Origin: Duodenibacillus massiliensis
Lineage (GTDB): Bacteria; Pseudomonadota; Gammaproteobacteria; Burkholderiales; Burkholderiaceae_F
Reading direction: 5' to 3'
DNA: 64,000 nucleotides
Assembly (NCBI RefSeq): GCF_900128485.1
Contig: NZ_LT635861.1
Location: forward strand, 658,190-722,189
The notes beneath the pieces are model-generated. The model saw only the letters and a program-made list of their open reading frames with translations. It had not been told where the DNA came from and did not search any database. Of the stretch, positions 1 through 64,000 are shown piece after piece. The position numbers and the translations under genes are program-made. Numbering within the stretch: position 1 is the first letter of the stretch; every line of letters begins with the position of its first letter.

Positions 1-1
1 C

Positions 2-724
2 AGCGCGTGGCTTGCGGCGGGCGGCGTTAAGCCCGCTGTTGCCGCGGGGCACAGTCTCGGCGAATACACGGCGCTTTTGGCCGCGGGCACCTTTACGCTT
101 GAAGAAGCCGTAAAACTCGTGCGTTTCCGAGCCGAAGCCATGCAGTCGGCGGTGCCCGTCGGGGTGGGCGGCATGGCCGCGATCATTGGTCTTACGGATG
201 AAGCCGTGGAAAAGGCCTGCGCCGAAGCTGCCGAAGGTGAAGTGGTTGAACCCGTGAACTTCAATTCCCCGGGGCAGGTCGTGATTGCCGGCAACACCGC
301 GGCGGTGGCGCGCGCCTGTGAAAAATGTAAGGCGGCGGGCGCCAAGCGTGCTTTGCCTCTGGCCGTCTCCGGGCCTTTCCATTCAAAGCTTTTGGCGGGT
401 GCTGCCGAAAAGCTGGGCGTTCGTCTTTCTGAGGTTGAAGTGAAGACCCCGGCCTTTGACGTGATTGCCAACGTGGACGCGGCCGTACATACGGCGCCCG
501 ATGATATCCGTACGGTGCTCGCACGCCAGGCCGCTAGCCCCGTGCAGTGGGTAAAGACCGTGCACGCGATGAAGACAATGGGTGTGACGCATGTCGTTGA
601 GTGCGGCCCGGGCAAGGTTCTGACGGGCCTTATCCGCCGCGTTGATCCAACGATTGAAACGGCCAACATTTCCTCGGTTGACGCCATTGCCACGCTTCTG
701 GAAAAAGACGGTTTCCGCGCTTAA
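2..724 (+). CDS. fabD: Malonyl-CoA:ACP transacylase, 5'-truncated by window edge
   Basis: Transfers malonyl from CoA to acyl carrier protein, the entry step of fatty acid elongation in the cytoplasm. The reading frame is open from base 2 and shows GHSLGEY around the nucleophilic serine (bases 50-70). The C-terminal half carries the usual NFNSPGQVVIAG and GPFHS stretches, the latter holding the catalytic histidine. About 240 residues are visible; the N-terminal quarter lies outside the window, so the TTG at 77 is not the start. It is followed 31 bases later by fabG in the same direction, the classic fab cluster order. Family call is firm. Confidence 0.96.
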   Translation, partial: SAWLAAGGVKPAVAAGHSLGEYTALLAAGTFTLEEAVKLVRFRAEAMQSAVPVGVGGMAAIIGLTDEAVEKACAEAAEGEVVEPVNFNSPGQVVIAGNTAAVARACEKCKAAGAKRALPLAVSGPFHSKLLAGAAEKLGVRLSEVEVKTPAFDVIANVDAAVHTAPDDIRTVLARQAASPVQWVKTVHAMKTMGVTHVVECGPGKVLTGLIRRVDPTIETANISSVDAIATLLEKDGFRA

Positions 725-755
725 GACACAGATTTTTTTGTAAGGAACACGAAGA

Positions 756-1505
756 ATGCTTATCAATGCAGATGCTTTTGCCGGGCGCGTGGCGCTCGTA
801 ACGGGCGCAAGCCGCGGCATCGGTGCCGCAGTGGCAAAAAAACTCACCGAAGCCGGTGCTTTTGTGGTGGGTACCGCAACCTCTGAAAAGGGGGCAGAGG
901 CTGTCTCGGCGGCTTTGGGAGAAAAGGGCCGCGGCATTGTCTTAAATGTCACGGACCGCGCAGCCTGCGCCGAAGCCGTCAACGCTGTTGTGACCGAATT
1001 CGGCCGCATCGATATTCTCGTCAACAACGCGGGCATCACCCGCGACATGCTCGCGATGCGTTTAAGCGACGAGGACTGGGACGCGGTGATTGCCACCAAC
1101 CTTACCTCGGTCTTTACAATGACGCGCGCGTGCCTGCGCCCCATGATTAAGGCCCGTTACGGCCGCATCATCAACATGAGTTCGGTGGTGGCTCAGATGG
1201 GTAATGCAGGGCAGGCCAATTACGCTGCCGCCAAAGCCGGCATCATCGGCATGAGTAAGTCGGTTGCGCAGGAAGTCGCTTCCCGCGGCATTACCGTCAA
1301 CTGCATCACCCCGGGCTTTATCGAAACGGATATGACCAAAGCCCTGCCCGAAGAGACCCGAAAAGCGCTCTCAGACCGTATCCCTGCAAAGCGCTTAGGG
1401 CAAACGGATGATATCGCGGGAGCGGTCCTCTTTTTGGCCTCAGATCTTGCGGGCTATGTAACCGGCGCGGTTTTGCCGGTCAACGGTGGACTCTTCATGG
1501 GGTAG
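756..1505 (+). CDS. fabG: 3-oxoacyl-ACP reductase
   Basis: NADPH-dependent reduction of 3-oxoacyl-ACP in the elongation cycle. This is a 249-residue short-chain dehydrogenase. The Rossmann glycine motif TGASRGIG is near residue 17, NNAG near residue 90, the catalytic Ser in INMSS, and YAAAK gives Tyr and Lys. The C-terminal VNGG motif is also present, and the length is typical. The start follows a TAAGGAACACGAAG ribosome site. It lies between fabD and acpP, so it belongs to the fatty acid synthesis cluster and not to a generic SDR pathway. Confidence 0.97.
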   Translation: MLINADAFAGRVALVTGASRGIGAAVAKKLTEAGAFVVGTATSEKGAEAVSAALGEKGRGIVLNVTDRAACAEAVNAVVTEFGRIDILVNNAGITRDMLAMRLSDEDWDAVIATNLTSVFTMTRACLRPMIKARYGRIINMSSVVAQMGNAGQANYAAAKAGIIGMSKSVAQEVASRGITVNCITPGFIETDMTKALPEETRKALSDRIPAKRLGQTDDIAGAVLFLASDLAGYVTGAVLPVNGGLFMG

Positions 1506-1615
1506 TGCTTCGCGCGCTCATCCCTGATAAAATAACGCGCTTACGGGGCGGCAGACATTCGCCCTCGTACCGAATTTTTTCAGTATTACCAGAATTACCT
1601 CCCCGGAGACTTTAA

Positions 1616-1855
1616 ATGGACGATTTGGAACAAAAGGTCAAGAAGATCATCGCTGAACAGCTCGGCAAGAACGAAGCCGACATCAAGAACGAGGCTTCCT
1701 TCATCGAAGACCTCGGCGCTGACAGCCTCGACACGGTCGAACTGGTGATGGCTCTTGAAGATGCCTTTAAGGTTCAGATCCCCGACGAACAGCAGGAAAA
1801 CCTGCGCACTGTTCAGCAGGCGATCGACTTCATCAAGGCCAACGTCAAGGCCTGA
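1616..1855 (+). CDS. acpP: Acyl carrier protein
   Basis: Small acidic carrier that holds growing acyl chains on a phosphopantetheine arm. The 79 residues include the DSL motif ([15 protein letters not shown]), whose serine, near residue 38, carries the prosthetic group. Translation starts after CCCCGGAGACTTTAA. A 110-base gap from fabG suggests its own promoter or leader, as is common for this highly expressed gene. An intrinsic terminator follows at 1916-1943, so acpP can be expressed apart from fabF. Confidence 0.98.
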
Positions 1856-1865
1856 TGTCTGAGCG

Positions 1866-1943
1866 TCACGGGTCCACAGCCTCAGACTGAGCCGCGACCC
1901 GTGAAAAGTTCTCCGAAGGGCCTCAGATTTCAGGCCCTTTTTT
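1866..1943 (+). terminator. acpP 3' hairpin and intrinsic terminator
   Basis: Two inverted repeats follow acpP. The first has arms TCACGGGT and ACCCGTGA (1866-1903). The second has arms GGGCCT and AGGCCC followed by a run of six T (1916-1943), the form of a rho-independent terminator. The first may stabilise the short acpP message. Folding is read by eye. Confidence 0.85.
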
Positions 1944-2004
1944 GTGCCCGCTGAAAGCGTGTGTTCATACCGCGGGCGCCTTAAAACATAAGGATTAATC
2001 CGTT

Positions 2005-3240
2005 ATGCGTCGTGTTGTAGTGACCGGTCTGGGACTGGTCAGCCCCCTGGGCAATGATGTGGCCACCTCCTGGAATGCGCTCCTTGACGGGGCCTGCGGC
2101 ATTGACCGCATCACGCTTTTTGACGTGGAAAATTACGGCTGCCAGATTGGCGGTGAAGTCAAAAACTTTGATGCGGCACAGTATTTGCCCGCCAAAGAAG
2201 CCCGCCGCTTTGACCGCTTTATCGCTTTCGGGTGCGCGGCCGGCATGGAAGCGTTGGACGATGCGGGGCTTAAGTTCGAGCAGGGCGATCCCGCCGCTGA
2301 ACGCGCAGGCGTCATTCTGAGCGCCGGTATCGGCGGGCTTGACATGCTCTGCAAGAACTACGGCACGCTTCTTGAGCGTGGTCCGCGCCGTGTGTCGCCC
2401 TTTATGATTCCGGGCTCCATCATCAACCTCGCGGGCGGTGAACTCTCGATTTTAAGAAACCTCAAGGGCCCGAACCTCACAACGGTGACGGCCTGTGCTT
2501 CCGGCCTGCACGCGATCGGTGAAGCCTCCTGGATCATCCGCCGCGGCGACGCAGACGTGATGGTCGCGGGCGGCTGCGAAGGCTCGATCTGCCCTGACGG
2601 TATTGCCGGCTTTGACGTCATGCATGCGCTGTCGCGCCGTAACGACGATCCCAAGCATGCCTCGCGCCCCTTTGACACGGGCCGCGACGGCTTTGTGATG
2701 GGCGAGGGTGCCGGTGTTCTCGTGCTTGAAGAGTACGAACACGCCAAGGCCCGCGGAGCAAAGATCTACTGTGAAATCGCGGGTTACGGACTTTCCGGTG
2801 ACGCAGGCCACATCACGACCCCGTCCACCGACGGCCCCGTGCGCAGCATGAAGATGGCTTTGGGGCACGCTGAGATGAAGCCCGAAGACGTTATGTACGT
2901 GAACGCACACGGTACGTCCACCCCGATCGGCGACATCAACGAATGTAAGGCGATCCGTGAGGTCTTCGGCGAGCACACCGAGCACATGTGGGTGAGTTCC
3001 ACCAAGGGCGCCACGGGGCACCTTCTCGGGGGCGCAGGCGGCCTTGAATCGGTCTTTACCGTGAAGGCCATTGAAACCGACACGGTACCGCCGACCATTA
3101 ACCTCGAAAACCAGGATCCGGAATGTAAGGTCCGGGTGTGCGCCGGTAAACCGGAAAAGACGGTGATCAACGCCGCCATGAAGAATAACTTCGGTTTCGG
3201 CGGCACAAACGCCACGGTAATCTTCAAAAAGCTGAAATAA
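2005..3240 (+). CDS. fabF: Beta-ketoacyl-ACP synthase II
   Basis: Condenses malonyl-ACP with acyl-ACP, the elongation step of fatty acid synthesis. The 411-residue protein has the thiolase fold. The nucleophilic Cys is in VTACASGLHAIGEA, one catalytic His is in VNAHGTSTPIGD, a Lys is in SSTKGATGHLLGGAGG, and the NNFGFGGTNA C-terminal motif is present. Start ATG follows TAAGGATTAATCCGTT. It is separated from acpP by a terminator and is followed by another, so it is likely a single-gene unit within the fab cluster. Confidence 0.97.
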   Translation: MRRVVVTGLGLVSPLGNDVATSWNALLDGACGIDRITLFDVENYGCQIGGEVKNFDAAQYLPAKEARRFDRFIAFGCAAGMEALDDAGLKFEQGDPAAERAGVILSAGIGGLDMLCKNYGTLLERGPRRVSPFMIPGSIINLAGGELSILRNLKGPNLTTVTACASGLHAIGEASWIIRRGDADVMVAGGCEGSICPDGIAGFDVMHALSRRNDDPKHASRPFDTGRDGFVMGEGAGVLVLEEYEHAKARGAKIYCEIAGYGLSGDAGHITTPSTDGPVRSMKMALGHAEMKPEDVMYVNAHGTSTPIGDINECKAIREVFGEHTEHMWVSSTKGATGHLLGGAGGLESVFTVKAIETDTVPPTINLENQDPECKVRVCAGKPEKTVINAAMKNNFGFGGTNATVIFKKLK

Positions 3241-3259
3241 CCGCTCGGCTTTAAGCCGA

Positions 3260-3299
3260 AAAAAAGCCCGCCGGGAGGAAAGCTCTCAGGCGGGTTTTT
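3260..3299. terminator. Bidirectional terminator after fabF
   Basis: A seven-A run, then arms AGCCCGCC and GGCGGG around a loop, then five T. The A/T tracts on both sides allow it to serve fabF on the plus strand and the convergent EamA gene on the minus strand. Confidence 0.9.
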
Positions 3300-3401
3300 G
3301 CTGCCCCAGTCTTCGGGTTTCTCGCACAGCACTTTGCTCTGGCAAAGGCTCTTATCTTTGTGCTGCCGCTGATAGCCGTGACGGCGGCAGCAGCAGCCTG
3401 G

Positions 3402-4346
3402 TCAGCGCTTGCCGCTTGCATCCGGGACTGAGGCCGCGCCAGCGCTTTTGGCCTCAATGTCCTTCAGCTTTTTGATCGCCTTGATGTGCCCTTCGGTGCG
3501 CTTGGTGAGAAGGCTTGCGGCAATGCCCGAGACCACAATCGTCACCATGCCGACGGCGCTGGTAAAGCTGACGTCATCTCCGAAGATAAGAACACCCATG
3601 AGCGTGGAAAAGAGAATGACGGTGTACTGCAGGGCGCCTGAGAGCACCATGTTGCCGCGGGAAAAGGCCATCGTGAGCGTGAGCTGCCCGAGGGTCGCGC
3701 AGACGCAGAAAGCGAGAATGCTTGCGGCACCCGTGGCAGTCCACGCGTGAAAGCCGCCCGTGAAGGGAATGGCCGAGAGGCCGCAGACGCTTCCTGCAAG
3801 CATCAGGAAAAAGATGATGCGCGAAAGCGGCTCATGGTAGCTTCCGAGGCGCTTCACAAAGCCCGTGGCCAGCGCCGTGAAGCCGCCCGCGGCGATGCCG
3901 ACGCCCGCGGCAAAATATTCGTCCGGCCCGATGGTGGGCCCGAGCAGAATGACAACGCCCGCAAAGCCCGCGGCAAGGCTTGCCATCAAGCCCCAGTTGA
4001 TGTGGGAGTGATGCAGCAGCGACCAGATGACGACAAAGGTTCCCAAAAAGAGGGGAGCTGTGTAATTGAGCGTCATCGCAAGGCCGAGGTTGAGGTGCGA
4101 GAGCGAATAAATCCCCGCCACAATGGCGGCCACGCCCGCCAGAGACCGCACGGCATGCGCCCACGGGTGCTGCGTGCGCATTGAGGTGCCTTCGCGGTGC
4201 ATCATGATGAAAAAGACCACGAGCCCGAAAAACGACCGGTAAAAGAGCACTTCCCAGGCGCCAATCCCTTCAAGGCTCGCAAACTTAATGCACACACCGT
4301 AGACCGCGTAAAAAACGGCGGCGACAACCATCCAAAGCGACTGCAT
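3402..4346 (-). CDS. EamA/DMT-family membrane transporter
   Basis: Integral membrane protein of the drug/metabolite transporter superfamily, about 314 residues with roughly ten hydrophobic helices in two EamA repeats. The first begins at residue 1 (WMVVAAVFYAVYGVCIKFA) and the second around residue 150. The ATG at 4346 is preferred over an upstream TTG at 4358 because GGAG sits six bases before it. The C-terminal 30 residues are charged and cytoplasmic. Substrate cannot be read from sequence; family members export metabolites or amino acids. It converges on fabF and is not obviously linked to the neighbouring heme locus. Confidence 0.85.
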   Translation of the reverse strand: MQSLWMVVAAVFYAVYGVCIKFASLEGIGAWEVLFYRSFFGLVVFFIMMHREGTSMRTQHPWAHAVRSLAGVAAIVAGIYSLSHLNLGLAMTLNYTAPLFLGTFVVIWSLLHHSHINWGLMASLAAGFAGVVILLGPTIGPDEYFAAGVGIAAGGFTALATGFVKRLGSYHEPLSRIIFFLMLAGSVCGLSAIPFTGGFHAWTATGAASILAFCVCATLGQLTLTMAFSRGNMVLSGALQYTVILFSTLMGVLIFGDDVSFTSAVGMVTIVVSGIAASLLTKRTEGHIKAIKKLKDIEAKSAGAASVPDASGKR

Positions 4347-4424
4347 GCGTTTCTCCAAAGTATCTTTGGATTGTATCGCCGGAGCTTATGCCCGAAAAGG
4401 GGCCTTTTTTTGCGCTGCGTCAGA

Positions 4425-5222
4425 CTATTTCCTGAGCTTGTAGCCGATCACGAAAAGCCGAGCGGCAATTGCGGCCGCAACGACAGCCGCGGCAGCAAGC
4501 ACGGTGAGGCTCACCCAGGCATTAAAGTCGCTTTGCCCGAAAAAGCCGTAGCGAAAGCCGTCCGTCATATAAAAGAAGGGATTAAAGCGCGAAGCGGTTT
4601 CCCAGACGGGCGGCAGGCTCTTGACGGAATAAAAAACGCCCGATAGAAAGGTTAGCGGCATCAGCACGAAACTCTGAAAGGCGCCGAGCTGGTCGTACTT
4701 ATCGGCCCAGAGTCCGCAGATCACGCCGAGGCTTGCCATGAGAACGGCCCCTAAAACCGCAAAGGCCAAAACCCATAACGGGGACAAAATCATCGGACGC
4801 CCCCAGAAGAACGTGGCGATAAAAACGCCGATACCCACAACGAGCCCGCGCACAACCGAGGCCCCGATAAATGCCGCGGCAAGCTGAAGACCTGAAAAAG
4901 GCGGAAGCTCAATAAAAACGAGGCTTCCCATGATCTTTGACTGCAACAGCGACGAAGCGCTGTTGGCGAAACTGTTTTGAAGAAGCGACATCATGACCAG
5001 GCCCGGCACCAGAAACTGCGTGTAGGTAACGCCCTCAAACGTGGCCATCTTGTCGTCAAGGAGTTCCCCGAAAACCGCGAGGTACATCACGCCCATGATG
5101 ACGGGTGCAAGCACCGTCTGCAGGGCGATTTTCCGGAAACGCAGCACTTCTTTTTCAAACAGCGTGAGAAAGGCGGCGCCTGCGTGATAGGGTTGTGGCT
5201 TGGGAAAGGTCTTTTGTGTCAT
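4425..5222 (-). CDS. ABC-2 type exporter permease (YadH/NodJ-like)
   Basis: Membrane subunit of a two-gene ABC exporter, 265 residues with about six hydrophobic helices and the ABC2-membrane fold. The ATG at 5222 is chosen because it lies one base after the stop of the ATPase gene and starts MTQKTF; an upstream in-frame extension inside the ATPase gene is unlikely. It pairs with the ATPase at 5224-6144. This is the last gene of the long minus-strand heme/iron run. Substrate unknown; efflux of a heme- or metal-related compound is only an inference from position. Confidence 0.85.
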   Translation of the reverse strand: MTQKTFPKPQPYHAGAAFLTLFEKEVLRFRKIALQTVLAPVIMGVMYLAVFGELLDDKMATFEGVTYTQFLVPGLVMMSLLQNSFANSASSLLQSKIMGSLVFIELPPFSGLQLAAAFIGASVVRGLVVGIGVFIATFFWGRPMILSPLWVLAFAVLGAVLMASLGVICGLWADKYDQLGAFQSFVLMPLTFLSGVFYSVKSLPPVWETASRFNPFFYMTDGFRYGFFGQSDFNAWVSLTVLAAAAVVAAAIAARLFVIGYKLRK

Positions 5223-5223
5223 G

Positions 5224-6144
5224 TCAGTCGTGCGTGAGGCGCAGGAAAACTTCTTCAAGGCTTGCCGGTCCCGTCTCAATGTCAGTAATGCGGCAGCCGG
5301 CATCGTGGAGCCGGTTCAGAATCCGGCGCAGGGCGTCAGCGTCAGGCGCTGAGGCCGTAAAGATGTTGTCGCCCGCGGCGGAAAAGGGCGTGCCTTCGAT
5401 CTCAGGAAGCGTCCCCTCAAGCAGCTGGAAGCGCACCCGATCACCGGAAAAGCGGGTGAGAAGATTTCGGGTGGTGTCCAAGGCCGCAAGTTTCCCGTGA
5501 CTTAAAAGGGCAATCCGTTCACAGAGGGCCTGCGCTTCCTCAAGGTAGTGCGTCGTAAGAATAATGGTGTGGCCTTCGGCGTTAAAGCGGCGCATGAGAT
5601 CCCAGAGCTTGTGCCGTAATTCCACGTCAACGCCCGCCGTCGGTTCATCAAGCACAATCACGGGCGGCTTATGCACGAGCGCCTGCGCGATCAGAACGCG
5701 CCGCTTCATGCCGCCCGAGAGGCGGGAGACCTTGTCGTTGATTTTTTCCGTGAGTCCGAGGCTCTCAATGAGTTCCTCAATCCAGGCGTCGTTGTTTCTC
5801 AGGCCGTAGTAGCCGCTTTGCTGCCGCAAAATCTCGCGGACGGTAAAGAAGGGATCAAAGGTGATTTCCTGAGGGACGATCCCGACCGCCATTTTGGCGC
5901 GCCGCGCATCGGTGATGACATTCATGCCGAGCGCCTCAATCGTGCCTGCGTCGGGCGTGACAAGGCCCCCGAGAATGCCGATCAGGGTGGACTTGCCGGC
6001 GCCGTTCGGGCCCAGCAGGCCGAAGAGTTCGCCTTGCTGCACCTTAAAGGAGACGCCCTCAAGGGCGTGCGTGTCTTGCCCTTTGCGGTGATAGGTTTTT
6101 GTGAGGTTCTGAACGCTCAGGGCATTCGGTAAAACGTTGGGCAT
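5224..6144 (-). CDS. ABC-2 exporter ATP-binding protein (YadG/CcmA-like)
   Basis: Nucleotide-binding subunit partnering the permease at 4425-5222. The 306 residues show Walker A GPNGAGKST near residue 45, a Q-loop, signature LSGGMKRR near 142, and Walker B VIVLDEPTAGVD. The C-terminal 80-residue extension is typical of drug/polysaccharide-type exporters. Its ATG overlaps the stop of the upstream DtxR-type regulator (TAATG), so the three genes are translationally coupled and probably co-regulated. Confidence 0.9.
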   Translation of the reverse strand: MPNVLPNALSVQNLTKTYHRKGQDTHALEGVSFKVQQGELFGLLGPNGAGKSTLIGILGGLVTPDAGTIEALGMNVITDARRAKMAVGIVPQEITFDPFFTVREILRQQSGYYGLRNNDAWIEELIESLGLTEKINDKVSRLSGGMKRRVLIAQALVHKPPVIVLDEPTAGVDVELRHKLWDLMRRFNAEGHTIILTTHYLEEAQALCERIALLSHGKLAALDTTRNLLTRFSGDRVRFQLLEGTLPEIEGTPFSAAGDNIFTASAPDADALRRILNRLHDAGCRITDIETGPASLEEVFLRLTHD

Positions 6145-6548
6145 TACTTAAAGATATCCGTGCCTTTTGCGGCGAGAAAGGCGGAGAGTTTCTGAAAACG
6201 GTGAATGACTTCATCGTCGGCCGTGCGTGCAATTTCGCGGGCCAGCTCCCGGGCTTCATCAGGATTAAGCATCATTGACTGCGTGAAAAAGTCTTCAATG
6301 ATGCGGCGCCGGGCACAGATGCGTCGTGCGTGCCTTAACCCTGGCTCCGTGAGCGTAATGGGGCCGTAGGGCTGGTAGGTGACGAGTCCGGCTTCCTTCA
6401 TTGAGCGCAGTGTTGCGGCCACCGTGCCGCGCGTGACGCCCTTTTGCTGCACGATCGAGCAGCCGCGCGCCGTTCCCTTTGCCGACTGCTCTTCAAAGAT
6501 GAGCGCGAGATAGTCTTCCTGCACCGGGGTGAGGGGTTTTTCCGCCAT
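6144..6548 (-). CDS. DtxR/MntR-type metalloregulator
   Basis: 134-residue protein. The N-terminal winged helix-turn-helix (residues 8-70; TPVQEDYLALIFEE, GVTRGTVAATLRSMKEAGLV) is followed by a short helical metal-binding/dimerisation part with ARRRIIEDFF, as in DtxR/MntR repressors. It lacks the SH3-like third domain of full DtxR. Its stop overlaps the start of the ABC ATPase, so it very likely controls that exporter. Iron or manganese sensing is known for the family; which metal is sensed here is not visible. Confidence 0.8.
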   Translation of the reverse strand: MAEKPLTPVQEDYLALIFEEQSAKGTARGCSIVQQKGVTRGTVAATLRSMKEAGLVTYQPYGPITLTEPGLRHARRICARRRIIEDFFTQSMMLNPDEARELAREIARTADDEVIHRFQKLSAFLAAKGTDIFK

Positions 6549-6582
6549 GGTGTTCTCCCGTGTTTTTTCTTTTTACGAAAGT

Positions 6583-7377
6583 CTAACTGCCTGAAAGGGT
6601 GAAGACCACCGGCACGTCAACGTTAAGCGCTTCCGTGACCGCGAGTTTCATGCCGATTAAAGCGTCCGCGGCTTTTCGTGCCGCACGGTTAAGCAGTACC
6701 GACGCATGCGGCTTTTTAACCGTGACCGCCGTCACGGTGCCGGCGGCGTCGATGTTGACGGTGAGAAGCACCTCACCTTCAGTGCCCGTCTGGCGGGCGC
6801 GCCGCGGATAGCGTTTGTGTTCGTTAATGACCGCAACAATGACGGCAAGCGCCTTGGAGCGCTCCTGGGCGGAATTGCCGGCTTTTTCCGGGTTCACGGC
6901 AACGGCTGATGCCCCTTTGCCGGCACCGGTTTGCGCTGCGGCCGGCACCGTTTTTTCGACGGCAGCAGGGGCCTGAGGCTTAACTTTGGGACTGACGGGC
7001 TTTACTCGTTTCCGGGCCTCAGCCGCCTTTTTGGGTACGGGCTTCGGTTTAACGGCGGGTTCGGGCTCCACGGGTTTCACCTCGGGCGCAGGAGCCGCTT
7101 CAACGGGTTTGACGGGCGTGGGCTTTGCGGCAATCGTAAAGTCGCTTTTCTCTGCCGTATGTTCAATGATTTTTTCTTTGACGGGCGCGGGGACCATTTC
7201 AATGGTGACTGTCGTTTCCTCTTTGAAAATCCCCTTGGTGAGTTCCGGCACGGCAATCGCTTTTTCCGCAAACCGTAAAAGCACGGCGGCAACGAATAAC
7301 AGCCCCACTGCGCCCACTACTGTGCGTGTGAGCCGCGTTGCCCTGAGAATTTCCTTACTGCCCCCGGCCATCGTCAC
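6583..7377 (-). CDS. tonB: TonB-family energy transducer
   Basis: Transmits proton-motive force from ExbB/ExbD to outer-membrane receptors. The 264 residues comprise one N-terminal membrane helix (about 18-40), a long Pro/Lys/Glu-rich periplasm-spanning segment (about 75-145) and a C-terminal TonB domain (YPRRARQTGTEGEVLLTVNID). A GTG start at 7377 is favoured: it overlaps the exbD stop (GTGA) and has AAGGAG five bases before it; the ATG at 7371 is the alternative. It is the last of the exbB-exbD-tonB trio inside the heme locus, so it probably serves the receptor at 14161-16275. Confidence 0.92.
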   Translation of the reverse strand: MTMAGGSKEILRATRLTRTVVGAVGLLFVAAVLLRFAEKAIAVPELTKGIFKEETTVTIEMVPAPVKEKIIEHTAEKSDFTIAAKPTPVKPVEAAPAPEVKPVEPEPAVKPKPVPKKAAEARKRVKPVSPKVKPQAPAAVEKTVPAAAQTGAGKGASAVAVNPEKAGNSAQERSKALAVIVAVINEHKRYPRRARQTGTEGEVLLTVNIDAAGTVTAVTVKKPHASVLLNRAARKAADALIGMKLAVTEALNVDVPVVFTLSGS

Positions 7378-7802
7378 TGCTGCTCCTTGTCGGAGCTTCC
7401 GGTGATGTCGCCGGGCTCGCGCGTACTGATCACAAAGCGCCCGGAGCGCTTGACCTTCGCAAGATCCAAAACCGACACGAAACTTGCAAACGATGCCTTC
7501 TCGTCCATAAAGATGTTGAGAAGATTCTCAGGATCCGCGTCAAGTGCTGCGGCAAGTCCCTTGAGATCGGTTTTTTCATCGCCGAGCCAGAGGCTGCCGT
7601 CAGCCTTTACCGAAAGAACGAGTTCTCTACGCTCAGCGTGCTCTTCGGCATTTTTGGCTTCCGGCAGAATGATTTCCAGTACCGGGCGGGAAAAGCTCAT
7701 CGTCAGAACGAAAAAGATGATGAGCATGAAGAGACAGTCAATCAGGGGCGTGAGATCGATCTGCGGCTCTTCCTCGAAGTTGTCAAAGAGGTTCGGGCCC
7801 AT
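7374..7802 (-). CDS. exbD: Biopolymer transport protein ExbD
   Basis: Proton-channel partner of ExbB in the TonB motor, 142 residues. It has a cytoplasmic N-terminus with an acidic stretch, one membrane helix with the key Asp (PQIDLTPLIDCLFMLIIFFVL) and a periplasmic domain. The ATG at 7802 is preferred over the CTG/ATG positions upstream because GAGGT lies five bases before it and the sequence then begins like other ExbD proteins. It starts eight bases after the exbB stop and overlaps tonB. Confidence 0.92.
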   Translation of the reverse strand: MGPNLFDNFEEEPQIDLTPLIDCLFMLIIFFVLTMSFSRPVLEIILPEAKNAEEHAERRELVLSVKADGSLWLGDEKTDLKGLAAALDADPENLLNIFMDEKASFASFVSVLDLAKVKRSGRFVISTREPGDITGSSDKEQQ

Positions 7803-7810
7803 GGCGCACC

Positions 7811-8485
7811 TCACGAACGGCAGACGGGACAGGTGCCCTCAGCCGTTTCCTGTCCTGCGGCGTGCTGCCCGAGGTGAAGGCGCCGGCAGACTTCAAGCGC
7901 GCGGTAGCTGTGTTCGATCGCCTCGATGTGAAAGCCCCGGAACTTGAGCATGAGGTAGTAGTAGCACATCAGTACGGGAATCGCGATCGTCAGTCCCATG
8001 ATCGTGGTGATGAGCGCAGACCAGATGCCGGAAGCCAGGACCGAGGCGTTCGCCTGTGTCACGTCACTCATGCTGCGGAAAACGTCCACCATCCCCCAGA
8101 CGGTGCCGAGAAGTCCCAGAAGCGGGGAGATGACAGCGATGAGTTTTAACCAGCAAAGGCCGTTACTGACACGCTTAAAGTTGCGGTAAAAGAGATATCC
8201 CACCTCGGCACGGATGTCATCGGAGTGATGCGAGTGGGTGGAGACGATGTCGTAGATGATGCGGATCAGGGGGTTGGCGCGGTTGGGATCAATGTCACGC
8301 AGACAGCGGTCGCGGCCTTTTTCCAGATCCAGAAAGTCATGCTTGAAGTTACGCCACACGGCGGACATGTAAAAGAGCTGCCACAGGCCCACGTAGAGCG
8401 CAAAAAGCGCCACAACGCAAAGCGCAAGGCCCGCAGGGCCGATCAGGCGGTAGAGGGCATCAAAGCCCGCGACGGAAACTTCCAT
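7811..8485 (-). CDS. exbB: ExbB/TolQ-type proton channel subunit
   Basis: Inner-membrane motor protein of the TonB complex, 224 residues from the ATG at 8485. It has an N-terminal membrane helix (PAGLALCVVALFALYVGLW), a large cytoplasmic loop and two C-terminal helices including LLGLLGTVWGMVDVF and a Thr-rich segment (SALITTIMGLTIAIPVL), as in the MotA/TolQ/ExbB family. It precedes exbD and tonB and follows the flavodoxin gene in the same direction. TolQ is the alternative, but tonB beside it favours ExbB. Confidence 0.92.
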   Translation of the reverse strand: MEVSVAGFDALYRLIGPAGLALCVVALFALYVGLWQLFYMSAVWRNFKHDFLDLEKGRDRCLRDIDPNRANPLIRIIYDIVSTHSHHSDDIRAEVGYLFYRNFKRVSNGLCWLKLIAVISPLLGLLGTVWGMVDVFRSMSDVTQANASVLASGIWSALITTIMGLTIAIPVLMCYYYLMLKFRGFHIEAIEHSYRALEVCRRLHLGQHAAGQETAEGTCPVCRS

Positions 8486-8569
8486 GGTACTTCTCAAGGT
8501 AAATGACGGAATAAGGGACGGCCCGGCAGAAAACGCGAAACTTTTCCGCTTGGCCGTCCGTGGGCGCTG

Positions 8570-9082
8570 TCAGGCAAAAAGGGGCGCCATCGCTTCGGCG
8601 GCGTGCGCCAGATCACTTCTGTCCGGATGGGTGTCCGCGGCCTTGCGGCGTGCCTCACGCTCGGGCGTCACCTTGCCGCCCATCATCTGCGTCATGCGGT
8701 CAAAAACCTCTGAGTCGATGCGGCCCTGGCACAGAAACGTTGCTTTGAGCGTGTTGTTTTTGCCCAGCGCGGCGACTTCACCGGAGACTTTTTTGGCCCA
8801 GGCCTGCGCCCTCGGGTCTTCGGGTTCGGCGCCCATCGTGATGAAGGTCCCGATGGTTTTACCGGTCACACGCGCGGCAAAGGCCTTCATGTCTTCGGGC
8901 GCATCCCCCTTGTCGCACCAAAAACCCAGAAGCACGGTGCTGAAGCCCGTGAGATCAGAGGGGGCCGTCTCCGGCGTATAGAGAACGCCCGCGGCATAGG
9001 CGTCTGCGAGCCAATGCCCGACGATGCGGGTGTTGCCCGTGACGCTTGAAACCACAACAAGCGCTTTTGCTTCGTTTGTCAT
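8570..9082 (-). CDS. Flavodoxin-family protein in heme locus
   Basis: 170-residue single-domain flavodoxin-like protein. The N-terminal loop VVSSVTGNTRIVGHWLADAY matches the FMN phosphate-binding loop, and VLLGFWCDKGDAPEDM matches the second flavin loop. Its start ATG is directly abutted by the right end of an IscB element (9083-10670). It was probably the gene immediately after hutX before the insertion. Position suggests it gives electrons to the radical-SAM heme enzyme HutW or to heme breakdown. That is inference, resting on the known use of flavodoxin as reductant for the ChuW/HutW family. Confidence 0.85.
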   Translation of the reverse strand: MTNEAKALVVVSSVTGNTRIVGHWLADAYAAGVLYTPETAPSDLTGFSTVLLGFWCDKGDAPEDMKAFAARVTGKTIGTFITMGAEPEDPRAQAWAKKVSGEVAALGKNNTLKATFLCQGRIDSEVFDRMTQMMGGKVTPEREARRKAADTHPDRSDLAHAAEAMAPLFA

Positions 9083-9109
9083 AGAAATTCCGCGAGGAAA
9101 CCCGCGTCT

Positions 9110-10375
9110 TCAGACGCGGGAGGAATCGCGGCCCTCCTTTCTCAGTTCAGTTAAAAACATCTTGCGCTTCTCAAGAAGCGAAAGTTTCTTGTAGGAAATA
9201 CCGGCAGAAATCTTTGTACCGTTCAGACGGCGCACATCGAATGCACCCGAGGAGCGTCTGCCAAAAATAAAGCCGACTTCCCCTTTGCACAGCACCTTGT
9301 CAAAGAGCCTGAAGCCGTGCACTAGGTACGGAGCCTGATGGCGCTTGCGCACACCGCCTTTGAGAATCGTCAGCTTGTGGATCTGGCGATTGTGGCGGCG
9401 CGTCTGTTTCTGAAACAGGTATTCGCCCCGACGTTTTGCGTCGAGGACGCCGGCAATGCAGAAAGCGTCCGCGCAATGCGTCTTCGGCAAGCCCGCGACG
9501 ATGCGCTTGTGTTTGGTCAGATACCCGTAGGTATTCGTGACAGGCAATTCGGGATGGCGCTCGCGCAGGCGGTTGAGCACCGTCCAACGCATGATGCCCA
9601 TGAAAGTCTCTGCCCTGAAAGAAGCGCCGCGCCGGGGACTGAACTGCTTCAACTTGCCTGCGTGATACGCCTTGTGGCACGCCTCGCACAGTGTGATGAG
9701 GTTGCCCGGCGCGTCGCCTCCCGTTTTCCGACTCTCAATGTGATGCACGTTGAGAATCAGATCTTTCGATCTGCCTTTGCAGGCTTGGCAAACGTGACCG
9801 TCGCGGAACAGCACATATTCGCGCACGTTCCAAAAGCCAAGCTGCTCGCCCTGCTGATAGTCCGTGCCTTCGACTTCGGGATTCTTGATCTTCTGAATGT
9901 CGAAGGATGCGGTTTCAATCACGATATTGGTGATCGGAAGCACTCGGCAAACCGCTTCAATGCGCGATATGTGCGCCTGAATGCGGTTCTCCACGGACGG
10001 CGCAAGCCAGCCCTTGTGCTTCGATCGAACGCGGTTGTCGAAGCGTGGTGCGCGGTAGCGCGTCTTGCGATTGCGTCGGGCGCGGCGAAGTGCCAAGCGA
10101 TCCGAGAGCAAGCCCGTCACGTCCTGCCGCAGTTCGACCTCGGAAGCCAACAACTCTTCCTTGGCGGTCGTTGCGCTCAGGCCGACGTGCTTGTAGCCCG
10201 CATCCACACCCAAGGTGATCGGCTGCTTGGTTTCGCCCGTCGGCACCGTCAGTTGAATCACAAAGGGCGTTCGGCGCACAGGCACGGCCTTCCCGGCCCG
10301 AAGCAGCTTACGCGCCTTGGGCGGGGAGCACGGCATGAGCGGTTGCCCGCGCATATTCAACACAAAAACTTTCAA
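9110..10375 (-). CDS. iscB: IscB RNA-guided nuclease, copy 1
   Basis: 421 residues if started at TTG 10375, which matches the IscB N-terminus (KVFVLNMRGQPLMP) and the better-supported TTG of copy 4; ATG 10387 is the alternative. Domains in order: PLMP motif at 12-15; RuvC-I LGVDAGYKHVGLS with D58; Arg-rich bridge helix 97-115; RuvC-II IVIETASFD with E154; HNH with zinc pairs C196/C199 and C230/C233 and catalytic H211-H212, N225, H234; RuvC-III KTHCADAF with H300 and D303. All catalytic residues are present. Family proteins cut DNA guided by the omegaRNA encoded upstream. The stop lies 27 bases before the flavodoxin ATG. Confidence 0.93.
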   Translation of the reverse strand: MKVFVLNMRGQPLMPCSPPKARKLLRAGKAVPVRRTPFVIQLTVPTGETKQPITLGVDAGYKHVGLSATTAKEELLASEVELRQDVTGLLSDRLALRRARRNRKTRYRAPRFDNRVRSKHKGWLAPSVENRIQAHISRIEAVCRVLPITNIVIETASFDIQKIKNPEVEGTDYQQGEQLGFWNVREYVLFRDGHVCQACKGRSKDLILNVHHIESRKTGGDAPGNLITLCEACHKAYHAGKLKQFSPRRGASFRAETFMGIMRWTVLNRLRERHPELPVTNTYGYLTKHKRIVAGLPKTHCADAFCIAGVLDAKRRGEYLFQKQTRRHNRQIHKLTILKGGVRKRHQAPYLVHGFRLFDKVLCKGEVGFIFGRRSSGAFDVRRLNGTKISAGISYKKLSLLEKRKMFLTELRKEGRDSSRV

Positions 10376-10670
10376 AGTGTTCTCCATTGACGGATACCTC
10401 ACGGGCTCCGTCTGCTCGACCTTGCGGTCGGTGGTGATCCTTCGCCAATGTTGGAAGGGGTTTGTTGTCTGAAGCACCGCTCCTACCTCTCAGAGCTTTT
10501 AACCGCAGACCGCAGAGCGCGGGACTAGGATCGACATCCCGCGGTGCCTGTTTGCGTCCCGTCTTGCGACGGAACGGATTCCCAACCAACGGAGTCCGTC
10601 CGAAAACGGACTGAGGCTAGTCAACCAAGACTTGTTGCCAAGCCTCTGACTTCAGTCAGGGGTAGTTGAC
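10376..10670 (-). ncRNA. Predicted IscB omegaRNA scaffold, copy 1
   Basis: About 295 bases upstream of iscB are almost identical to copies 2 and 4 and full of stem-loops: CTGAC-TGAA-GTCAG, GTCCG-TTTT-CGGAC, CCGTC-GCAA-GACGG, CGCGGGA/TCCCGCG and CGACC-GCAA-GGTCG. IscB omegaRNAs are known to be encoded just upstream of iscB, with the guide at the 5' end coming from outside the element. Here the guide would be TACCAAAGGAATACGTAAGA (10690-10671), which contains the ribosome binding site of the interrupted gene. No long ORF of this stretch looks genuine. Confidence 0.8.
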
Positions 10671-10712
10671 TCTTACGTATTCCTTTGGTAACTTCGCAGA
10701 GTGTCCTGTCAG

Positions 10713-11249
10713 TCAGGAACCAAAGCAGAAAGCGGCCTTAGCCTTATGAAAGGCTTCGACAACACTATCGATAAGCTGATGGTTTTCGCGTCCGACATAG
10801 ACAGAAAACGCCACGGATCCGTCATTGCAGAAGAACTGCACGGAATGCGATTCTCGTCCCATAAAGGGCATTGTGACAAATGCGGCGGCCGCGATGTCTT
10901 CGTACTTGATGTGGCCTCCGGCAACGGCGTCTTTCTGCAGGATGTTGTAGTAGCCGCGGGCGCACTTGCCGGTGGAAAGTTTGGTCTGAATCTCAAAGAC
11001 GTGACCGGCGTGGACAATAAAAAGCGTCACCTTCTGCCAGGAGGCAAGTTCCGCCCAGAGCGCCTCAAAGCGCTCTGCGATGCTGCCCGTGACAAAGGCG
11101 ACGGCGTCGTCGGGCATTTTCTGTGCCGACGCAAGTTCCGTGGTGTTAAGGGCTTTTGCGACCGTGGCAAGCGTCACGGGAAAAGGTGCCTTCATGAGTT
11201 CTTCGATCTTTGCGGCTTCTTCGTGGGTTGCGGCAATTTTTTCAGTCAT
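10713..11249 (-). CDS. hutX: HutX/HugX-type cytosolic heme-handling protein
   Basis: 178-residue protein of the ChuX/HutX family, which binds heme in the cytoplasm and passes it on. The C-terminal half shows the family signature GGHIKYEDIAAAAFVTMPFMGRESHSVQFF followed by the VGRENH stretch. The N-terminal half is shorter on recognisable motifs. It follows the ECF ATPase by 19 bases and precedes the IscB insertion. Neighbours hutW, receptor and tonB support the assignment. Confidence 0.88.
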   Translation of the reverse strand: MTEKIAATHEEAAKIEELMKAPFPVTLATVAKALNTTELASAQKMPDDAVAFVTGSIAERFEALWAELASWQKVTLFIVHAGHVFEIQTKLSTGKCARGYYNILQKDAVAGGHIKYEDIAAAAFVTMPFMGRESHSVQFFCNDGSVAFSVYVGRENHQLIDSVVEAFHKAKAAFCFGS

Positions 11250-11268
11250 GGCTGACTCCTGTCGGTTT

Positions 11269-12768
11269 TTAAGAGTGAACGGGTTGGTCCTGAAGCATTG
11301 CCATGTCTAGCGCTCTGTCGCAGCAGGCAAGCAGTTCCAGGTCATGGGTGATGAGAAAAACGGCGCGGCCTTTTTCGGCTTCTTTTTTAAGAAGCCCGGC
11401 AATTGCCTGCATGTTGGCGCCGTCCAGGCCGCTCGTCGGTTCGTCCAGAATGAGAATCCCCGGTTTTTTCGCGAGCGCACAGGCAATGACGGTGCGCTGC
11501 TTTTCGCCGCCGGAGAGGCTCTGAGGGTGACGGAGGGCCAAATGCGTGAGGTTGAGGCTTTCGAGAATTTCGCGGGCAAAGGCTTTGTCAGCTTCCGTAA
11601 GATGCGCCTTTTTAAAGCGTGCAAGCCACCCGCCTTTCCGGCGCATGAGGCTTGTTTTCTGTGCGGCCACCGCGCTTTCGATTTCTTCAAGGACCGTCCT
11701 CATCTGAAGCTGATGGTCGGCGTTCTGAAGCACAAGTCCAGTGTGAGGCATCAGAGCGCCTTTGTCGCCTGAGAGGTCACGGCCTGAGAGCGTAAAGCGT
11801 CCGTGCTGCGGGGTGTTAAGCCCCGTGAGAATGCGGGCAAGCGTCGTTTTTCCAGCGCCGTTTTTTCCGATTAAAGCCGTGATGCCGGGCTTCACGGCAA
11901 AGCTCACGTTTTTAAAAATCGGCTTTTCCGGCACGTAGGCAAAGTCAAGGTCTTCAGCACTGAAGACGGCGTCCGCTGTTTTGGGAGCAACTCCCCTTGT
12001 GACCGCTACCCGGGGCAGCGTCACGCGCGCGTCTTCCACCACGTCCCTACGTAACCCGAGACGGCTTCGGAGCAAGGGGTCGCTGAGAATGGAGTAGGGC
12101 CCCGTTTCCCGGATTTCGCCCTTTTGCATGATGATAACGGCATCGGCGGCATCCCTGAGCCAGTAGAGGCGGTGGTCCACCACGAGAATTGCGCAACCCT
12201 GGTGCTTGAGTTCAATGAGGGTCTGCGCGAGCGCAGCGGTTGCTTCCGGATCGAGGTTGGCGCTCGGTTCGTCAAGAATGAGGACCTTGGGGCCGAGAGC
12301 CAGAATGTCGGCTAAGCCAACCTTCTGCTTCTGGCCCTCGGAAAGCGCATGAATGTCCTGCTTTACAAGACTTTCGATACCCACACGGCGGGCGGCTGCG
12401 TCAACGCGCTCAGTGATAGCGTCGGCGGGAACGCCGCGGCTGCGCAAAGCAAACGCGATTTCATTTCCCACGTTTAACGCGAAAAACTGCTCTTCCGGAT
12501 CCTGAAAAAGGGTTCCGATGTCTTCGGCGAGTTCGGCAACCGGTGTCTGCGAGACGTTTTTCCCGGCGACTGTCATGCTCCCGGTGACCGTGCCGCCGTA
12601 AACCTGAGGCGCAAGGCCGTTGGTCAGCCGCATGAGCGTCGTTTTTCCGCACCCCGAAGCCCCCGTGACGATCTTGAGTTCCCCGGGTTTGACGGTAAAG
12701 GAAATGTTTCGGACCGCATCGTGATCGGTGTGGGCGTAGCGGTAGGTGACGTTATCAAAGGTGATCAT
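11269..12768 (-). CDS. ECF transporter ATPase, fused double domain
   Basis: Energising subunit of an energy-coupling-factor importer. The 499 residues contain two complete ABC modules. The first has Walker A GASGCGKTT (near 37) and signature LSEGQKQKVGLAD; the second has GKNGAGKTT (near 300) and LSGGEKQRTVIACAL. Both Walker B motifs (LILDEPSANLD and LILDEPTSGLD) are intact, so EcfA1 and EcfA2 are carried on one chain. It is downstream of the EcfT gene with ten bases between them. Placement with hutX and hutW suggests heme as the substrate; the ATPase alone would not show that. Confidence 0.92.
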   Translation of the reverse strand: MITFDNVTYRYAHTDHDAVRNISFTVKPGELKIVTGASGCGKTTLMRLTNGLAPQVYGGTVTGSMTVAGKNVSQTPVAELAEDIGTLFQDPEEQFFALNVGNEIAFALRSRGVPADAITERVDAAARRVGIESLVKQDIHALSEGQKQKVGLADILALGPKVLILDEPSANLDPEATAALAQTLIELKHQGCAILVVDHRLYWLRDAADAVIIMQKGEIRETGPYSILSDPLLRSRLGLRRDVVEDARVTLPRVAVTRGVAPKTADAVFSAEDLDFAYVPEKPIFKNVSFAVKPGITALIGKNGAGKTTLARILTGLNTPQHGRFTLSGRDLSGDKGALMPHTGLVLQNADHQLQMRTVLEEIESAVAAQKTSLMRRKGGWLARFKKAHLTEADKAFAREILESLNLTHLALRHPQSLSGGEKQRTVIACALAKKPGILILDEPTSGLDGANMQAIAGLLKKEAEKGRAVFLITHDLELLACCDRALDMAMLQDQPVHS

Positions 12769-12778
12769 CTTTCACTCC

Positions 12779-13567
12779 TTACCGGATCACCGGGCCCGTG
12801 CCCGCGAGCACGTGCCTCAAAAAGATTTCGCAGAGGATGACGGCCGCTGCGGCAATGACGGTTGCCGCGAGAATCCGGGCGTCAAGACTGGTCATTGTCT
12901 GCCCGTCACTGCGCATCGTGCGGCTGCGGGTGCCGAGGCCCTTGAGTTCTGAGGCTACCCCGAGCGTTTCAGAGGACTTGAGCGCCCGGAAAAGCACAGG
13001 CGCGAGAATGAGGCGCGCCGAAAGCACGGGCTGCACCGTGAGCATCGCCGGCCCCAGGGGCCAGCCTTTGATCCTGAGCGTTTCCCAGACCTGCTTGATG
13101 TCATTGGTGAAGGTCGGGATAAAGCGCAGCATCACGGTGACCGGCAGAAAGATGTAAAAGGGGAGACGGATACGCTCAAGCGTTGCCATCAGATCCTCTA
13201 TGTGCGTTGTGAGCGCGAGAACCATCACCACGTTCATCATCGAGAGGCCGCGCAGAAACGGGATGATGAGTGACTTTACGGAAATGCCGCCCATTGCCGG
13301 AAAGATTTCCCCGAGGGCTGCGCCGCACAAAACGGCCACACCCATTGTCACGGCCATCACGCCGTAAAGAACGGCCAGAAGTCCCGGACGGCGGATTAAA
13401 AGCGCGTAGACAAGTGTTGCGGCAAATAAGACGAGCTGCCCGATAAGGCCGGAAGCCGCAACCGTAAGAACCGCGGTCACCAAGGTCACCGCGAGCTTTG
13501 TGCGTGCGTCAAGCCTTCGCATCAGGTTCGTTTCATCAGCCGCCGCTTTAGCGAACAAATCCCGCAT
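12779..13567 (-). CDS. ECF transporter T component (CbiQ-like)
   Basis: Transmembrane coupling protein of the ECF importer, 262 residues. Membrane helices are clustered in the N-terminal half (LVTAVLTVAASGLIGQLVLFAATLVYALLI) and the coupling region is Ala-Arg rich (RIRLPFYIFLPVTVMLRFIPTFTNDIKQVWETLRIKGW). A second coupling motif lies near GVASELKGLGTR. Its start overlaps the end of the S-component gene by about 20 bases, showing tight coupling. Confidence 0.88.
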   Translation of the reverse strand: MRDLFAKAAADETNLMRRLDARTKLAVTLVTAVLTVAASGLIGQLVLFAATLVYALLIRRPGLLAVLYGVMAVTMGVAVLCGAALGEIFPAMGGISVKSLIIPFLRGLSMMNVVMVLALTTHIEDLMATLERIRLPFYIFLPVTVMLRFIPTFTNDIKQVWETLRIKGWPLGPAMLTVQPVLSARLILAPVLFRALKSSETLGVASELKGLGTRSRTMRSDGQTMTSLDARILAATVIAAAAVILCEIFLRHVLAGTGPVIR

Positions 13568-14090
13568 GTCTTAATTCTCCGACCGTTTTCCAACCGAACC
13601 AAAGACCCGCGAGGCTTCCGGCGTAGCCCAAAAGCACAATCGGGATGATGACTGACATCAGCTGCGGGCTTTCCCGCAAAAAGAGGTACGAGACGATCAG
13701 TGACGCGCCTTTTCCGGTGACGTCAAACATACCCGCCGCGACCCAGGGCGCCCAGGCAGTGGCTGCGCCCCCGGTGAGTTTCACAAAAAGTTCGCCGACT
13801 AAGGCACCGAGGAGCGCTGCAGGCAGCAGCGTGAGACTTCCGCCCATGAGGCAAACGCTTACGATCATGCTCACGGCCGTAAAAAGCAACAGCGTTCCCG
13901 CTTTCGGAATCTTTGTGAGAAGCACGATCAAAAGCGTTGTGAAGACGAGGTTTTTCGCCACAAGCGACACGGGATTCATCCCGCCGCCCGCAAGCGCAAT
14001 CAGAAGACTTGAGAGCTTTGCGGCTGCGGCAAAGACGCCGATTAAGACGAGCTCCCTTGACTCCCAGTAGCGTTTTTTAAGACTTGTCAT
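13548..14090 (-). CDS. ECF transporter S component, MptD/Trep_Strep-like
   Basis: 180-residue membrane protein with about five helices and the family-like N-terminus REL(V)LIGVFAAAAK, resembling the putative substrate-binding components annotated MptD or Trep_Strep. It heads the S-T-A gene order and overlaps the T gene. Related S components have been tied to heme uptake in some Gram-positive bacteria. Here the surrounding receptor, hutX and hutW point to heme, but specificity is inference. Confidence 0.78.
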   Translation of the reverse strand: MTSLKKRYWESRELVLIGVFAAAAKLSSLLIALAGGGMNPVSLVAKNLVFTTLLIVLLTKIPKAGTLLLFTAVSMIVSVCLMGGSLTLLPAALLGALVGELFVKLTGGAATAWAPWVAAGMFDVTGKGASLIVSYLFLRESPQLMSVIIPIVLLGYAGSLAGLWFGWKTVGELRHAGFVR

Positions 14091-14114
14091 GTTCTTTGTT
14101 TCTTTGTGGGTGAT

Positions 14115-14151
14115 CCCCTGGGCGGCAGACTCCCTGAGGGCCGCCCGGGGG
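14115..14151 (-). terminator. GC-rich hairpin between receptor and ECF genes
   Basis: Arms CCCCTGGGCGGC and GCCGCCCGGGGG form a strong stem in the 70-base gap after the receptor gene. No T run follows on the minus strand, so it is more likely a message-stabilising or partial attenuating hairpin than a full stop. Confidence 0.5.
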
Positions 14152-14160
14152 AATGTTTCA

Positions 14161-16275
14161 TCAGAAGCGGGCGTTCATCTTCAGACTGAAGTAACGGGCC
14201 GGTTCATAAATCGACTGATTGTCCTGGTACTTCTTGTCAAAGATGTTGTAGAGACCTGCATCCAGCGAGTACTGCTTCTGAGACCCGAAGGAGACGCCTG
14301 CCGTGAGGTTTAAGGTCGTGGCGCCGCCCAGGCGGTAAGCTGAAGAGCTCCCGGCGACCCCGTCGTCATACTTTGTGGCAGTCTGGCTGTGTGCGTAAAG
14401 ATCCGTGCGCAGTGCGAGTGCATCGTAGGACCCCGTCCAGCGCACGCCGTAGCGCGCCACGATTTCGGGTGTTGCCGTGTCATAGGTCTTAAAGCCCACA
14501 CCGTTGTCGTACTGGCGGCGGATCCACGTGACGTTGGCATACGGTTCAAAACCGGTCAGGCCGATGCGGTAGGCGGCAGAAAGCTCAACGCCGAAGGTTT
14601 TCGCTTTGGCAATGTTGGCGTAACGTTTGTTGACGGGACCGTCCGCGACAGCGGCGATGTAGTCATCGGCAAGCGAGAGAAATGCTGCCGTATCGAGCAT
14701 CAGGCCACCGCGGATAAAGCGGGCGCCGATTTCAAAGTTGTCGCTTGTTTCGGGATCAAGATCCGGATTGCCGTAGGTCATCCCCATCGAAGAGCCCATC
14801 GACGTGGGGATATAGCGTTCCTGCAGAAGCGGCGCACGGAAGCCCTGACTCCATAAAGCGCGCAGCGTCAGGTCTTCAATACCCGTCCAGGTGATGCCGG
14901 CGTTGAAAATCACACGGTCATCACTTTGATTGCCGGCGGTATCCGTTTTTGTACCCGGTTTTCCGGCATTCATTCCGAGAGCGTATTTCTTCACGCTGTA
15001 GGCATCATCCATGTCGGTTTTGACATAGGTGTAACGGGCACCATAGTTGAGTGTGAAATCGGCGGGCAGCGTCGTTTCCATAGAGGCGAAGAGGGCATGC
15101 GTCTGCATGCTGCCGTTGTAGACGCCGTCATTGTTGTAATAAAGCGAGCCGACAGGGTGATTCATCATCAGCGCGCCCATAGGTCCGAGAGTGCTGATGG
15201 TGTTGCTGGTGGCCTTGAGCTCATCACGGTTGTATTCGTAACCCGCCACCAGATAATTGGATTCGCCGAGCTGCCAGTCCGACTGAAGGGAGAAGCCGTA
15301 CTGATCGGTTTCATTGTCTGCATAGTTGTCAACCGTAAACGGCATGTCGGAGCCTGCAACGTGGTTGAGCATGTTTTTGGTGCTCTTCTGGTAGAACACG
15401 TCGGCTCTTATGCGGGAGAGGTACTCACCGAGGTTTCTGAAATCGGCAAAAAGCCCGACCTTGTCACGCTTCCATTCCGGAACGTCCACTAAGAAATCTT
15501 CGTAGCCGGGCATGGCGCTTCCCGACATGAATTCCATGTCAAAGTGATCAAGCGTGAGGCCCACCGTCTTGTTTTCATCGATATCGTAGGAAAGAAAACC
15601 GTTGACGCCGGCGGATTTAAACCCGGTTTTGGTCATGTCGCCTGCGGGGGTTCTCAGGTCATCGCCCTTTTCGTGCGCAACGCCCAATCGGTATTTCCAG
15701 CCGTCGATGTTACCGGCAACATAGGCGGAGGCCGAAACCCCGTTGGAGGAATTATCGAGTCCTGCGGAAACTCCGGCTTCAAAGGGCTTTGAGCCGCCTT
15801 TTTTGGTGATGATGTTCACGGCGCCGCCGATTGCGTCAGAACCGTACAGGACGGAAGCCGGCCCCTTGATGACTTCAATGCGTTCGATCATTGCGGGGTC
15901 GATGAGCATGGGAGAGCCCGACATCGATTTGTGTTCGGCAATCTTTTGCCCGTCAATCATCACCAGGGTGCGGAAGGTGTCTTCGCCGCGCACCTTGATG
16001 CGCTTCATGCCTTGACCGCCGTCATTGTTGATGCGTACGCCCGGGACGTCTTTTAAAAGGTCGCCTACGGTTCGTGCGTCTGACTTCGCAATATCTTCGG
16101 CCGTGATGACGGAGACCGACATATTGACGTCCATCAGTTCCTGCTCGACGCGGCTTGCGGTCACCTTCACGTTTTCCGTGGTGACGGTGTCTGCGTCCTG
16201 CGCCTGAGCCGTTGTGCCGACGGCAAGCGCTGCGGTGACGGCAGCGGCCGTGAGGGTGAGGTTGCTGTACTTCAT
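14161..16275 (-). CDS. TonB-dependent outer-membrane heme receptor
   Basis: 704-residue outer-membrane barrel. Signal peptide at 1-25 (cleavage near AQAQD), a TonB-box-like segment TVTTENVKVTASR, a plug domain (about 45-160, VLYGSDAIGGAVNIIT) and a 22-strand barrel ending in aromatic Phe (MNARF). The FRAP motif followed by NPDL (FRAPLLQERY and GNPDLDPET) is a hallmark of heme receptors. It lies between hutW and the ECF importer genes. The start follows AAGGAAACACC. Heme or hemoprotein is the likely ligand; siderophore uptake is less likely given the neighbours. Confidence 0.92.
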   Translation of the reverse strand: MKYSNLTLTAAAVTAALAVGTTAQAQDADTVTTENVKVTASRVEQELMDVNMSVSVITAEDIAKSDARTVGDLLKDVPGVRINNDGGQGMKRIKVRGEDTFRTLVMIDGQKIAEHKSMSGSPMLIDPAMIERIEVIKGPASVLYGSDAIGGAVNIITKKGGSKPFEAGVSAGLDNSSNGVSASAYVAGNIDGWKYRLGVAHEKGDDLRTPAGDMTKTGFKSAGVNGFLSYDIDENKTVGLTLDHFDMEFMSGSAMPGYEDFLVDVPEWKRDKVGLFADFRNLGEYLSRIRADVFYQKSTKNMLNHVAGSDMPFTVDNYADNETDQYGFSLQSDWQLGESNYLVAGYEYNRDELKATSNTISTLGPMGALMMNHPVGSLYYNNDGVYNGSMQTHALFASMETTLPADFTLNYGARYTYVKTDMDDAYSVKKYALGMNAGKPGTKTDTAGNQSDDRVIFNAGITWTGIEDLTLRALWSQGFRAPLLQERYIPTSMGSSMGMTYGNPDLDPETSDNFEIGARFIRGGLMLDTAAFLSLADDYIAAVADGPVNKRYANIAKAKTFGVELSAAYRIGLTGFEPYANVTWIRRQYDNGVGFKTYDTATPEIVARYGVRWTGSYDALALRTDLYAHSQTATKYDDGVAGSSSAYRLGGATTLNLTAGVSFGSQKQYSLDAGLYNIFDKKYQDNQSIYEPARYFSLKMNARF

Positions 16276-16439
16276 GGTGTTTCCTTGGTTACTCAGTCAG
16301 AGTCAGTCCGGCCGCCTCCTTTTTCGCGGTCAGGAAACTGACGGTTGTGAGCGTTTTGTCACCCTGCTCAGGCGGGCTTCAGGTCGGCTCTAAACCTTGG
16401 GGAGGCTCTAAGCCCAAGACGGACGTTTTGAAAAAAGGT

Positions 16440-17858
16440 TTATGCGGCCAGTGCTTCTTTTCTGAGCGCTTTGCCGATCAGATCAACGAGAAGCTGCGCA
16501 AGGGTCACGTGCCAGAACTGGCCGGCCACGGTCTGAACAAGCCAGTCGCCCGTGCGTGTAACAAGGCCTGCATCTTCCCACTGCGACGTCACTTCCCGGG
16601 TAAGCGCATCAACGTCAACGCCGAAACGCTCACTGATGCACGGGAGGTTGATGGCACCGGACTCCATGTCGGAAGAAACGGTTCTCAGCAGTGCCCAGTT
16701 CGGACCCGGGGCCGTCATCACCATCACGGGTTTGAGCCCGGCGTCAACACCTGCGCTCCAGTCGGCAAGGCTTCGGTTCATCATGAAGCCGTAGCCCTTC
16801 AGACGGCCACCCGCACCGCAGCCGAACGCAAGGCAGTCGCAGGCGCTTTTACCGAGTTCGTTATAGATGTTGCGTTCGCGGTTTGTCTGCCGCCAGTGGT
16901 TGTTGGAAAGCCGGTGCCACTGATGCGCCGTGAGGACTTCAACGGATTTGGCAAACATGTCGGCTTTCTGTGCCGTGTCCGCAGCCGCCGGGAGTTTGCC
17001 GTTGGCGATGTATTTGGCAAGAGGCGACTTTTCAAAAACATTTAACTGGTAGCAGTCAACGCCGTCCAGGGGCAGCGTCATCGCGGTGGCAAGGTCGTCT
17101 TCCCAGACTTCCATTGTCTGGCCCGGAAAACCGTAAATGAGGTCAATGACAACGGCGGCGTTATCGTAGGAGCAGAGCTTTTCAAGCCGGCTGATGAGGG
17201 CATCACGGCCGTCCACGCGCTGCACGGACTGTCGCACCTGAGTGTTAAAAGTCTGAACGCCCAGACTGAAGCGGTTGACGCCGCCCGCAAGCGCCGCTTC
17301 CATCTTGGCGTCTTCAAAGTGGTGAATGCGGCCTTCAAGCGTGATTTCGCAGTCGTTTGCAAGCGGCAGGTGTTCGTGCACGGCTTTAAGCACCGCCTTC
17401 AGATCCTCAGAAAGCAGCGCCGTGGGCGTGCCGCCTCCGAAGTAAACCGCGTGAATCAGCCCCGAATTCTGTGCGGCCCTGTCGCTCCAGAGCTCAATCT
17501 CACGAATCAGGCGCCGAGCGTATTCGCGGCTTGCGTCTTCCTTGAAGGGATTCTGATAAAAGAGGCAGTAAAGGCAGCGGGTTTCACAGAAAGGGACGTG
17601 AAAGTAGGCTAGCCCCTTGCCGCTTCGCGGCTCTTCCCAGAGTTCAGAGAGGCGCTTTTGTGCGGCTTCTCCCATCAGGGGCATGCCGCCCGGTCCCGAA
17701 TGAATCACGGCTTTGGCCTTAAACGCCGCGTGCAGGGGATCGGCACTGTCGGCAAAGTAAGCCGAAATGCCGCCCGCATTGACGGCCTCTGTCATGGCGC
17801 GGGCGCCGGACTCAAACGTATCCTGATTGGCGCTTTTGGGAATGGAAGAGGGATGCAT
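16440..17858 (-). CDS. hutW: HutW/ChuW-type anaerobic heme-degrading radical SAM enzyme
   Basis: 472-residue radical SAM protein related to HemN. The cluster-binding Cys motif is at C91, C95 and C98 (VPFCETRCLYC), followed by the SAM-binding GGGTPT stretch near 150. ChuW/HutW enzymes open the heme ring without oxygen, releasing iron, and need a flavodoxin-type reductant. It is the first gene of the long minus-strand locus, with a Fur-box-like site just upstream. The neighbourhood (receptor, hutX, tonB) supports HutW rather than coproporphyrinogen dehydrogenase. Confidence 0.9.
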   Translation of the reverse strand: MHPSSIPKSANQDTFESGARAMTEAVNAGGISAYFADSADPLHAAFKAKAVIHSGPGGMPLMGEAAQKRLSELWEEPRSGKGLAYFHVPFCETRCLYCLFYQNPFKEDASREYARRLIREIELWSDRAAQNSGLIHAVYFGGGTPTALLSEDLKAVLKAVHEHLPLANDCEITLEGRIHHFEDAKMEAALAGGVNRFSLGVQTFNTQVRQSVQRVDGRDALISRLEKLCSYDNAAVVIDLIYGFPGQTMEVWEDDLATAMTLPLDGVDCYQLNVFEKSPLAKYIANGKLPAAADTAQKADMFAKSVEVLTAHQWHRLSNNHWRQTNRERNIYNELGKSACDCLAFGCGAGGRLKGYGFMMNRSLADWSAGVDAGLKPVMVMTAPGPNWALLRTVSSDMESGAINLPCISERFGVDVDALTREVTSQWEDAGLVTRTGDWLVQTVAGQFWHVTLAQLLVDLIGKALRKEALAA

Positions 17859-17892
17859 TACTCAATTGCCTCTGTGTTTTCTGTGATTGTAT

Positions 17893-17927
17893 GCAAATAA
17901 GAATCTAAATAAGAATCATTCGCAATG
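17893..17927 (-). promoter_or_regulatory. Fur-box-like operator upstream of hutW
   Basis: Bases just upstream of hutW contain two overlapping AAATAAGAATC-type units ending in AAGAATCATTCGC, closely resembling the betaproteobacterial Fur site pattern of AATNAGAATNATTNTC. It would make the whole heme locus iron-repressed. Recognised by eye only. Confidence 0.7.
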
Positions 17928-17997
17928 TATGATAACTCAAACAACGGCGATTTTAAGCATGGCATCAGAAAACTGTCAATGCGATATTTCCGGGGAA

Positions 17998-18024
17998 TAA
18001 AAAACCGCACGGTTGTGCGGTTTC
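17998..18024 (-). terminator. Terminator of the 18034-18414 gene
   Basis: Arms AAACCGCAC and GTGCGGTTT with loop GGTT. On the minus strand the stem is followed by a run of T, so it ends the upstream minus-strand unit before the hutW promoter. Confidence 0.85.
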
Positions 18025-18033
18025 TGAAGGATG

Positions 18034-18414
18034 CTAATCGCTGTCCTTTTCAGCAGTCTTTACGGCCTGCCGGCTTCTGCGGCGGGCCCGCTTAAATTCG
18101 CCCTGCAGCTTCTCGGTGTAGCTTTTCACCTTCATTTCCGCGAGATCAATCAGAAGCAGTGCGGCAAGCAGAGTGGGGAAGATCCCGTAGGCGAGTGCCT
18201 GAACGGTCGCTTCACTGCCGGCACCGAGCCGGTAGGAAAGGCAGAGCAGAAAAGAGCACCACCAAAGCTTCATCAGCAGGTTCCCCGGGCGCAGGCGCAG
18301 GGCGTCACGCAGTGCCGTCACGCGTTCTTCCTGCGTGAGCATCTGACGGAAAATCCACAGAAAGACGATGATGTTTGCGAGTGCCGCGAAATTGATCCAG
18401 TCGGAAACGGACAT
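18034..18414 (-). CDS. Small membrane protein of unknown function
   Basis: 126 residues. One hydrophobic helix at the N-terminus (INFAALANIIVFLWIF), a second in the middle (LLMKLWWCSFLLCLSYRLG) and a third around 78-95 (ALAYGIFPTLLAALLLID), followed by a very basic C-terminal tail rich in Arg/Lys. No family recognised. It is the last gene of a small minus-strand unit after the lipoprotein at 18485-18856. Confidence 0.65.
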   Translation of the reverse strand: MSVSDWINFAALANIIVFLWIFRQMLTQEERVTALRDALRLRPGNLLMKLWWCSFLLCLSYRLGAGSEATVQALAYGIFPTLLAALLLIDLAEMKVKSYTEKLQGEFKRARRRSRQAVKTAEKDSD

Positions 18415-18484
18415 AGTGTATGGCTGTAAAGCTCTGGCTCTTAAAAACGGTTCTGAACCGTACGCCGCTCATTATAAGGAGGCG

Positions 18485-18856
18485 TTACTTCGCGTCCGGA
18501 TTCGGATCCTTGTCTTCAAAGAAACCCGGGTTCGGATTGGGAAGCGCTGAAACACAGCGGAAAACAATGACAGCCTCCGAGCCCGGTTTTCCGTCACGCT
18601 TTTGGCTTACGGCATCAAGAGGCTGCGCACTCTTGTCGCTTTTCTGACAGTAATCCTGCGCATAGTCGTTTACATACTCACGCACGCGGATTGCCATGTC
18701 TTCCCAGGGCCAGACGGCATAAAACTGCCAGGTGTCGCCCATCACGTTGGAGAGTTTTTCTTCCCGCTGATCGTAGAGAGCGGAGCGCCCGGAAAGATCG
18801 GCGCAACCCGAAAGTGCGGCTGCTGCAAGGCATAAAGCCAAAACTGCTTTTGTCAT
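18485..18856 (-). CDS. Putative lipoprotein, start codon abutted by IscB element
   Basis: 123 residues with a clear lipoprotein signal peptide: MTKAVLALCLAAAALSGC, lipobox LSGC with Cys18. The mature part is small, with two further Cys (CQKSD, FRCVSA) and a Pro/Asp-rich tail. No family recognised. The signal peptide fixes the ATG at 18856 as the true start, and that ATG is the first codon after the right end of IscB copy 2. Before the insertion it lay about 20 bases after the gene now at 20465-21652. Confidence 0.75.
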   Translation of the reverse strand: MTKAVLALCLAAAALSGCADLSGRSALYDQREEKLSNVMGDTWQFYAVWPWEDMAIRVREYVNDYAQDYCQKSDKSAQPLDAVSQKRDGKPGSEAVIVFRCVSALPNPNPGFFEDKDPNPDAK

Positions 18857-18883
18857 AGAAATTCCGCGAGGAAACCCGCGTCT

Positions 18884-20149
18884 TCAGACGCGGGAGGAAT
18901 CGCGGCCCTCCTTTCTCAGTTCAGTTAAAAACATCTTTCGCTTCTCAAGAAGCGAAAGTTTCTTGTAGGAAATACCGGCAGAAATCTTTGTACCGTTCAG
19001 ACGGCGCACATCGAATGCACCCGAGGAGCGTCTGCCAATAATAAAGCCGATTTTCCCTTTGAACAGCACCTTGTCAAAGAGCCTGAAGCCGTGCACTAGG
19101 TACGGAGCCTGATGGCGCTTGCGCGCACCGCCTTTGAGAATCGTCAGCTTGTGTTTCTGGCGATTGTGGCGGCGCGTCTGTTTCTGAAACAGGTATTCGC
19201 CCCGACGTTTTGCGTCGAGGACGCCAGCAATGCAGAAAGCGTCCGCGCAATGGGTCTTTGGCAAGCCCGCGACGATGCGCTTGTGTTTGGTCAGATACCC
19301 GTAGGTATTCGTGACAGGCAATTCGGGATGGCGCTCGCGCAGGCGGTTGAGCACCGTCCAACGCATGATGCCCATGAAAGACTCTGCCCTGAAAGAAGCG
19401 CCGCGCCGGGGACTGAACTGCTTCAACTTGCCTGCGTGATACGCCTTGTGGCACGCCTCGCAGAGCGTAATGAGGTTGCCCGGCGCGTCGCCTCCCGTTT
19501 TCCGACTCTCAATGTGATGCACGTTGAGAATCAGATCTTTCGATCTGCCTTTGCAGGCTTGGCAAACGTGACCGTCGCGGAACAGCACATATTCGCGCAC
19601 GTTCCAAAAGCCAAACTGCTCGCCCTGCTGATAGCCTTCGCCTTCAATCTCCGGGTTTTTGATCTTCTGAATGTCGAAGGATGCGGTTTCAATCACGATT
19701 TTGGTGATCGGAAGCACTCGGCAAACCGCTTCAATGCGCGATATGTGCGCCTAAATGCGGTTCTCCACGGCCGGCGCAAGCCAGCCCTTGTGCTTTGATC
19801 GAACGCGATTATCAAAACGCGGCGCACGGTAGCGGGTCTTGCGATTGCGTCGGGCGCGGCGAAGTGCCAAGCGATCCGAGAGCAAGTCCGTCACGTCCTG
19901 CCGCAGTTCGACCTCGGAAGCCAACAACGCTTCCTTGGCGGTCGTTGCGCTCAGGCCGACGTGCTTGTAGCCCGCATCCACACCCAAGGTGATCGGCTGC
20001 TTGGTTTCGCCCGTCGGCACCGTCAGTTGAATCACAAAGGGCGTTCGGCGCACAGGCACGGCCTTCCCGGCTCGAAGGAGCTTACGCGCCTTGGGCGGGG
20101 AGCACGGCATAAGCGGTTGCCCGCGCATATTCAACACAAAAACTTTCAA
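18884..20149 (-). pseudogene. iscB: IscB nuclease copy 2 with one amber codon
   Basis: Same 1266-base frame as copy 1, with a single TAG at 19753-19751 replacing CAG (Gln133). That separates RuvC-I and the bridge helix from RuvC-II, HNH and RuvC-III. Everything else is intact, including H211-H212, H234 and H300/D303. It is therefore probably an inactive copy, though a suppressor or later restart could give fragments. Several other substitutions relative to copy 1 lie near residues 165-172 and 300. Confidence 0.9.
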
Positions 20150-20444
20150 AGTGTTCTCCATTGACGGATACCTCACGGGCTCCGTCTGCTCGACCTTGCG
20201 GTCGGTGGTGATCCTTCGCCAATGTTGGAAGGGGTTTGTTGTCTGAAGCACCGCTCCTACCTCTCAGAGCTTTTAACCGCAGACCGCAGAGCGCGGGACT
20301 AGGATCGACATCCCGCGGTGCCTATTTGCGTCCCGTCTTGCGACGGAACGGATTCCCAACCAACGGAGTCCGTCCGAAAACGGACTGAGGCTAGTCAACC
20401 AAGACTTGTTGCCAAGCCTCTGACTTCAGTCAGGGGTAGTTGAC
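20150..20444 (-). ncRNA. Predicted IscB omegaRNA, copy 2
   Basis: Matches the copy 1 omegaRNA almost base for base with the same series of stem-loops, so the RNA may still be functional and could work with IscB from copies 1 or 4. The guide predicted from the left flank is CAAGCAGGCGATGGGCTAAT (20464-20445). Confidence 0.75.
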
Positions 20445-20464
20445 ATTAGCCCATCGCCTGCTTG

Positions 20465-21652
20465 TTAAGCATTGGAAGGAACCGAAGAACTGACGGTTGG
20501 AGAAACTTGCAGGAGAGGCAGGATATGCAGGCATTGTACGGCACCGGGTACGGCAATCGGCGCGATGTCCGCAGGGGCCGCATCTCCCTCAAAAACAAAG
20601 CGCGGCGTGCCGCCGGCAATGCCCGCCTTCACAATTGACTTGTGGTGCCTGAGGGCTGTTTGAGCTTCAAGTGCGTCTTTCGGAAAGTAAAAAGCCGTGA
20701 AGTTTTCGCCGGGCTTCTTCATCATCAGGGGGCACGTGACGGCGTTGGTGTCGAGAAAGTGCGAAAACGCTGCTCCGGGAAAGGCGTCTTTCAGTGCCAG
20801 GTACACGCAGTTTTCAATGAGTGCATTTTTGAGTTCCGGCGTAAGGTGCCCGGCCGTATCGGAAAACCAGACCGCAAGGCCCGGCGTATTCCAGAAAAGT
20901 TTCGGGCGCATCTTGGCGCGGCGCGGTGCCGGAGCGGAGGCAGCTTCGACGAGTTCCACCACACCGCAGTCCACAAGAAACCGGCACCAGTCGCGCGCGC
21001 AGGGCCCTGAAATCCCGCAGCGCGTGCCGATTCCGGCCCAGTTCATGCCGCGGGCGGTGTAGTCCGAGAGGACTTTGAGATAACTGAAAAACGTCCCCGG
21101 ATCCCGCACCCGCAGTACTGGCAGCACCTCGTCATAAAAGAAGCGGTGAAACCAGGCGCTCCAGTACACCGAGGGCGTGGCGCGCAAGGGGCTGTCTGAG
21201 CCGATGCCGGCCGTCAGAAGCGCCGTACCGCAGGATCCCGCATGTCGCAATGACGCGTCGGCCGTGTCAAACGTAAGGGCCCGGGGCGCCGTGAGATAAG
21301 TCACCGTCAGTCTGATGCCGCGCTGATCACAGGTCTTTCTAAGCGCCGTCAGCCTGCGGCTTCCGATGTGGCCTGAAAGCGTGAGGCTGCGGGTATGCCA
21401 GAGATCAAGGTGCTTTACGGCTTCCGTGAGTACTTCAAAGGCCGCATGGATATGGTCGATGCAGAAGTCACGCCCGTACTGCTCAAGAAATTCAGCGGGA
21501 GACGCCCTGAAAAACCGCCAGGCACGGATGTCGGCAAGATCCACACGGTTGGCGGGCGCCTCCGGCGTATCAGTGATTTCCCGACCGGTCTCGGTGATCC
21601 GGAGAATCATCTCCGGCATCGGTCGTGCAGAGCGGATTTCTGTCGCTTCCAT
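20465..21652 (-). CDS. DUF4143-like protein lacking the ATPase P-loop
   Basis: 395 residues. The C-terminal half resembles the DUF4143 part of AAA-type ATPases: a winged-helix region (NWAGIGTRCGISGPCARDWCRFLVDCGVVELV), then PKLFWNTPGLAVWFSD in place of the usual PKLYFYDTGL, then a nuclease-like segment. The N-terminal half keeps a weak LTLSGH echo of the sensor strand, but there is no Walker A. Compare the intact relative at 53123-54298. It may be a non-catalytic paralog. Originally followed at 20 bases by the lipoprotein gene. Assignment is moderate. Confidence 0.5.
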   Translation of the reverse strand: MEATEIRSARPMPEMILRITETGREITDTPEAPANRVDLADIRAWRFFRASPAEFLEQYGRDFCIDHIHAAFEVLTEAVKHLDLWHTRSLTLSGHIGSRRLTALRKTCDQRGIRLTVTYLTAPRALTFDTADASLRHAGSCGTALLTAGIGSDSPLRATPSVYWSAWFHRFFYDEVLPVLRVRDPGTFFSYLKVLSDYTARGMNWAGIGTRCGISGPCARDWCRFLVDCGVVELVEAASAPAPRRAKMRPKLFWNTPGLAVWFSDTAGHLTPELKNALIENCVYLALKDAFPGAAFSHFLDTNAVTCPLMMKKPGENFTAFYFPKDALEAQTALRHHKSIVKAGIAGGTPRFVFEGDAAPADIAPIAVPGAVQCLHILPLLQVSPTVSSSVPSNA

Positions 21653-21895
21653 GGCGTGTCAAGAAAAAAATTCTATGAGTGAGGCTAAACCTTCAGGTCC
21701 CTAAAAGTACTGCACTTCACCTGTCCGGTCAAATTCCCGTGACGGACGAAACTTCCTGCTGCAACAAGGCATGAGGGGGCGTTTTCCGCGGATTAAGACT
21801 TGTTTCAGAATTCGAATTGTAAATCTATTGGTAGTTTGTTGAAGGTGGTGTAGCATCAACATCTTGTGTCAGAACTAAAAAACCAAAGGGTGAAA

Positions 21896-24055
21896 ATGCA
21901 GGTATTGAAGAAGGACGGCAGCCTCGAGGATTTCTTCCCGGCCAAGATCATCAGCGCCATTCAGAAGGCGGCTTTCCGCTGTGACCGAAAGCTTGATGCG
22001 GAAACCCTTGAATCGATGGCCGAGACCGTGCGCAAGCGCTCCGAACACGAAGACAAAGTCAGTGTTGCGACGCTGCATGAACTCGTGATCGCCGTTTTGA
22101 GCAGCTTCGGCTTTAAGGATGTCGCCGACAGCTACGCCGAATACCGCTACTACCGCAGCAATTACGCAAAGACCTTTGAGCAGCTGCGGCAGGACGCCGA
22201 TGATGTGCTGCGCCTCGGGGACCGCGAAAACGCAAACTTCGACAGTTCTCTGGTGAGTACGAAGGGCAGCCTCATCAAGGGTTACCTTACCAAGGAACTT
22301 TACCGTCAGTTTTATCTTTCCAAGACCGAAAAAACGCTCATCGACCGCGGCGACATCTATATCCACGACATGCGCGACATGATCCTGGGGTCGATCAACT
22401 GCTGCCTTTTTGACATCGGAAACCTCCTCAAAGGCGGTTTCGAAATGAGTAATGTCCGCTACACCGAACCCAAGACCGTTTTAAGCGCCCTGCAGGTGAT
22501 CGGTGACGTGACGCTTGTGGCAACGGCGCAGCAGTTCGGGGGCTTTTCACTTCCTGAACTCGATAAGGTATTGCTTCCCTACGTCAAAAAGACCTACGCG
22601 GCGTTTGTGAAGAAGTACACCGAAGAGTGCGGGCTCCCGGAAGAAAAGGCCAAAGCCATTGCTCGCAAGGACACGCTGCGGGAGATCGAACAGGGCTTTC
22701 AGTCGCTTGAACACAAACTCAACACCGTTCCCTGCTCGCGCGGCGACTTCGCCTTTACGACGATTACGTTTGGCCAGTGGGATCCGAAACTTTCCGAAGA
22801 AGACCGCGACTGGCTCTTTGAAATCGGCCGCGCCATTCTCGTGACGCGCCGTGAAGGGCACGGGCCCAACCATCAGCCGGTGGTCTTTCCGAAGCTGAGT
22901 TTCCTCTACGATCAGAAGCAGATCGACGCGGACCCCTGGTCCAAGAAACTTTTTGACGAGGCGGTGAAGACATCGTGTCAGTGCATGTACCCGGACTATC
23001 TGTCGTTAAGCAGCAAGTACGGTGACGTCTCACGGCAGTTTCAAAAGTACGGGATTGTGGTAAGCGGCATGGGTTGCCGCGCCTACCTTTCCGAGTGGCA
23101 CGATGAAAACGGCAAGTACGTTTCGGTGGGCCGCTGCAACATTGGTGCGGTGTCGCTGAACCTCCCGTTAATCATCAAACTCGTGCAGCTTGAGCATCCG
23201 AAGACCTGGCAGACGAAGTTTTGGGAGGTTCTCGATGAACGGCTTGAGGTGATCCGCGAATTCTTAAAGAAGCGCTACGACGCACTGCGCCATCAGAAGT
23301 GCTCCTCCAATCCCCTGGCCTTTACGCAGGGCGGCTTTTACGAGGGCACCAAGGATCCCGATGACGAAGTGGGGGATCTGGTGCGCTACATGACCGCAAG
23401 TTTCGGCATTACGGCTCTGGACGAATCCACGTACCTCTGGACCGGCAAGCGTCTCATTGAAGAGGGCGGCGTCTTCTCCAATCAGGTCTTAAAGCACATG
23501 AAGGAGAAAATCGGTCAGTTTAAGAAGGAAGACGGGTATCTGTACGCCATCTACGGTACGCCCGCCGAAAGTCTCTGCTACACGCAGGCCAAGCAGTACG
23601 ACCGCTTCTGCCGTGAACGCGGCGTGGAAAATGTGTTTTTGAATACCCCGCACTATTCGCCGGAGTATTTCTCCAACAGCTTCCATGTGAACGTTACCGA
23701 AGACATCACGCCCTTTGAAAAGCAGGACGCGGAATTTAAGAACTTCCACGACTGCGAGGGCGGCCACATCATCTACTGCCGCATCGATAACCCCAACAAC
23801 ACGCAGGCGGTGCAAGCCATTGTCCGCCGCGGCATGGAGATGGGCTTTTATCAGGGTGTGAACTTTGACTCCGCCTACTGCAACACCTGCGGGCGCCACA
23901 GCACCAACGTGCAGCAGAAGTGTCCGTACTGCGGCAGCATGGATATTTCCGTGATTTCGCGTGTGTGCGGCTACCTCGGTTTCAGTAATGTGAACGGCCA
24001 CACCCGCTTTAACGACGGCAAGAAGGCCGAGTGGCAGAACCGCGTGAGTATGTAA
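21896..24055 (+). CDS. nrdD: Anaerobic ribonucleoside-triphosphate reductase
   Basis: Makes deoxynucleotides without oxygen using a glycyl radical. 719 residues from ATG 21896, chosen because AAAGGG lies five bases before it; a GTG at 21866 is in frame but has no good ribosome site. An N-terminal ATP-cone (residues 1-95) precedes the catalytic barrel. Zinc Cys pairs CNTC and CPYC are near the end, and the glycyl-radical motif RVCGYLG is close to the C-terminus. Partner activase nrdG follows, now separated from it by an IscB remnant. Confidence 0.97.
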   Translation: MQVLKKDGSLEDFFPAKIISAIQKAAFRCDRKLDAETLESMAETVRKRSEHEDKVSVATLHELVIAVLSSFGFKDVADSYAEYRYYRSNYAKTFEQLRQDADDVLRLGDRENANFDSSLVSTKGSLIKGYLTKELYRQFYLSKTEKTLIDRGDIYIHDMRDMILGSINCCLFDIGNLLKGGFEMSNVRYTEPKTVLSALQVIGDVTLVATAQQFGGFSLPELDKVLLPYVKKTYAAFVKKYTEECGLPEEKAKAIARKDTLREIEQGFQSLEHKLNTVPCSRGDFAFTTITFGQWDPKLSEEDRDWLFEIGRAILVTRREGHGPNHQPVVFPKLSFLYDQKQIDADPWSKKLFDEAVKTSCQCMYPDYLSLSSKYGDVSRQFQKYGIVVSGMGCRAYLSEWHDENGKYVSVGRCNIGAVSLNLPLIIKLVQLEHPKTWQTKFWEVLDERLEVIREFLKKRYDALRHQKCSSNPLAFTQGGFYEGTKDPDDEVGDLVRYMTASFGITALDESTYLWTGKRLIEEGGVFSNQVLKHMKEKIGQFKKEDGYLYAIYGTPAESLCYTQAKQYDRFCRERGVENVFLNTPHYSPEYFSNSFHVNVTEDITPFEKQDAEFKNFHDCEGGHIIYCRIDNPNNTQAVQAIVRRGMEMGFYQGVNFDSAYCNTCGRHSTNVQQKCPYCGSMDISVISRVCGYLGFSNVNGHTRFNDGKKAEWQNRVSM

Positions 24056-24092
24056 GGCGCACAGAGCTTACTGTTTTACACGGGAGTTACAC

Positions 24093-24124
24093 GGGAGGCG
24101 CCGGACGTTTGGTCGGCGCCTCCC
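24093..24124 (+). terminator. Strong hairpin between nrdD and nrdG
   Basis: Arms GGGAGGCGCCG and CGGCGCCTCCC, perfectly paired with a ten-base loop, followed by GCGCATTTTGG. The short T run makes it a leaky terminator or attenuator that would lower nrdG relative to nrdD. It lies outside the IscB element and so predates the insertion. Confidence 0.6.
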
Positions 24125-24144
24125 GCGCATTTTGGAAAAGAACA

Positions 24145-24600
24145 ATGTCAACTACCCCTGACTTGCCTGTCACGAATACCTACGGGTATCTGACCAAACA
24201 CAAGCGCATCGTCGCGGGTTTGCCAAAGACGCATTGCGCGGACGCTTTCTGCATTGCCGGCGTCCTCGACGCAAAACGTCGGGGCGAATACCTGTTTCAG
24301 AAACAGACGCGCCGCCACAATCGCCAGATCCACAAGCTGACGATTCTCAAAGGCGGTGTGCGCAAGCGCCATCAGGCTCCGTACCTAGTGCACGGCTTCG
24401 GACTCTTTGACAAGGTGCTGTGCAAAGGGGAAGTCGGCTTTATTTTTGGCAGACGCTCCTCGGGTGCATTCGATGTGCGCCGTCTGGACGGTACAAAGAT
24501 TTCTGCCGGTATTTCCTACAAGAAACTTTCGCTTCTTGAGAAGCGAAAGATGTTTTTAACTGAACTGAGAAAGGAGGGCCGCGATTCCTCCCGCGTCTGA
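24145..24600 (+). pseudogene. IscB C-terminal remnant fused to host start codon
   Basis: The host left flank GGAAAAGAACAAT plus the first element base G make an ATG at 24145 with a ribosome site. It reads MSTTPD and then continues in frame into IscB residues 277-421. The product would be 151 residues holding RuvC-III (KTHCADAF) and the C-terminal target-interaction part, without nuclease centres. Probably a by-product, but it could be translated and couple to nrdG 27 bases downstream. Confidence 0.7.
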
Positions 24601-24627
24601 AGACGCGGGTTTCCTCGCGGAATTTCT
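24147..24627 (+). mobile_element. IscB element copy 3, 481-bp internal deletion derivative
   Basis: Keeps only about 16 bases of the left end (GTCAACTACCCCTGAC) and then jumps to iscB codon 277; the right end is complete, with its hairpins and GGAATTTCT. The omegaRNA, RuvC-I, RuvC-II and HNH parts are gone. Both transposition ends remain in outline, although the left subterminal hairpin is broken. It sits between nrdD and nrdG with the nrdG ATG directly at its right edge. Confidence 0.85.
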
Positions 24628-25104
24628 ATGAATTACTGCGGTTACACAAACTGTGACGCAGCCAACGGCCCGGGCATGCGTGTCTCAGTCTTTGTTTCGG
24701 GCTGCACGCTGCACTGCAAGGGGTGCTTTAACCCCGAGTCCTGGGACTTTAAGGCGGGTAAGGTTTTCGATGAGGCGATGCTTGCGAAGGTGCTCAAAGA
24801 CTGTGAGCATCCCTTTGTGTCCGGTCTGAGTGTCCTGGGGGGCGATCCCTTTGAGGCGGAAAACATGGACGGGGTGCTCGCGCTTTTAAAAGCCTTCCGC
24901 GCAAAGTTCGGCGACACCAGGACCGTGTGGATCTGGTCGGGAAGAACTTACGAAAAACTCATGAAGGACACAAAGGCCGCGCAGATCATTGCACTGAGCG
25001 ACGTGCTCGTGGACGGCCCCTACATCGAGAGCCGGCGCGTGACGGAACAGGGCCAGTGGTTCGGGAGCACCAATCAGCGTGTCCTCAACATTAAATCGCT
25101 CTGA
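24628..25104 (+). CDS. nrdG: Anaerobic ribonucleotide reductase activating protein
   Basis: Radical SAM activase that installs the glycyl radical on NrdD. 158 residues; the cluster motif CTLHCKGC is at residues 30-37, with GGDPF (SAM site) near 72. The N-terminus MNYCGYTNCDAANGPGMR matches the family, which fixes the ATG at 24628. That codon directly follows the right end of IscB copy 3, whose GCGGAA now serves as the nearest possible ribosome site. Confidence 0.96.
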   Translation: MNYCGYTNCDAANGPGMRVSVFVSGCTLHCKGCFNPESWDFKAGKVFDEAMLAKVLKDCEHPFVSGLSVLGGDPFEAENMDGVLALLKAFRAKFGDTRTVWIWSGRTYEKLMKDTKAAQIIALSDVLVDGPYIESRRVTEQGQWFGSTNQRVLNIKSL

Positions 25105-25179
25105 GCCTATGCAGGTCAGATTTTCCGGCGTTTTTAAAGAAAGCCCGAGACTCTGACTAGGCTAAAATACTCATTTCCC

Positions 25180-25213
25180 AAGCCGCCGAAGAAGTGCTTT
25201 CGGCGGTTTTTGC
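25180..25213 (+). terminator. Terminator after nrdG
   Basis: Arms GCCGCCGAA and TTCGGCGG followed by five T. Ends the nrdD-nrdG unit before pepT. Confidence 0.9.
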
Positions 25214-25244
25214 TTAGCTGAAAAAATCTGAGAAGGTATTAAAA

Positions 25245-26489
25245 ATGGATCAGAAAGAAGCTCTGCTTGAACGATTCCTGCGTTACGTTGCGGTCCCCAC
25301 GCAAAGTGACCCCAAGGCAGCCACCGTACCGAGTAACTCCAAAGAGTTTGACCTTGCCCGGCTCCTGGCCGATGAATTGAAGACCATGGGCTTTGTTGAC
25401 GTCGAGGTTTCCGAGTACGCCGTTGTCACCGGGAAGCTTCCTTCGAATCTGCCCGCGGGCACGAAGGCCCCGAAAGTGGGCTGGTGCACGCACATGGACA
25501 CCGTCAACATCGGTAAGTCCGGCGACATTCATCCGCAGGTGATCCGCGGCTACAAAGGGGGCGACATCTGCCTCAATAAAGAAAAAGACGTGTGGCTGCG
25601 CGTGAAGGACCACCCCGAAGTCGAACGCTACAAGGGCGACGACCTGGTGGTCACCGACGGTACGACCGTTTTGGGAGCGGACGACAAGAGTGCGGTTGCC
25701 AACGTTATGACCGCCATGGATATCGTGATCCGTGAAAACCGTCCGCACGGCGACATCTGGGTGTGTTTTGTCCCGGACGAAGAAATCGGCCTTTTGGGCT
25801 CCAAAAAGATTGATTTCAAGAAGTTCCCCGTGGACTTTGCCTACACGATCGACTGCTGCGAATTGGGCGAAGTCGTCTGGGAAACGTTTAATGCCGGAAG
25901 CGCGTTTCTCACGGTTGAAGGTGTGTCCGCGCACCCGATGTCTTCGAAAAACGTTCTCGTGAACCCCGTGATGGTCGTGCACGATTTTCTCAATATGCTT
26001 GACCGCGGCACGATGCCTGAGTTCACGGAAGGCCGTGAAGGCTTTATTTTGCCGAAGTCGCTCACGGCTTCTCCCTCGCAGGCCAAGCTTCTCATCAACA
26101 TCCGCGACCACAGTAAGGCCGGTTACGAAGCCAAAAAGGCGCTGCTCAAGCAGGCCGTTGAATTTCTCAAAGTGCGCCACCCGCGCGCCGTCATTTCCTA
26201 CACCCAGGAAGACGTCTACAGCAACATCGCCGATGCCGTGACGCCTGAGAAGCGCTCCTGCATCGACCTTTTGTATAAGGCGCTCGAAGAAGTGGGTGTG
26301 AAGGCGAAAACGATTGCCATGCGCGGCGGCACCGACGGCTCTTACATCTCCACGCAGGGTATTCCCACCCCGAATTACTTCACCGGAGCGCACAACTTCC
26401 ACAGCGTGTGCGAATTTATGCCGATGAACTCCTGGGTTAAGAGCCTTGAAGTGACGTTAAAGCTCGTTGAGCTCACCGCCAAGGCCTGA
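25245..26489 (+). CDS. pepT: Peptidase T (tripeptide aminopeptidase)
   Basis: Zinc aminopeptidase cleaving the N-terminal residue of tripeptides in the cytoplasm. 414 residues of the M20 family: metal site H in GWCTHMDT, D in GADDKSA, the catalytic Glu pair in VPDEEIG, D in TIDCCELG, and H in GAHNFHSVCEF. Length matches PepT. Start ATG follows GAGAAGGTATTAAAA. A dicarboxylate carrier begins 33 bases after it, so the pair is probably one operon serving amino-acid catabolism. Confidence 0.96.
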   Translation: MDQKEALLERFLRYVAVPTQSDPKAATVPSNSKEFDLARLLADELKTMGFVDVEVSEYAVVTGKLPSNLPAGTKAPKVGWCTHMDTVNIGKSGDIHPQVIRGYKGGDICLNKEKDVWLRVKDHPEVERYKGDDLVVTDGTTVLGADDKSAVANVMTAMDIVIRENRPHGDIWVCFVPDEEIGLLGSKKIDFKKFPVDFAYTIDCCELGEVVWETFNAGSAFLTVEGVSAHPMSSKNVLVNPVMVVHDFLNMLDRGTMPEFTEGREGFILPKSLTASPSQAKLLINIRDHSKAGYEAKKALLKQAVEFLKVRHPRAVISYTQEDVYSNIADAVTPEKRSCIDLLYKALEEVGVKAKTIAMRGGTDGSYISTQGIPTPNYFTGAHNFHSVCEFMPMNSWVKSLEVTLKLVELTAKA

Positions 26490-26522
26490 GTTTGATTTGA
26501 ATTTTTTCAGTTTGAGGCAGTT

Positions 26523-27785
26523 ATGAGTTGGACAATTTGGGCGGCCGTCGTCGTTGTGTGCGTGACGGTCTGGGCCCTCATCAAGCGCTATGAAACGCGT
26601 CTGGTGCTTTTGGTTTCGGGCCTGGTGATGGCACTTCTGAGCCTTGACCCGATGATGGCTTTTAAGCAGTTTGATAAGTCCATGACCAACGGCAGTCTCA
26701 TCATCGCCATCTGCTCGGCCATGGGTTTTGCCGCAGTGATTTCGGTCACCAAGTGCGACGCGCACCTTGTGCGTCTTCTCACCCAGCCCTTAAAGCGCAT
26801 GGGGATTTTCCTTTTGCCCGCATGTATGGCTGTGACGAGCGTCATCGCAACGGCCATTCCTTCAATGGCGGGTCTTTGCGCGTCCGTGGGTCCCACGATC
26901 ATCCCGATCATGGTGCGCGCGGGTTTTCGGCCGGCTACAGCCGCTGCCGCCGTGGGCGCGTGCCTGATGCCCGCGTACTTTAACCCGGGCGTCTCGCACA
27001 ACCCCTTCATTGCGAAGCTTGCGGGTATCGACGTGATGACCTTCATCGGCAACCACGGCATGATGACCCTGGGTCTTACGATTGCCGCCATTGTGCTGAT
27101 GACCGTCATCTGCATGATTTACGGCGACTACCGTAAGGAAGGGTTCGGCGAACTCAAGTCCGAGGCCGCCGCGGAACTTCCGGAACGCGCCAACGTCCTT
27201 TACGCTGTTGCGCCGCTCGTTCCCGTGGTGCTCCTTGTGTGCACGTCGCTGTGGCTGCCGCAGATGAAGATTTCGGTCGCAACCGCGATGCTCGTGGGCA
27301 TGATTTACGCGCTTGCGATCACCCGCAGCAACCCCCAGGACACGATCAAGAAGTTTTTTGACGGCATGGGCAAAGGCTACGCCAACATCATCGGCATCAT
27401 TATCGCCGCCGGCGTTTTTGCGGCCGGTCTGCGTGCCGCAGGCGTCATTGACCTCTTTGTTGAGTTCCTGAAAAACTCCAACGAAGTCGCCAAGATCGGC
27501 GGCAGCGTCGGGCCCTTCATCCTCGGTGTTCTCACCGGGTCCGGTGACGCCGCGGCCTTTGCCTTTAACGAAGCCGTGACGCCGCACGCACCGTCCTTCG
27601 GCATGACGATTGATTCGCTCGGCTACCTCGCGATGATGTCGGCCGGTCTCGGCCGTATGGCTTCGCCTCTGGCGGGCGGCATCATCGTGCTTTCGGGCAT
27701 TGCGATGGTAAGCCCCGTGGAACTCATTAAGCGTACGGCCCCGGCAGCCGTGATTATGCTGATCGGCCTGTATTTCCTTACGTAG
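26523..27785 (+). CDS. DcuC-family C4-dicarboxylate carrier
   Basis: 420-residue membrane protein with about twelve helices, starting with the family-like WTIWAAVVVVCVTVWALIKRYETRLVLL. Conserved family stretches are IPSMAGLCASVGPTIIP and GVLTGSGDAAAFAFNEAVTPHA. DcuC proteins move succinate, fumarate or aspartate across the inner membrane under anaerobic conditions. It is shorter than the second DcuC-type carrier at 39378-40748. It follows pepT closely, which suggests export or exchange of products from peptide use. Confidence 0.88.
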   Translation: MSWTIWAAVVVVCVTVWALIKRYETRLVLLVSGLVMALLSLDPMMAFKQFDKSMTNGSLIIAICSAMGFAAVISVTKCDAHLVRLLTQPLKRMGIFLLPACMAVTSVIATAIPSMAGLCASVGPTIIPIMVRAGFRPATAAAAVGACLMPAYFNPGVSHNPFIAKLAGIDVMTFIGNHGMMTLGLTIAAIVLMTVICMIYGDYRKEGFGELKSEAAAELPERANVLYAVAPLVPVVLLVCTSLWLPQMKISVATAMLVGMIYALAITRSNPQDTIKKFFDGMGKGYANIIGIIIAAGVFAAGLRAAGVIDLFVEFLKNSNEVAKIGGSVGPFILGVLTGSGDAAAFAFNEAVTPHAPSFGMTIDSLGYLAMMSAGLGRMASPLAGGIIVLSGIAMVSPVELIKRTAPAAVIMLIGLYFLT

Positions 27786-27828
27786 CCGCAACTTTTGCGG
27801 CAGGTTGTAAAGCCAGCCGCAGAGTTTG

Positions 27829-27872
27829 ACAAAAACGCTGTTTCGGGAGTTTTTCCGGGACAGCGTTTTTTA
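27829..27872. terminator. Terminator after dcuC-type gene
   Basis: Arms AAAACGCTGT and ACAGCGTTTT around an 18-base loop, followed by a T run. Confidence 0.9.
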
Positions 27873-27940
27873 TCGGTCAGCCTGCCGCGTACTACATTGC
27901 GCGCGTTGTTAATAATCAGTTCGGCGGCTAGGCAGCCGGT

Positions 27941-28054
27941 GTTCTTTGGTTGCCTTTAACGTTCGCCGTCGTCACTGGTTACTCTGCGCGTGCTGTCTCT
28001 TTCCCGACAGACGCCTGTAACCGGTGTTTCTTTTTCCGGCAGGAGAGCACGCGC
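27941..28054 (+). repeat. 114-bp direct repeat, left copy
   Basis: Identical to 30414-30527 over 114 bases. The insertion between them runs exactly from 28055 to 30413 and carries inverted ends, so the repeat is best read as an unusually long target duplication. It contains a long stem-loop (27975-28024) with arms CTGGTTAC and GTAACCGG and an inner stem GCGT(G)CTGTC/GACAGACGC. Confidence 0.9.
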
Positions 28055-28081
28055 CTGACTTTTAAAGCAAACTAACTTTTT

Positions 28082-28115
28082 GAGAGCCCGTAAAGCCGCA
28101 CGGGCTCTTATTTTT
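28082..28115 (+). terminator. Terminator inside the IS left end
   Basis: Arms GAGAGCCCGT and ACGGGCTCTT followed by ATTTTTG. Placed ahead of the transposase promoter, it would block transcription entering from the host side, a common way for an IS to limit its own activity. Confidence 0.85.
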
Positions 28116-28140
28116 GTGCCTTTTCTAAATTATTTTCTTG

Positions 28141-28169
28141 TTGTATTCCGTTGTCTTTCCTGATATAAT
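28141..28169 (+). promoter_or_regulatory. Transposase promoter
   Basis: TTGTAT at 28141-28146 and TATAAT at 28164-28169 with a 17-base spacer, 36 bases before the transposase ATG. Near-consensus sigma-70 form. Confidence 0.75.
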
Positions 28170-28205
28170 TTCATTAGAAAATCAAGGTCTCTTTGGGGAA
28201 GGACT

Positions 28206-30332
28206 ATGTTCGTAAAAATCACCAAAAGCGGCAACGGCAAGTTCTCCTATGTGAAACTCGTGGAAGGGTATCGGGACGAGAAAGGCCGGGTGCGGCACCG
28301 CACCGTCAAAACCCTGGGACGCCTTGATGAACTGACAGCCAACGATCCCGACTATCTGGAAAATCTCAAACAGCAGTTCGGCAGTGAACGTGCGAGCAAA
28401 AAGCAGGCCGTTGCAGCCCTTCGGGCCCAGACGGCCGAAGCGGTGGCGCAGGTCCTTGGGCAAAGTGAGAGTCCGGCAGAGGACTTTCCTCTGCTTCGGT
28501 ATGGTCACTATGCACTGAAGCAAATCTGGAATAAGACCTTGTGCTTGCCCCGCAAATTTGATTACCTGCAAAGCGAGCTCAATCAGAAAGTGCAGTTCAG
28601 CTTCAATGCCGCCGCTTCTTTCATGATTTTCAGAAAAGCCATGAGACCGAGCTCTGTGTTGGCCGGTTTCCATGATCAGGATGAGTATCTCGGCGCTCCG
28701 CTGCAGGGAATCTCTCTGCAGGCCTGCTACAGGACGCTTGATTTTCTGAAAGAGAACAAGGATGAGATTTTCAACTGGGTCAACCGTCAGATGGACAAGC
28801 ACTACGGTACTGACAGAGCCACGCTTGTTTTTTATGACGTCACCAATGCGTATTTTGAGGCACCTCTGACAGATGCCGAGATGGAAAACTACCACCAGGA
28901 TTTTCTGGACAAACTGCAGGCTGCTGCTGAGCAGGCCCGCGCAGAAAAAGAACTTCCAGAAGCGTGTTTTGACGATGACGGCTCCGTTCTGCCGGACACT
29001 CTGCCGCAGGACTTCATCGATGCCGTGGCTGATGATCACAATCCTGAATTTTTGAGAATGCGCGGTCCCTCAAAGGAACACCGCTCGGATCTGCCGCTGG
29101 TATCCATTGCTCTGGTCATTGACAAGAATGGTTTTCCGATGGACTTTGAGGTTTTCAAAGGCAACAGCTCCGAGTACAGAACCATGGAATCCGCCATCAG
29201 AAAACTCAAGGATAAATACAACATCGGTCATGCCATTGTTGTTGCCGACAGAGGACTCAATTCAGCTGAAAATCTGTTGATGCTCCAGCGGCTTGAGCTG
29301 GGCTACCTGGTGGCCCAAAAAGTGAGTAATCTCAATGACGAAACACTTAAGCAGATGCTTGATCTGTCGGCCTATCAATCGATTAACGACAAAGATCCCG
29401 AAAGCAACAAATACCGCGTTATTGAGGACTGGGAGCGCACCGGCAAGAGCGGCTCAGTCAAATGCTCACTGGTTCTGACCTGGAGCGAAAAACGTAAGCG
29501 CCGTGATGAAAAATTGCTTGAGATCTGGGCTGATTTGATCCGCAGAAGAAGCGGGCAAGAACTTAAAACAAGAAAGCCGGCTTGGGCAGGTATCGCCACC
29601 ACCGATACTAAGGAAAAGAAGCAGGTGATCACCGGTATTGACGAAAGCGCCTTGGCAGAGCGCAAAGCGCTCTGCGGGTTTGCTGCTGTTGTTTATGACG
29701 AGTACTGCATTGAGCGGACGGAAATGGCTGACGAGCAGGAGAACAAAGCAAGGGGAGCAGCATCAGGTGCCGAGGTAAATCAGCCGGTTGACAAGGGAGA
29801 ACGGATACTGAAAACGGGCAAGGAAATCGCCTCGATGTACCACTGCCTGAATCAGATTGAAACGTGCTTCCGGATCATGAAATCCAACATCGGCTTGCGC
29901 CCGATGTACGTCTGGACTTCCAGCCATATTTACGGCCATATTACGGCTTGTGTACTGGCCCTGTTGCTGCTGAGGCTGCTGCAGGACAAACTGAAAAAGC
30001 AGGGAACGCCAATCAGCATTGACACACTGTGCCGTGAACTGCACGACTCAACCGTGATGGCTCAAATCATCGATGACAACCAAATCACCTTCTACCGGTG
30101 CGGCTTCGGCCCGAAGCTGCGCAAAGGAAATGAGTTGCTGACAGAAGAAGAACTTGGTGCTCAGTACGTTGCCGGCAAAGCACGCAACCACAAAGCTGAC
30201 ATCCTGCAGGCCTGCGGCCTGTCGCTGCCGCCTCGGGTGTGCTCGAGGCCGGAACTTGCCTCCTGCCTCGGCACCCGCTTCCCCACCAATCGCTCCGCCG
30301 TACCCATGCTCCGTGAACTGGGACAGCGGTAG
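28206..30332 (+). CDS. IS1634-family transposase
   Basis: 708-residue DDE transposase of the IS4/IS1634 group. The N-terminal SYVKLVEGYRDEKGRVRHRTVKTLGRLDEL is typical of the family. First Asp is in VFYDVTNAYFE (near residue 217), second Asp in VVADRGLNS (near 351), and catalytic Glu in NQIETCFRIMKSNIGLRP, the Y-R-E-K-type signature (near 556). The frame is complete. Start ATG follows GGGGAAGGACT. Appears functional. Confidence 0.94.
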   Translation: MFVKITKSGNGKFSYVKLVEGYRDEKGRVRHRTVKTLGRLDELTANDPDYLENLKQQFGSERASKKQAVAALRAQTAEAVAQVLGQSESPAEDFPLLRYGHYALKQIWNKTLCLPRKFDYLQSELNQKVQFSFNAAASFMIFRKAMRPSSVLAGFHDQDEYLGAPLQGISLQACYRTLDFLKENKDEIFNWVNRQMDKHYGTDRATLVFYDVTNAYFEAPLTDAEMENYHQDFLDKLQAAAEQARAEKELPEACFDDDGSVLPDTLPQDFIDAVADDHNPEFLRMRGPSKEHRSDLPLVSIALVIDKNGFPMDFEVFKGNSSEYRTMESAIRKLKDKYNIGHAIVVADRGLNSAENLLMLQRLELGYLVAQKVSNLNDETLKQMLDLSAYQSINDKDPESNKYRVIEDWERTGKSGSVKCSLVLTWSEKRKRRDEKLLEIWADLIRRRSGQELKTRKPAWAGIATTDTKEKKQVITGIDESALAERKALCGFAAVVYDEYCIERTEMADEQENKARGAASGAEVNQPVDKGERILKTGKEIASMYHCLNQIETCFRIMKSNIGLRPMYVWTSSHIYGHITACVLALLLLRLLQDKLKKQGTPISIDTLCRELHDSTVMAQIIDDNQITFYRCGFGPKLRKGNELLTEEELGAQYVAGKARNHKADILQACGLSLPPRVCSRPELASCLGTRFPTNRSAVPMLRELGQR

Positions 30333-30413
30333 AAGTACAACAAGAAAATAATCAAAACCAGCCGTTAGACCTTGTGGTTACTGGTTTTGTCGATTTTCTG
30401 CTTTAAAACTCAG

Positions 30414-30527
30414 GTTCTTTGGTTGCCTTTAACGTTCGCCGTCGTCACTGGTTACTCTGCGCGTGCTGTCTCTTTCCCGACAGACGCCTGTAACCGGTGT
30501 TTCTTTTTCCGGCAGGAGAGCACGCGC
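30414..30527 (+). repeat. 114-bp direct repeat, right copy
   Basis: Second copy of the repeat at 27941-28054. It lies immediately upstream of the ribosome site and ATG of the 23-codon ORF at 30550, so this copy keeps the original leader of that small gene, including the stem-loop at 30448-30497. Confidence 0.9.
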
Positions 30528-30549
30528 GCAAAGAAGGAGGAGAACTTCT

Positions 30550-30621
30550 ATGTTGCGTCAGTTGTCTGTGGCCGCCCTGTGCGTTGCAGCTTCGCTTTGC
30601 ACCGCCGCCTTTGCTGCGTAA
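30550..30621 (+). CDS. 23-residue signal-peptide-like small ORF
   Basis: ATG at 30550 is preceded by AAGAAGGAGGAGAACTTCT, an excellent ribosome site. The frame encodes 23 residues: MLRQLSVAALC, then an Ala/Leu/Cys-rich hydrophobic stretch ending AAFAA, and stops at TAATAG. It looks like a signal peptide with no mature part. A structured leader lies upstream and a terminator at 30684-30724 downstream, so it forms a compact unit. It could be a small membrane peptide, a leader peptide or the coding part of a small RNA. No family recognised. Confidence 0.5.
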   Translation: MLRQLSVAALCVAASLCTAAFAA

Positions 30622-30683
30622 TAGCGTCCGGTCGAAACGGCTTCGATCAAAAGAACAGACTGCATATAACCTCCGAAGACGCT

Positions 30684-30724
30684 GAAAAGCCGTGCCTTCC
30701 CATAGTAAGGAAAGCGCGGCTTTT
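30684..30724. terminator. Bidirectional terminator between small ORF and mmuM
   Basis: Outer arms AAAAGCCG and CGGCTTTT, inner arms CCTT and AAGG. Flanking A and T tracts suit both the small ORF on the plus strand and mmuM on the minus strand. Confidence 0.85.
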
Positions 30725-30754
30725 ACAGAAACGGAGCCGGCACTCACTCCTGCA

Positions 30755-31705
30755 TCAGTGCTTTGAAAGAAGCGCGGCAATCTGCACGATGTCAGCCGGC
30801 AACGTTCTGCAGCAGCCGCCGATACAGCGCGCCCCGAGACTCTTCCAGCGGCCCACAAAATCGTCCCACCTGGGGTGATTCACCGGGTGATGCCAGGTTT
30901 TCGTGGCCGGATCATAGGTTTCGCCGGAATTCGGATAGACAATGAGGGGCTTATCTGTGACGGAATGCGCGAGTTCAAGCGCCCGTGCAGCCCACTCCTG
31001 GCGGATGCAGTTAAAGCCCAGCGCATCAATGTTGTCAAATGCAGAAAGGTGTCTGACGGCATCAGTTACGGGCGTGCCGTCAGCGGTGTGCTCGGCGTCT
31101 GCCAGTGAAAACGTCACCCAGGCCGAAAGCCCGTCTTCATCGGCCATTTGTGCAACGACCGCCGCTTCTTCGGGTTTGGGCTGCGTTTCAATTGCCAGAA
31201 GATCCGCGCCGGCCTCAGCCAAAGCCTTGAGCCTCAGACAGTGAAACGCGCGGTATTCGTCGCGGGTGAGAGTGTAGTTGCCGGTGTATTCGCTGCCGTC
31301 GGCAAGATACGCACCGTAAGGGCCGACGCTTCCCGCAACCAAAAGAGGTGAGTTTCTCTTTTCAGGGTGAGCGGCCAGGACCGTGTCCCGCGCACGCCGG
31401 GCAAGCGTTACCGAGAGCGCAATGAGTTCAGCGGCTTTTTCCGCGCCGATTCCCTTGGCTTTAAAACCGGCTTCACTGGCCTGGTAGCTTGCGGTGATCG
31501 CGACGTCGGCACCGGCTTCGTAGTAGCGGCGGTGCACTTCATAGATTTTTTCGGGGTCTTCGGCAAGGATCTTTGCGCTCCAGAGGCTGTCGTTGAGGTT
31601 GCAGCCCAAGGATTCGAGCGCCGTGGACATGGCGCCGTCAATGACGACACTGCCCTTGGCGGCAATGAGATCGCGGAGCGGATGATTTCGGACGGATTCG
31701 GTCAC
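30755..31705 (-). CDS. mmuM: Homocysteine S-methyltransferase
   Basis: Transfers methyl from S-methylmethionine (or similar) to homocysteine, giving methionine. 316 residues of the pterin-free homocysteine methyltransferase family. N-terminal DGAMSTALESLGCNLND; the first zinc Cys is in LGFNCIRQEW, and the Cys pair is in IGGCCRT near the C-terminus. No permease gene sits beside it; a divergent solute-binding protein gene starts 158 bases away. Confidence 0.92.
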   Translation of the reverse strand: MTESVRNHPLRDLIAAKGSVVIDGAMSTALESLGCNLNDSLWSAKILAEDPEKIYEVHRRYYEAGADVAITASYQASEAGFKAKGIGAEKAAELIALSVTLARRARDTVLAAHPEKRNSPLLVAGSVGPYGAYLADGSEYTGNYTLTRDEYRAFHCLRLKALAEAGADLLAIETQPKPEEAAVVAQMADEDGLSAWVTFSLADAEHTADGTPVTDAVRHLSAFDNIDALGFNCIRQEWAARALELAHSVTDKPLIVYPNSGETYDPATKTWHHPVNHPRWDDFVGRWKSLGARCIGGCCRTLPADIVQIAALLSKH

Positions 31706-31863
31706 GGCGGGGATCCCTTACAAATAATTCGGATGTCCGACACGATAGCGGAATCGGTTAATGACGTCTTGCGAAAAAGCGTAATACCGCGAAAATTAAG
31801 CCCGACGCGGCGGCAGACGCGGTAAGCTCCCGCCACACGTTTTTAAGTATCTTCTGAGTCATT

Positions 31864-32640
31864 ATGTTAAGACGCAAGCTTTTAACGGGCGCCGCAGCTG
31901 CCGCGCTGACCGCCAATGTTTCTTTTCAAGCCTTCGCCCGGGAACGCAAAACCCTCATTGTCGGGATGGATGCCGCCTATCCGCCCTTTGGTTTTCAGAA
32001 CTCCAAGGCCGGCACTTATGTGGGCTTTGACGTGGATGTGATCCGCGCCATCGGTAAGGCAGAGGGCTTTGCCGTGGATATCCGCAATATGGCTTTTGAC
32101 GGACTGATTCCGGCGCTGAAAACCGGCAACATCGATATCGCGATCAACGACATCACCGTAACGCCTGAGCGACAAAAGAGCGTCGATTTCAGCGACCGCT
32201 ACTACATCGCCGGGCTCGGTGTGGTCGTTGCGGCCGGCAACAACACGATTAAAACCGCCAAAGACCTCGAGGGCCGAAAACTCGCGGCTTCAATCGGCTC
32301 GACCGGTGAAATTGCCGCTAAGGCAATCAAGGGTGCCGACGTGCGGATTTTCAATCAGTTGAATGAATGCTTCCTTGAACTCAGAAACGGCGGGGTAGAG
32401 GCCGTCGTCAATGACATTCCCACAAACGACTACTATGTGGCAAACGCCGGCCGCGGGCGTGTGAAGAGCCTTGCGGTGGCGCTTACGGCCGAAGATTTGG
32501 CAATTGCCGTCAAAAAAGGCAATACTGATCTTTTGGCGCGTGTGAACCGGGGTTTAAGAACCATCAAGCGTAACGGCGAATTTGCCGTTATCTATAAGAA
32601 GTGGTTCGGCAAAGAGCCCCCGAAAGCGCTTTTTGAGTAA
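31864..32640 (+). CDS. Amino-acid-type ABC substrate-binding protein
   Basis: 258-residue periplasmic binding protein of family 3. Signal peptide at 1-25, with RRKLLTG giving a possible twin-arginine motif. The mature part has VGMDAAYPPFGF and VGFDVDVIRAIGK, typical of polar amino acid binders. No permease or ATPase genes of this transporter are in the window, so it is an orphan subunit here. It is divergent from mmuM; a methionine-related ligand is only a guess. Confidence 0.88.
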   Translation: MLRRKLLTGAAAAALTANVSFQAFARERKTLIVGMDAAYPPFGFQNSKAGTYVGFDVDVIRAIGKAEGFAVDIRNMAFDGLIPALKTGNIDIAINDITVTPERQKSVDFSDRYYIAGLGVVVAAGNNTIKTAKDLEGRKLAASIGSTGEIAAKAIKGADVRIFNQLNECFLELRNGGVEAVVNDIPTNDYYVANAGRGRVKSLAVALTAEDLAIAVKKGNTDLLARVNRGLRTIKRNGEFAVIYKKWFGKEPPKALFE

Positions 32641-32681
32641 TTGTTTTATCCGGCCGGATGCGCCGGAGAAGCGGGTGTGAG

Positions 32682-33548
32682 ATGAGCAGTTTGGGCAGAG
32701 GATTTATCAGAAAGGCGGCGGCTGTAGCCGTGACCGCGGCATTGTTGCTTTCGGGAGCCGCTTACGCGGAAAAACTCACGCCAGCGCAGTTTGAGTCGCA
32801 GTTTAAGGCGATGGCGGCTTCCGGTGAACTCGGTGCAGCGCTCACCGCAGCCTACAGTGCGGGGCCAGATAAAAAAGAGATTCTCACCGGCTACACCGCG
32901 CTTTTTGCTTCGGATGCGGTGGCCAAACGCCTTGTGGGTGAATTTGACGCCGCAGGGCTTCTTGATACCGCGAACTACCCCAAAAACGCCGAGCGGCGCG
33001 ACGTGATGGCGCTTTTTGCCCAGAGTTTCACGGAAGACCTCTTTGTGAAGGGATTAAGACGCCTGACGCCTGCGGAAAAGAAAACCTACTTTAAGTTTCT
33101 CGCCTTTCGTCTTACACAGATGTCGCCCGTTCTTTGTAAGCGGGTGGCCGCGGGTGACCCCAAGGCAAGCGAAGACCAGGAGTATGTTCGCGTGATGCGG
33201 GGGCTTTATGCGGCGATGGACAAAGACCTGCTGCAGGACTTTCTGAGCGCCAGAAGCCGCGCGGTGCTCGCGGAAATCCGGGCGTTTCCTGCGGTGGCAA
33301 AGGTCAGCGGTGAGAAAGAGCGCGAGGGGCGCGACGCGATGAATGCGGCGCTCGAGGCGCGTCTGGCGGCGCTTCCTGAAGGTGAGCGCACGGCATTAAA
33401 GGCCGGGCTTACGGATCCCATGAAGGCTTCTGCTGAAAACACCTGCCGTGCGTTCGGGTTTTACCTTTCCACGATTGCGTCTCTCACGGGTGAAGCAGGC
33501 GACAACTACGTTTCCACGGCAGTGAACCGTCTTGCAGGTCACGAATGA
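32682..33548 (+). CDS. Secreted helical protein of unknown function
   Basis: About 288 residues from ATG 32682, which gives a clean signal peptide (SLGRGFIRKAAAVAVTAALLLSGAAYA). The mature part is mostly helical and Ala-rich, with no recognised domain; two Cys (SPVLCKR, ENTCRAF) could form a disulfide. Its stop overlaps the start of the next gene (ATGA), so the pair is translationally coupled. Function unknown. Confidence 0.7.
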   Translation: MSSLGRGFIRKAAAVAVTAALLLSGAAYAEKLTPAQFESQFKAMAASGELGAALTAAYSAGPDKKEILTGYTALFASDAVAKRLVGEFDAAGLLDTANYPKNAERRDVMALFAQSFTEDLFVKGLRRLTPAEKKTYFKFLAFRLTQMSPVLCKRVAAGDPKASEDQEYVRVMRGLYAAMDKDLLQDFLSARSRAVLAEIRAFPAVAKVSGEKEREGRDAMNAALEARLAALPEGERTALKAGLTDPMKASAENTCRAFGFYLSTIASLTGEAGDNYVSTAVNRLAGHE

Positions 33549-34504
33549 ACGAGATGCGCGTATTTTCCTCGTCGTACCTGGCTTTGTCGGAGTGCTGCCT
33601 TGATGCGCCCGGCCGGCGCCGCCCCAAGCCCGCGGACGTGACGGCGCTCTTGTTGCCCGACCTCAGAATCGAAGGCGACAAGCTTTTTGATGAGATGGCC
33701 GACATTACCTGCGGCAGTAATTCCGTCACCTGGCCCGACCGCGTCGTGACAACCGACAGCGGTACCAAAATTATGGCTGTAGGGAGCACCACCGATCCTG
33801 ATGCCGCGCAGATTGCGGCTGTTGCCGTCGTGGACGAAAAAACAAAGGACATCACGGTCTGCGCGTTTGTCGAGCAGCTGCCCGGTGCCGCAATCGAGAT
33901 CATCCTGCGGGATAAGGCACCCACGGACAATAACGTCACGGGAGAAATCAGCTTTGCCTGCGGTGCGGCACCCGAAAGTTACTTTGAGTGCTTTATGCCG
34001 TTTTATCTTGCCGAAGACGAAAAGCTCGTGCCGGGCAGAAAGCTCTGTCTGTCGCTGGCCGGTATCGGCTTTGATGTGAGGCGCATTGACGGCGAAGAGC
34101 CCGTCACCGCGGGGCCCCTGTTTGAAAGTCTTCAGAAGCAGTGGCTCCGGGATAATCCGGACAAAAAGCCCGCGGACTTTTCGCTTGTGCTTCAGCCTTC
34201 GGACTGCTTTTTAGCCTCTCCCTCTTACGAGACGACGTCCTGCGTGACGGTACGCCAGCCTCTGCTTGCAGTGGAAAAGATTGAGATCGCCGGGCACGGT
34301 TTTTATAAAGTTTTGTATGCGCTCGCAGGCTTTGCCGAAGACGATGTCCGTTACCTCGTGCTGCCGGTGTATGTACCAGAAACAGCCTTTGCAGAAGAAC
34401 CGAGGGCAGGGGAATCTTTTGAGATGTCGGTGATGCTGACCGGGTACTTGAGAGATCCAGCGACGCTTAAGCCTCAGGAATGCCTGTGTCTGAGAATTTC
34501 CTGA
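33545..34504 (+). CDS. Unknown cytoplasmic protein coupled to 32682-33548
   Basis: 319 residues with no signal peptide and an unusual number of cysteines (about a dozen). Predicted by eye as mostly beta-strand with repeats of a VxxxDxxTKDITVCAFVE type and a later FYKVLYALAGFAEDDVRYLVLPVYV segment. No family recognised. It starts at the ATGA overlap with the secreted partner. Confidence 0.65.
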   Translation: MNEMRVFSSSYLALSECCLDAPGRRRPKPADVTALLLPDLRIEGDKLFDEMADITCGSNSVTWPDRVVTTDSGTKIMAVGSTTDPDAAQIAAVAVVDEKTKDITVCAFVEQLPGAAIEIILRDKAPTDNNVTGEISFACGAAPESYFECFMPFYLAEDEKLVPGRKLCLSLAGIGFDVRRIDGEEPVTAGPLFESLQKQWLRDNPDKKPADFSLVLQPSDCFLASPSYETTSCVTVRQPLLAVEKIEIAGHGFYKVLYALAGFAEDDVRYLVLPVYVPETAFAEEPRAGESFEMSVMLTGYLRDPATLKPQECLCLRIS

Positions 34505-34657
34505 CACCGTAACGGCAAGGGGATCGACCGGCCGGTTAACTTTTTCCGGTTATCCGTACGCTTTGCGGAAAACGCAAAATCCCTTTGAGCCAAACTCATT
34601 GTGACCGACGGTGACTCTTCCTATTCTCTGATCATGCCAAACCAAGGAGAGAACAGC

Positions 34658-35803
34658 ATGTTCAGACTTAAGACCGCGGCATTGGCCGCAACGATGGCCG
34701 CAGCAGCGCTTTCAGCCCAGGCTTCCGATGTTGAAGTGTTCGGGCGGCTTGATACCGGTGTGCTCTATACCGTCAATCAGGGGGACGCCAAAGACACTTT
34801 ACAAATGTCCACCGGCCGTTCTACCGGCAGCCGCTGGGGGCTGAAAGCTACCGAAGATTTAGGCAATGATTGGCAGGTCGTGGCCTACCTTGAATCCGGC
34901 ATCAGTTCAGATACCGGTGAATTCTGCAGCTCCTGCGGCAGCCGCATATTCGGACGACAGATGACACTGTCACTGAAGAACAATTCTTTCGGAAAAATCG
35001 CTTTCGGCCGGTCCGGAAAACCGCTTTCCGGCTCCGATGAATTCACACGAATCCGCTCTTTTACACCGTTTGGTGTGACTTACGGAGACGCGGGACTGCT
35101 CTTTTACGGTAAGGGCGGTCGTGTGGATAACGGCGTTTTCTACCAGTCACCGAGGGTTGCGGGATTAACTGCAGTTCTTGCGGCCTCAACACAGACAAGC
35201 AACCAGGAAGAACCGGAGTGGACGGACAATACACGTTTCTGGGGCGGGTCACTTGACTGGAAGGGCGGCAATCTCGGTCTGATCGTCGGCGCCGAGCAAA
35301 TTGTGGTCGCGCGAGCCGATAAGGAGACGAAGGACAATCCGACTACGCTTCTGATGGGGGCGTACTACGACTTCGGCTTTATGAAACTCATGGCGGCATA
35401 TCAGAAGGGCTGGGACCTTGACAGAATCGGCGCTTTTCAGGGCGGCAGCAAACTGACGATCGGCGGGAAAAACAGCATCGTGCGTTATTTTGACGCGGAC
35501 TTTTACATGCTTGGTGCAACTGTCCCGGCCGGTAAAGGGCTTGTTCGGCTGAGTGCGCTATACATGACCGGCGAAAATGCGCAGCGCCTTGCCAATAACT
35601 CCGTCTCCAATGACGAAACAAAAGCCGGATACTGGGCGGTCGCTGCCGGCTATACCTATCCCTTCAGCAAGCGTACGAGCGTTTACGGAACGGTGTCTTA
35701 TCTGCAGGGGACGGACGCCCTGGATAAAAAGTACAAGGTAACTACGGCTGACGGCGATCTGACGCGTTACCAGTTCGCGGTGGGTTTGGTGCACAAGTTC
35801 TGA
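34658..35803 (+). CDS. Gram-negative porin
   Basis: Outer-membrane trimeric diffusion channel, 381 residues from ATG 34658 (AAGGAGAG ribosome site). Signal peptide MFRLKTAALAATMAAAALSAQA, then the betaproteobacterial porin start SDVEVFGRLDTGVLYT. A later strand-loop motif is FGRQMTLSLKNNSFGKIAFGRSGKPLSGSDEF. The barrel ends with Phe (VGLVHKF). Typical of Burkholderiales porins. Substrate range not visible. Confidence 0.93.
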   Translation: MFRLKTAALAATMAAAALSAQASDVEVFGRLDTGVLYTVNQGDAKDTLQMSTGRSTGSRWGLKATEDLGNDWQVVAYLESGISSDTGEFCSSCGSRIFGRQMTLSLKNNSFGKIAFGRSGKPLSGSDEFTRIRSFTPFGVTYGDAGLLFYGKGGRVDNGVFYQSPRVAGLTAVLAASTQTSNQEEPEWTDNTRFWGGSLDWKGGNLGLIVGAEQIVVARADKETKDNPTTLLMGAYYDFGFMKLMAAYQKGWDLDRIGAFQGGSKLTIGGKNSIVRYFDADFYMLGATVPAGKGLVRLSALYMTGENAQRLANNSVSNDETKAGYWAVAAGYTYPFSKRTSVYGTVSYLQGTDALDKKYKVTTADGDLTRYQFAVGLVHKF

Positions 35804-35819
35804 TCCGGGGAGTTGTTCT

Positions 35820-36641
35820 ATGCAAGGTTTTGTCAAATCAGCTGTTACGGTTTTCCTGGGAAGTTTTGTCATGACTTCGGCCATGGCGCTGGAAAACTCC
35901 GTGAAGCCCGAGGTCACCGAGCCGCTTGCGGTCTCTCCCAAGGTATCGCTTCTGATCGGTAATTCGTATTCGTTCTACAACTGCGGCGTACATACCTATC
36001 TTCGCGGTTTTATGAAGGCAGGTACGCCCAAGGAGAATATGAAGACCCGGCTGCTCACCATCAGCTCTGGCGCCCTGTCATTTCATGATGTGGGCTTTTA
36101 TCTGAGCCCGCATGAGCAGGATCCTTATGCAGTTGTCAAAGACGGAAAGCTCACCAAGCCCATGTTCGATGTGGTGTTGCTGCAGGGGTACTCTGCGGCG
36201 GCCGTGTCCAAAAAACGGTTGCCGTATTTTGAAAAGTATGCGGCAGCTCACGCTGAAACGATCCGCAATGCGGGCAGTACGCCGATGCTCGTGATGACCT
36301 GGACTAAACAAGATAAGCCCGGGGATATCCGTAAGCTTGCCGACAACACAATTACCATCGCCAATAAGGCCGGTATGCGTGTCGTGCCCGTCGGTTTGGC
36401 TTTTGCCGAAGTCCGCAAGCTGCGGCCGGAACTTGTGATGTATATGCCGGACAAGAGTCATCCGTCTGCAGCCGGTAGCTACCTCTACGGCGCTGTACTT
36501 TATGCAACGCTTTTTCACCGGTCGCCGGCCGCCATCGATTACCTCGGTGAGTGCGAAAAACCGTTGTCTGCGGAAACAGCGAAGTTTTTGAGGGAAGTTG
36601 CCTGGAAGACGGTGGCTGACTTTAACGGCTGGGAGCAGTAA
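35820..36641 (+). CDS. Periplasmic SGNH/GDSL-type hydrolase
   Basis: 273 residues with a signal peptide (about 1-24). Block I is LLIGNSYSFYN with the probable nucleophile Ser, and block V is PDKSHPSAAGSYLYGAVLYATLF with the Asp/His pair. This matches SGNH hydrolases of the DUF4886 kind. It follows the porin by 16 bases in the same direction, suggesting joint expression. Possible role in deacetylating or trimming a polymer or glycan; substrate unknown. Confidence 0.75.
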   Translation: MQGFVKSAVTVFLGSFVMTSAMALENSVKPEVTEPLAVSPKVSLLIGNSYSFYNCGVHTYLRGFMKAGTPKENMKTRLLTISSGALSFHDVGFYLSPHEQDPYAVVKDGKLTKPMFDVVLLQGYSAAAVSKKRLPYFEKYAAAHAETIRNAGSTPMLVMTWTKQDKPGDIRKLADNTITIANKAGMRVVPVGLAFAEVRKLRPELVMYMPDKSHPSAAGSYLYGAVLYATLFHRSPAAIDYLGECEKPLSAETAKFLREVAWKTVADFNGWEQ

Positions 36642-36662
36642 AGTCCTACCCTGACGCAACTC

Positions 36663-36691
36663 GGGAGCCGGCGCTGTTGCCGGCTCTTTTG
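36663..36691 (+). terminator. Terminator after SGNH hydrolase gene
   Basis: Arms GAGCCGGC and GCCGGCTC with loop GCTGTT, followed by TTTT. Confidence 0.85.
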
Positions 36692-36778
36692 TCCTCGGCT
36701 TCTTTGGTGGATTTCCATGAGGTTTCCTAAATCTGCACGTTTCTGTGCTTTCTTTCTGTCACGACGGCGTAGCCGATC

Positions 36779-37765
36779 TCAGGTCCGGTAGATCTGGCTG
36801 CGGTCAACAGCCGCCTTATCCGGCGGCAGCCCCACAAGCGCAGAGACTTCGGCCTCGTAGGAAGCAAAAAGCGACTGCATGGCTTTGGCGTACCATTCAA
36901 GGAAAATCCGGACGCGCTTCATGTGCCAGGCTTCATGGCTTGCCACGATAAAGCATTCGGCCGGCGGATGAAACCATCCCGGCAAAATGGCCACGAGCCT
37001 GCCGGCCACAATATCCTCATGGATCTGCACAAGCGGCATATCCACCGCCACGCCCATGCCTTCGAGAAGCGCCGAACGGATGGCGAGAATGTCCGTTGAC
37101 CGGATGGCCGAGGCAAAGTTAATGGGCTCTGTGCGTGTGCCGCGGACAAGCACCTTGGTTTCTTCGCGCACGGGCCCGGTGTAGACATGGCCTGTGTGCT
37201 GCCGGAGGTTGGCGGGTTCAATCGGCATACCGTGCTGGCTGATGTAGTCGGGGCTTGCCACAGGAAGGTAGACATTGCGGCCGCGGCTCATGTAGCAAAG
37301 GCCAGGAAGTGTGGGTTCTCCCGTGATGGTTGCAACATCGCATGCGCCTTTCTGAACGTCTGCGGCACTAAAGCCGCTCAGAATTTCCACCGTAATCTGC
37401 GGGTGCAGTTTCTGAAACTCCTGAAGAAGCGGTGTAAGGCGCCGCGCGGCAAAACCGGGCGCTGAAGAAAGCCGGATGTTGCCGGTTAAGGCACTGTTGT
37501 CGTCAATGAGTTTCTGCATCAGGCTGTCGTGTGCCTTGACGATCTGTCCCATGCGTTTGACAACAATTTTTCCGGTTTCCGTGAGCTGCAGCGGCCGCAC
37601 GGAATGGTGGATGAGTTCGCAGCCAAGCGACTTTTCAAGTGCAGAGATGGCGCGCGACACAACAGACGCATCAACGTTAAGGGATTGCGCGGCAGCCGTG
37701 AGACTGCCGGTTTTGGCAAACATCAGAAAGGCGCGCCAGGCGCCGAGATCGTCGAGCTTGGACAT
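36779..37765 (-). CDS. LysR-type transcriptional regulator
   Basis: 328 residues from ATG 37765 (MSKLDDLGAWRAFLMFAKTGS); an upstream in-frame extension is not supported. An N-terminal helix-turn-helix (SLTAAAQSLNVDASVVSRAISALEKSLG) is followed by a periplasmic-binding-like effector domain. It is divergent from the lyase/transporter pair at 37930-40748 and probably activates it. The operator candidate at 37832-37852 lies between them. Confidence 0.9.
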   Translation of the reverse strand: MSKLDDLGAWRAFLMFAKTGSLTAAAQSLNVDASVVSRAISALEKSLGCELIHHSVRPLQLTETGKIVVKRMGQIVKAHDSLMQKLIDDNSALTGNIRLSSAPGFAARRLTPLLQEFQKLHPQITVEILSGFSAADVQKGACDVATITGEPTLPGLCYMSRGRNVYLPVASPDYISQHGMPIEPANLRQHTGHVYTGPVREETKVLVRGTRTEPINFASAIRSTDILAIRSALLEGMGVAVDMPLVQIHEDIVAGRLVAILPGWFHPPAECFIVASHEAWHMKRVRIFLEWYAKAMQSLFASYEAEVSALVGLPPDKAAVDRSQIYRT

Positions 37766-37831
37766 GACCGTCCGTCCTTGACCGGGTTTATGGTTCGATA
37801 CAGAAGATTGTAGAGAAGAACACTTCTTTCT

Positions 37832-37852
37832 ATTTTGCAAAATCAGCAAAAT
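37832..37852. promoter_or_regulatory. Probable LysR operator
   Basis: Perfect inverted repeat ATTTTGC-N7-GCAAAAT in the divergent intergenic region, containing the T-N11-A form expected for LysR-family binding. Confidence 0.65.
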
Positions 37853-37929
37853 GTCTTTGCCGAATAAACATTGATTGAGATGCTGAAAGAAGGAATACTG
37901 CATGCATCAGTTTTTGCCGGGAGCAAATC

Positions 37930-39354
37930 GTGCAGCGTGATGAATTTTTCTGGATTTCAGAAATTAATAAGGCCAGTGTCGTCGCAAACAGCCGCAGCGG
38001 GCTTTTGGAGCCGACAATTGCGAAAGAAGCCGCGGGCGGCATTAAGGCGCTTGATGCGGCCGCTGAAGCTGATCCCGCCAAGCGCGTCAAGCGCTACATC
38101 GACTATGAGCCGATGCTCATTGCGGCAACGGGGCCCGAGGTGACGATGCTTCACGCCGGGCGCTCAAGCCAGGACATTTTGTCTACGGTGCGTGTAGCCA
38201 TTGACCGGCAGGATCTCTTTGCTGTCGCCAAGGCGCTTGACGCCGTGATCGAAAAACTTCTGAGCCTTGCGGCCGCGCACCGCGATACGATTGTTCCCAA
38301 CTACACAAACGGCGTTGCTGCTCAGCCCAACAGCTACGCGCATTACCTTCTGGGCTTTACAGCGGCGTTTCTGCGGGACCGCACGCGTCTCAATGAATGT
38401 CTTGCCCGTTACAACGAATGCCCGATGGGCAGCACCGTGCTTAACGGCACAGGCTGGCCGCTCGACCGCGAAACGATGGCGAAGCTCCTTGGGTTTGACC
38501 GGCCGCGCCGCAATGCGTTTGACTCCACCTGCGTAGCGCCGGTGGACTTTCCGCTGGAGATTGCCTCCGTTGCGGCTTCCATCGGTATTCACGCGGGTTC
38601 GCTGATTAATGACATCATGGTGCAGTACGCGCAGCCCCGTCCCTGGATCATTCTGAAAGAGGGCGGTGACAACACGTATGTGTCGTCCGCGATGCCGCAG
38701 AAGCGTAATCCGGGTCTGATGAATAACTGCCGTGCGGATGCCTCGGACGTGGTCTCCGAGATGAATGCCGTCTTCTTACGGGTGCATAACCTCGTGCCGG
38801 GGATGGTTGACGGTAAGAGCGTCGCGAAGAACTCCCGTATGGCAAAGGCCGCGGTCTCGATGCTCGAGCGCTTCCTCAAGGTCTTAAATGCGCTTTGCAT
38901 TAATCCGGAGAGAGCGCTTGAGGAGCTTAACAACGACTGGACGGCCTCGCAGGAAATTGCCGACCGCCTGATGCGCGACCACAAACTGCCTTTCCGTATC
39001 GGACACCATGTCGCAAGCCGCATGGTGAGCTGGGCGCGTGCCAACAACGTCCTGCCCAAAGACTTTCCCTACAGCCAGATGCAGCGCATCTACGCCGAAG
39101 AAATCCGAGAGGAGTTCCCGCAGGGACCGGCGGTGCTCCCCATGACGGAAAGTGAATTTTTGGACGCTCTGGATCCCCGCAAGATTGTGGCCGGGCGCCG
39201 CACGGCGGGAAGCTGCGCTCCGGAGGAAGTCGAGGCAATGCTCCGGGAATTCACGGGGCTTCTCAATAAAGAAAAAGAGAAGACGCAGGCAGCTGAAGCG
39301 AAAGTTGATTCGGCCCTCAGTGAGCTTGCCGCTGAGTTTCAAAAATATCTTTGA
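37930..39354 (+). CDS. Argininosuccinate lyase-superfamily lyase
   Basis: 474-residue member of the fumarase/aspartase/argininosuccinate lyase superfamily. The signature loop is SSAMPQKRNPGL, which holds the catalytic Ser region. The second conserved region reads HAGRSSQDI where true ArgH has GRSRND, so the substrate may differ. These enzymes usually release fumarate from a succinyl compound. A GTG start at 37930 has GGGAG before it. The DcuC-type carrier 23 bases downstream and the divergent LysR gene suggest an inducible catabolic unit. Biosynthetic ArgH is the less likely alternative. Confidence 0.82.
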   Translation: MQRDEFFWISEINKASVVANSRSGLLEPTIAKEAAGGIKALDAAAEADPAKRVKRYIDYEPMLIAATGPEVTMLHAGRSSQDILSTVRVAIDRQDLFAVAKALDAVIEKLLSLAAAHRDTIVPNYTNGVAAQPNSYAHYLLGFTAAFLRDRTRLNECLARYNECPMGSTVLNGTGWPLDRETMAKLLGFDRPRRNAFDSTCVAPVDFPLEIASVAASIGIHAGSLINDIMVQYAQPRPWIILKEGGDNTYVSSAMPQKRNPGLMNNCRADASDVVSEMNAVFLRVHNLVPGMVDGKSVAKNSRMAKAAVSMLERFLKVLNALCINPERALEELNNDWTASQEIADRLMRDHKLPFRIGHHVASRMVSWARANNVLPKDFPYSQMQRIYAEEIREEFPQGPAVLPMTESEFLDALDPRKIVAGRRTAGSCAPEEVEAMLREFTGLLNKEKEKTQAAEAKVDSALSELAAEFQKYL

Positions 39355-39377
39355 AAAAGGACTGAAGGAGATTAATC

Positions 39378-40748
39378 ATGTCGGCACTTTTACCCTGGAT
39401 AGCCGTCATTGTGACGGTGCTGGCGGGCTGGGCGCTCATTAAGCGCTACCAGACCCATATGGTGTTGCTTTTTGCCGGGCTTGTCATCCTTATTTGCGTG
39501 GCGCTCATGGGCGGCGCGGGATTCCTTCCGAAGGGCGTTAAGCCCTCGGGCTTCTGGCTCTTTGATATTTTTGCGACCCTCAAATCGATTGCAACGAAAC
39601 AGAGCTCCGGGATTGGGTTTCTCATCATGACCGCGGGCGGTTTTGCCGCTTACATGGACAAAATCGGCGCGGCAAGGGCGCTTGTTGACGTGGCCGTCAA
39701 ACCGCTTTCGAAACTCAAGGCCCCGTACCTCGTGCTTGCGGGCGGCTACATCGTGGGTCAGTTGCTCGTCACGGTGATTCCGTCTGCCGCCGGTCTTGCG
39801 ATGCTGCTTCTCGTGGCGCTTTTCCCGATTTTAAAAGCCGTGGGCACTTCCCCGGCCGCCGCGGCTTCCGTGATCGGGACCTCCGCGGGCATGACCTTTG
39901 CACCGACCGCGGGTACCGCGAGTCTCGCCGCCAAGGTCGCAGGGCTCGATCCCATTATTTATCTCGTACAGTATCAGCTGCCGCTTGCGGTTCCGACGCT
40001 TATTGTCTGCTGCGTGGCGCACTACTTCGTGCAGCGCTATTACGACCGCAAGAACACTGACGTTTACGCGGAGGCGGCCGCCGTCAAGGCCGCTGATGTG
40101 CCGGCAGTTCCCAAGTGGTATGCCCTTTTCCCGGTGCTGCCGATTGCGCTGCTCATCATCTTTTCCAAGCTCGTAGTTACATCTGTGAAGCTTGATACGA
40201 TCGCCGCTCTTTTCATGGTTTGGGTGGGCGTCGTCATCATCGAAATCATCCGCTACCGCGACGTGAAGAAGATCTTCAAAGACGCCATGGCGATGTTTCA
40301 GGCGATGGGCAAGATGTTTGCCGGCATTGTGGCGCTCATTATCTGCGCCGAGTTCTTTGCAACGGGCCTGAAGACCTCGGGCCTCATCGATATCCTGATT
40401 AATTCCGCGCAGGGCGTGGGCGCCGGTATGGGCGCGATGACCGTACTTCTGACCGGGATCGTCTCGATCGTTACGTTCCTCACTGGTTCCGGCGTCGGTG
40501 CGTACTCGTCCTTTGCGGCCTTGGCGCCGGATGTTGCCGCGGGCCTCGGCGGCTCGGTCGAAGCGCTTGTGACGCCCATGCAGTTTGCTTCCGGGATGCT
40601 TCGGGCCATGAGCCCGGTTGCCGGCGTGATCATTGCCGTTGCCGGTGCGGCCGGCGTTTCTCCGATGGCGATTGTGCGGCGTACCTGGATTCCGATGATT
40701 GCAGGTATGGTGACGACACTCGTCTTTAACCAGATTTTCTTCGGCTGA
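39378..40748 (+). CDS. DcuC-family dicarboxylate carrier
   Basis: 456-residue membrane protein with about twelve helices. The start LLPWIAVIVTVLAGWALIKRYQTHMVLL parallels the first DcuC-type carrier in the window. Family segments include VIPSAAGLAMLLLVALFPIL and LTGSGVGAYSSFAALAPDVA. Likely imports the substrate of the lyase, or exchanges it for succinate. ATG follows AAGGAGATTAATC. Confidence 0.88.
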   Translation: MSALLPWIAVIVTVLAGWALIKRYQTHMVLLFAGLVILICVALMGGAGFLPKGVKPSGFWLFDIFATLKSIATKQSSGIGFLIMTAGGFAAYMDKIGAARALVDVAVKPLSKLKAPYLVLAGGYIVGQLLVTVIPSAAGLAMLLLVALFPILKAVGTSPAAAASVIGTSAGMTFAPTAGTASLAAKVAGLDPIIYLVQYQLPLAVPTLIVCCVAHYFVQRYYDRKNTDVYAEAAAVKAADVPAVPKWYALFPVLPIALLIIFSKLVVTSVKLDTIAALFMVWVGVVIIEIIRYRDVKKIFKDAMAMFQAMGKMFAGIVALIICAEFFATGLKTSGLIDILINSAQGVGAGMGAMTVLLTGIVSIVTFLTGSGVGAYSSFAALAPDVAAGLGGSVEALVTPMQFASGMLRAMSPVAGVIIAVAGAAGVSPMAIVRRTWIPMIAGMVTTLVFNQIFFG

Positions 40749-40766
40749 TTTTCACTTCTCCTCTTT

Positions 40767-40823
40767 CGAAGAAAAGAGCAGCGCTCAGTCTTTGGTTCAG
40801 GCTGAGCGCTGTTTTTCTCTTCG
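40767..40823. terminator. Bidirectional terminator after DcuC-type gene
   Basis: Long stem with arms AAGAAAAGAGCAGCGCTCAG and CTGAGCGCTGTTTTTCTCTT. In the rest of the 368-base gap up to the WYL gene, a second terminator-like hairpin (40942-40973, arms ATGCCT and AGGCAT then a T run) is the only other structure seen. Confidence 0.88.
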
Positions 40824-41116
40824 TCTGTTCAGAATACACATGCTCTTTCGGGGAGCAGTAGCCGGCAACGCGGCAGATAAGCCTGCGTTCGCCGGTAACA
40901 CGCCTTTTGGCCAAAAAGAGAAAATCCCGGCGGCGGATATGATGCCTTGCTCCATGTCAGGCATTCTGTTTTTCTCTGTGCTGCGTCCGCGCCGGGATTT
41001 TCCAATAGCGGACCCTACATCCAAACACGACAATTCATGTCGCATTGAAAACACAGTAATTCCAAAATTACGCGCGTCCTGCCTTAGAATAAATTACAAA
41101 TTCCAAGGAGGCCGCC

Positions 41117-42112
41117 ATGCCGCGCCATATTGACCAAAACGGGGTCACGGACGCCCTGCTCATTATTTCGATTCTCAAGCAGATTCCCACGAGTCGCTGG
41201 ATCAGCGGTCCGCAGATTCAGCAGAATCTTTCGGAACTCGGCATCGAGATTGAGGCGCGCCGGATGCAGCGGCTTTTAAAAAGCATCCGTGACTGCGAAC
41301 AGCTCCATGTGGACGTGAACGACAAAAGTAAGCCCTTCGGCTACCGAAGACAGGTCCCCGAGACCGATCTCGCAGTTGATCAGTTGAAGCCCGCCGAGGC
41401 GCTTTTGTTCCGTCTTTTTGAAGAACACATGCAGTATCAGCTGCCGGCGCCGCTTTTAAAGTCGCTGTCGCCTTTTTTTGCAGCCGCTAAAAGTTCGCTC
41501 AACGAAACAAAAAACGGCCGCACGCATGAGTGGCTCAGAAAAGTGGCCTTTGTGTCGGGGACGGTACCGATGATGCGGCCGAGGATACTGCCGCGCGTCT
41601 TTGATGCGGTGAGTGAAGCTCTCTACCGCGATGCAAAGTTAAAGATTTCATTTGAAAACCGGAAAGGGGAGAAGTCCAAGGCCGAAGTTTCGCCCCTGGG
41701 ACTTGTGCAGCAGGAGCAGAGGCTCTACCTTGTCTGCCGCTTTGAGAATTACGACAACGTCCGGCACCTGGCACTGCACCGCATAACGTACGCCGAGGTG
41801 CTCGATTTTCCGGCCGAGCGCCCCAAAGACTTTTCTCTGGAACGCTATATCCGGGACCGCCACTTTAATTACAGCAATGGCGGCCGCATCAGGCTCGAAA
41901 TTGAATTTACCAATCCCGAAACCGCCCGCAACATGAGCGAAACGCCCTTTAACAGCACGCAGGTTCTGACGGAACTCCCCGACGGCGCCTGGCGGCTTGA
42001 AGCTGTGATGGACGACACGGTCGTTTTGCAAGGGTGGATCGCCGCCTGGCACGACATTGCCGGTATGCGACTTGTGAAGAAGACGCCCGTTGAGACACCG
42101 GTCAAGGATTAG
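41117..42112 (+). CDS. WYL-domain transcriptional regulator
   Basis: 331 residues: N-terminal winged helix-turn-helix (WISGPQIQQNLSELGIEIEARRMQRLLKSI), then a WYL domain (residues about 175-240; VSPLGLVQQEQRLYLVCRFENYDNVRHLALHRI) and a WCX-type C-terminal region. ATG follows CCAAGGAGGCCGCC. WYL regulators bind nucleic acid or nucleotides and often respond to DNA damage or phage. The target here is not visible. Its stop overlaps the stop of the convergent HxlR gene. Confidence 0.88.
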   Translation: MPRHIDQNGVTDALLIISILKQIPTSRWISGPQIQQNLSELGIEIEARRMQRLLKSIRDCEQLHVDVNDKSKPFGYRRQVPETDLAVDQLKPAEALLFRLFEEHMQYQLPAPLLKSLSPFFAAAKSSLNETKNGRTHEWLRKVAFVSGTVPMMRPRILPRVFDAVSEALYRDAKLKISFENRKGEKSKAEVSPLGLVQQEQRLYLVCRFENYDNVRHLALHRITYAEVLDFPAERPKDFSLERYIRDRHFNYSNGGRIRLEIEFTNPETARNMSETPFNSTQVLTELPDGAWRLEAVMDDTVVLQGWIAAWHDIAGMRLVKKTPVETPVKD

Positions 42113-42507
42113 TGTTTCCCGTGGCAGCACCCGCAGGCCGTTTCGTGCGGCTGCATGGCGCAGTTGGGTTCAACGCCTGATGCGCGCAGATAGTCTGCGC
42201 CCCAGGCGTACATGGCTTCCAGAACCGGGCGGATGCTGCGGCCGCGCTCGGTGAGCGAATACTCCACTTTGGGCGGCACCACGGCATAAACGCGCCGTGC
42301 GACAAGGCCGTCGCGTTCAAGTTCCCTGAGCTGCGTGGTGAGCGTTTTCGGCGTGGCGGCCGTCACGATCCTTTGCAGCTCAGAAAAGCGCAGTGTCCCG
42401 TCCGTGAGACGCCAGAGAATGAGCGCCTTGTACTTTCCGCCGATAAGCCCGAGCGTTGCTTCCACCGGGCAGTGGATGTCGCCCACGGGTATTGTTGCTG
42501 TTTTCAT
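42109..42507 (-). CDS. HxlR-family regulator with Cys/His-rich tail
   Basis: 132 residues from ATG 42507. The winged helix is HxlR type (CPVEATLGLIGGKYKALILWRL, LRFSELQRIV, TPKTLTTQLRELERDGLV). The last 20 residues carry CAMQPHETACGCCHGKH, a cluster of four Cys and three His that could bind a soft metal such as copper. It is divergent from copA, from which the IscB element now separates it. The control of copA by this protein is inference. Confidence 0.85.
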   Translation of the reverse strand: MKTATIPVGDIHCPVEATLGLIGGKYKALILWRLTDGTLRFSELQRIVTAATPKTLTTQLRELERDGLVARRVYAVVPPKVEYSLTERGRSIRPVLEAMYAWGADYLRASGVEPNCAMQPHETACGCCHGKH

Positions 42508-42585
42508 GGTATCAAAAAAGATAGTAGTTGTATTTTTTAACCGTTCTTCCAAAAAGAAAGTTTAATACCTAAAATCAGTTGTAAC

Positions 42586-42888
42586 GTCAACTACCCCTGA
42601 CTGAAGTCAGAGGCTTGGCAACAAGTCTTGGTTGACTAGCCTCAGTCCGTTTTCGGACGGACTCCGTTGGTTGGGAATCCGTTCCGTCGCAAGACGGGAC
42701 GCAAACAGGCACCGCGGGATGTCGATCCTAGTCCCGCGCTCTGCGGTCTGCGGTTAAAAGCTCTGAGAGGTAGGAGCGGTGCTTCAGACAACAAACCCCT
42801 TCCAACATTGGCGAAGGATCACCACCGACCGCAAGGTCGAGAAGACGGAACCTGTGAGGTATCAAGGTATCCGTCAAAGGAGAACACT
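42586..42888 (+). ncRNA. Predicted IscB omegaRNA, copy 4
   Basis: About 303 bases with the same stem-loop order as copies 1 and 2. The predicted guide from the left flank is TACCTAAAATCAGTTGTAAC (42566-42585). An ORF starting at 42667 runs through this stretch in frame with iscB but is not conserved as protein among homologs, so the RNA reading is preferred. Confidence 0.78.
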
Positions 42889-44154
42889 TTGAAAGTATTT
42901 GTTTTGAACATGCGCGGGCAACCGCTCATGCCGTGCTCCCCGCCCAAGGCACGTAAGCTCCTTCGGGCCGGGAAGGCCGTGCCTGTGCGCCGAACGCCCT
43001 TTGTGATTCAACTGACGGTGCCGACGGGCGAAACCAAGCAGCCGATCACCTTGGGTGTGGATGCGGGCTACAAGCACGTCGGCCTGAGCGCAACGACCGC
43101 CAAGGAAGAGTTGTTGGCTTCCGAGGTCGAACTGCGGCAGGACGTGACGGACTTGCTCTCGGATCGCTTGGCACTTCGCCGCGCCCGACGCAATCGCAAG
43201 ACGCGCTACCGCGCACCACGCTTCGACAACCGCGTTCGATCGAAGCACAAGGGCTGGCTTGCGCCGTCCGTGGAGAACCGCATTCAGGCGCACATATCGC
43301 GCATTGAAGCGGTTTGCCGAGTGCTTCCGATCACCAATATCGTGATTGAAACCGCATCCTTCGACATTCAGAAGATCAAGAATCCCGAAGTCGAAGGCAC
43401 GGACTATCAGCAGGGCGAGCAGCTTGGCTTTTGGAACGTGCGCGAATATGTGCTGTTCCGCGACGGTCACGTTTGCCAAGCCTGCAAAGGCAGATCGAAA
43501 GATCTGATTCTCAACGTGCATCACATTGAGAGTCGGAAAACGGGAGGCGACGCGCCGGGCAACCTCATTACGCTCTGCGAGGCGTGCCACAAGGCGTATC
43601 ACGCAGGCAAGTTGAAGCAGTTTAGTCCCCGGCGCGGCGCTTCTTTCAGGGCAGAGACTTTCATGGGCATCATGCGTTGGACGGTGCTCAACCGCCTGCG
43701 CGAGCGCCATCCCGAATTGCCTGTCACGAATACCTACGGGTATCTGACCAAACACAAGCGCATCGTCGCGGGCTTGCCGAAGACGCATTGCGCGGACGCT
43801 TTCTGCATTGCCGGCGTCCTCGACGCAAAACGTCGGGGCGAATACCTGTTTCAGAAACAGATGCGCCGCCACAATCGCCAGATCCACAAGCTGACGATTC
43901 TCAAAGGCGGTGTGCGCAAGCGCCATCAGGCTCCGTACCTAGTGCACGGCTTCAGGCTCTTTGACAAGGTGCTGAGCAAAGGGGAAGTCGGCTTTATTTT
44001 TGGCAGACGCTCCTCGGGTGCATTCGATGTGCGCCGTCTGGACGGTACAAAGATTTCTGCCGGTATTTCGTACAAGAAACTTTCGCTTCTTGAGAAGCGA
44101 AAGACGTTTTTAACCGAACTGAGAAAGGAGGACGGCGATTCCTCCCGTGTCTGA
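42889..44154 (+). CDS. iscB: IscB RNA-guided nuclease, copy 4
   Basis: 421 residues from TTG 42889, supported by AAAGGAG six bases upstream and by the family N-terminus KVFVLNMRGQPLMP. Near-identical to copy 1, with all RuvC (D58, E154, H300, D303) and HNH (H211-H212, N225, H234) residues and zinc Cys pairs. A few C-terminal differences (LRKEDGDSSRV). The stop is 27 bases before the copA ATG. Confidence 0.93.
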   Translation: MKVFVLNMRGQPLMPCSPPKARKLLRAGKAVPVRRTPFVIQLTVPTGETKQPITLGVDAGYKHVGLSATTAKEELLASEVELRQDVTDLLSDRLALRRARRNRKTRYRAPRFDNRVRSKHKGWLAPSVENRIQAHISRIEAVCRVLPITNIVIETASFDIQKIKNPEVEGTDYQQGEQLGFWNVREYVLFRDGHVCQACKGRSKDLILNVHHIESRKTGGDAPGNLITLCEACHKAYHAGKLKQFSPRRGASFRAETFMGIMRWTVLNRLRERHPELPVTNTYGYLTKHKRIVAGLPKTHCADAFCIAGVLDAKRRGEYLFQKQMRRHNRQIHKLTILKGGVRKRHQAPYLVHGFRLFDKVLSKGEVGFIFGRRSSGAFDVRRLDGTKISAGISYKKLSLLEKRKTFLTELRKEDGDSSRV

Positions 44155-44181
44155 AGACGCGGGTTTCCTCGCGGAATTTCT

Positions 44182-46971
44182 ATGAAGGAAGTTCATTTTG
44201 ATGTGCGCGGCATGAGCTGCGCAGCCTGTTCTGCGCGCGTGGAAAAAGCCGCTGAGTCGGTCGCGGGAACAGAGGGTGTTGCCGTCAATCTGCTCAAAAA
44301 CAGCATGGTCTGCTCGGTTGACGACACGAAAGCCGATGCCGTGATTGCGGCCGTTGAGAAAGCCGTGGCTGATGCGGGTTACGAAGCCCTTTGCCGCGAA
44401 GAGGGCAAGACCGCCAAAGGTTCTGAAAACGAGCTGCAGGCAGCGGCAGACGCTGAAACCGGGCAGCTCAAAATCCGCCTTTACACCTCCGTTGTTTTGT
44501 GCGTGATTCTGATGGCGGCAGCCATGGGTCCGATGGCCGGGCTCGCCGTCCCCGCGTTTTTGGATCCGAGGGTAAGCCCCGTGTCGGCGGCGTTGACGCA
44601 GCTCCTGCTCACGATTCCCGTGGTGGCGCTTAACTTCAAGTTTTTCCGGCAGGGCACAAAGGGCCTTATCCACGGTGCGCCCAACATGGATACGCTTGTG
44701 GCGATCGGGGCCGGTGCGTCGCTTCTTTTCGGCATCTTTGCGCTTTACCGCATGGTTTTTGCCCTTGAGGCCGGCGACGCAGCGCAGACGATGCACTACG
44801 CGCATAACCTCTACTTTGACTCGGCCGCGATGATTCTGACGCTCATTACCGTCGGAAAATATTTTGAGGCAAGAGCCAAAGGCAAAACCACGGCCGCGGT
44901 TTCAGCGCTTTTAAAGCTTGTTCCGGAAACCGCGGTGGTTATGAGAAACGGCACTGAAGTCACCGTAAAGGCCGCAGAGATCGTTGCCGGTGACACCGTG
45001 GTTTTAAAAACCGGGGAGCGTATCCCCGTGGACGGCGTGGTTGTTGAGGGGACGGCAACGGTGGATGAGTCGGCGATGACCGGTGAAAGCCTGCCGGTTG
45101 CCAAAGCCGCGGGTGACAGTTTGTCGGGCGCAACGCTCATGACAAGCGGCCGTCTTTTGATGCGCGCCGTGCGGGTGGGGGATGAGACGGCACTTGCGCA
45201 GATCATTCGCCTCGTGGATGAGGCAACATCAGGAAAAGCACCGGTCGCGCGGCTTGCGGATAAAGTGAGCGCTTACTTTGTGCCCGCAGTGATCGGCATT
45301 GCTTTTGTGACGGCCGCCGTGTGGCTCGTGTGCGGCTACAGCTGGGAATTTGCCGCAACCTGTGCGGTCAGTGTCCTCGTGATTTCCTGCCCGTGCGCCC
45401 TGGGCCTTGCCACTCCCACGGCCATCATGGTGGGAACGGGCAGAGGCGCTGCCGAGGGACTTTTATTTAAGTCGGCGGAAGTGATTGAAAAGACGCGCTC
45501 CGTTACAACCGTTATTCTCGATAAAACGGGAACCGTGACCGAGGGCCGTCCGGCACTCACCGACATCGTGCCGCTTGCCGGCCAAAACGCAGACGAAGTT
45601 CTTACGCTTGCGGCTTCTGTTGAAGTCTTAAGCGAACATCCGCTGGCAAAGGCCGTTGCCGGGGCCGTCAAGGAAAAGAATTTGGCTTTACTGAAGGCAG
45701 AGGCCTTCACGCAGGCGCCGGGCCGTGTTGAGGCACTTGTGAGCGGCCGCAAAATCGCGGTGGGCAACGTTTCGGTGCTGGACGACACCGAAGCGCAGAA
45801 ACTCAGCCCCGCGCTTGAAAAGCTTGCCGACGAGGGAAAGACGGCGCTCGTTGTCGTTGCTGACGGTAAGCCGCTTGCGGTGCTTGCGGTGGCCGACGCC
45901 GTCAAACCGGAGAGCCATCAGGCGATTGCGGCTCTGAAGGCCAGGGGCCTTAAGGTGCGGATTGTCACCGGAGACAACGCCCGTACGGCAGCCGCGGTGG
46001 CGCGCGCCGTGGGGCTCACTGCGGCGGACGTGACCGCTCAGGTTATGCCTGCGGACAAAGAGCGCATCGTGCGTGAGCTGCAGGCCGGCGGCGAAACGGT
46101 TCTCATGGTCGGAGACGGCATCAACGATGCGCCGGCCCTGACGCGCGCGGATATCGGGATGGCAATCGGCGCGGGCACCGACGTTGCGGTGGAGTCGGCC
46201 GATATTGTGCTCGTGAGAAGCCGTCTCACGGACGTTGCCGCGGCCTATGACCTTTCTGCGGCCGTCATGCGCAATATCAAGGAAAACCTCTTTTGGGCGT
46301 TCTTTTATAACGCGGTCGGGATTCCGGTTGCCGCAGGCGTCTTTTACCTGTGGCTTGGCTGGACGTTAAATCCGATGATTGCCGCGGCGGCGATGAGCAT
46401 GAGTTCGGTTTCGGTGGTCAGTAACGCCTTAAGGCTCAGAGGCTGGAAGCGCGCAGCCGATCTCGCCGTCACCGTCAAGGCGCAGACAAAAGAGCGCCCC
46501 GAACCGCAGAAAGAACAACAGCCCGAAACACCGTGCGATGCGAAGCTCATTGTGGAAGGCATGCACTGCCCGCACTGCTCGGGGCGCGTCGAAAAGGCGC
46601 TCGCAGCCACGGCCGGCGTCACAAAGGCCGAGGTGGATCTCGCAAAGAAAACCGCCTTGGTCTGGGGGAGCGCTTCAGCTGAAACGCTCAAAGCGGCTGT
46701 TGTTGCCGCGGGTTACACCGTTTCTTCAACTACAACCAAAAAGAAGGAAATCAAAATGACAACCTACGTTCTCACAGTTAACGGCATGCACTGCACCCAC
46801 TGCAGCGGCAGTGTTCAGAAGGCGCTCTCGGCCGTGGCGGGCGTCACCAAAGCCGCGGTGGATCTTGAAAGCAAAAAGGCGACGGTCGAAGGCGAGGGTG
46901 TGAGCCCTGAGGCGCTTAAAGCGGCCGTGACGGATGCGGGCTTTGAAGTTGCCGACATCCGCTCCGAATAA
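44182..46971 (+). CDS. copA: Copper P1B-type ATPase with extra C-terminal HMA domains
   Basis: Exports Cu(I) across the inner membrane. 929 residues: N-terminal metal-binding HMA (GMSCAACS, C13 and C16), eight-helix core, transport motif SCPCALGLATP near 403, phosphorylation DKTGT near 446, SEHPLAKA and GDGINDAPAL. Unusually, two more HMA domains follow the core: GMHCPHCSG near 794 and GMHCTHCSG near 868. The family normally carries HMA domains at the N-terminus. The last domain has its own ribosome site and ATG (46756), so a free chaperone may also be made. The start ATG abuts IscB copy 4. Confidence 0.93.
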   Translation: MKEVHFDVRGMSCAACSARVEKAAESVAGTEGVAVNLLKNSMVCSVDDTKADAVIAAVEKAVADAGYEALCREEGKTAKGSENELQAAADAETGQLKIRLYTSVVLCVILMAAAMGPMAGLAVPAFLDPRVSPVSAALTQLLLTIPVVALNFKFFRQGTKGLIHGAPNMDTLVAIGAGASLLFGIFALYRMVFALEAGDAAQTMHYAHNLYFDSAAMILTLITVGKYFEARAKGKTTAAVSALLKLVPETAVVMRNGTEVTVKAAEIVAGDTVVLKTGERIPVDGVVVEGTATVDESAMTGESLPVAKAAGDSLSGATLMTSGRLLMRAVRVGDETALAQIIRLVDEATSGKAPVARLADKVSAYFVPAVIGIAFVTAAVWLVCGYSWEFAATCAVSVLVISCPCALGLATPTAIMVGTGRGAAEGLLFKSAEVIEKTRSVTTVILDKTGTVTEGRPALTDIVPLAGQNADEVLTLAASVEVLSEHPLAKAVAGAVKEKNLALLKAEAFTQAPGRVEALVSGRKIAVGNVSVLDDTEAQKLSPALEKLADEGKTALVVVADGKPLAVLAVADAVKPESHQAIAALKARGLKVRIVTGDNARTAAAVARAVGLTAADVTAQVMPADKERIVRELQAGGETVLMVGDGINDAPALTRADIGMAIGAGTDVAVESADIVLVRSRLTDVAAAYDLSAAVMRNIKENLFWAFFYNAVGIPVAAGVFYLWLGWTLNPMIAAAAMSMSSVSVVSNALRLRGWKRAADLAVTVKAQTKERPEPQKEQQPETPCDAKLIVEGMHCPHCSGRVEKALAATAGVTKAEVDLAKKTALVWGSASAETLKAAVVAAGYTVSSTTTKKKEIKMTTYVLTVNGMHCTHCSGSVQKALSAVAGVTKAAVDLESKKATVEGEGVSPEALKAAVTDAGFEVADIRSE
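46756..46971 (+). CDS. Possible internal CopZ-like chaperone ORF
   Basis: In-frame ATG at 46756 inside copA, preceded by AAGAAGGAAATCAAA, a good ribosome site. It would give a 71-residue HMA protein (GMHCTHCSG) of standard CopZ length. Best explained as a former copZ gene fused to the end of copA while keeping its start. Whether it is translated separately is unknown. Confidence 0.45.
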   Translation: MTTYVLTVNGMHCTHCSGSVQKALSAVAGVTKAAVDLESKKATVEGEGVSPEALKAAVTDAGFEVADIRSE

Positions 46972-46987
46972 AGAAGAAAACGCTCAA

Positions 46988-47821
46988 TCAGCTGCCCGTA
47001 AAAAGGCGGCTGATTTCTTCCGGGCGCGGCAGGGAGCTTGCTTCTTCCGCGCTTCTTAACCACTGGTGCACGGGCTTCAGAATTTCGAGCTTTACGCGGA
47101 AGCGGTCGGCTTCCGAGACCACAAGCCCTTTCTTTTTGAGGCTTGTCATGCTGCGCTCAAGCGCTGCGCTTGAACAGTTCACCACGTATCTGAGCGCTTC
47201 GCCGCGCAAAATGAGCGGCATATCCACCCAGGTTTCGCCGTCAATCTCGGCGAGCTTACCGTAAACGGATGCCCAGGACATAAAAAACGCGAGCACGCGC
47301 TCATCAATGTCGAGAAGGGTCTCTGCGGCAAAGCCCAGGCGGTCAGAGAGCGCCGCAAGCTCAAACTGTGCGGCAATCAAAAGGAGAAACTCAGTGTTTT
47401 TCTTCGCAAGGCTCATCACGAGTTCCTGCGGAACCGACACGACAACACTCGGCACCAGCGCAAAATAGCGGCCCACGCAGGGGCGGCCCGTGAAGAAATT
47501 GAGGTTGCCGCAGGCCAGGCGCCCGGGGAGCCCTATCGCAACCGACAGACGGCTTTGTGCAAAGGGTGAACTCACACAGCGCGCAGTGATGCCGGATTTG
47601 ACCATCACAAGCTGATCGACGCGTTCAGAGGCACCCAAAACCGGGTCTTTGGGCGCAAGCGTCCGCTCAACGCCCCAGCGTTCGATAAGCGACTTGATTT
47701 CCGGGTGCAGCACGGGGTGAATCCAGGGCATCACCGGGGACTTGGGGCCGGATAACCCGTCCCAAGGGGCGTCGCGCGTATCGGCGATGTCCTTAAACCA
47801 CTGTCCTGAAGGTGCCCGCAT
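46988..47821 (-). CDS. Crp/Fnr-like regulator
   Basis: 277 residues from ATG 47821 (GAGGAG eight bases upstream). A cupin-like cyclic-nucleotide-type domain (about 40-140) is followed by a C-terminal helix-turn-helix (LRYVVNCSSAALERSMTSLKKKGLV). The iron-sulfur Cys pattern of Fnr is absent, and the ligand is unknown. Convergent with copA. Confidence 0.75.
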   Translation of the reverse strand: MRAPSGQWFKDIADTRDAPWDGLSGPKSPVMPWIHPVLHPEIKSLIERWGVERTLAPKDPVLGASERVDQLVMVKSGITARCVSSPFAQSRLSVAIGLPGRLACGNLNFFTGRPCVGRYFALVPSVVVSVPQELVMSLAKKNTEFLLLIAAQFELAALSDRLGFAAETLLDIDERVLAFFMSWASVYGKLAEIDGETWVDMPLILRGEALRYVVNCSSAALERSMTSLKKKGLVVSEADRFRVKLEILKPVHQWLRSAEEASSLPRPEEISRLFTGS

Positions 47822-47873
47822 GGCCGCTGCTCCTCTCAATAAAACAAACCGCTCGGTCGAAAATTCGAAGTGA

Positions 47874-48422
47874 CTACAGAATAGTGCCTGCCGCTGCGGG
47901 CGTCAATACGATGGTGCCGTTGCGTTTTGCGCGCTTGCCGGCCTTTAAAACGGCCTTATCCTTGGTGACAACAAAGTCGGCCTTCACAAAGTCCGCAAGC
48001 CGCAGAAACTTCACGTCATCGCGGTCCTTGCACCGGAGTGTTGTGGTGAAATCAGCGGGGATGGTGATTCCGAAAGAGAGGCTGTGCCAGAGCCTCAGAA
48101 TCTCACACTGATTGGCCACCGTCAGTTCAAACTGAGGGCGTCGGATCACGTCGGCAAGTTCGTCCACCGTGTCGTCGCTTCGCACCGCCCAGAAGCGGTC
48201 GTAATAGAGCGCGTCTTTAACGGGGGCGGCAGTTTTGTCTTCCCAAAACCAAAAATCCAGAAGGACATTCGTGTCAATCACCACCACGGGCCGCGTGCGC
48301 CGGCCCGGTACCAGAGCGAGGTCGGCTTCAAGCGCCGCCCTGCGCTCCGGAGTCGGGTGGTGCTTTTGGCGCAGTTCCAGGAGAAACTGCGCCGTGGGAA
48401 GCGTCGCGGCAAAGGGTGTCAC
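47874..48422 (-). CDS. PIN-domain putative ribonuclease
   Basis: 182 residues. The PIN domain (VVVIDTNVLLDFWFW, later acidic residues in DDTVDELADVI and the CKDRDDVKFL stretch) keeps the Asp residues of the metal site. It matches the PIN family often annotated as a toxin component, but no antitoxin gene is adjacent. Starts eight bases after the acnA stop, so it shares that message. Confidence 0.82.
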   Translation of the reverse strand: MTPFAATLPTAQFLLELRQKHHPTPERRAALEADLALVPGRRTRPVVVIDTNVLLDFWFWEDKTAAPVKDALYYDRFWAVRSDDTVDELADVIRRPQFELTVANQCEILRLWHSLSFGITIPADFTTTLRCKDRDDVKFLRLADFVKADFVVTKDKAVLKAGKRAKRNGTIVLTPAAAGTIL

Positions 48423-48429
48423 CGGTGCC

Positions 48430-51132
48430 TCACGCGTTTTCGATGCGGCTGATCATGTAGGGCATGATGCCGCCCGCCTTCACGTAGGTGAGTTCTACGG
48501 GGGTGTCGATTCTCACCGTAAGCGGCACGCTCTTAACCGTACCGTCCGGGTAGTGAATCGTGAGCGTCACGTCGCCCAGGGGTTTAATGGCGTCAACCCC
48601 TGTGATGTCAAAGGTTTCACGGCCGGTAAGCCCCAGCGTCTGAGCGCTTGTGCCCGGCTTAAACTGCAGCGGCAGAACTCCCATACCGATGAGGTTGGAG
48701 CGGTGAATGCGCTCAAAGCTCTTCACAATGACGGCTTTGACCCCCAACAATTTCGTACCCTTGGCGGCCCAGTCGCGGCTTGAGCCCGTGCCGTATTCTT
48801 CACCGGCAAACACAACGACCGGGATGTGCTTGGCCTTGTAGTCGCAGGCCGCTTCAAAGATCGTGGTCTTTTTGCCTTCGGGCATCTCAAGCGTAAAGCC
48901 CCCTTCCACGGGTGTGCCGTCGGGGTTTGCGGGAACCATGAGGTTCTTGATGCGGGCGTTGGCAAATGTGCCGCGCATCATCACTTCGTGCTGGCCGCGC
49001 CGCGACCCGTAACTGTTGAAGTCGGCCTCCGCCACGCCCTTGCTTCTTAACCACTTTGCTGCCGGCGTATCCGCGCCGATGCGGCCTGCGGGCGAAATGT
49101 GGTCGGTCGTCACGGAGTCACCGAAAATGCCGAGCGCGCGGGCGCCCTTGATGTCGCTCATCGTGTCGGTTGCTTCCATAAAGGGAGGCTCAGCAATGTA
49201 GGTCGAATCCGGCCAGTTGTAGCAGGGACCGGTGGTGCCGGTCACGGCCTGCCACAATGAACCCGGTTCCGTGCGGATCTTGAGGTAGGTCGAGCGGTAG
49301 GCTTCGGGTTGCTGAGCCGCGGGCAGCATCGCTTCGATTTCTTCCGGCGCGGGCCAGACGTCCCTGAGATAAACGGGCTTGCCGTCCTTGCCGGTTCCGA
49401 GCGGTTCTTCCGCAAGATCACGGCGCACGCTGCCCGCAATCGCGTAGGCGACCACCAAAGCGGGCGAGGCAAGGAAATTGGCCTTCACCGCCGGGTGAAT
49501 ACGGGCTTCAAAGTTGCGGTTTCCGGACAAAACGGCGGCTGTTACGAGGTTTTCGTCTTTGACGGCTTTCAAAATGTCGGGTGCGAGGTCACCGGCGTTG
49601 CCGATACAGGTGGTGCAGCCGTAGGCAGCGACATTAAAGCCGAGCTTTTCAAGGTAGGGCAGGAGCCCGAGCTTTTCAAGGTAGGCCGTTACAACGCGGC
49701 TTCCCGGTGCGAGGCTCGTTTTGATGCGCGGCGCGGTCGTAAGCCCCGCTTCCACGGCCTTTTTCGCGAGAAGCCCTGCGGCAATCAGAACCGAGGGGTT
49801 GGAGGTGTTCGTGCAGGAGGTTATGGCCGCAATCACGATGTCGCCGTGATTGAGTTTCCTGCCGTCAGCCAAAGTGCCCGCGGCATGCGTGCGGTCTGCG
49901 GGCTGCGAAAAGCCGCCATCGGCAACGGGTGTCGTGAGAAGCTTTTCAAAGGTGGGGGTAAGCTCCGTGAGTTCAATTCTGTCCTGCGGACGGCGGGGGC
50001 CGGCCAAAGACGGCCGAACTTTGGCAAGATCGATTTCTACCGTGTCGGTGTAGTCGTGCACACCGGCCTCGGCAATGCCGAAAAGCCCCTGCGCCTTAAA
50101 GTAGGCTTCAATGCGGCTGCAGACCTCTTCAGTGCGCCCCGTTTCCTTAAAGAACGCAATCGTTTTGTCGTCCACGCCGAAGTAGCCCATCGTGGCGCCG
50201 TATTCGGGGGCCATGTTGGCAATCGTGGCGCGCTCGGGCACCGCCAGAGACCTTGCGCCGTCACCGAAAAATTCCACAAACTTGCCGACCACTTTCTTGG
50301 CGCGCAGCACCTGCGTGACGGTAAGCGCGAGATCCGTTGTCGTGCAGTCGGCGGGGAGTTTCCCCTTAAGGTGCACGCCCACGACGTCGGGGGTGAGCAT
50401 GTAAATGGGGCGCCCGAGCATCGCGGCTTCGGCTTCGATGCCGCCCACGCCCCAGCCGATGACACCGAGCCCGTTTACCATCACCGTGTGGCTGTCGGTG
50501 CCCACAACGCTGTCGGGCCAGAGCGTGTTGTCCTTGCCGCAGAAGACACCGCGGGCAAGGTACTCGAGGTTGACCTGATGCACGATACCGAATCCCGGCG
50601 GCACAATGCCGAAACTCTTAAAGGCCTGCATGCCCCACTTGAGAAAGCTGTAGCGCTCGCGGTTACGCTTGAATTCAACCGACATGTTGTCGGTGAGGGC
50701 CTTGGGGTTGCCGAAGTTGTCGATCATCACCGAGTGGTCCACGACCATATCCACGGGAACGAGCGGTTCCACACGTTCGGGATCAAGCCCCCGGCGTGCG
50801 GCTTCGCTGCGCATGGCGGCCAAGTCCGCCAAGAGCGGAACACCGGTTAAGTCCTGCAGAATCACGCGGCTTACCACAAACGGCGTTTCTTCACGCGGGG
50901 CGTTGGCTTTCCAGCCGGCAAGCTTTTTCACGCTCTCGGCGTGAATCGTTTCTTCGTCGCAGTTTCTGAGAATGCTTTCAAGCACAATGCGGATCGTCAC
51001 CGGGACGCGGGTGAGATCAACGCCGAGCTCTGCGGCGAGTTTGGGAAGGCTGTAGTAGCGGTAGTCCTTGCCGCCTGCGGTGAGCGTCGCAAGCGTGGAG
51101 GCGCGCAGGCTCTCTTTGGCGTTCTGGGTCAT
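48430..51132 (-). CDS. acnA: Aconitate hydratase A
   Basis: Interconverts citrate and isocitrate with a [4Fe-4S] cluster. 900 residues; cluster Cys in TSCTNTSNPSV and in GCTTCIGNAGD, substrate-binding VVGTDSHTVM and the C-terminal swivel domain GEEYGTGSSRDWAAKG. Full length for AcnA/IRP type. The PIN-domain gene follows directly. Confidence 0.96.
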   Translation of the reverse strand: MTQNAKESLRASTLATLTAGGKDYRYYSLPKLAAELGVDLTRVPVTIRIVLESILRNCDEETIHAESVKKLAGWKANAPREETPFVVSRVILQDLTGVPLLADLAAMRSEAARRGLDPERVEPLVPVDMVVDHSVMIDNFGNPKALTDNMSVEFKRNRERYSFLKWGMQAFKSFGIVPPGFGIVHQVNLEYLARGVFCGKDNTLWPDSVVGTDSHTVMVNGLGVIGWGVGGIEAEAAMLGRPIYMLTPDVVGVHLKGKLPADCTTTDLALTVTQVLRAKKVVGKFVEFFGDGARSLAVPERATIANMAPEYGATMGYFGVDDKTIAFFKETGRTEEVCSRIEAYFKAQGLFGIAEAGVHDYTDTVEIDLAKVRPSLAGPRRPQDRIELTELTPTFEKLLTTPVADGGFSQPADRTHAAGTLADGRKLNHGDIVIAAITSCTNTSNPSVLIAAGLLAKKAVEAGLTTAPRIKTSLAPGSRVVTAYLEKLGLLPYLEKLGFNVAAYGCTTCIGNAGDLAPDILKAVKDENLVTAAVLSGNRNFEARIHPAVKANFLASPALVVAYAIAGSVRRDLAEEPLGTGKDGKPVYLRDVWPAPEEIEAMLPAAQQPEAYRSTYLKIRTEPGSLWQAVTGTTGPCYNWPDSTYIAEPPFMEATDTMSDIKGARALGIFGDSVTTDHISPAGRIGADTPAAKWLRSKGVAEADFNSYGSRRGQHEVMMRGTFANARIKNLMVPANPDGTPVEGGFTLEMPEGKKTTIFEAACDYKAKHIPVVVFAGEEYGTGSSRDWAAKGTKLLGVKAVIVKSFERIHRSNLIGMGVLPLQFKPGTSAQTLGLTGRETFDITGVDAIKPLGDVTLTIHYPDGTVKSVPLTVRIDTPVELTYVKAGGIMPYMISRIENA

Positions 51133-51277
51133 CTGGTTTTGTCTCCCGGGATGTGCGGGCGTGTGTCTCCCAGAATGGAGCCGCCCGGTCTTATGTAAAG
51201 TGGAATTGATTTTAGCCGCGCACCGCGCAGGCTAAGGCTTTCACGGGGTAAAAATATGTGAAATCTAGGCAGAACGT

Positions 51278-52366
51278 CTAGGAAAAAAGTGCCTCAGCGA
51301 GGATTTCGGGCGTTGCGTGCGCCTGCGCCATCCGTTTGGCGCGTTCAATTTCCGTCGCTGAGAGTTCGGCCGTTAGTTCATCACAGCGGATGCGGCACTG
51401 CGCGAGAAGCTCCGCCGTGTCTTTGCCGTCGCCGCGGGCATCACGGTCGGTCAGAACGCTTCTCACCTTCATCAGAAGCGCCAGGGCTTCAGCGGGCAGC
51501 CGGCCCGCGCGTGTTTCGCCCTCCGTGAGAAGCTTTGCCAGAAAAAGAAAAGCCGGGAGGTAGCCCTGCAGCGCACTGCGCCGGGCCCAGTCGCAGGCCG
51601 TGTCCGCGGACTTTCTGACGCCGTCACCCCGCCAGTGGAAAAACGCAAGCTGCAGCTGTGCGGCAGCGAGCCCCCCGCGGGCGGCTTCCGCGCACCAGTG
51701 AAGGGCTTCAGCGCTGTCGGCCTGCGGGTTGTCCGGTCTGAGGTTGAGTTCACTTAAGGCTAGTGCCGCTTTGGCGCTGCCCTTTAAGGCCGCACGTTTA
51801 AGCCGCTGCTGGGCCTGCCGCAGGTCCGTCGGACAGCCGCGGCCGGTGGCGTAGGCAATACCGGACTCGTATTCAGCCTCGGTGTGCCCCTGGGCTGCGG
51901 CAAGCCGAAACCAGGTGAGGGCCTCGGAGGGATTTTCTTCGCAGCCGAACCCCCAGAGGAGGGCTCGTCCGAGATCGTACTGGGCGTCTTTGTTGCCCAT
52001 GACTGCGGCTTTGCGGAAAAGTTCCACGGCTTTTTCCGGATCGGGCCTCACCCCCTGACCGCGGGCAATCAGCAGTCCCAGCAGGTACTGCGAGGCCGTA
52101 TGTTCTTTTTCCACGGCTTTTCTGAGCCACTTGACGGCCGCACGGTTGTCGGCGGAAATGACGGCGGTCTGCGCGAGCGTCCTCGCAAGCTCGTACTGCG
52201 CCTGCGGGGAGCCCTGGGCGGCTTCGCGCGTCCAGAGATCAACCTGAGTTTTTTCCGGCCGTGCCTGCGTTACGTCCCCCCGTAAGAGCGCAAGAACCCC
52301 GGCGGAAGCCGTATCAGCCCCCGTGCGTTTGGGAAGTTCAAAGCGCGTCTCAACGTTGGTGCGCAT
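51278..52366 (-). CDS. Sel1-like repeat protein
   Basis: 362 residues, with at least five Sel1-type repeats between residues 50 and 270 (ASQYLLGLLIARGQGV, AQYDLGRALLWGFGC, AEYESGIAYATGRGC and so on). No signal peptide, so likely cytoplasmic scaffold. Partners unknown. A membrane-protein gene ends three bases away in the same direction upstream. Confidence 0.82.
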   Translation of the reverse strand: MRTNVETRFELPKRTGADTASAGVLALLRGDVTQARPEKTQVDLWTREAAQGSPQAQYELARTLAQTAVISADNRAAVKWLRKAVEKEHTASQYLLGLLIARGQGVRPDPEKAVELFRKAAVMGNKDAQYDLGRALLWGFGCEENPSEALTWFRLAAAQGHTEAEYESGIAYATGRGCPTDLRQAQQRLKRAALKGSAKAALALSELNLRPDNPQADSAEALHWCAEAARGGLAAAQLQLAFFHWRGDGVRKSADTACDWARRSALQGYLPAFLFLAKLLTEGETRAGRLPAEALALLMKVRSVLTDRDARGDGKDTAELLAQCRIRCDELTAELSATEIERAKRMAQAHATPEILAEALFS

Positions 52367-52369
52367 GGC

Positions 52370-52867
52370 TTACTGCTGCAGAATCGGAGCGTCCGCAGGC
52401 AGCGGATCAATCCCGGTTAAATGCAGGAAAAGAACAAGTGTCAGGGCAAAAGCGGTGTAGGCGACCCAGCCGAAGGCGCCGATCATGATTGCGCGGCCGA
52501 AAAATTTCCCTTTGTAGGCGATGCGGTTGCGGCGGATGTAGGTCACCTGGCGGATTCCCATGGAAAGCGTCCAGGAAATCCAGAAACCGATAAAAAGCGC
52601 AATCATGAGATAGCGGCAGACGGGAATGTCGCGGATAAAGGGTTCGGCAATCGTGTAGGCAACGAACGTGAAAAAGCTCACGCGCACCCAGGCCATGCTT
52701 TTTTCCGCGAGGACCGGTTCATTTAATGTCCGCCAGTTAAAGCCCTGCAACAGTGCCCCGAACATCGGTGTGAAGATGAGTGTGAGAATAATGCACACCA
52801 CGGGGTTATAAAGGCGCAGCGGCTCTTCAGCCGTTTGGACAGAGGGGTTCTGAATGGTTTCAGGCAT
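52370..52867 (-). CDS. Small integral membrane protein, unknown
   Basis: 165 residues from ATG 52867 with about four membrane helices (VVCIILTLIFTPMFGALL, VRVSFFTFVAYTIAEPF, YLMIALFIGFWISWTLSM, IMIGAFGWVAYTAFALTLVLFL). Paired with the downstream Sel1-repeat gene at three bases, so probably functionally linked. No named family recognised. Confidence 0.7.
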   Translation of the reverse strand: MPETIQNPSVQTAEEPLRLYNPVVCIILTLIFTPMFGALLQGFNWRTLNEPVLAEKSMAWVRVSFFTFVAYTIAEPFIRDIPVCRYLMIALFIGFWISWTLSMGIRQVTYIRRNRIAYKGKFFGRAIMIGAFGWVAYTAFALTLVLFLHLTGIDPLPADAPILQQ

Positions 52868-53068
52868 TTCGTTGTCTGAGGGCGGCGCTTGCCGGCACGC
52901 CCTGAATTGAGGTTGAGCGAATTGTAGGTGGAAATCGGCGGAAACGCCCAAGGCTTAAACGGGCTGCGGCACTTGCAGCGCTTCTTATGATTATGGATCG
53001 AAAAGATCGCTGTGGCCGAGCATGATTGCGCGCATCTGCTCGGCATGTTCAGACCAGTAACTGGTACT

Positions 53069-53090
53069 TTTTGGGATCATGATCCCAAAA
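53069..53090. promoter_or_regulatory. 22-bp perfect palindrome downstream of AAA/DUF4143 gene
   Basis: Each arm reads TTTTGGGATCA. Located 33 bases beyond the ATPase stop. Related imperfect copies lie at 54329-54350 and 54361-54382 in front of the gene. Confidence 0.7.
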
Positions 53091-53122
53091 TTTGCTAAAT
53101 AGAAGACTTCCCGTCGAGTTGG

Positions 53123-54298
53123 TCAAGGACTTGGAGGGGCGTCAAAGGCATTAGCCAAGATCGCAGGAGCGGCTGGCTCTTGGTCGATATTGTCGGGGGA
53201 GACAACAGTCACCGGAATGTTCGGATAGGCGCGTGTAAATGCTCTGATTGAGTTGGAATTGGTTTTGTTGCCGGCCTTGCACTCAAAGGCTGCAATGGTG
53301 CCGTTCACAATTTCGATAAAGTCCATCTCATGCTGCTTTTTGGTTCGCCAGATATAGATTTCGCCGCCGTCGCGCCTGAAGGCATGGAGCTTCAAACGTT
53401 CTGTGAAGAACAAGTTTTCCCAAAGAGCGCCCTTGTCTTCGCGCGCAGGCACAGGTGTGAAGTTCTTCAATAGCGCATTGCGAATTCCATTATCGTAGAA
53501 ATAGATTTTCTTACTGAGTTTGAGCTCTGCCGTTGGGTTTCTCGTCCACGAAGGAACGACCTTCAAGATGAAACAGGAGGCCAATAAATCGACATAGCGT
53601 TCGATCGTCTTGTTTTGAATGCCAAGTTCGGAAGCGATGGAGCCGTAGCGGATTTCCGAGCCAACATTGGCAGCAAGGAACTTAACGAGCTTTGTGAGAT
53701 CGGTAGGCTTTCTGACTTCTGTCAGTTTGAACAAGTCCTTGTACAAAATGGAATCTGTGAAGTCGAGAAGGTACTCTTTGGCGTGAGCAGGATCATTGAT
53801 GACATCAGGATGGCAGCCATAGATCATGCGATCATTGATTTGGCGCTTTACCTCGATCCAGCTGCTGTGTTCGGCAAGTTCTTCCAGAGAAAGAGGCCAC
53901 AGGTTGTACGAATTGAAGCGGCCGGCTGCGGATTCTTTGAGATGGCCGCCAAGGTCTAGGGCGCTGGAACCGGTTACGAAGATGCGCGAGTCCGTTGTGT
54001 TGTTATCGACCATGCGCTTGATCACGCGGCCAATGTTCGGCACAAACTGCGCTTCGTCAATGATGACATTGGGAAATTGCTGTGTCAGCGTGAGAAATGT
54101 CTTCGGATCAGCAAGGATGCTCAGGTCGTCGTCATCTTCTCCGGAGAGCTTAATGAAACGCTGGTTCTGTACAAGATGGTCGAGCATCGTACTTTTGCCT
54201 ACCTGGCGAGGACCGAGAATCAGCTCCGCTCGATTGCGGAGTGTGCCTTTTAAGATGTGGTCTTCGAGCTCGCGGCGAATGTAGGCAAAGTTGAACAT
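53123..54298 (-). CDS. AAA-type ATPase with DUF4143 domain
   Basis: 391 residues. Walker A GPRQVGKST near residue 31, Walker B VIIDEAQFV, sensor FVTGSSALDLGG, a winged helix (RYGSIASELGIQNKTIERYVDLLASCFIL), then DUF4143 with KKIYFYDNGIRNALLKNF and a C-terminal nuclease-like core (EMDFIEIVNGTIAAFECKAGN). The family is common and poorly understood; suggested links are to defence or mobile-element biology. Palindromic 22-bp sites sit on both sides of the gene. Confidence 0.85.
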   Translation of the reverse strand: MFNFAYIRRELEDHILKGTLRNRAELILGPRQVGKSTMLDHLVQNQRFIKLSGEDDDDLSILADPKTFLTLTQQFPNVIIDEAQFVPNIGRVIKRMVDNNTTDSRIFVTGSSALDLGGHLKESAAGRFNSYNLWPLSLEELAEHSSWIEVKRQINDRMIYGCHPDVINDPAHAKEYLLDFTDSILYKDLFKLTEVRKPTDLTKLVKFLAANVGSEIRYGSIASELGIQNKTIERYVDLLASCFILKVVPSWTRNPTAELKLSKKIYFYDNGIRNALLKNFTPVPAREDKGALWENLFFTERLKLHAFRRDGGEIYIWRTKKQHEMDFIEIVNGTIAAFECKAGNKTNSNSIRAFTRAYPNIPVTVVSPDNIDQEPAAPAILANAFDAPPSP

Positions 54299-54328
54299 GA
54301 TGATGAGCTAACCTGCAGAATTAGAACT

Positions 54329-54382
54329 TTTTGGGATTATATTCCTAAAAAAGCGTGAAATTTTGGGAATATAGTGCCAAAA
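54329..54382. promoter_or_regulatory. Tandem 22-bp palindromes ahead of AAA/DUF4143 gene
   Basis: Two related imperfect palindromes, 54329-54350 (arms TTTTGGGATTA / TATTCCTAAAA) and 54361-54382 (TTTTGGGAATA / TAGTGCCAAAA), start-to-start 32 bases apart. They match the perfect palindrome at 53069-53090. Position suggests an operator for the ATPase gene. The remaining part of the 358-base gap up to the symporter gene holds the hairpin at 54456-54510 and the terminator. Confidence 0.65.
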
Positions 54383-54455
54383 TTTACCGAAAATGCCTGT
54401 CGAGGTGTTTGCAACCATGCAAACGTTCTCGAAATCGCAGGTTTGAGCGCCACAT

Positions 54456-54510
54456 CCTGCCCTGCTAAACAACCCCGCGCTTTCAAGCGCGTGTTGTTTA
54501 GAGCAGGCAG
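54456..54510. repeat. Long isolated stem-loop, unexplained
   Basis: Outer arms CTGCTAAACAAC and GTTGTTTAGAGCAG (two-base bulge), inner arms CGCGCT and AGCGCG with loop TTCA. No T run follows on either strand, so it is not a standard terminator. No ORF covers it convincingly. Confidence 0.55.
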
Positions 54511-54595
54511 ACATCGGGTAAGCCCAGCCTTTGCGGCAGCCCTGCCGGAATCAGAAATCCGCAGCATCACGCCCGAAAACTTTTCGGAGACAATG

Positions 54596-54631
54596 AAAAA
54601 CCCGGCATGCTGAATGAGCCTGCCGGGTTTT
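54596..54631 (-). terminator. Terminator of AgcS symporter gene
   Basis: Arms AAAACCCGGCA and TGCCGGGTTTT. On the minus strand it follows the symporter stop by 26 bases and ends in a T run. Confidence 0.9.
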
Positions 54632-54656
54632 AGAGAATCCTCAGAAAGAGGTCGGC

Positions 54657-56048
54657 TTACTTCCCTGCCAGTTCCTTCTGCGTCTTTTCCACCATCGCGA
54701 GTTTGGCTTCAAAGTCGTTCAGAGAATACACAACGACCTTGTTGAGAGCCAGAAGGGCAATGAGGTTAGGGATCACCATCAGGCCGTTAAAGAGGTCGGC
54801 CAGAGACCAGACGAGGTCAACCTTGAGTGTTGCGCCCAGGATGATGAAGGCGCACACCAAAAGGCGGTAGGGGAGAAGCCCGCGGCCCTTAAAGAGGAAG
54901 CGGACATTCTGTTCACCGAAGAAGTACCAGCCGATGATCGTGGAGAAGGCAAAGAAGAAGAGGCACACCGCCACAAAGCTCATGCCGATGCTGCCTAAGC
55001 CCACGTTGTAGGCTTGCTGCGTGAGTTCGATGCCCGTGGTCTTGTAGTCAAGAACGCCGGTCACAAGAATCACAATCCCCGTAAAGGTCACGATGATGAG
55101 GGTTGCAGCCACACCGAAGATGGCGACAAGGCCCTGTTCCACCGGGTGCTCAACCTTCGCTACGGCGTGCGCGTGGGGCGTCGAACCCATACCGGCTTCA
55201 TTAGAAAAGAGCCCGCGGGCCACACCGAACTGCATCGCTTTGGCAACCGTGAGACCCAAAGCGCCGCCGGCGACAGCCTGGGGATTAAAGGCCGCTTCGA
55301 TGATGAGTTCAAAGGCCGGAATAATCTGCGCGGCGTGCATGCAGATCACCCACGTGCCGCCCACGATGTAAATGGCAGCCATGGCGGGAACGATCTTTTC
55401 CGTGACGCTCGCAAGCCGCCCGATACCGCCGAAGAAGACGAAACCGGAAAGCACGGCAACCACAACGCCCGTGATCAGAAGCGGCATGTCAAAGGCCGTC
55501 TTCATGGCCATTGAAATAGAGTTGGACTGTACGGCGTTACCGATGCAGCCCAGGGCAATGATGATGGCAATGGAGAAAAAGACAGCCATCGGACGGAATT
55601 TTTCGCCCATACCCTTGGTGATGTAGTAGGCGGGGCCGCCCACGATGTGGCCATTGGCGTCCTTGTCACGGTAGGTCTGGGCGAGCACGGCTTCCGCAAA
55701 GATCGTCGCCATACCGAAAAAGGCCGCTACCCAAAGCCAGAAAAGGGCACCGGGGCCGCCCGAAACGATGGCTGTGGCGGTACCAGCGACGTTACCGGTA
55801 CCGACCTGAGCGGCAATGGCGGTCGCGAGAGCCTGAAACGAACTCATACCGGTCTTGTCGGCGCGCTTACCGAAGAGCGATGCGCCGCCGAAAAGGATCT
55901 TAAGCGCGAGGCCGAACTTTCTGACTTGAACGAAACGCAGACGGATCGTGTAGAAGATACCGGTACCGCACAGCAGGGGAATAAGACAGAAAACACCCCA
56001 AAGTACGCTGTTGACGTCGCCGACAAGGCTGTTTAGCCAGTCCATCAT
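54657..56048 (-). CDS. Alanine/glycine:cation symporter (AgcS family)
   Basis: 463-residue sodium-coupled amino acid carrier with about ten helices. Family motifs include GTGNVAGTATAIVSGGPGALFWLWVAAFFGM and the GLFSNEAGMGSTPHAHA segment. Probably imports alanine or glycine, consistent with an amino-acid-using organism. Two adjacent ATG codons (56048 and 56045) are both possible starts. Confidence 0.93.
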   Translation of the reverse strand: MMDWLNSLVGDVNSVLWGVFCLIPLLCGTGIFYTIRLRFVQVRKFGLALKILFGGASLFGKRADKTGMSSFQALATAIAAQVGTGNVAGTATAIVSGGPGALFWLWVAAFFGMATIFAEAVLAQTYRDKDANGHIVGGPAYYITKGMGEKFRPMAVFFSIAIIIALGCIGNAVQSNSISMAMKTAFDMPLLITGVVVAVLSGFVFFGGIGRLASVTEKIVPAMAAIYIVGGTWVICMHAAQIIPAFELIIEAAFNPQAVAGGALGLTVAKAMQFGVARGLFSNEAGMGSTPHAHAVAKVEHPVEQGLVAIFGVAATLIIVTFTGIVILVTGVLDYKTTGIELTQQAYNVGLGSIGMSFVAVCLFFFAFSTIIGWYFFGEQNVRFLFKGRGLLPYRLLVCAFIILGATLKVDLVWSLADLFNGLMVIPNLIALLALNKVVVYSLNDFEAKLAMVEKTQKELAGK

Positions 56049-56336
56049 TTGGAAATCACCCTGTGAAAATTAGTCAAGGAGCGGACACGTCCTTCGTATC
56101 CTTTTGTAAGAATTACGCGCAGAATGTTAGCGCGAGTGGCTGAGTCTATAGAAGCGCAGGCCCGATCTGTGCGGATTTGCGCCAAAAATTTTGAATTTAA
56201 TCGTCGGACTATGACTTCCTGCGGGATCGGCTGAGCAATTCCCCGTAAGCGAGTCAAAGTGGCTGTAAGACAAAACAATTAGAGTCTCAAGCGAGCGGTC
56301 TTAACCGCAAAAAATAAAAAACGAAAGGAAAGAAAG

Positions 56337-56819
56337 ATGACTGACGGGCGGGACTTAAAGGCGGGCGACAAGGCGCCGGATTTTGAACTGATGACGGACG
56401 CCGGGGAGTCCGTGCGGTTGTCAGAGCTTCGCGGGCACAAGGTGATTCTTTACTTTTACCCGGAAGACAATACGCCGGGGTGCACCGCACAGGCGCAGGA
56501 TTTCCGCGACACGATCAAAGACTTTAAGGCCCTGGGCTACAGCATCTACGGTGTCTCCAACGACAATCAGGCAAGCCACTGCGATTTTCGTGACCGCTAT
56601 AAGCTCACGTTCCCGCTTTTGTGTGACACCGATCGCACAGTGAGCAACCTCTACGGCGTGATGACCGAGCAGGTTAAAGACGGCAAGCCTCGCATCCGTA
56701 TCGAGCGTTCGACTTTCGTGATCGACGAAAACGGTGTTCTCACACACGTACTGCGTAACGTCGTGGCGCGCGTGCATGTGGGAGAGCTCTTAAAGCTTCT
56801 CTCCGGCAAGGATGCCTGA
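56337..56819 (+). CDS. bcp: Thioredoxin-dependent peroxiredoxin, Bcp type
   Basis: Reduces hydroperoxides. 160 residues of the AhpC/TSA fold with the peroxidatic Cys in DNTPGCTAQA (near residue 47). The second Cys of classical Bcp, five residues on, is absent (CTAQAQDF), so resolution must differ; another Cys lies near residue 80. ATG follows GAAAGGAAAGAAAG. Confidence 0.93.
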   Translation: MTDGRDLKAGDKAPDFELMTDAGESVRLSELRGHKVILYFYPEDNTPGCTAQAQDFRDTIKDFKALGYSIYGVSNDNQASHCDFRDRYKLTFPLLCDTDRTVSNLYGVMTEQVKDGKPRIRIERSTFVIDENGVLTHVLRNVVARVHVGELLKLLSGKDA

Positions 56820-56839
56820 TTTTTTGCGGCTCCGGCGTC

Positions 56840-57244
56840 ATGGACATCAAGTCGGCTTCTGAGCGAAGCGCCAATATGGCGGCGATCCGCTCGAAAAACA
56901 CAAAGCCCGAAATCATTGTCCGAAAGACGCTCACCGCCGCAGGCTGCCGCTACCGGTTAAACCGCAGCGACATTCCCGGAAAACCGGATATCGCCATGAT
57001 CGGCCGCCGCATCGCGATCTTTGTGCACGGCTGTTTCTGGCACGCGCACGCGGGTTGCCCGAGAGCGTCGGTGCCGTCTGCGCACCACGCTTTCTGGGTT
57101 GAAAAGCTTGCCCGCAACAAAGCACGCGACGCGGCCGTGCTCGATAAGCTGCTTGAGAGCGGCTGGCGTGTTTTCCGGGTCTGGGAGTGTGCTTTAAGGA
57201 CCAAAGCCGAGCGGGATGCCGTCGGCCGCAAAATCCGGGCATAG
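56840..57244 (+). CDS. vsr: Very short patch repair endonuclease
   Basis: 134 residues of the Vsr family: N-terminal RSANMAAIRSKNTKPE, Asp in IPGKPDIAM, and HGCFWHAHAGCP zinc/active region. Vsr nicks next to T:G mismatches arising from 5-methylcytosine deamination. No cytosine methyltransferase gene is in the window, so the partner is elsewhere or lost. It starts 20 bases after bcp. Confidence 0.92.
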   Translation: MDIKSASERSANMAAIRSKNTKPEIIVRKTLTAAGCRYRLNRSDIPGKPDIAMIGRRIAIFVHGCFWHAHAGCPRASVPSAHHAFWVEKLARNKARDAAVLDKLLESGWRVFRVWECALRTKAERDAVGRKIRA

Positions 57245-57407
57245 ATCGAAAGTGACGCGCGGTTTGGTAATATTGCCGGGAGCCGCCATTAAGCCCGTGT
57301 TGTTCCGTGTACAGATTGTTGCGAAATTATCCGAAAGTGCCCGACGGTTTGCGCGAACCCTTTTAGAGTGCGGTCAAGAAAAATTGTTTTCGAAAAGGAA
57401 TTACACC

Positions 57408-58055
57408 ATGGCCATGCATAAGGACATTTACACGGAAGCCCCGTCAAGCGCGGATACGCTTGCCAACCTCGGGCCTTTGGCGCGCCTTGCCGGCACCTGG
57501 TACGGCGATCAGGGCGTTGACACGCACCCGCAGGCTGACGGCCCGGAAACCGAGCCTTACATCGAGCGCATCGTGATGGAGCCGATTGACGCACAGAATA
57601 ACGGTCCGCAGGTTCTCTACGGCCTTCGCTACCACGTGCATATCGTTAAGCCCGGGGAACTTGCCGGTTTCCACGATCAGGTGGGCTACTGGCTTTGGGA
57701 GCCCGCGACCGGCCAGATTACGCATACGCTTGCGATTCCGCGCGCGCAGGTGGCGATGGCAACGGGCGTTGCCAAACCGGGCGACAAGACGATTACGGTG
57801 AAGGCCGAGCGGGGGTCGCTCACAAACGGCATCATCTCCGGCCCCTTCCTCGAAGAGGCTTTCAAGACCGTTGAGTGGACGATGAGCATCACTTTTAACG
57901 ACGACGGTACCTGGAGTTACGATCAGGTCACCAAGCTCATTGTTCCCGGTGTTGAAGGGGAGTTCCTGCACACCGACCACAACACCCTTCGCATGATCGA
58001 ATACCCGCGTCCCAATCCGCGCGGTATTGACGAAGGTATTTTCCTGCGCCGTTGA
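57408..58055 (+). CDS. Nitrobindin-like heme-binding beta-barrel protein
   Basis: 215 residues from ATG 57408 (AAAAGGAATTACACC ribosome site); the in-frame extension upstream into vsr is rejected. The lipocalin-like start LAGTWYGDQGVDTHP matches the DUF1794/nitrobindin GxWxGxG pattern, and the end FLHTDHNTLRM carries histidines, one of which may ligate heme. No signal peptide. Possible roles are NO or peroxynitrite handling or heme trafficking; oxyR is convergent. Family call moderate. Confidence 0.75.
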   Translation: MAMHKDIYTEAPSSADTLANLGPLARLAGTWYGDQGVDTHPQADGPETEPYIERIVMEPIDAQNNGPQVLYGLRYHVHIVKPGELAGFHDQVGYWLWEPATGQITHTLAIPRAQVAMATGVAKPGDKTITVKAERGSLTNGIISGPFLEEAFKTVEWTMSITFNDDGTWSYDQVTKLIVPGVEGEFLHTDHNTLRMIEYPRPNPRGIDEGIFLRR

Positions 58056-58071
58056 TTTTTAAACGGGCAGT

Positions 58072-58112
58072 AAAAAGCCTCCGTGCGTTTTTAAAAGCGC
58101 CGGAGGCTTTTT
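58072..58112. terminator. Bidirectional terminator between heme-barrel gene and oxyR
   Basis: Arms AAAAAGCCTCCG and CGGAGGCTTTTT followed by T run; serves both convergent genes. Confidence 0.9.
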
Positions 58113-58130
58113 TAACGGGACGTCAGAGCT

Positions 58131-59072
58131 TTAGGCCGGAACCGCCGGGAGGCTTGTGAGCATGCGGCAGCCGTGGAGATTGCGGATAAGTTCCACGCCG
58201 TGCTGCACGGCCTGCACGGCGGGCACGCGCGGGAAGGTCTTGCGCCAGGCAAGCACCACGCGGCGCTTGGGGACGCTCGGGCGCTCAAAAGGCACGATGC
58301 GGATCAGGGGGTTGTGATCGTAGAAGGGCACCGCGCTTGACGGGAGAATCGTGACGCCCAGGCCCTGCGCGACCATGTAGCAGATTGTCTGCAGCGAGCT
58401 GCCTTCGACGCTTTTTTTGGCGTTGGGGTCGCTTCGGAGCGTATCGGCACAGAAATCAAGTACCTGATCGCGGAAGCAGTGGCCGGACCCCAACAGAAGC
58501 ATCGGTTCATTTTTGACGTCCTGGCGCGAAATCGCCGGCCGGTGCGCGAGCGGGTGGTTTGCCGGCACCACAGCCACAAATTCTTCGTCGTAGAGGGGCT
58601 GAATCATGATGCCCGGCTGATCAATCGGGAGCGACACGATCGCAGCGTCAAGCTGACCGCTTTTAAGCTGCTCAAGAAGGTTCGCGGTGAGGCCTTCCGT
58701 GAGAATAAGCGGCATGTTGGCAGCCACTTTGTGCATGCTGCTCACGAGATCCGGAATGAGGTAGGGGGCGATCGTGCAAATCGTTCCCAGGCGCAGCTCC
58801 CCGCTTAAGGGATCTTTACCCTGCTGGGCGCAGACGCGCAACAGGGCAGCGTCTTCCAAAACCCGCTGGGCGCGTTCAACGATCAGTTTGCCGATCGGCG
58901 TGACGGTGACGTCTGAGCTCTTACGCTCAAAAATCTTGACGCCCAGTTCCTCTTCGAGCTTACGCACGGCCACGGAAAGAGAAGGCTGGGAGACGCTGCA
59001 GCTTTCGGCCGCCCGTCCGAAATGGTGTTCCTGCGCAACGGCAAGGACATATTTGAGTTCAGTCAGTGTCAT
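58131..59072 (-). CDS. oxyR: Peroxide-sensing LysR regulator OxyR
   Basis: 313 residues. N-terminal helix-turn-helix (HHFGRAAESCSVSQPSLSVAVRKLEEELG). The redox pair sits in GSGHCFRDQVLDFC, matching Cys199 and Cys208 of the well-studied protein. It follows recG in the same direction, a frequent Burkholderiales pairing. Would control peroxide defence such as bcp. Confidence 0.94.
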   Translation of the reverse strand: MTLTELKYVLAVAQEHHFGRAAESCSVSQPSLSVAVRKLEEELGVKIFERKSSDVTVTPIGKLIVERAQRVLEDAALLRVCAQQGKDPLSGELRLGTICTIAPYLIPDLVSSMHKVAANMPLILTEGLTANLLEQLKSGQLDAAIVSLPIDQPGIMIQPLYDEEFVAVVPANHPLAHRPAISRQDVKNEPMLLLGSGHCFRDQVLDFCADTLRSDPNAKKSVEGSSLQTICYMVAQGLGVTILPSSAVPFYDHNPLIRIVPFERPSVPKRRVVLAWRKTFPRVPAVQAVQHGVELIRNLHGCRMLTSLPAVPA

Positions 59073-59096
59073 AGTAGGGACTCACTTGGGGTGTGC

Positions 59097-61187
59097 TTAC
59101 GCTTGTAAAAAATTTCGGGCGGGATCAAACCACCGGCTGGCAAACTTTTCGGCTGCCGCCGCATCCTCACGCATCCAGTCTTCGGCCGAGCGCCGCGCCC
59201 ACTCCAGAAGATCCTTGTCGTTTAAGGGATCGGCAAAGCGCATGGCGGGGCTGCCGGACTGGCGCGCACCTAAAAACTCACCCGGGCCGCGAAGCCTTAG
59301 GTCCTCGCGCGCCACGGCAAAACCGTCGGTCGTCTCGCGGATCACACGCAGACGTTCCTTGCCGACGTCACTTAATTCGGGGTCAAAAAGCATGAGGCAG
59401 GTACTTTTGGCGGTACCGCGCCCCACTCGGCCGCGCAACTGATGCAGCTGCGACAGGCCAAACCGCTCGGCGTGTTCAATCACCATCACCGAGGCGTTCG
59501 GAACATCCACACCCACCTCAATCACGGTGGTGGAGACGAGAATGTCAATTTCTCCCGCGGCAAAGCGCGCCATTACGGCTTCTTTTTCTTCTGCGGGGAG
59601 TTTGCTGTGCAGTAGCGCTGTTCTTAAGTCCGGTTCGCTTTCGCGGATCATGCGCTCGCGGTCGGTTGCGGCGGTTAGGTCCGCCTTTTCGCTTTCTTCA
59701 ATGAGGGGACAGACCCAGTAGCACTGCCGCCCTTCGCGGATGTCGCCTGTGACGGCCTTTAAAACGTCCGCTGCCCGAGAAAGACTGATGAGCTTGGTGG
59801 TGACGGGCTGCCGTCCGGGCGGCATTTCGTCTAAGAAACTCACGTCGATGTCGGCAAGGTAACTCATCGCGAGCGTGCGAGGAATGGGTGTTGCGGTTAA
59901 AAGGAGCTGATGCGGCTGAACGCCTGCATCGGTGAGCGCCAACTTCATGCGCTGTGAAACGCCGAAGCGGTGCTGCTCGTCAATCACGGCAAGCCCGAGG
60001 TTTTTAAAGTGAACGCCTTCCTGAATGAGGGCGTGGGTGCCCACCGCAATCTGAGCGGTACCGTCGGCAATGCTTTTTAGCGCTGCTTTTTTGTCGGGCC
60101 CTGAGAGGCTTCCCGCAAGAAACACAATATTGACGCCCAAGGGCGTAAGCCACGCCGAGAGCTTTTTGTAATGCTGCTGCGCGAGAATTTCCGTGGGGGC
60201 CATGACCGCGGCCTGAAAGCCGTTTTCAACGGCGCGGACGGCGGCCAGCGCCGCAATCACGGTTTTACCCGAGCCGACGTCGCCCGCGACAAGCCGCTGC
60301 ATGGGGCGCTTCGTTGCCATGTCAGCTTCAATTTCAGAGATGACGCGTTGTTGAGCTCCGGTAAGCGTAAAGGCAAGACTATCCAAAAACCGGGTTTTAA
60401 GGGCCCCTGACGTGTCCGTCATCGCGGGCGCGGCGGCAAGGGCCTTGGCGTCCCGGCTTTTCTTTAAAAAGATCTGCTGAGCAAGAAATTCGTCAAACAC
60501 GAGGCGCTTGAATTCGGGCGCCGTGCGCTCGGAAAGCGCTTCAGCCGGTGTAAGGGGGCTCGGGTGGTGGATAAAGCGCACAGCCTCGGCAAACCCGGGA
60601 AGATTTAAGGCTTTCGTGTACTTTTCGGGAACGAGGTCCTTTAAATCGACGTCAAGGAGCGCTCTGTCAATGCGCTTGCGGATGACGGGCTGGGTGAGTG
60701 TGCCTGAGGCCGGATAAACGGGCGTAAGGGTTTTCGGAAGGTCCGAGACGTCCGCCACCGCCTTTTTAACGCGCGGCTGCCAGAGTTCCGGTTCACCGCT
60801 GTAGGCGAGTCTTACTTCACCGTAGGCACGGATGAGACTTCCCATCGTGAGAAGCTTTTTGTCACCGAACCGGAAAAGCCGCATGGCAGCCGATCCGCTC
60901 GCGTCCGTGATTCTGATAAAGGTAAAGGGAACAAAACCCGAGGTGCGTTTGGCAATGACTTCAGTAATGCGGCCCTGGACCTGGGCAAAGGTGCCGGGCG
61001 TGAGCGCCCTGCAGTCAGTGATCTGCGTTTCGTCTTCGTAACGGAGCGGCAGATGAAAGACAAAATCCCAGTCGCGCACGAGACCAAGACGCGCAAAGCG
61101 CTCAGACATCGTGAGCTTGTCTTCTTTTTTCGGTTTTTCAGTCTTTAAGGCTTGCTGCTTTTTGACCGGGACTTTGTCAATCGGCAT
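59097..61187 (-). CDS. recG: ATP-dependent DNA helicase RecG
   Basis: Remodels stalled replication forks and branched DNA. 696 residues: N-terminal wedge OB domain (about 60-160), helicase motifs Walker A GDVGSGKTV, motif II DEQHRFGV, motif III LLTATPIPRT, motif VI QLRGRVGRG. Complete. ridA lies upstream with seven bases between them. Confidence 0.96.
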   Translation of the reverse strand: MPIDKVPVKKQQALKTEKPKKEDKLTMSERFARLGLVRDWDFVFHLPLRYEDETQITDCRALTPGTFAQVQGRITEVIAKRTSGFVPFTFIRITDASGSAAMRLFRFGDKKLLTMGSLIRAYGEVRLAYSGEPELWQPRVKKAVADVSDLPKTLTPVYPASGTLTQPVIRKRIDRALLDVDLKDLVPEKYTKALNLPGFAEAVRFIHHPSPLTPAEALSERTAPEFKRLVFDEFLAQQIFLKKSRDAKALAAAPAMTDTSGALKTRFLDSLAFTLTGAQQRVISEIEADMATKRPMQRLVAGDVGSGKTVIAALAAVRAVENGFQAAVMAPTEILAQQHYKKLSAWLTPLGVNIVFLAGSLSGPDKKAALKSIADGTAQIAVGTHALIQEGVHFKNLGLAVIDEQHRFGVSQRMKLALTDAGVQPHQLLLTATPIPRTLAMSYLADIDVSFLDEMPPGRQPVTTKLISLSRAADVLKAVTGDIREGRQCYWVCPLIEESEKADLTAATDRERMIRESEPDLRTALLHSKLPAEEKEAVMARFAAGEIDILVSTTVIEVGVDVPNASVMVIEHAERFGLSQLHQLRGRVGRGTAKSTCLMLFDPELSDVGKERLRVIRETTDGFAVAREDLRLRGPGEFLGARQSGSPAMRFADPLNDKDLLEWARRSAEDWMREDAAAAEKFASRWFDPARNFLQA

Positions 61188-61194
61188 AACACAC

Positions 61195-61584
61195 TCAGAA
61201 GCTCATTTCCTTAATAACGGCAATGGCTTCCACTTCAAAAAGCGCACCTTTGGGGAGCGAGGAGACTTCCACGCAGCTGCGTGCGGGGTAGGGGTCCTTC
61301 ACGTACTCCTTCATGACGGCGTTCACAAGGCCGAACTGCGCCATGTCAGTCACAAAAAGCGTGAACTTCACCACGTCGGAAAACGTGCCGCCTGCGGCGG
61401 AAACAACTTCCGTGAGGTTGGTGAAGGCCTGACGCACCTGGGCTTCAAGGCCCTCGGTAAGCTCTCCGGTTTCCGGCACAAGACCGATCTGACCGGAGCA
61501 GAAGACGACGTTTCCGGCTTTGACGGCCTGGTTGTACGGGCCGATCGCAGCAGGGGCCGTCTTGGTTGAAATAATCTCAGTCAT
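61195..61584 (-). CDS. ridA: RidA-family enamine/imine deaminase
   Basis: Removes reactive enamines formed by pyridoxal enzymes. 129 residues with the family motifs GPYNQAVKAGNVVFCSGQIGL and the key Arg in PARSCVEVSSLPKGALFEVEAIA. ATG 61584 is preferred over a TTG at 61593. First gene of the ridA-recG-oxyR run. Confidence 0.94.
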   Translation of the reverse strand: MTEIISTKTAPAAIGPYNQAVKAGNVVFCSGQIGLVPETGELTEGLEAQVRQAFTNLTEVVSAAGGTFSDVVKFTLFVTDMAQFGLVNAVMKEYVKDPYPARSCVEVSSLPKGALFEVEAIAVIKEMSF

Positions 61585-61593
61585 ATGCTTCAA

Positions 61594-62343
61594 AATCTCC
61601 CATATCAGCGGAGAAAAAACGGCACAGGCGCTGTCTTTCCTCTCATTGAATAATTATATTATTAATTCTCATGAATTTAGGAAGCGTTTATTATAAATCA
61701 TGAGCGTTTTCAATTAGGTATTTTATCTTAGAATACTCATGAAGGAGTATTTAAAGCGGGTTAAGACAATGTCCTTGGGTTTTATTCCGGCTGATTTATA
61801 AGTGCCCTGAAATACGAGGGCGAAAACGGGAATTCTCAGAAGGTTTGCTTAGGTCAAAGAAGCGGAGAAATTTGGGGTTATTACCTATAGTACTTAGGTA
61901 GTATGGCTCGTAAACTCGCGCTGACACATAAGGTCGGCTTAATTTAAGCCGCCTGCGGTGTTGTTTTTCTGAGGTGCGGGCCGGCTGCGGGAAACTGCGG
62001 CAGGGGCGCGCCGGGACGCTGTTGTGCGCGGCTTCTCCGGCTCTTTTTTCAAGGGTCCGGGGTGTCTGAAGCGGTTGCGGTTCGGACGGCACGGCGGCAC
62101 GGGCAAGGGTGTTGCGGAGTGTAAACGCCGGTCACTGTATTGCTCCAAGTCATTGAGAGCCGACTGCAGGAATGACGTTGCCGGCAAAGAGGTTGACAAT
62201 ATCATCCCGAATGGGTAGGTCCCCCGGGACTTCCCACAAAAAAGAGCTTTTCTGACCCTGCCGGGTCATGCGGTGCGGTTTGTTGTGCTTGACGGACCGG
62301 ATGAACCCAGGCGGATCCTCACGGATCAAGGAGACCATAAAAA
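61594..62343 (+). promoter_or_regulatory. Long intergenic/leader region ahead of frdA
   Basis: 750 bases without a convincing gene. The first 200 are AT-rich (61640-61760) and suit divergent promoters for ridA and frdA. The rest is GC-rich with several small inverted repeats. A 20-codon ATG-to-TAA frame at 61739 has no support. A TTGACA at 62192 and TTGACG at 62288 are possible -35 elements. The ribosome site of frdA is AAGGAG (62328-62333). No riboswitch recognised. Confidence 0.4.
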
Positions 62344-64000
62344 ATGAAGATTATCTACACCGACGTACTGGTGATCGGTGGCGGCCTGGCCGGTCTTCGC
62401 ATGGCAGTTGCTGCCAAGCGTCGCGGTCACGACTCCATCGTCTTGTCGCTGGTGCCCCCGAAGCGTTCGCACTCCAAGGCGGCGCAGGGCGGCATGCAGG
62501 CCTCTCTCGGCAACGTGATTAAGGGCCTGGGGGACAATGAAGACGTCCACTTCGCCGATACCGTCCGCGGTTCCGACTGGGGTGCCGACCAGGACGTGGT
62601 GCGTATGTTCGTCAACACCAGCCCGAAGGCCGTGCGTGAACTCGCGGCCTGGGGCGTGCCCTGGAGCCGTATCACCCCGGGTGACCGCCAGGTCATCATC
62701 AATGGTGAAAAGGTCACGATTACCGAGCGCAAGGAGGCCGCGGGCCTGATCGGCCAGCGTGACTTCGGCGGCACGAAGAAGTGGCGTACGTGCTTTGTGT
62801 CTGACGGCACGGGCCACGCGATGCTTAACGCCGTGAGCGACCGCGTCATCGCCGAACACGTTCCGGTTGTCGAACGTATCGAAGCTCTCTCTCTGATTCA
62901 TGACGGCAAGCGCTGCTACGGCGCTGTCTGCCGCGATCTGATGACGGGCGAACTGATTGCCTACGTTGCAAAGGCTACGGCCATTGCCACGGGCGGCGCC
63001 GGCAAGCTCTTCCGCGTGACGACGAACGCTCAGATCTGCGAAGGCACGGGCCACGCTCTGGCTCTGGAATCCGGTGTTGCCACGCTCGGCAACATGGAAG
63101 CCATTCAGTTCCACCCGACCGGTATTTTCCCGGCCGGTATTCTCGTGACGGAAGGCTGCCGCGGTGACGGCGGTCTGCTTCGTGACGTTGACGGCCACCG
63201 CTTCATGCCGGACGTGGAACCGGAAAAGAAGGAACTCGCCTCCCGCGACGTCGTGAGCCGCCGTATGGAAGAACGTATTGCTCAGGGCAAGGGCGTGAAG
63301 AGCCGCTTCGGCGAACACCTCTGGCTCGACATCACGCTGCTGGGCGAACACCACATTAAGCACAACCTGCGTGAAGTTTACGAAATCTGCCACTACTTCC
63401 TGGGCGTTGACCCCACGAAGGAATGGATCCCGGTGCGTCCGGCCATGCACTACACGATGGGCGGCGTGCGCACGAACTACACGGGCGAATCCCGTCAGTT
63501 GAAGGGCCTCTTTGCCGCGGGCGAAGCAGCCTGCTGGGATATGCACGGCTTTAACCGCCTGGGCGGCAACTCCGTGGCTGAAACCGTTGTGGGCGGCATG
63601 ATCGTCGGTGAATTCATCGCCGATTTCTGCGACCGTCCCGAAAACGGCATTGACATTCCGACCTCCCTCATTTATGACGCGGCCGCCAAGGTCAAGGCTG
63701 AATTGGACGGGTTCCTGAAGAATTCCGGCACGGAAGACATGGCCAAGATCCGTACCCGCATGCAGGAACTCATGACGAGCAAGATCGGTATTTTCCGTCG
63801 CGGCGACGTGATGGACAGCGCCGTCGAAGAACTCGAAGAGCTCTACAAGAAGACCTTCAAGGTCTCCTGCAAGGATCAGCTGGGCGCCAACGCCGAACTC
63901 ACCTATGCCTACCGCACCCGCAAGATGCTCAAGGTGGCTCTCGCGATTGCCTGCGGCGCTACGGCCCGTAAGGAAAGCCGCGGTGCTCACTTCCGTGAAG
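62344..64000 (+). CDS. frdA: Fumarate reductase flavoprotein subunit, 3'-truncated
   Basis: Catalytic FAD subunit reducing fumarate to succinate in anaerobic respiration. 552 residues visible. FAD-binding [18 protein letters not shown] at the start, [16 protein letters not shown] with the FAD-linking His, [22 protein letters not shown] with active-site residues, and HYTMGG and [18 protein letters not shown]. The sequence as recalled is much closer to the Wolinella/Campylobacterota menaquinol enzyme than to the E. coli one. It runs off the window; frdB and frdC are expected beyond it. No frdC precedes it, unlike Wolinella. Confidence 0.95.

What the first reader, a model, noticed from the sequence alone, without database searches (positions are those of the whole stretch)
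10671..10690. Inferred IscB targeting rule: guide covers the ribosome site, TAM is the start codon (about ATGA)
Known for IscB: the omegaRNA guide is taken from the left flank and the TAM lies at the right flank. Applied here, the guides are TACCAAAGGAATACGTAAGA (copy 1), CAAGCAGGCGATGGGCTAAT (copy 2), GCATTTTGGAAAAGAACAAT (copy 3 flank; its scaffold is deleted) and TACCTAAAATCAGTTGTAAC (copy 4). The right flanks begin ATGACA, ATGACA, ATGAAT and ATGAAG. Copies 1 and 3 carry obvious Shine-Dalgarno bases inside the guide. So the nuclease would cut an uninserted allele at its translation start and favour retention of the element there. The two ATGACA flanks also fit the NWRRNA TAM reported for OgeuIscB.
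Basis: inference. Interest (0 to 1): 0.82.

Follow-up and report, generated by a model that had tools for sequence, protein, structure and literature searches.

The report
IscB transposons parked at start codons
A Cas9-ancestor transposon in a gut Sutterella-type bacterium sits, in most copies, exactly in front of the start codon of a host gene, some of them essential in other bacteria, and its end appears to carry a replacement ribosome-binding site that would let the host gene still be translated.

Summary
The genome holds 24 IscB right ends, all followed by ATGA. Nine IS605-type tnpA elements share the last 50 bp and are also followed by ATGA, so ATGA is first of all the transposase target. 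At 15 of 19 two-ended copies (17 leniently), and at copy 3, that ATG is a host start codon (lepB, lolC/E, serC, ntrC, nrdG); background is 2.8% of all ATGA sites and 18% of non-interior ones. Congeners have uninterrupted ntrC, lolC/E and lepB junctions. The IS605 elements are rarely at start codons (1 of 9).

New here: the IscB right end carries AAAGGAGG directly before a covarying two-stem hairpin that closes usually 6-10 nt before the host ATG. It recurs across phyla, in all three iscB frames and once after its stop, and is absent from the IS605 elements. I read it as a portable ribosome-binding site making start-codon insertion tolerable. TAM = (A/G)TGA and nuclease-driven retention are plausible, unmeasured. 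A recognisable SD lies in only 8 of 18 guides; NWRRNA position 6 is unconstrained.

The parts
10671..10690 (-). Copy 1 left flank = predicted omegaRNA guide; native leader of the downstream gene (contains AAAGGAA)
10431..10670 (-). Copy 1 HEARO RNA = omegaRNA scaffold (RF02033, model 1-211)
   Evidence: 136.5 bits against gathering 83
9110..10387 (-). Copy 1 iscB gene, intact (425 aa); RRXRR + HNH; NCBIfam guided_IscB above cut-off
9083..10670 (-). Copy 1 whole element, 1588 bp
9132..9140 (-). Shine-Dalgarno sequence AAAGGAGGG inside the element right end
9090..9131 (-). Two-stem right-end hairpin (CCGCGA..TCGCGG outer, CCCGCGTC..GACGCGGG inner); the iscB stop codon lies in its loop
   Evidence: z -3.63
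9079..9082 (-). Copy 1 right flank ATGA = target/TAM and start codon of a 170-aa flavodoxin-fold gene (8570-9082)
20445..20464 (-). Copy 2 predicted guide CAAGCAGGCGATGGGCTAAT
18857..20444 (-). Copy 2 element; HEARO 20205-20444; iscB broken (two ORFs)
18853..18856 (-). Copy 2 ATGA = start codon of a 123-aa protein of unknown family (N-terminus looks like a lipoprotein signal)
24127..24146 (+). Copy 3 left flank GCATTTTGGAAAAGAACAAT
24147..24627 (+). Copy 3 remnant: first 16 nt of the left end joined to element positions 1118-1588; scaffold deleted
24628..24631 (+). Copy 3 ATGA = start codon of nrdG
42566..42585 (+). Copy 4 predicted guide TACCTAAAATCAGTTGTAAC
42586..44181 (+). Copy 4 element; HEARO 42586-42825; iscB 42889-44154
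44182..44185 (+). Copy 4 ATGA = start codon of a copper P-type ATPase (44182-46971)

Best explanation
These are IscB/HEARO insertion elements without a transposase of their own, probably moved in trans by the IS605-type TnpA elements of the same genome, which share the right end and insert next to the same motif (TCAT on one strand = ATGA on the other). Insertion at ATGA leaves the element between a host gene's leader and its start codon, in the same direction as the gene. Three consequences follow. (1) The host leader becomes the 5' guide of the omegaRNA and, being leader or operon DNA, is likely transcribed (inferred). (2) The start codon plus A becomes the target-adjacent motif of the empty site, so IscB would be able to recognise an allele that lost the element (inferred from the known IscB layout). 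(3) The right end supplies a new ribosome-binding site: AAAGGAGG, then a two-stem hairpin, then about 7 nt to the host ATG; folding the hairpin brings the Shine-Dalgarno to a normal distance from the start codon (inferred from sequence, covariation and distribution). The third point would explain why copies persist at the start codons of genes that are essential elsewhere, while related ends without the SD do not.
For: 24 of 24 IscB right ends precede ATGA. 15 of 19 two-ended copies are at called start codons, against 45 of 250 non-interior ATGA sites (binomial P about 1e-8); 17 of 24 IscB ends against 1 of 9 IS605 ends (Fisher P 0.004; two-ended 15/19 P 0.001). Downstream proteins align to curated families from residues 1-4 for SerC, LplT, NrdG, NtrC, LolC/E and LepB. 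Congeners have uninterrupted ntrC, lolC/E and lepB junctions. IS605 elements: tnpA and tnpB identified, same last 50 bp, no SD before the hairpin. Among 34 non-redundant right ends from many phyla, the outer stem pairs 4.18 of 5 positions against 2.96 when arms are swapped (maximum 3.56 in 2000 shuffles), and an SD match of 6 nt or more lies just before it in 17 of 34 against 0 to 2 of 34 in control windows. The SD falls in all three iscB frames and once after the iscB stop. In named relatives 24 of 44 junction ATGs open an ORF of 100 aa or more, against 16% of other ATGA sites.
Against: No expression, translation or cleavage data. In this genome the SD is predicted to pair weakly with the linker UUUCU (4.5 kcal/mol to open), although the cost is 0 to 2.2 in most relatives. 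Only about half of the relatives have a strong SD at the position; some have a weaker or more distant one. Right ends not caught by the box search (44 of 83 loci) were not tested for SD and covariation, except Sutterellaceae ends read by eye. A ribosome translating iscB into the hairpin loop would melt it, so coupling may compete with the proposed SD bridging. Essentiality of lepB and lolC/E is known from other bacteria, not tested here.
Confidence: 0.65

Rival explanations
1. The nuclease itself selects start codons: IscB cuts empty alleles whose TAM is ATGA in transcribed leaders, so copies persist only where the guide is transcribed and the TAM present; the right-end SD is incidental.
For: Guide and TAM layout agrees with known IscB biology (PMC9640706); one IsrB reads NTGA, others NTG or NTGG (PMC9581776); TnpB is described as a retention nuclease (PMC11870625). 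Many start-codon copies lie in closely spaced co-directional gene pairs, so guides are probably transcribed.
Against: The IS605 elements also carry an RNA-guided nuclease gene (tnpB) and use the same target, yet are not concentrated at start codons. Several IscB copies at start codons have broken or deleted iscB. It does not account for the conserved SD.
Confidence: 0.2
2. Plain survivorship: TnpA inserts at any ATGA, insertions inside genes are lost, and start codons are what remains.
For: ATGA is shared with the IS605 elements; no clear gene interior is hit.
Against: Among non-interior ATGA sites only 18% are start codons, against 79% observed (P about 1e-8); the IS605 elements with the same end show 1 of 9.
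Confidence: 0.07
3. The host gene is translated by coupling: ribosomes finishing iscB re-initiate at the nearby ATG, and the hairpin serves only the transposase.
For: In copy 1 the iscB stop lies in the hairpin loop, 27 nt before the host ATG; copies mostly sit inside operon-like gene pairs.
Against: Several copies have broken or largely deleted iscB but keep the right end; in relatives the stop position varies from well before to within or beyond the hairpin while SD and hairpin stay; the SD is kept at nucleotide level across frames.
Confidence: 0.15
4. AAAGGAGG is kept because it pairs with the constant TTCCTCC box in an alternative hairpin, or for another DNA-level role in transposition, not for ribosomes.
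For: GGAGG can pair with CCTCC in several relatives, and folding picks this in L121 and L138.
Against: IS605 elements keep TTCCTCC without any GGAGG partner, so the TnpA end does not need it; the position relative to hairpin and ATG fits a ribosome site.
Confidence: 0.12

Closest known systems
IscB / HEARO (OMEGA) elements, e.g. OgeuIscB
   Same: HEARO RNA directly 5' of iscB, guide in the left flank, RuvC with inserted HNH, PLMP motif, TAM on the 3' side of the target (PMC9640706). From memory, not checked here: HEARO elements were described in 2009 as lying next to ATGA or GTGA.
   Different: Right-flank motif is ATGA with positions 5-10 loosely constrained, unlike the NWRRNA or NTAAA of tested IscBs; start-codon occupancy and the SD-hairpin end are not described in the papers I could read.
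IsrB
   Same: DtIsrB reads NTGA/TTGA, other IsrBs NTG or NTGG (PMC9581776): all start-codon-like.
   Different: IsrB lacks HNH and nicks; this protein has an HNH domain.
IS605-type tnpA/tnpB elements of the same genome
   Same: Share the last 50 bp of the right end and the ATGA target; tnpB present in the copy examined.
   Different: Genes run the other way; no SD before the hairpin; 1 of 9 at start codons against 17 of 24.
mRNA leaders where a hairpin brings a distant SD near the AUG (phage T4 gene 38, from memory)
   Same: SD - hairpin - short spacer - AUG layout.
   Different: Here it is part of a mobile element and would be used by whichever host gene is hit.

Membership tests
IscB (RNA-guided endonuclease of OMEGA systems) | IscB protein with RuvC and inserted HNH, catalytic motifs kept | tested here: met
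   NCBIfam guided_IscB 362.9 bits (cut-off 175); Pfam RRXRR and HNH; alignment to OgeuIscB-like chains keeps the LGVDAG, VIE, HH..N..H and H..DA motifs
IscB (RNA-guided endonuclease of OMEGA systems) | HEARO/omegaRNA immediately upstream, guide at its 5' end from the flank | tested here: met
   RF02033 model positions 1-211 end at the flank boundary; RNA 5' end not measured
IscB (RNA-guided endonuclease of OMEGA systems) | TAM-dependent, RNA-guided cleavage | not testable with these tools
   needs a cleavage assay
IS200/IS605-type mobile element | No target duplication, subterminal hairpins, fixed short target motif | tested here: met
   uninterrupted sites in congeners; right-end hairpin; ATGA at all ends
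IS200/IS605-type mobile element | Own Y1 transposase | tested here: not met
   the 1588-bp element carries no tnpA; separate IS605 elements in the genome do, so it is filed as non-autonomous
Portable ribosome-binding site (proposed) | SD plus stem conserved at nucleotide level at translation-compatible spacing | tested here: met
Portable ribosome-binding site (proposed) | Drives translation of the host gene | not testable with these tools
   needs a reporter assay

The most novel reading that the evidence does not exclude
IscB transposons as a family evolved to live at translation starts: the transposase target, the nuclease TAM and the host start codon are the same (A/G)TG(A/G) sequence, the host leader serves as guide, and the element end carries a hairpin-bridged Shine-Dalgarno that restores translation of whichever gene it lands on, making insertion near-neutral even in front of essential genes.
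Probability: 0.5. Interest if true: 0.82.

Novelty: new variant of a known kind. Interest (0 to 1): 0.63.

Why it matters
It would explain how these Cas9-ancestor transposons spread without harming their hosts, why tested IscB/IsrB target motifs often resemble start codons, and how the guide gets transcribed. It would also give a simple, testable case of a mobile element that carries its own translation signal for the host gene it displaces.

Tried and rejected
Two automatic searches for the right-end hairpin were poor and were replaced by searches anchored on the TTCCT/TTTCC boxes, the second of which does not use the outer stem, to avoid circularity. NWRRNA as the local TAM was rejected (position 6 not constrained). 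'Guide covers an SD' as a general rule was weakened (8 of 18). Survivorship alone was rejected by the background counts. Primary papers on HEARO discovery, ISC transposons, the first IscB report and the IscB/TnpB retention study were not held, so novelty is judged only against the open library (10 searches).

Full report
What is there. The window holds four copies of one element family. Copies 1, 2 and 4 carry a HEARO RNA (RF02033, about 136.5 bits against a gathering score of 83) whose first position abuts the left flank; copy 3 keeps only 16 nt of the left end joined to the last 471 nt. The protein of copy 1 is IscB by a curated model (guided_IscB, 362.9 bits, cut-off 175), has RRXRR and HNH domains and aligns to solved IscB chains including OgeuIscB.

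How general it is. The genome has 21 HEARO matches and 24 IscB right ends. All 24 are followed by ATGA; bases 5 to 10 are not fixed. Nine further ends belong to IS605-type elements with a Y1 transposase and, in the copy examined, a TnpB gene. They share the last 50 bp of the right end and are also followed by ATGA. So ATGA (TCAT on the other strand) is the transposase target, and TnpA acting in trans is the likely mover of the IscB elements. That the IscB TAM is the same motif is an inference from the known layout of IscB (guide 5', motif 3' of the target; PMC9640706) and from IsrBs that read NTGA, NTG or NTGG (PMC9581776).

Is the ATG a start codon? I wrote a simple gene caller, checked it on the window, and joined the flanks of the 19 copies with both ends mapped by BLAST. 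In 15 the junction ATG is a called gene start. Two more were called interior only because an in-frame start lies further upstream; their proteins match family models from residue 5 (AI-2E transporter, L071) and residue 12 (U32 peptidase, L083), so they are probably starts too. Two are intergenic. Copy 3 adds nrdG. Among 1614 ATGA sites in 224 kb of the same genome 2.8% are starts, and among the 250 not inside genes 18%; 15 of 19 against 18% has P about 1e-8. Other targets are SerC, LplT, NtrC, LolC/E, SppA and LepB, most of whose matches begin at the protein's first residues. In congeneric genomes ntrC, lolC/E and lepB are found with no element between leader and start, while lplT is recognised from its start codon on.

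Why start codons? The IS605 elements give a natural control: same end, same target, their own RNA-guided nuclease gene, but 1 of 9 at a start codon against 17 of 24 (P 0.004). The visible difference at the end is that the IscB elements have AAAGGAGG directly before the right-end hairpin and the IS605 elements have an A-rich stretch there. The hairpin has a constant plan: outer stem, TTCCT, inner stem and loop, TTTCC, outer stem, then usually 6-10 nt, then the host ATG. It folds well (z -3.63).

Is the SD real? I fetched 80 relatives from named genomes (Sutterella, Parasutterella, Desulfovibrio, many Clostridia and Bacilli, Methanobrevibacter, Methanolobus and others). Using a search that ignores the outer stem, 39 of 83 loci gave a boxed hairpin, 34 non-redundant. 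Their outer arms pair at 4.18 of 5 positions against 2.96 when arms are swapped between loci (maximum 3.56 of 2000), with many different complementary arms, and 17 of 34 have an SD match of 6 nt or more just upstream against 0, 0 and 2 of 34 in control windows. Among 23 with a scored SD, 16, 4 and 2 lie in the three frames relative to iscB and one lies after the stop, which argues for conservation of the nucleotides, not of the protein. Junction ATGs in relatives open long ORFs more often than other ATGA sites (24 of 44 against 16%). Two groups, S. wadsworthensis-type and an Erysipelotrichaceae genome, use ATGG instead. The remaining loci were not captured by the box search; I do not know whether they lack the feature or are truncated.

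Mechanism. I propose that the right end is a portable ribosome-binding site: the folded hairpin brings the SD to about 8 nt from the host ATG. Shown: sequence, covariation, distribution, empty sites. Inferred: translation from it, transcription of the guide, and any cutting of empty alleles. The predicted weak pairing of the SD with the linker in this genome (4.5 kcal/mol) and possible coupling to iscB translation are open questions. Retention by cutting is described for TnpB (PMC11870625) and is plausible for IscB here but untested.

'TAM is the start codon' is a good description of the flank, with the caution that the motif is at least the transposase target. 'Guide covers the ribosome site' is true by position, but a clear SD is present in only 8 of 18 guides, against 33 of 49 ordinary ATGA starts. 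'Fits NWRRNA' is not meaningful.

Novelty. The element is a known kind. That HEARO elements abut ATGA or GTGA was, to my memory, reported in 2009; I could not open that paper. I found no description of the SD-hairpin end or of systematic start-codon occupancy in the open library; subscription papers were not searched.

Noticed in passing
L084 (G000:C22:342650-349650), 2326-4001: IS605-type element with tnpB (432 aa) and tnpA on the strand opposite to the ATGA; nine tnpA-linked ends in the genome share the IscB element's last 50 bp.
   Followed up: partly
L069 3520-6001: An IscB element with an internal duplication (element positions 606-1507 twice), giving a 757-residue stop-free frame.
   Followed up: no
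L070 906-953 and L072 3757-3804: Two more distant right ends (77% identical) followed by GTGA instead of ATGA.
   Followed up: no
L109-L111, L126, L114, L117; L156, L161, L169, L170, L176: Related IscB elements in Sutterella wadsworthensis, canine Sutterella and Erysipelotrichaceae RD49 abut ATGG, not ATGA, suggesting a subgroup with a different target motif.
   Followed up: partly
L064 2224-5001: An IscB element interrupted after position 54 by about 1.3 kb of other DNA.
   Followed up: no
window 28206-30332: 708-aa ORF that looks like another transposase.
   Followed up: no
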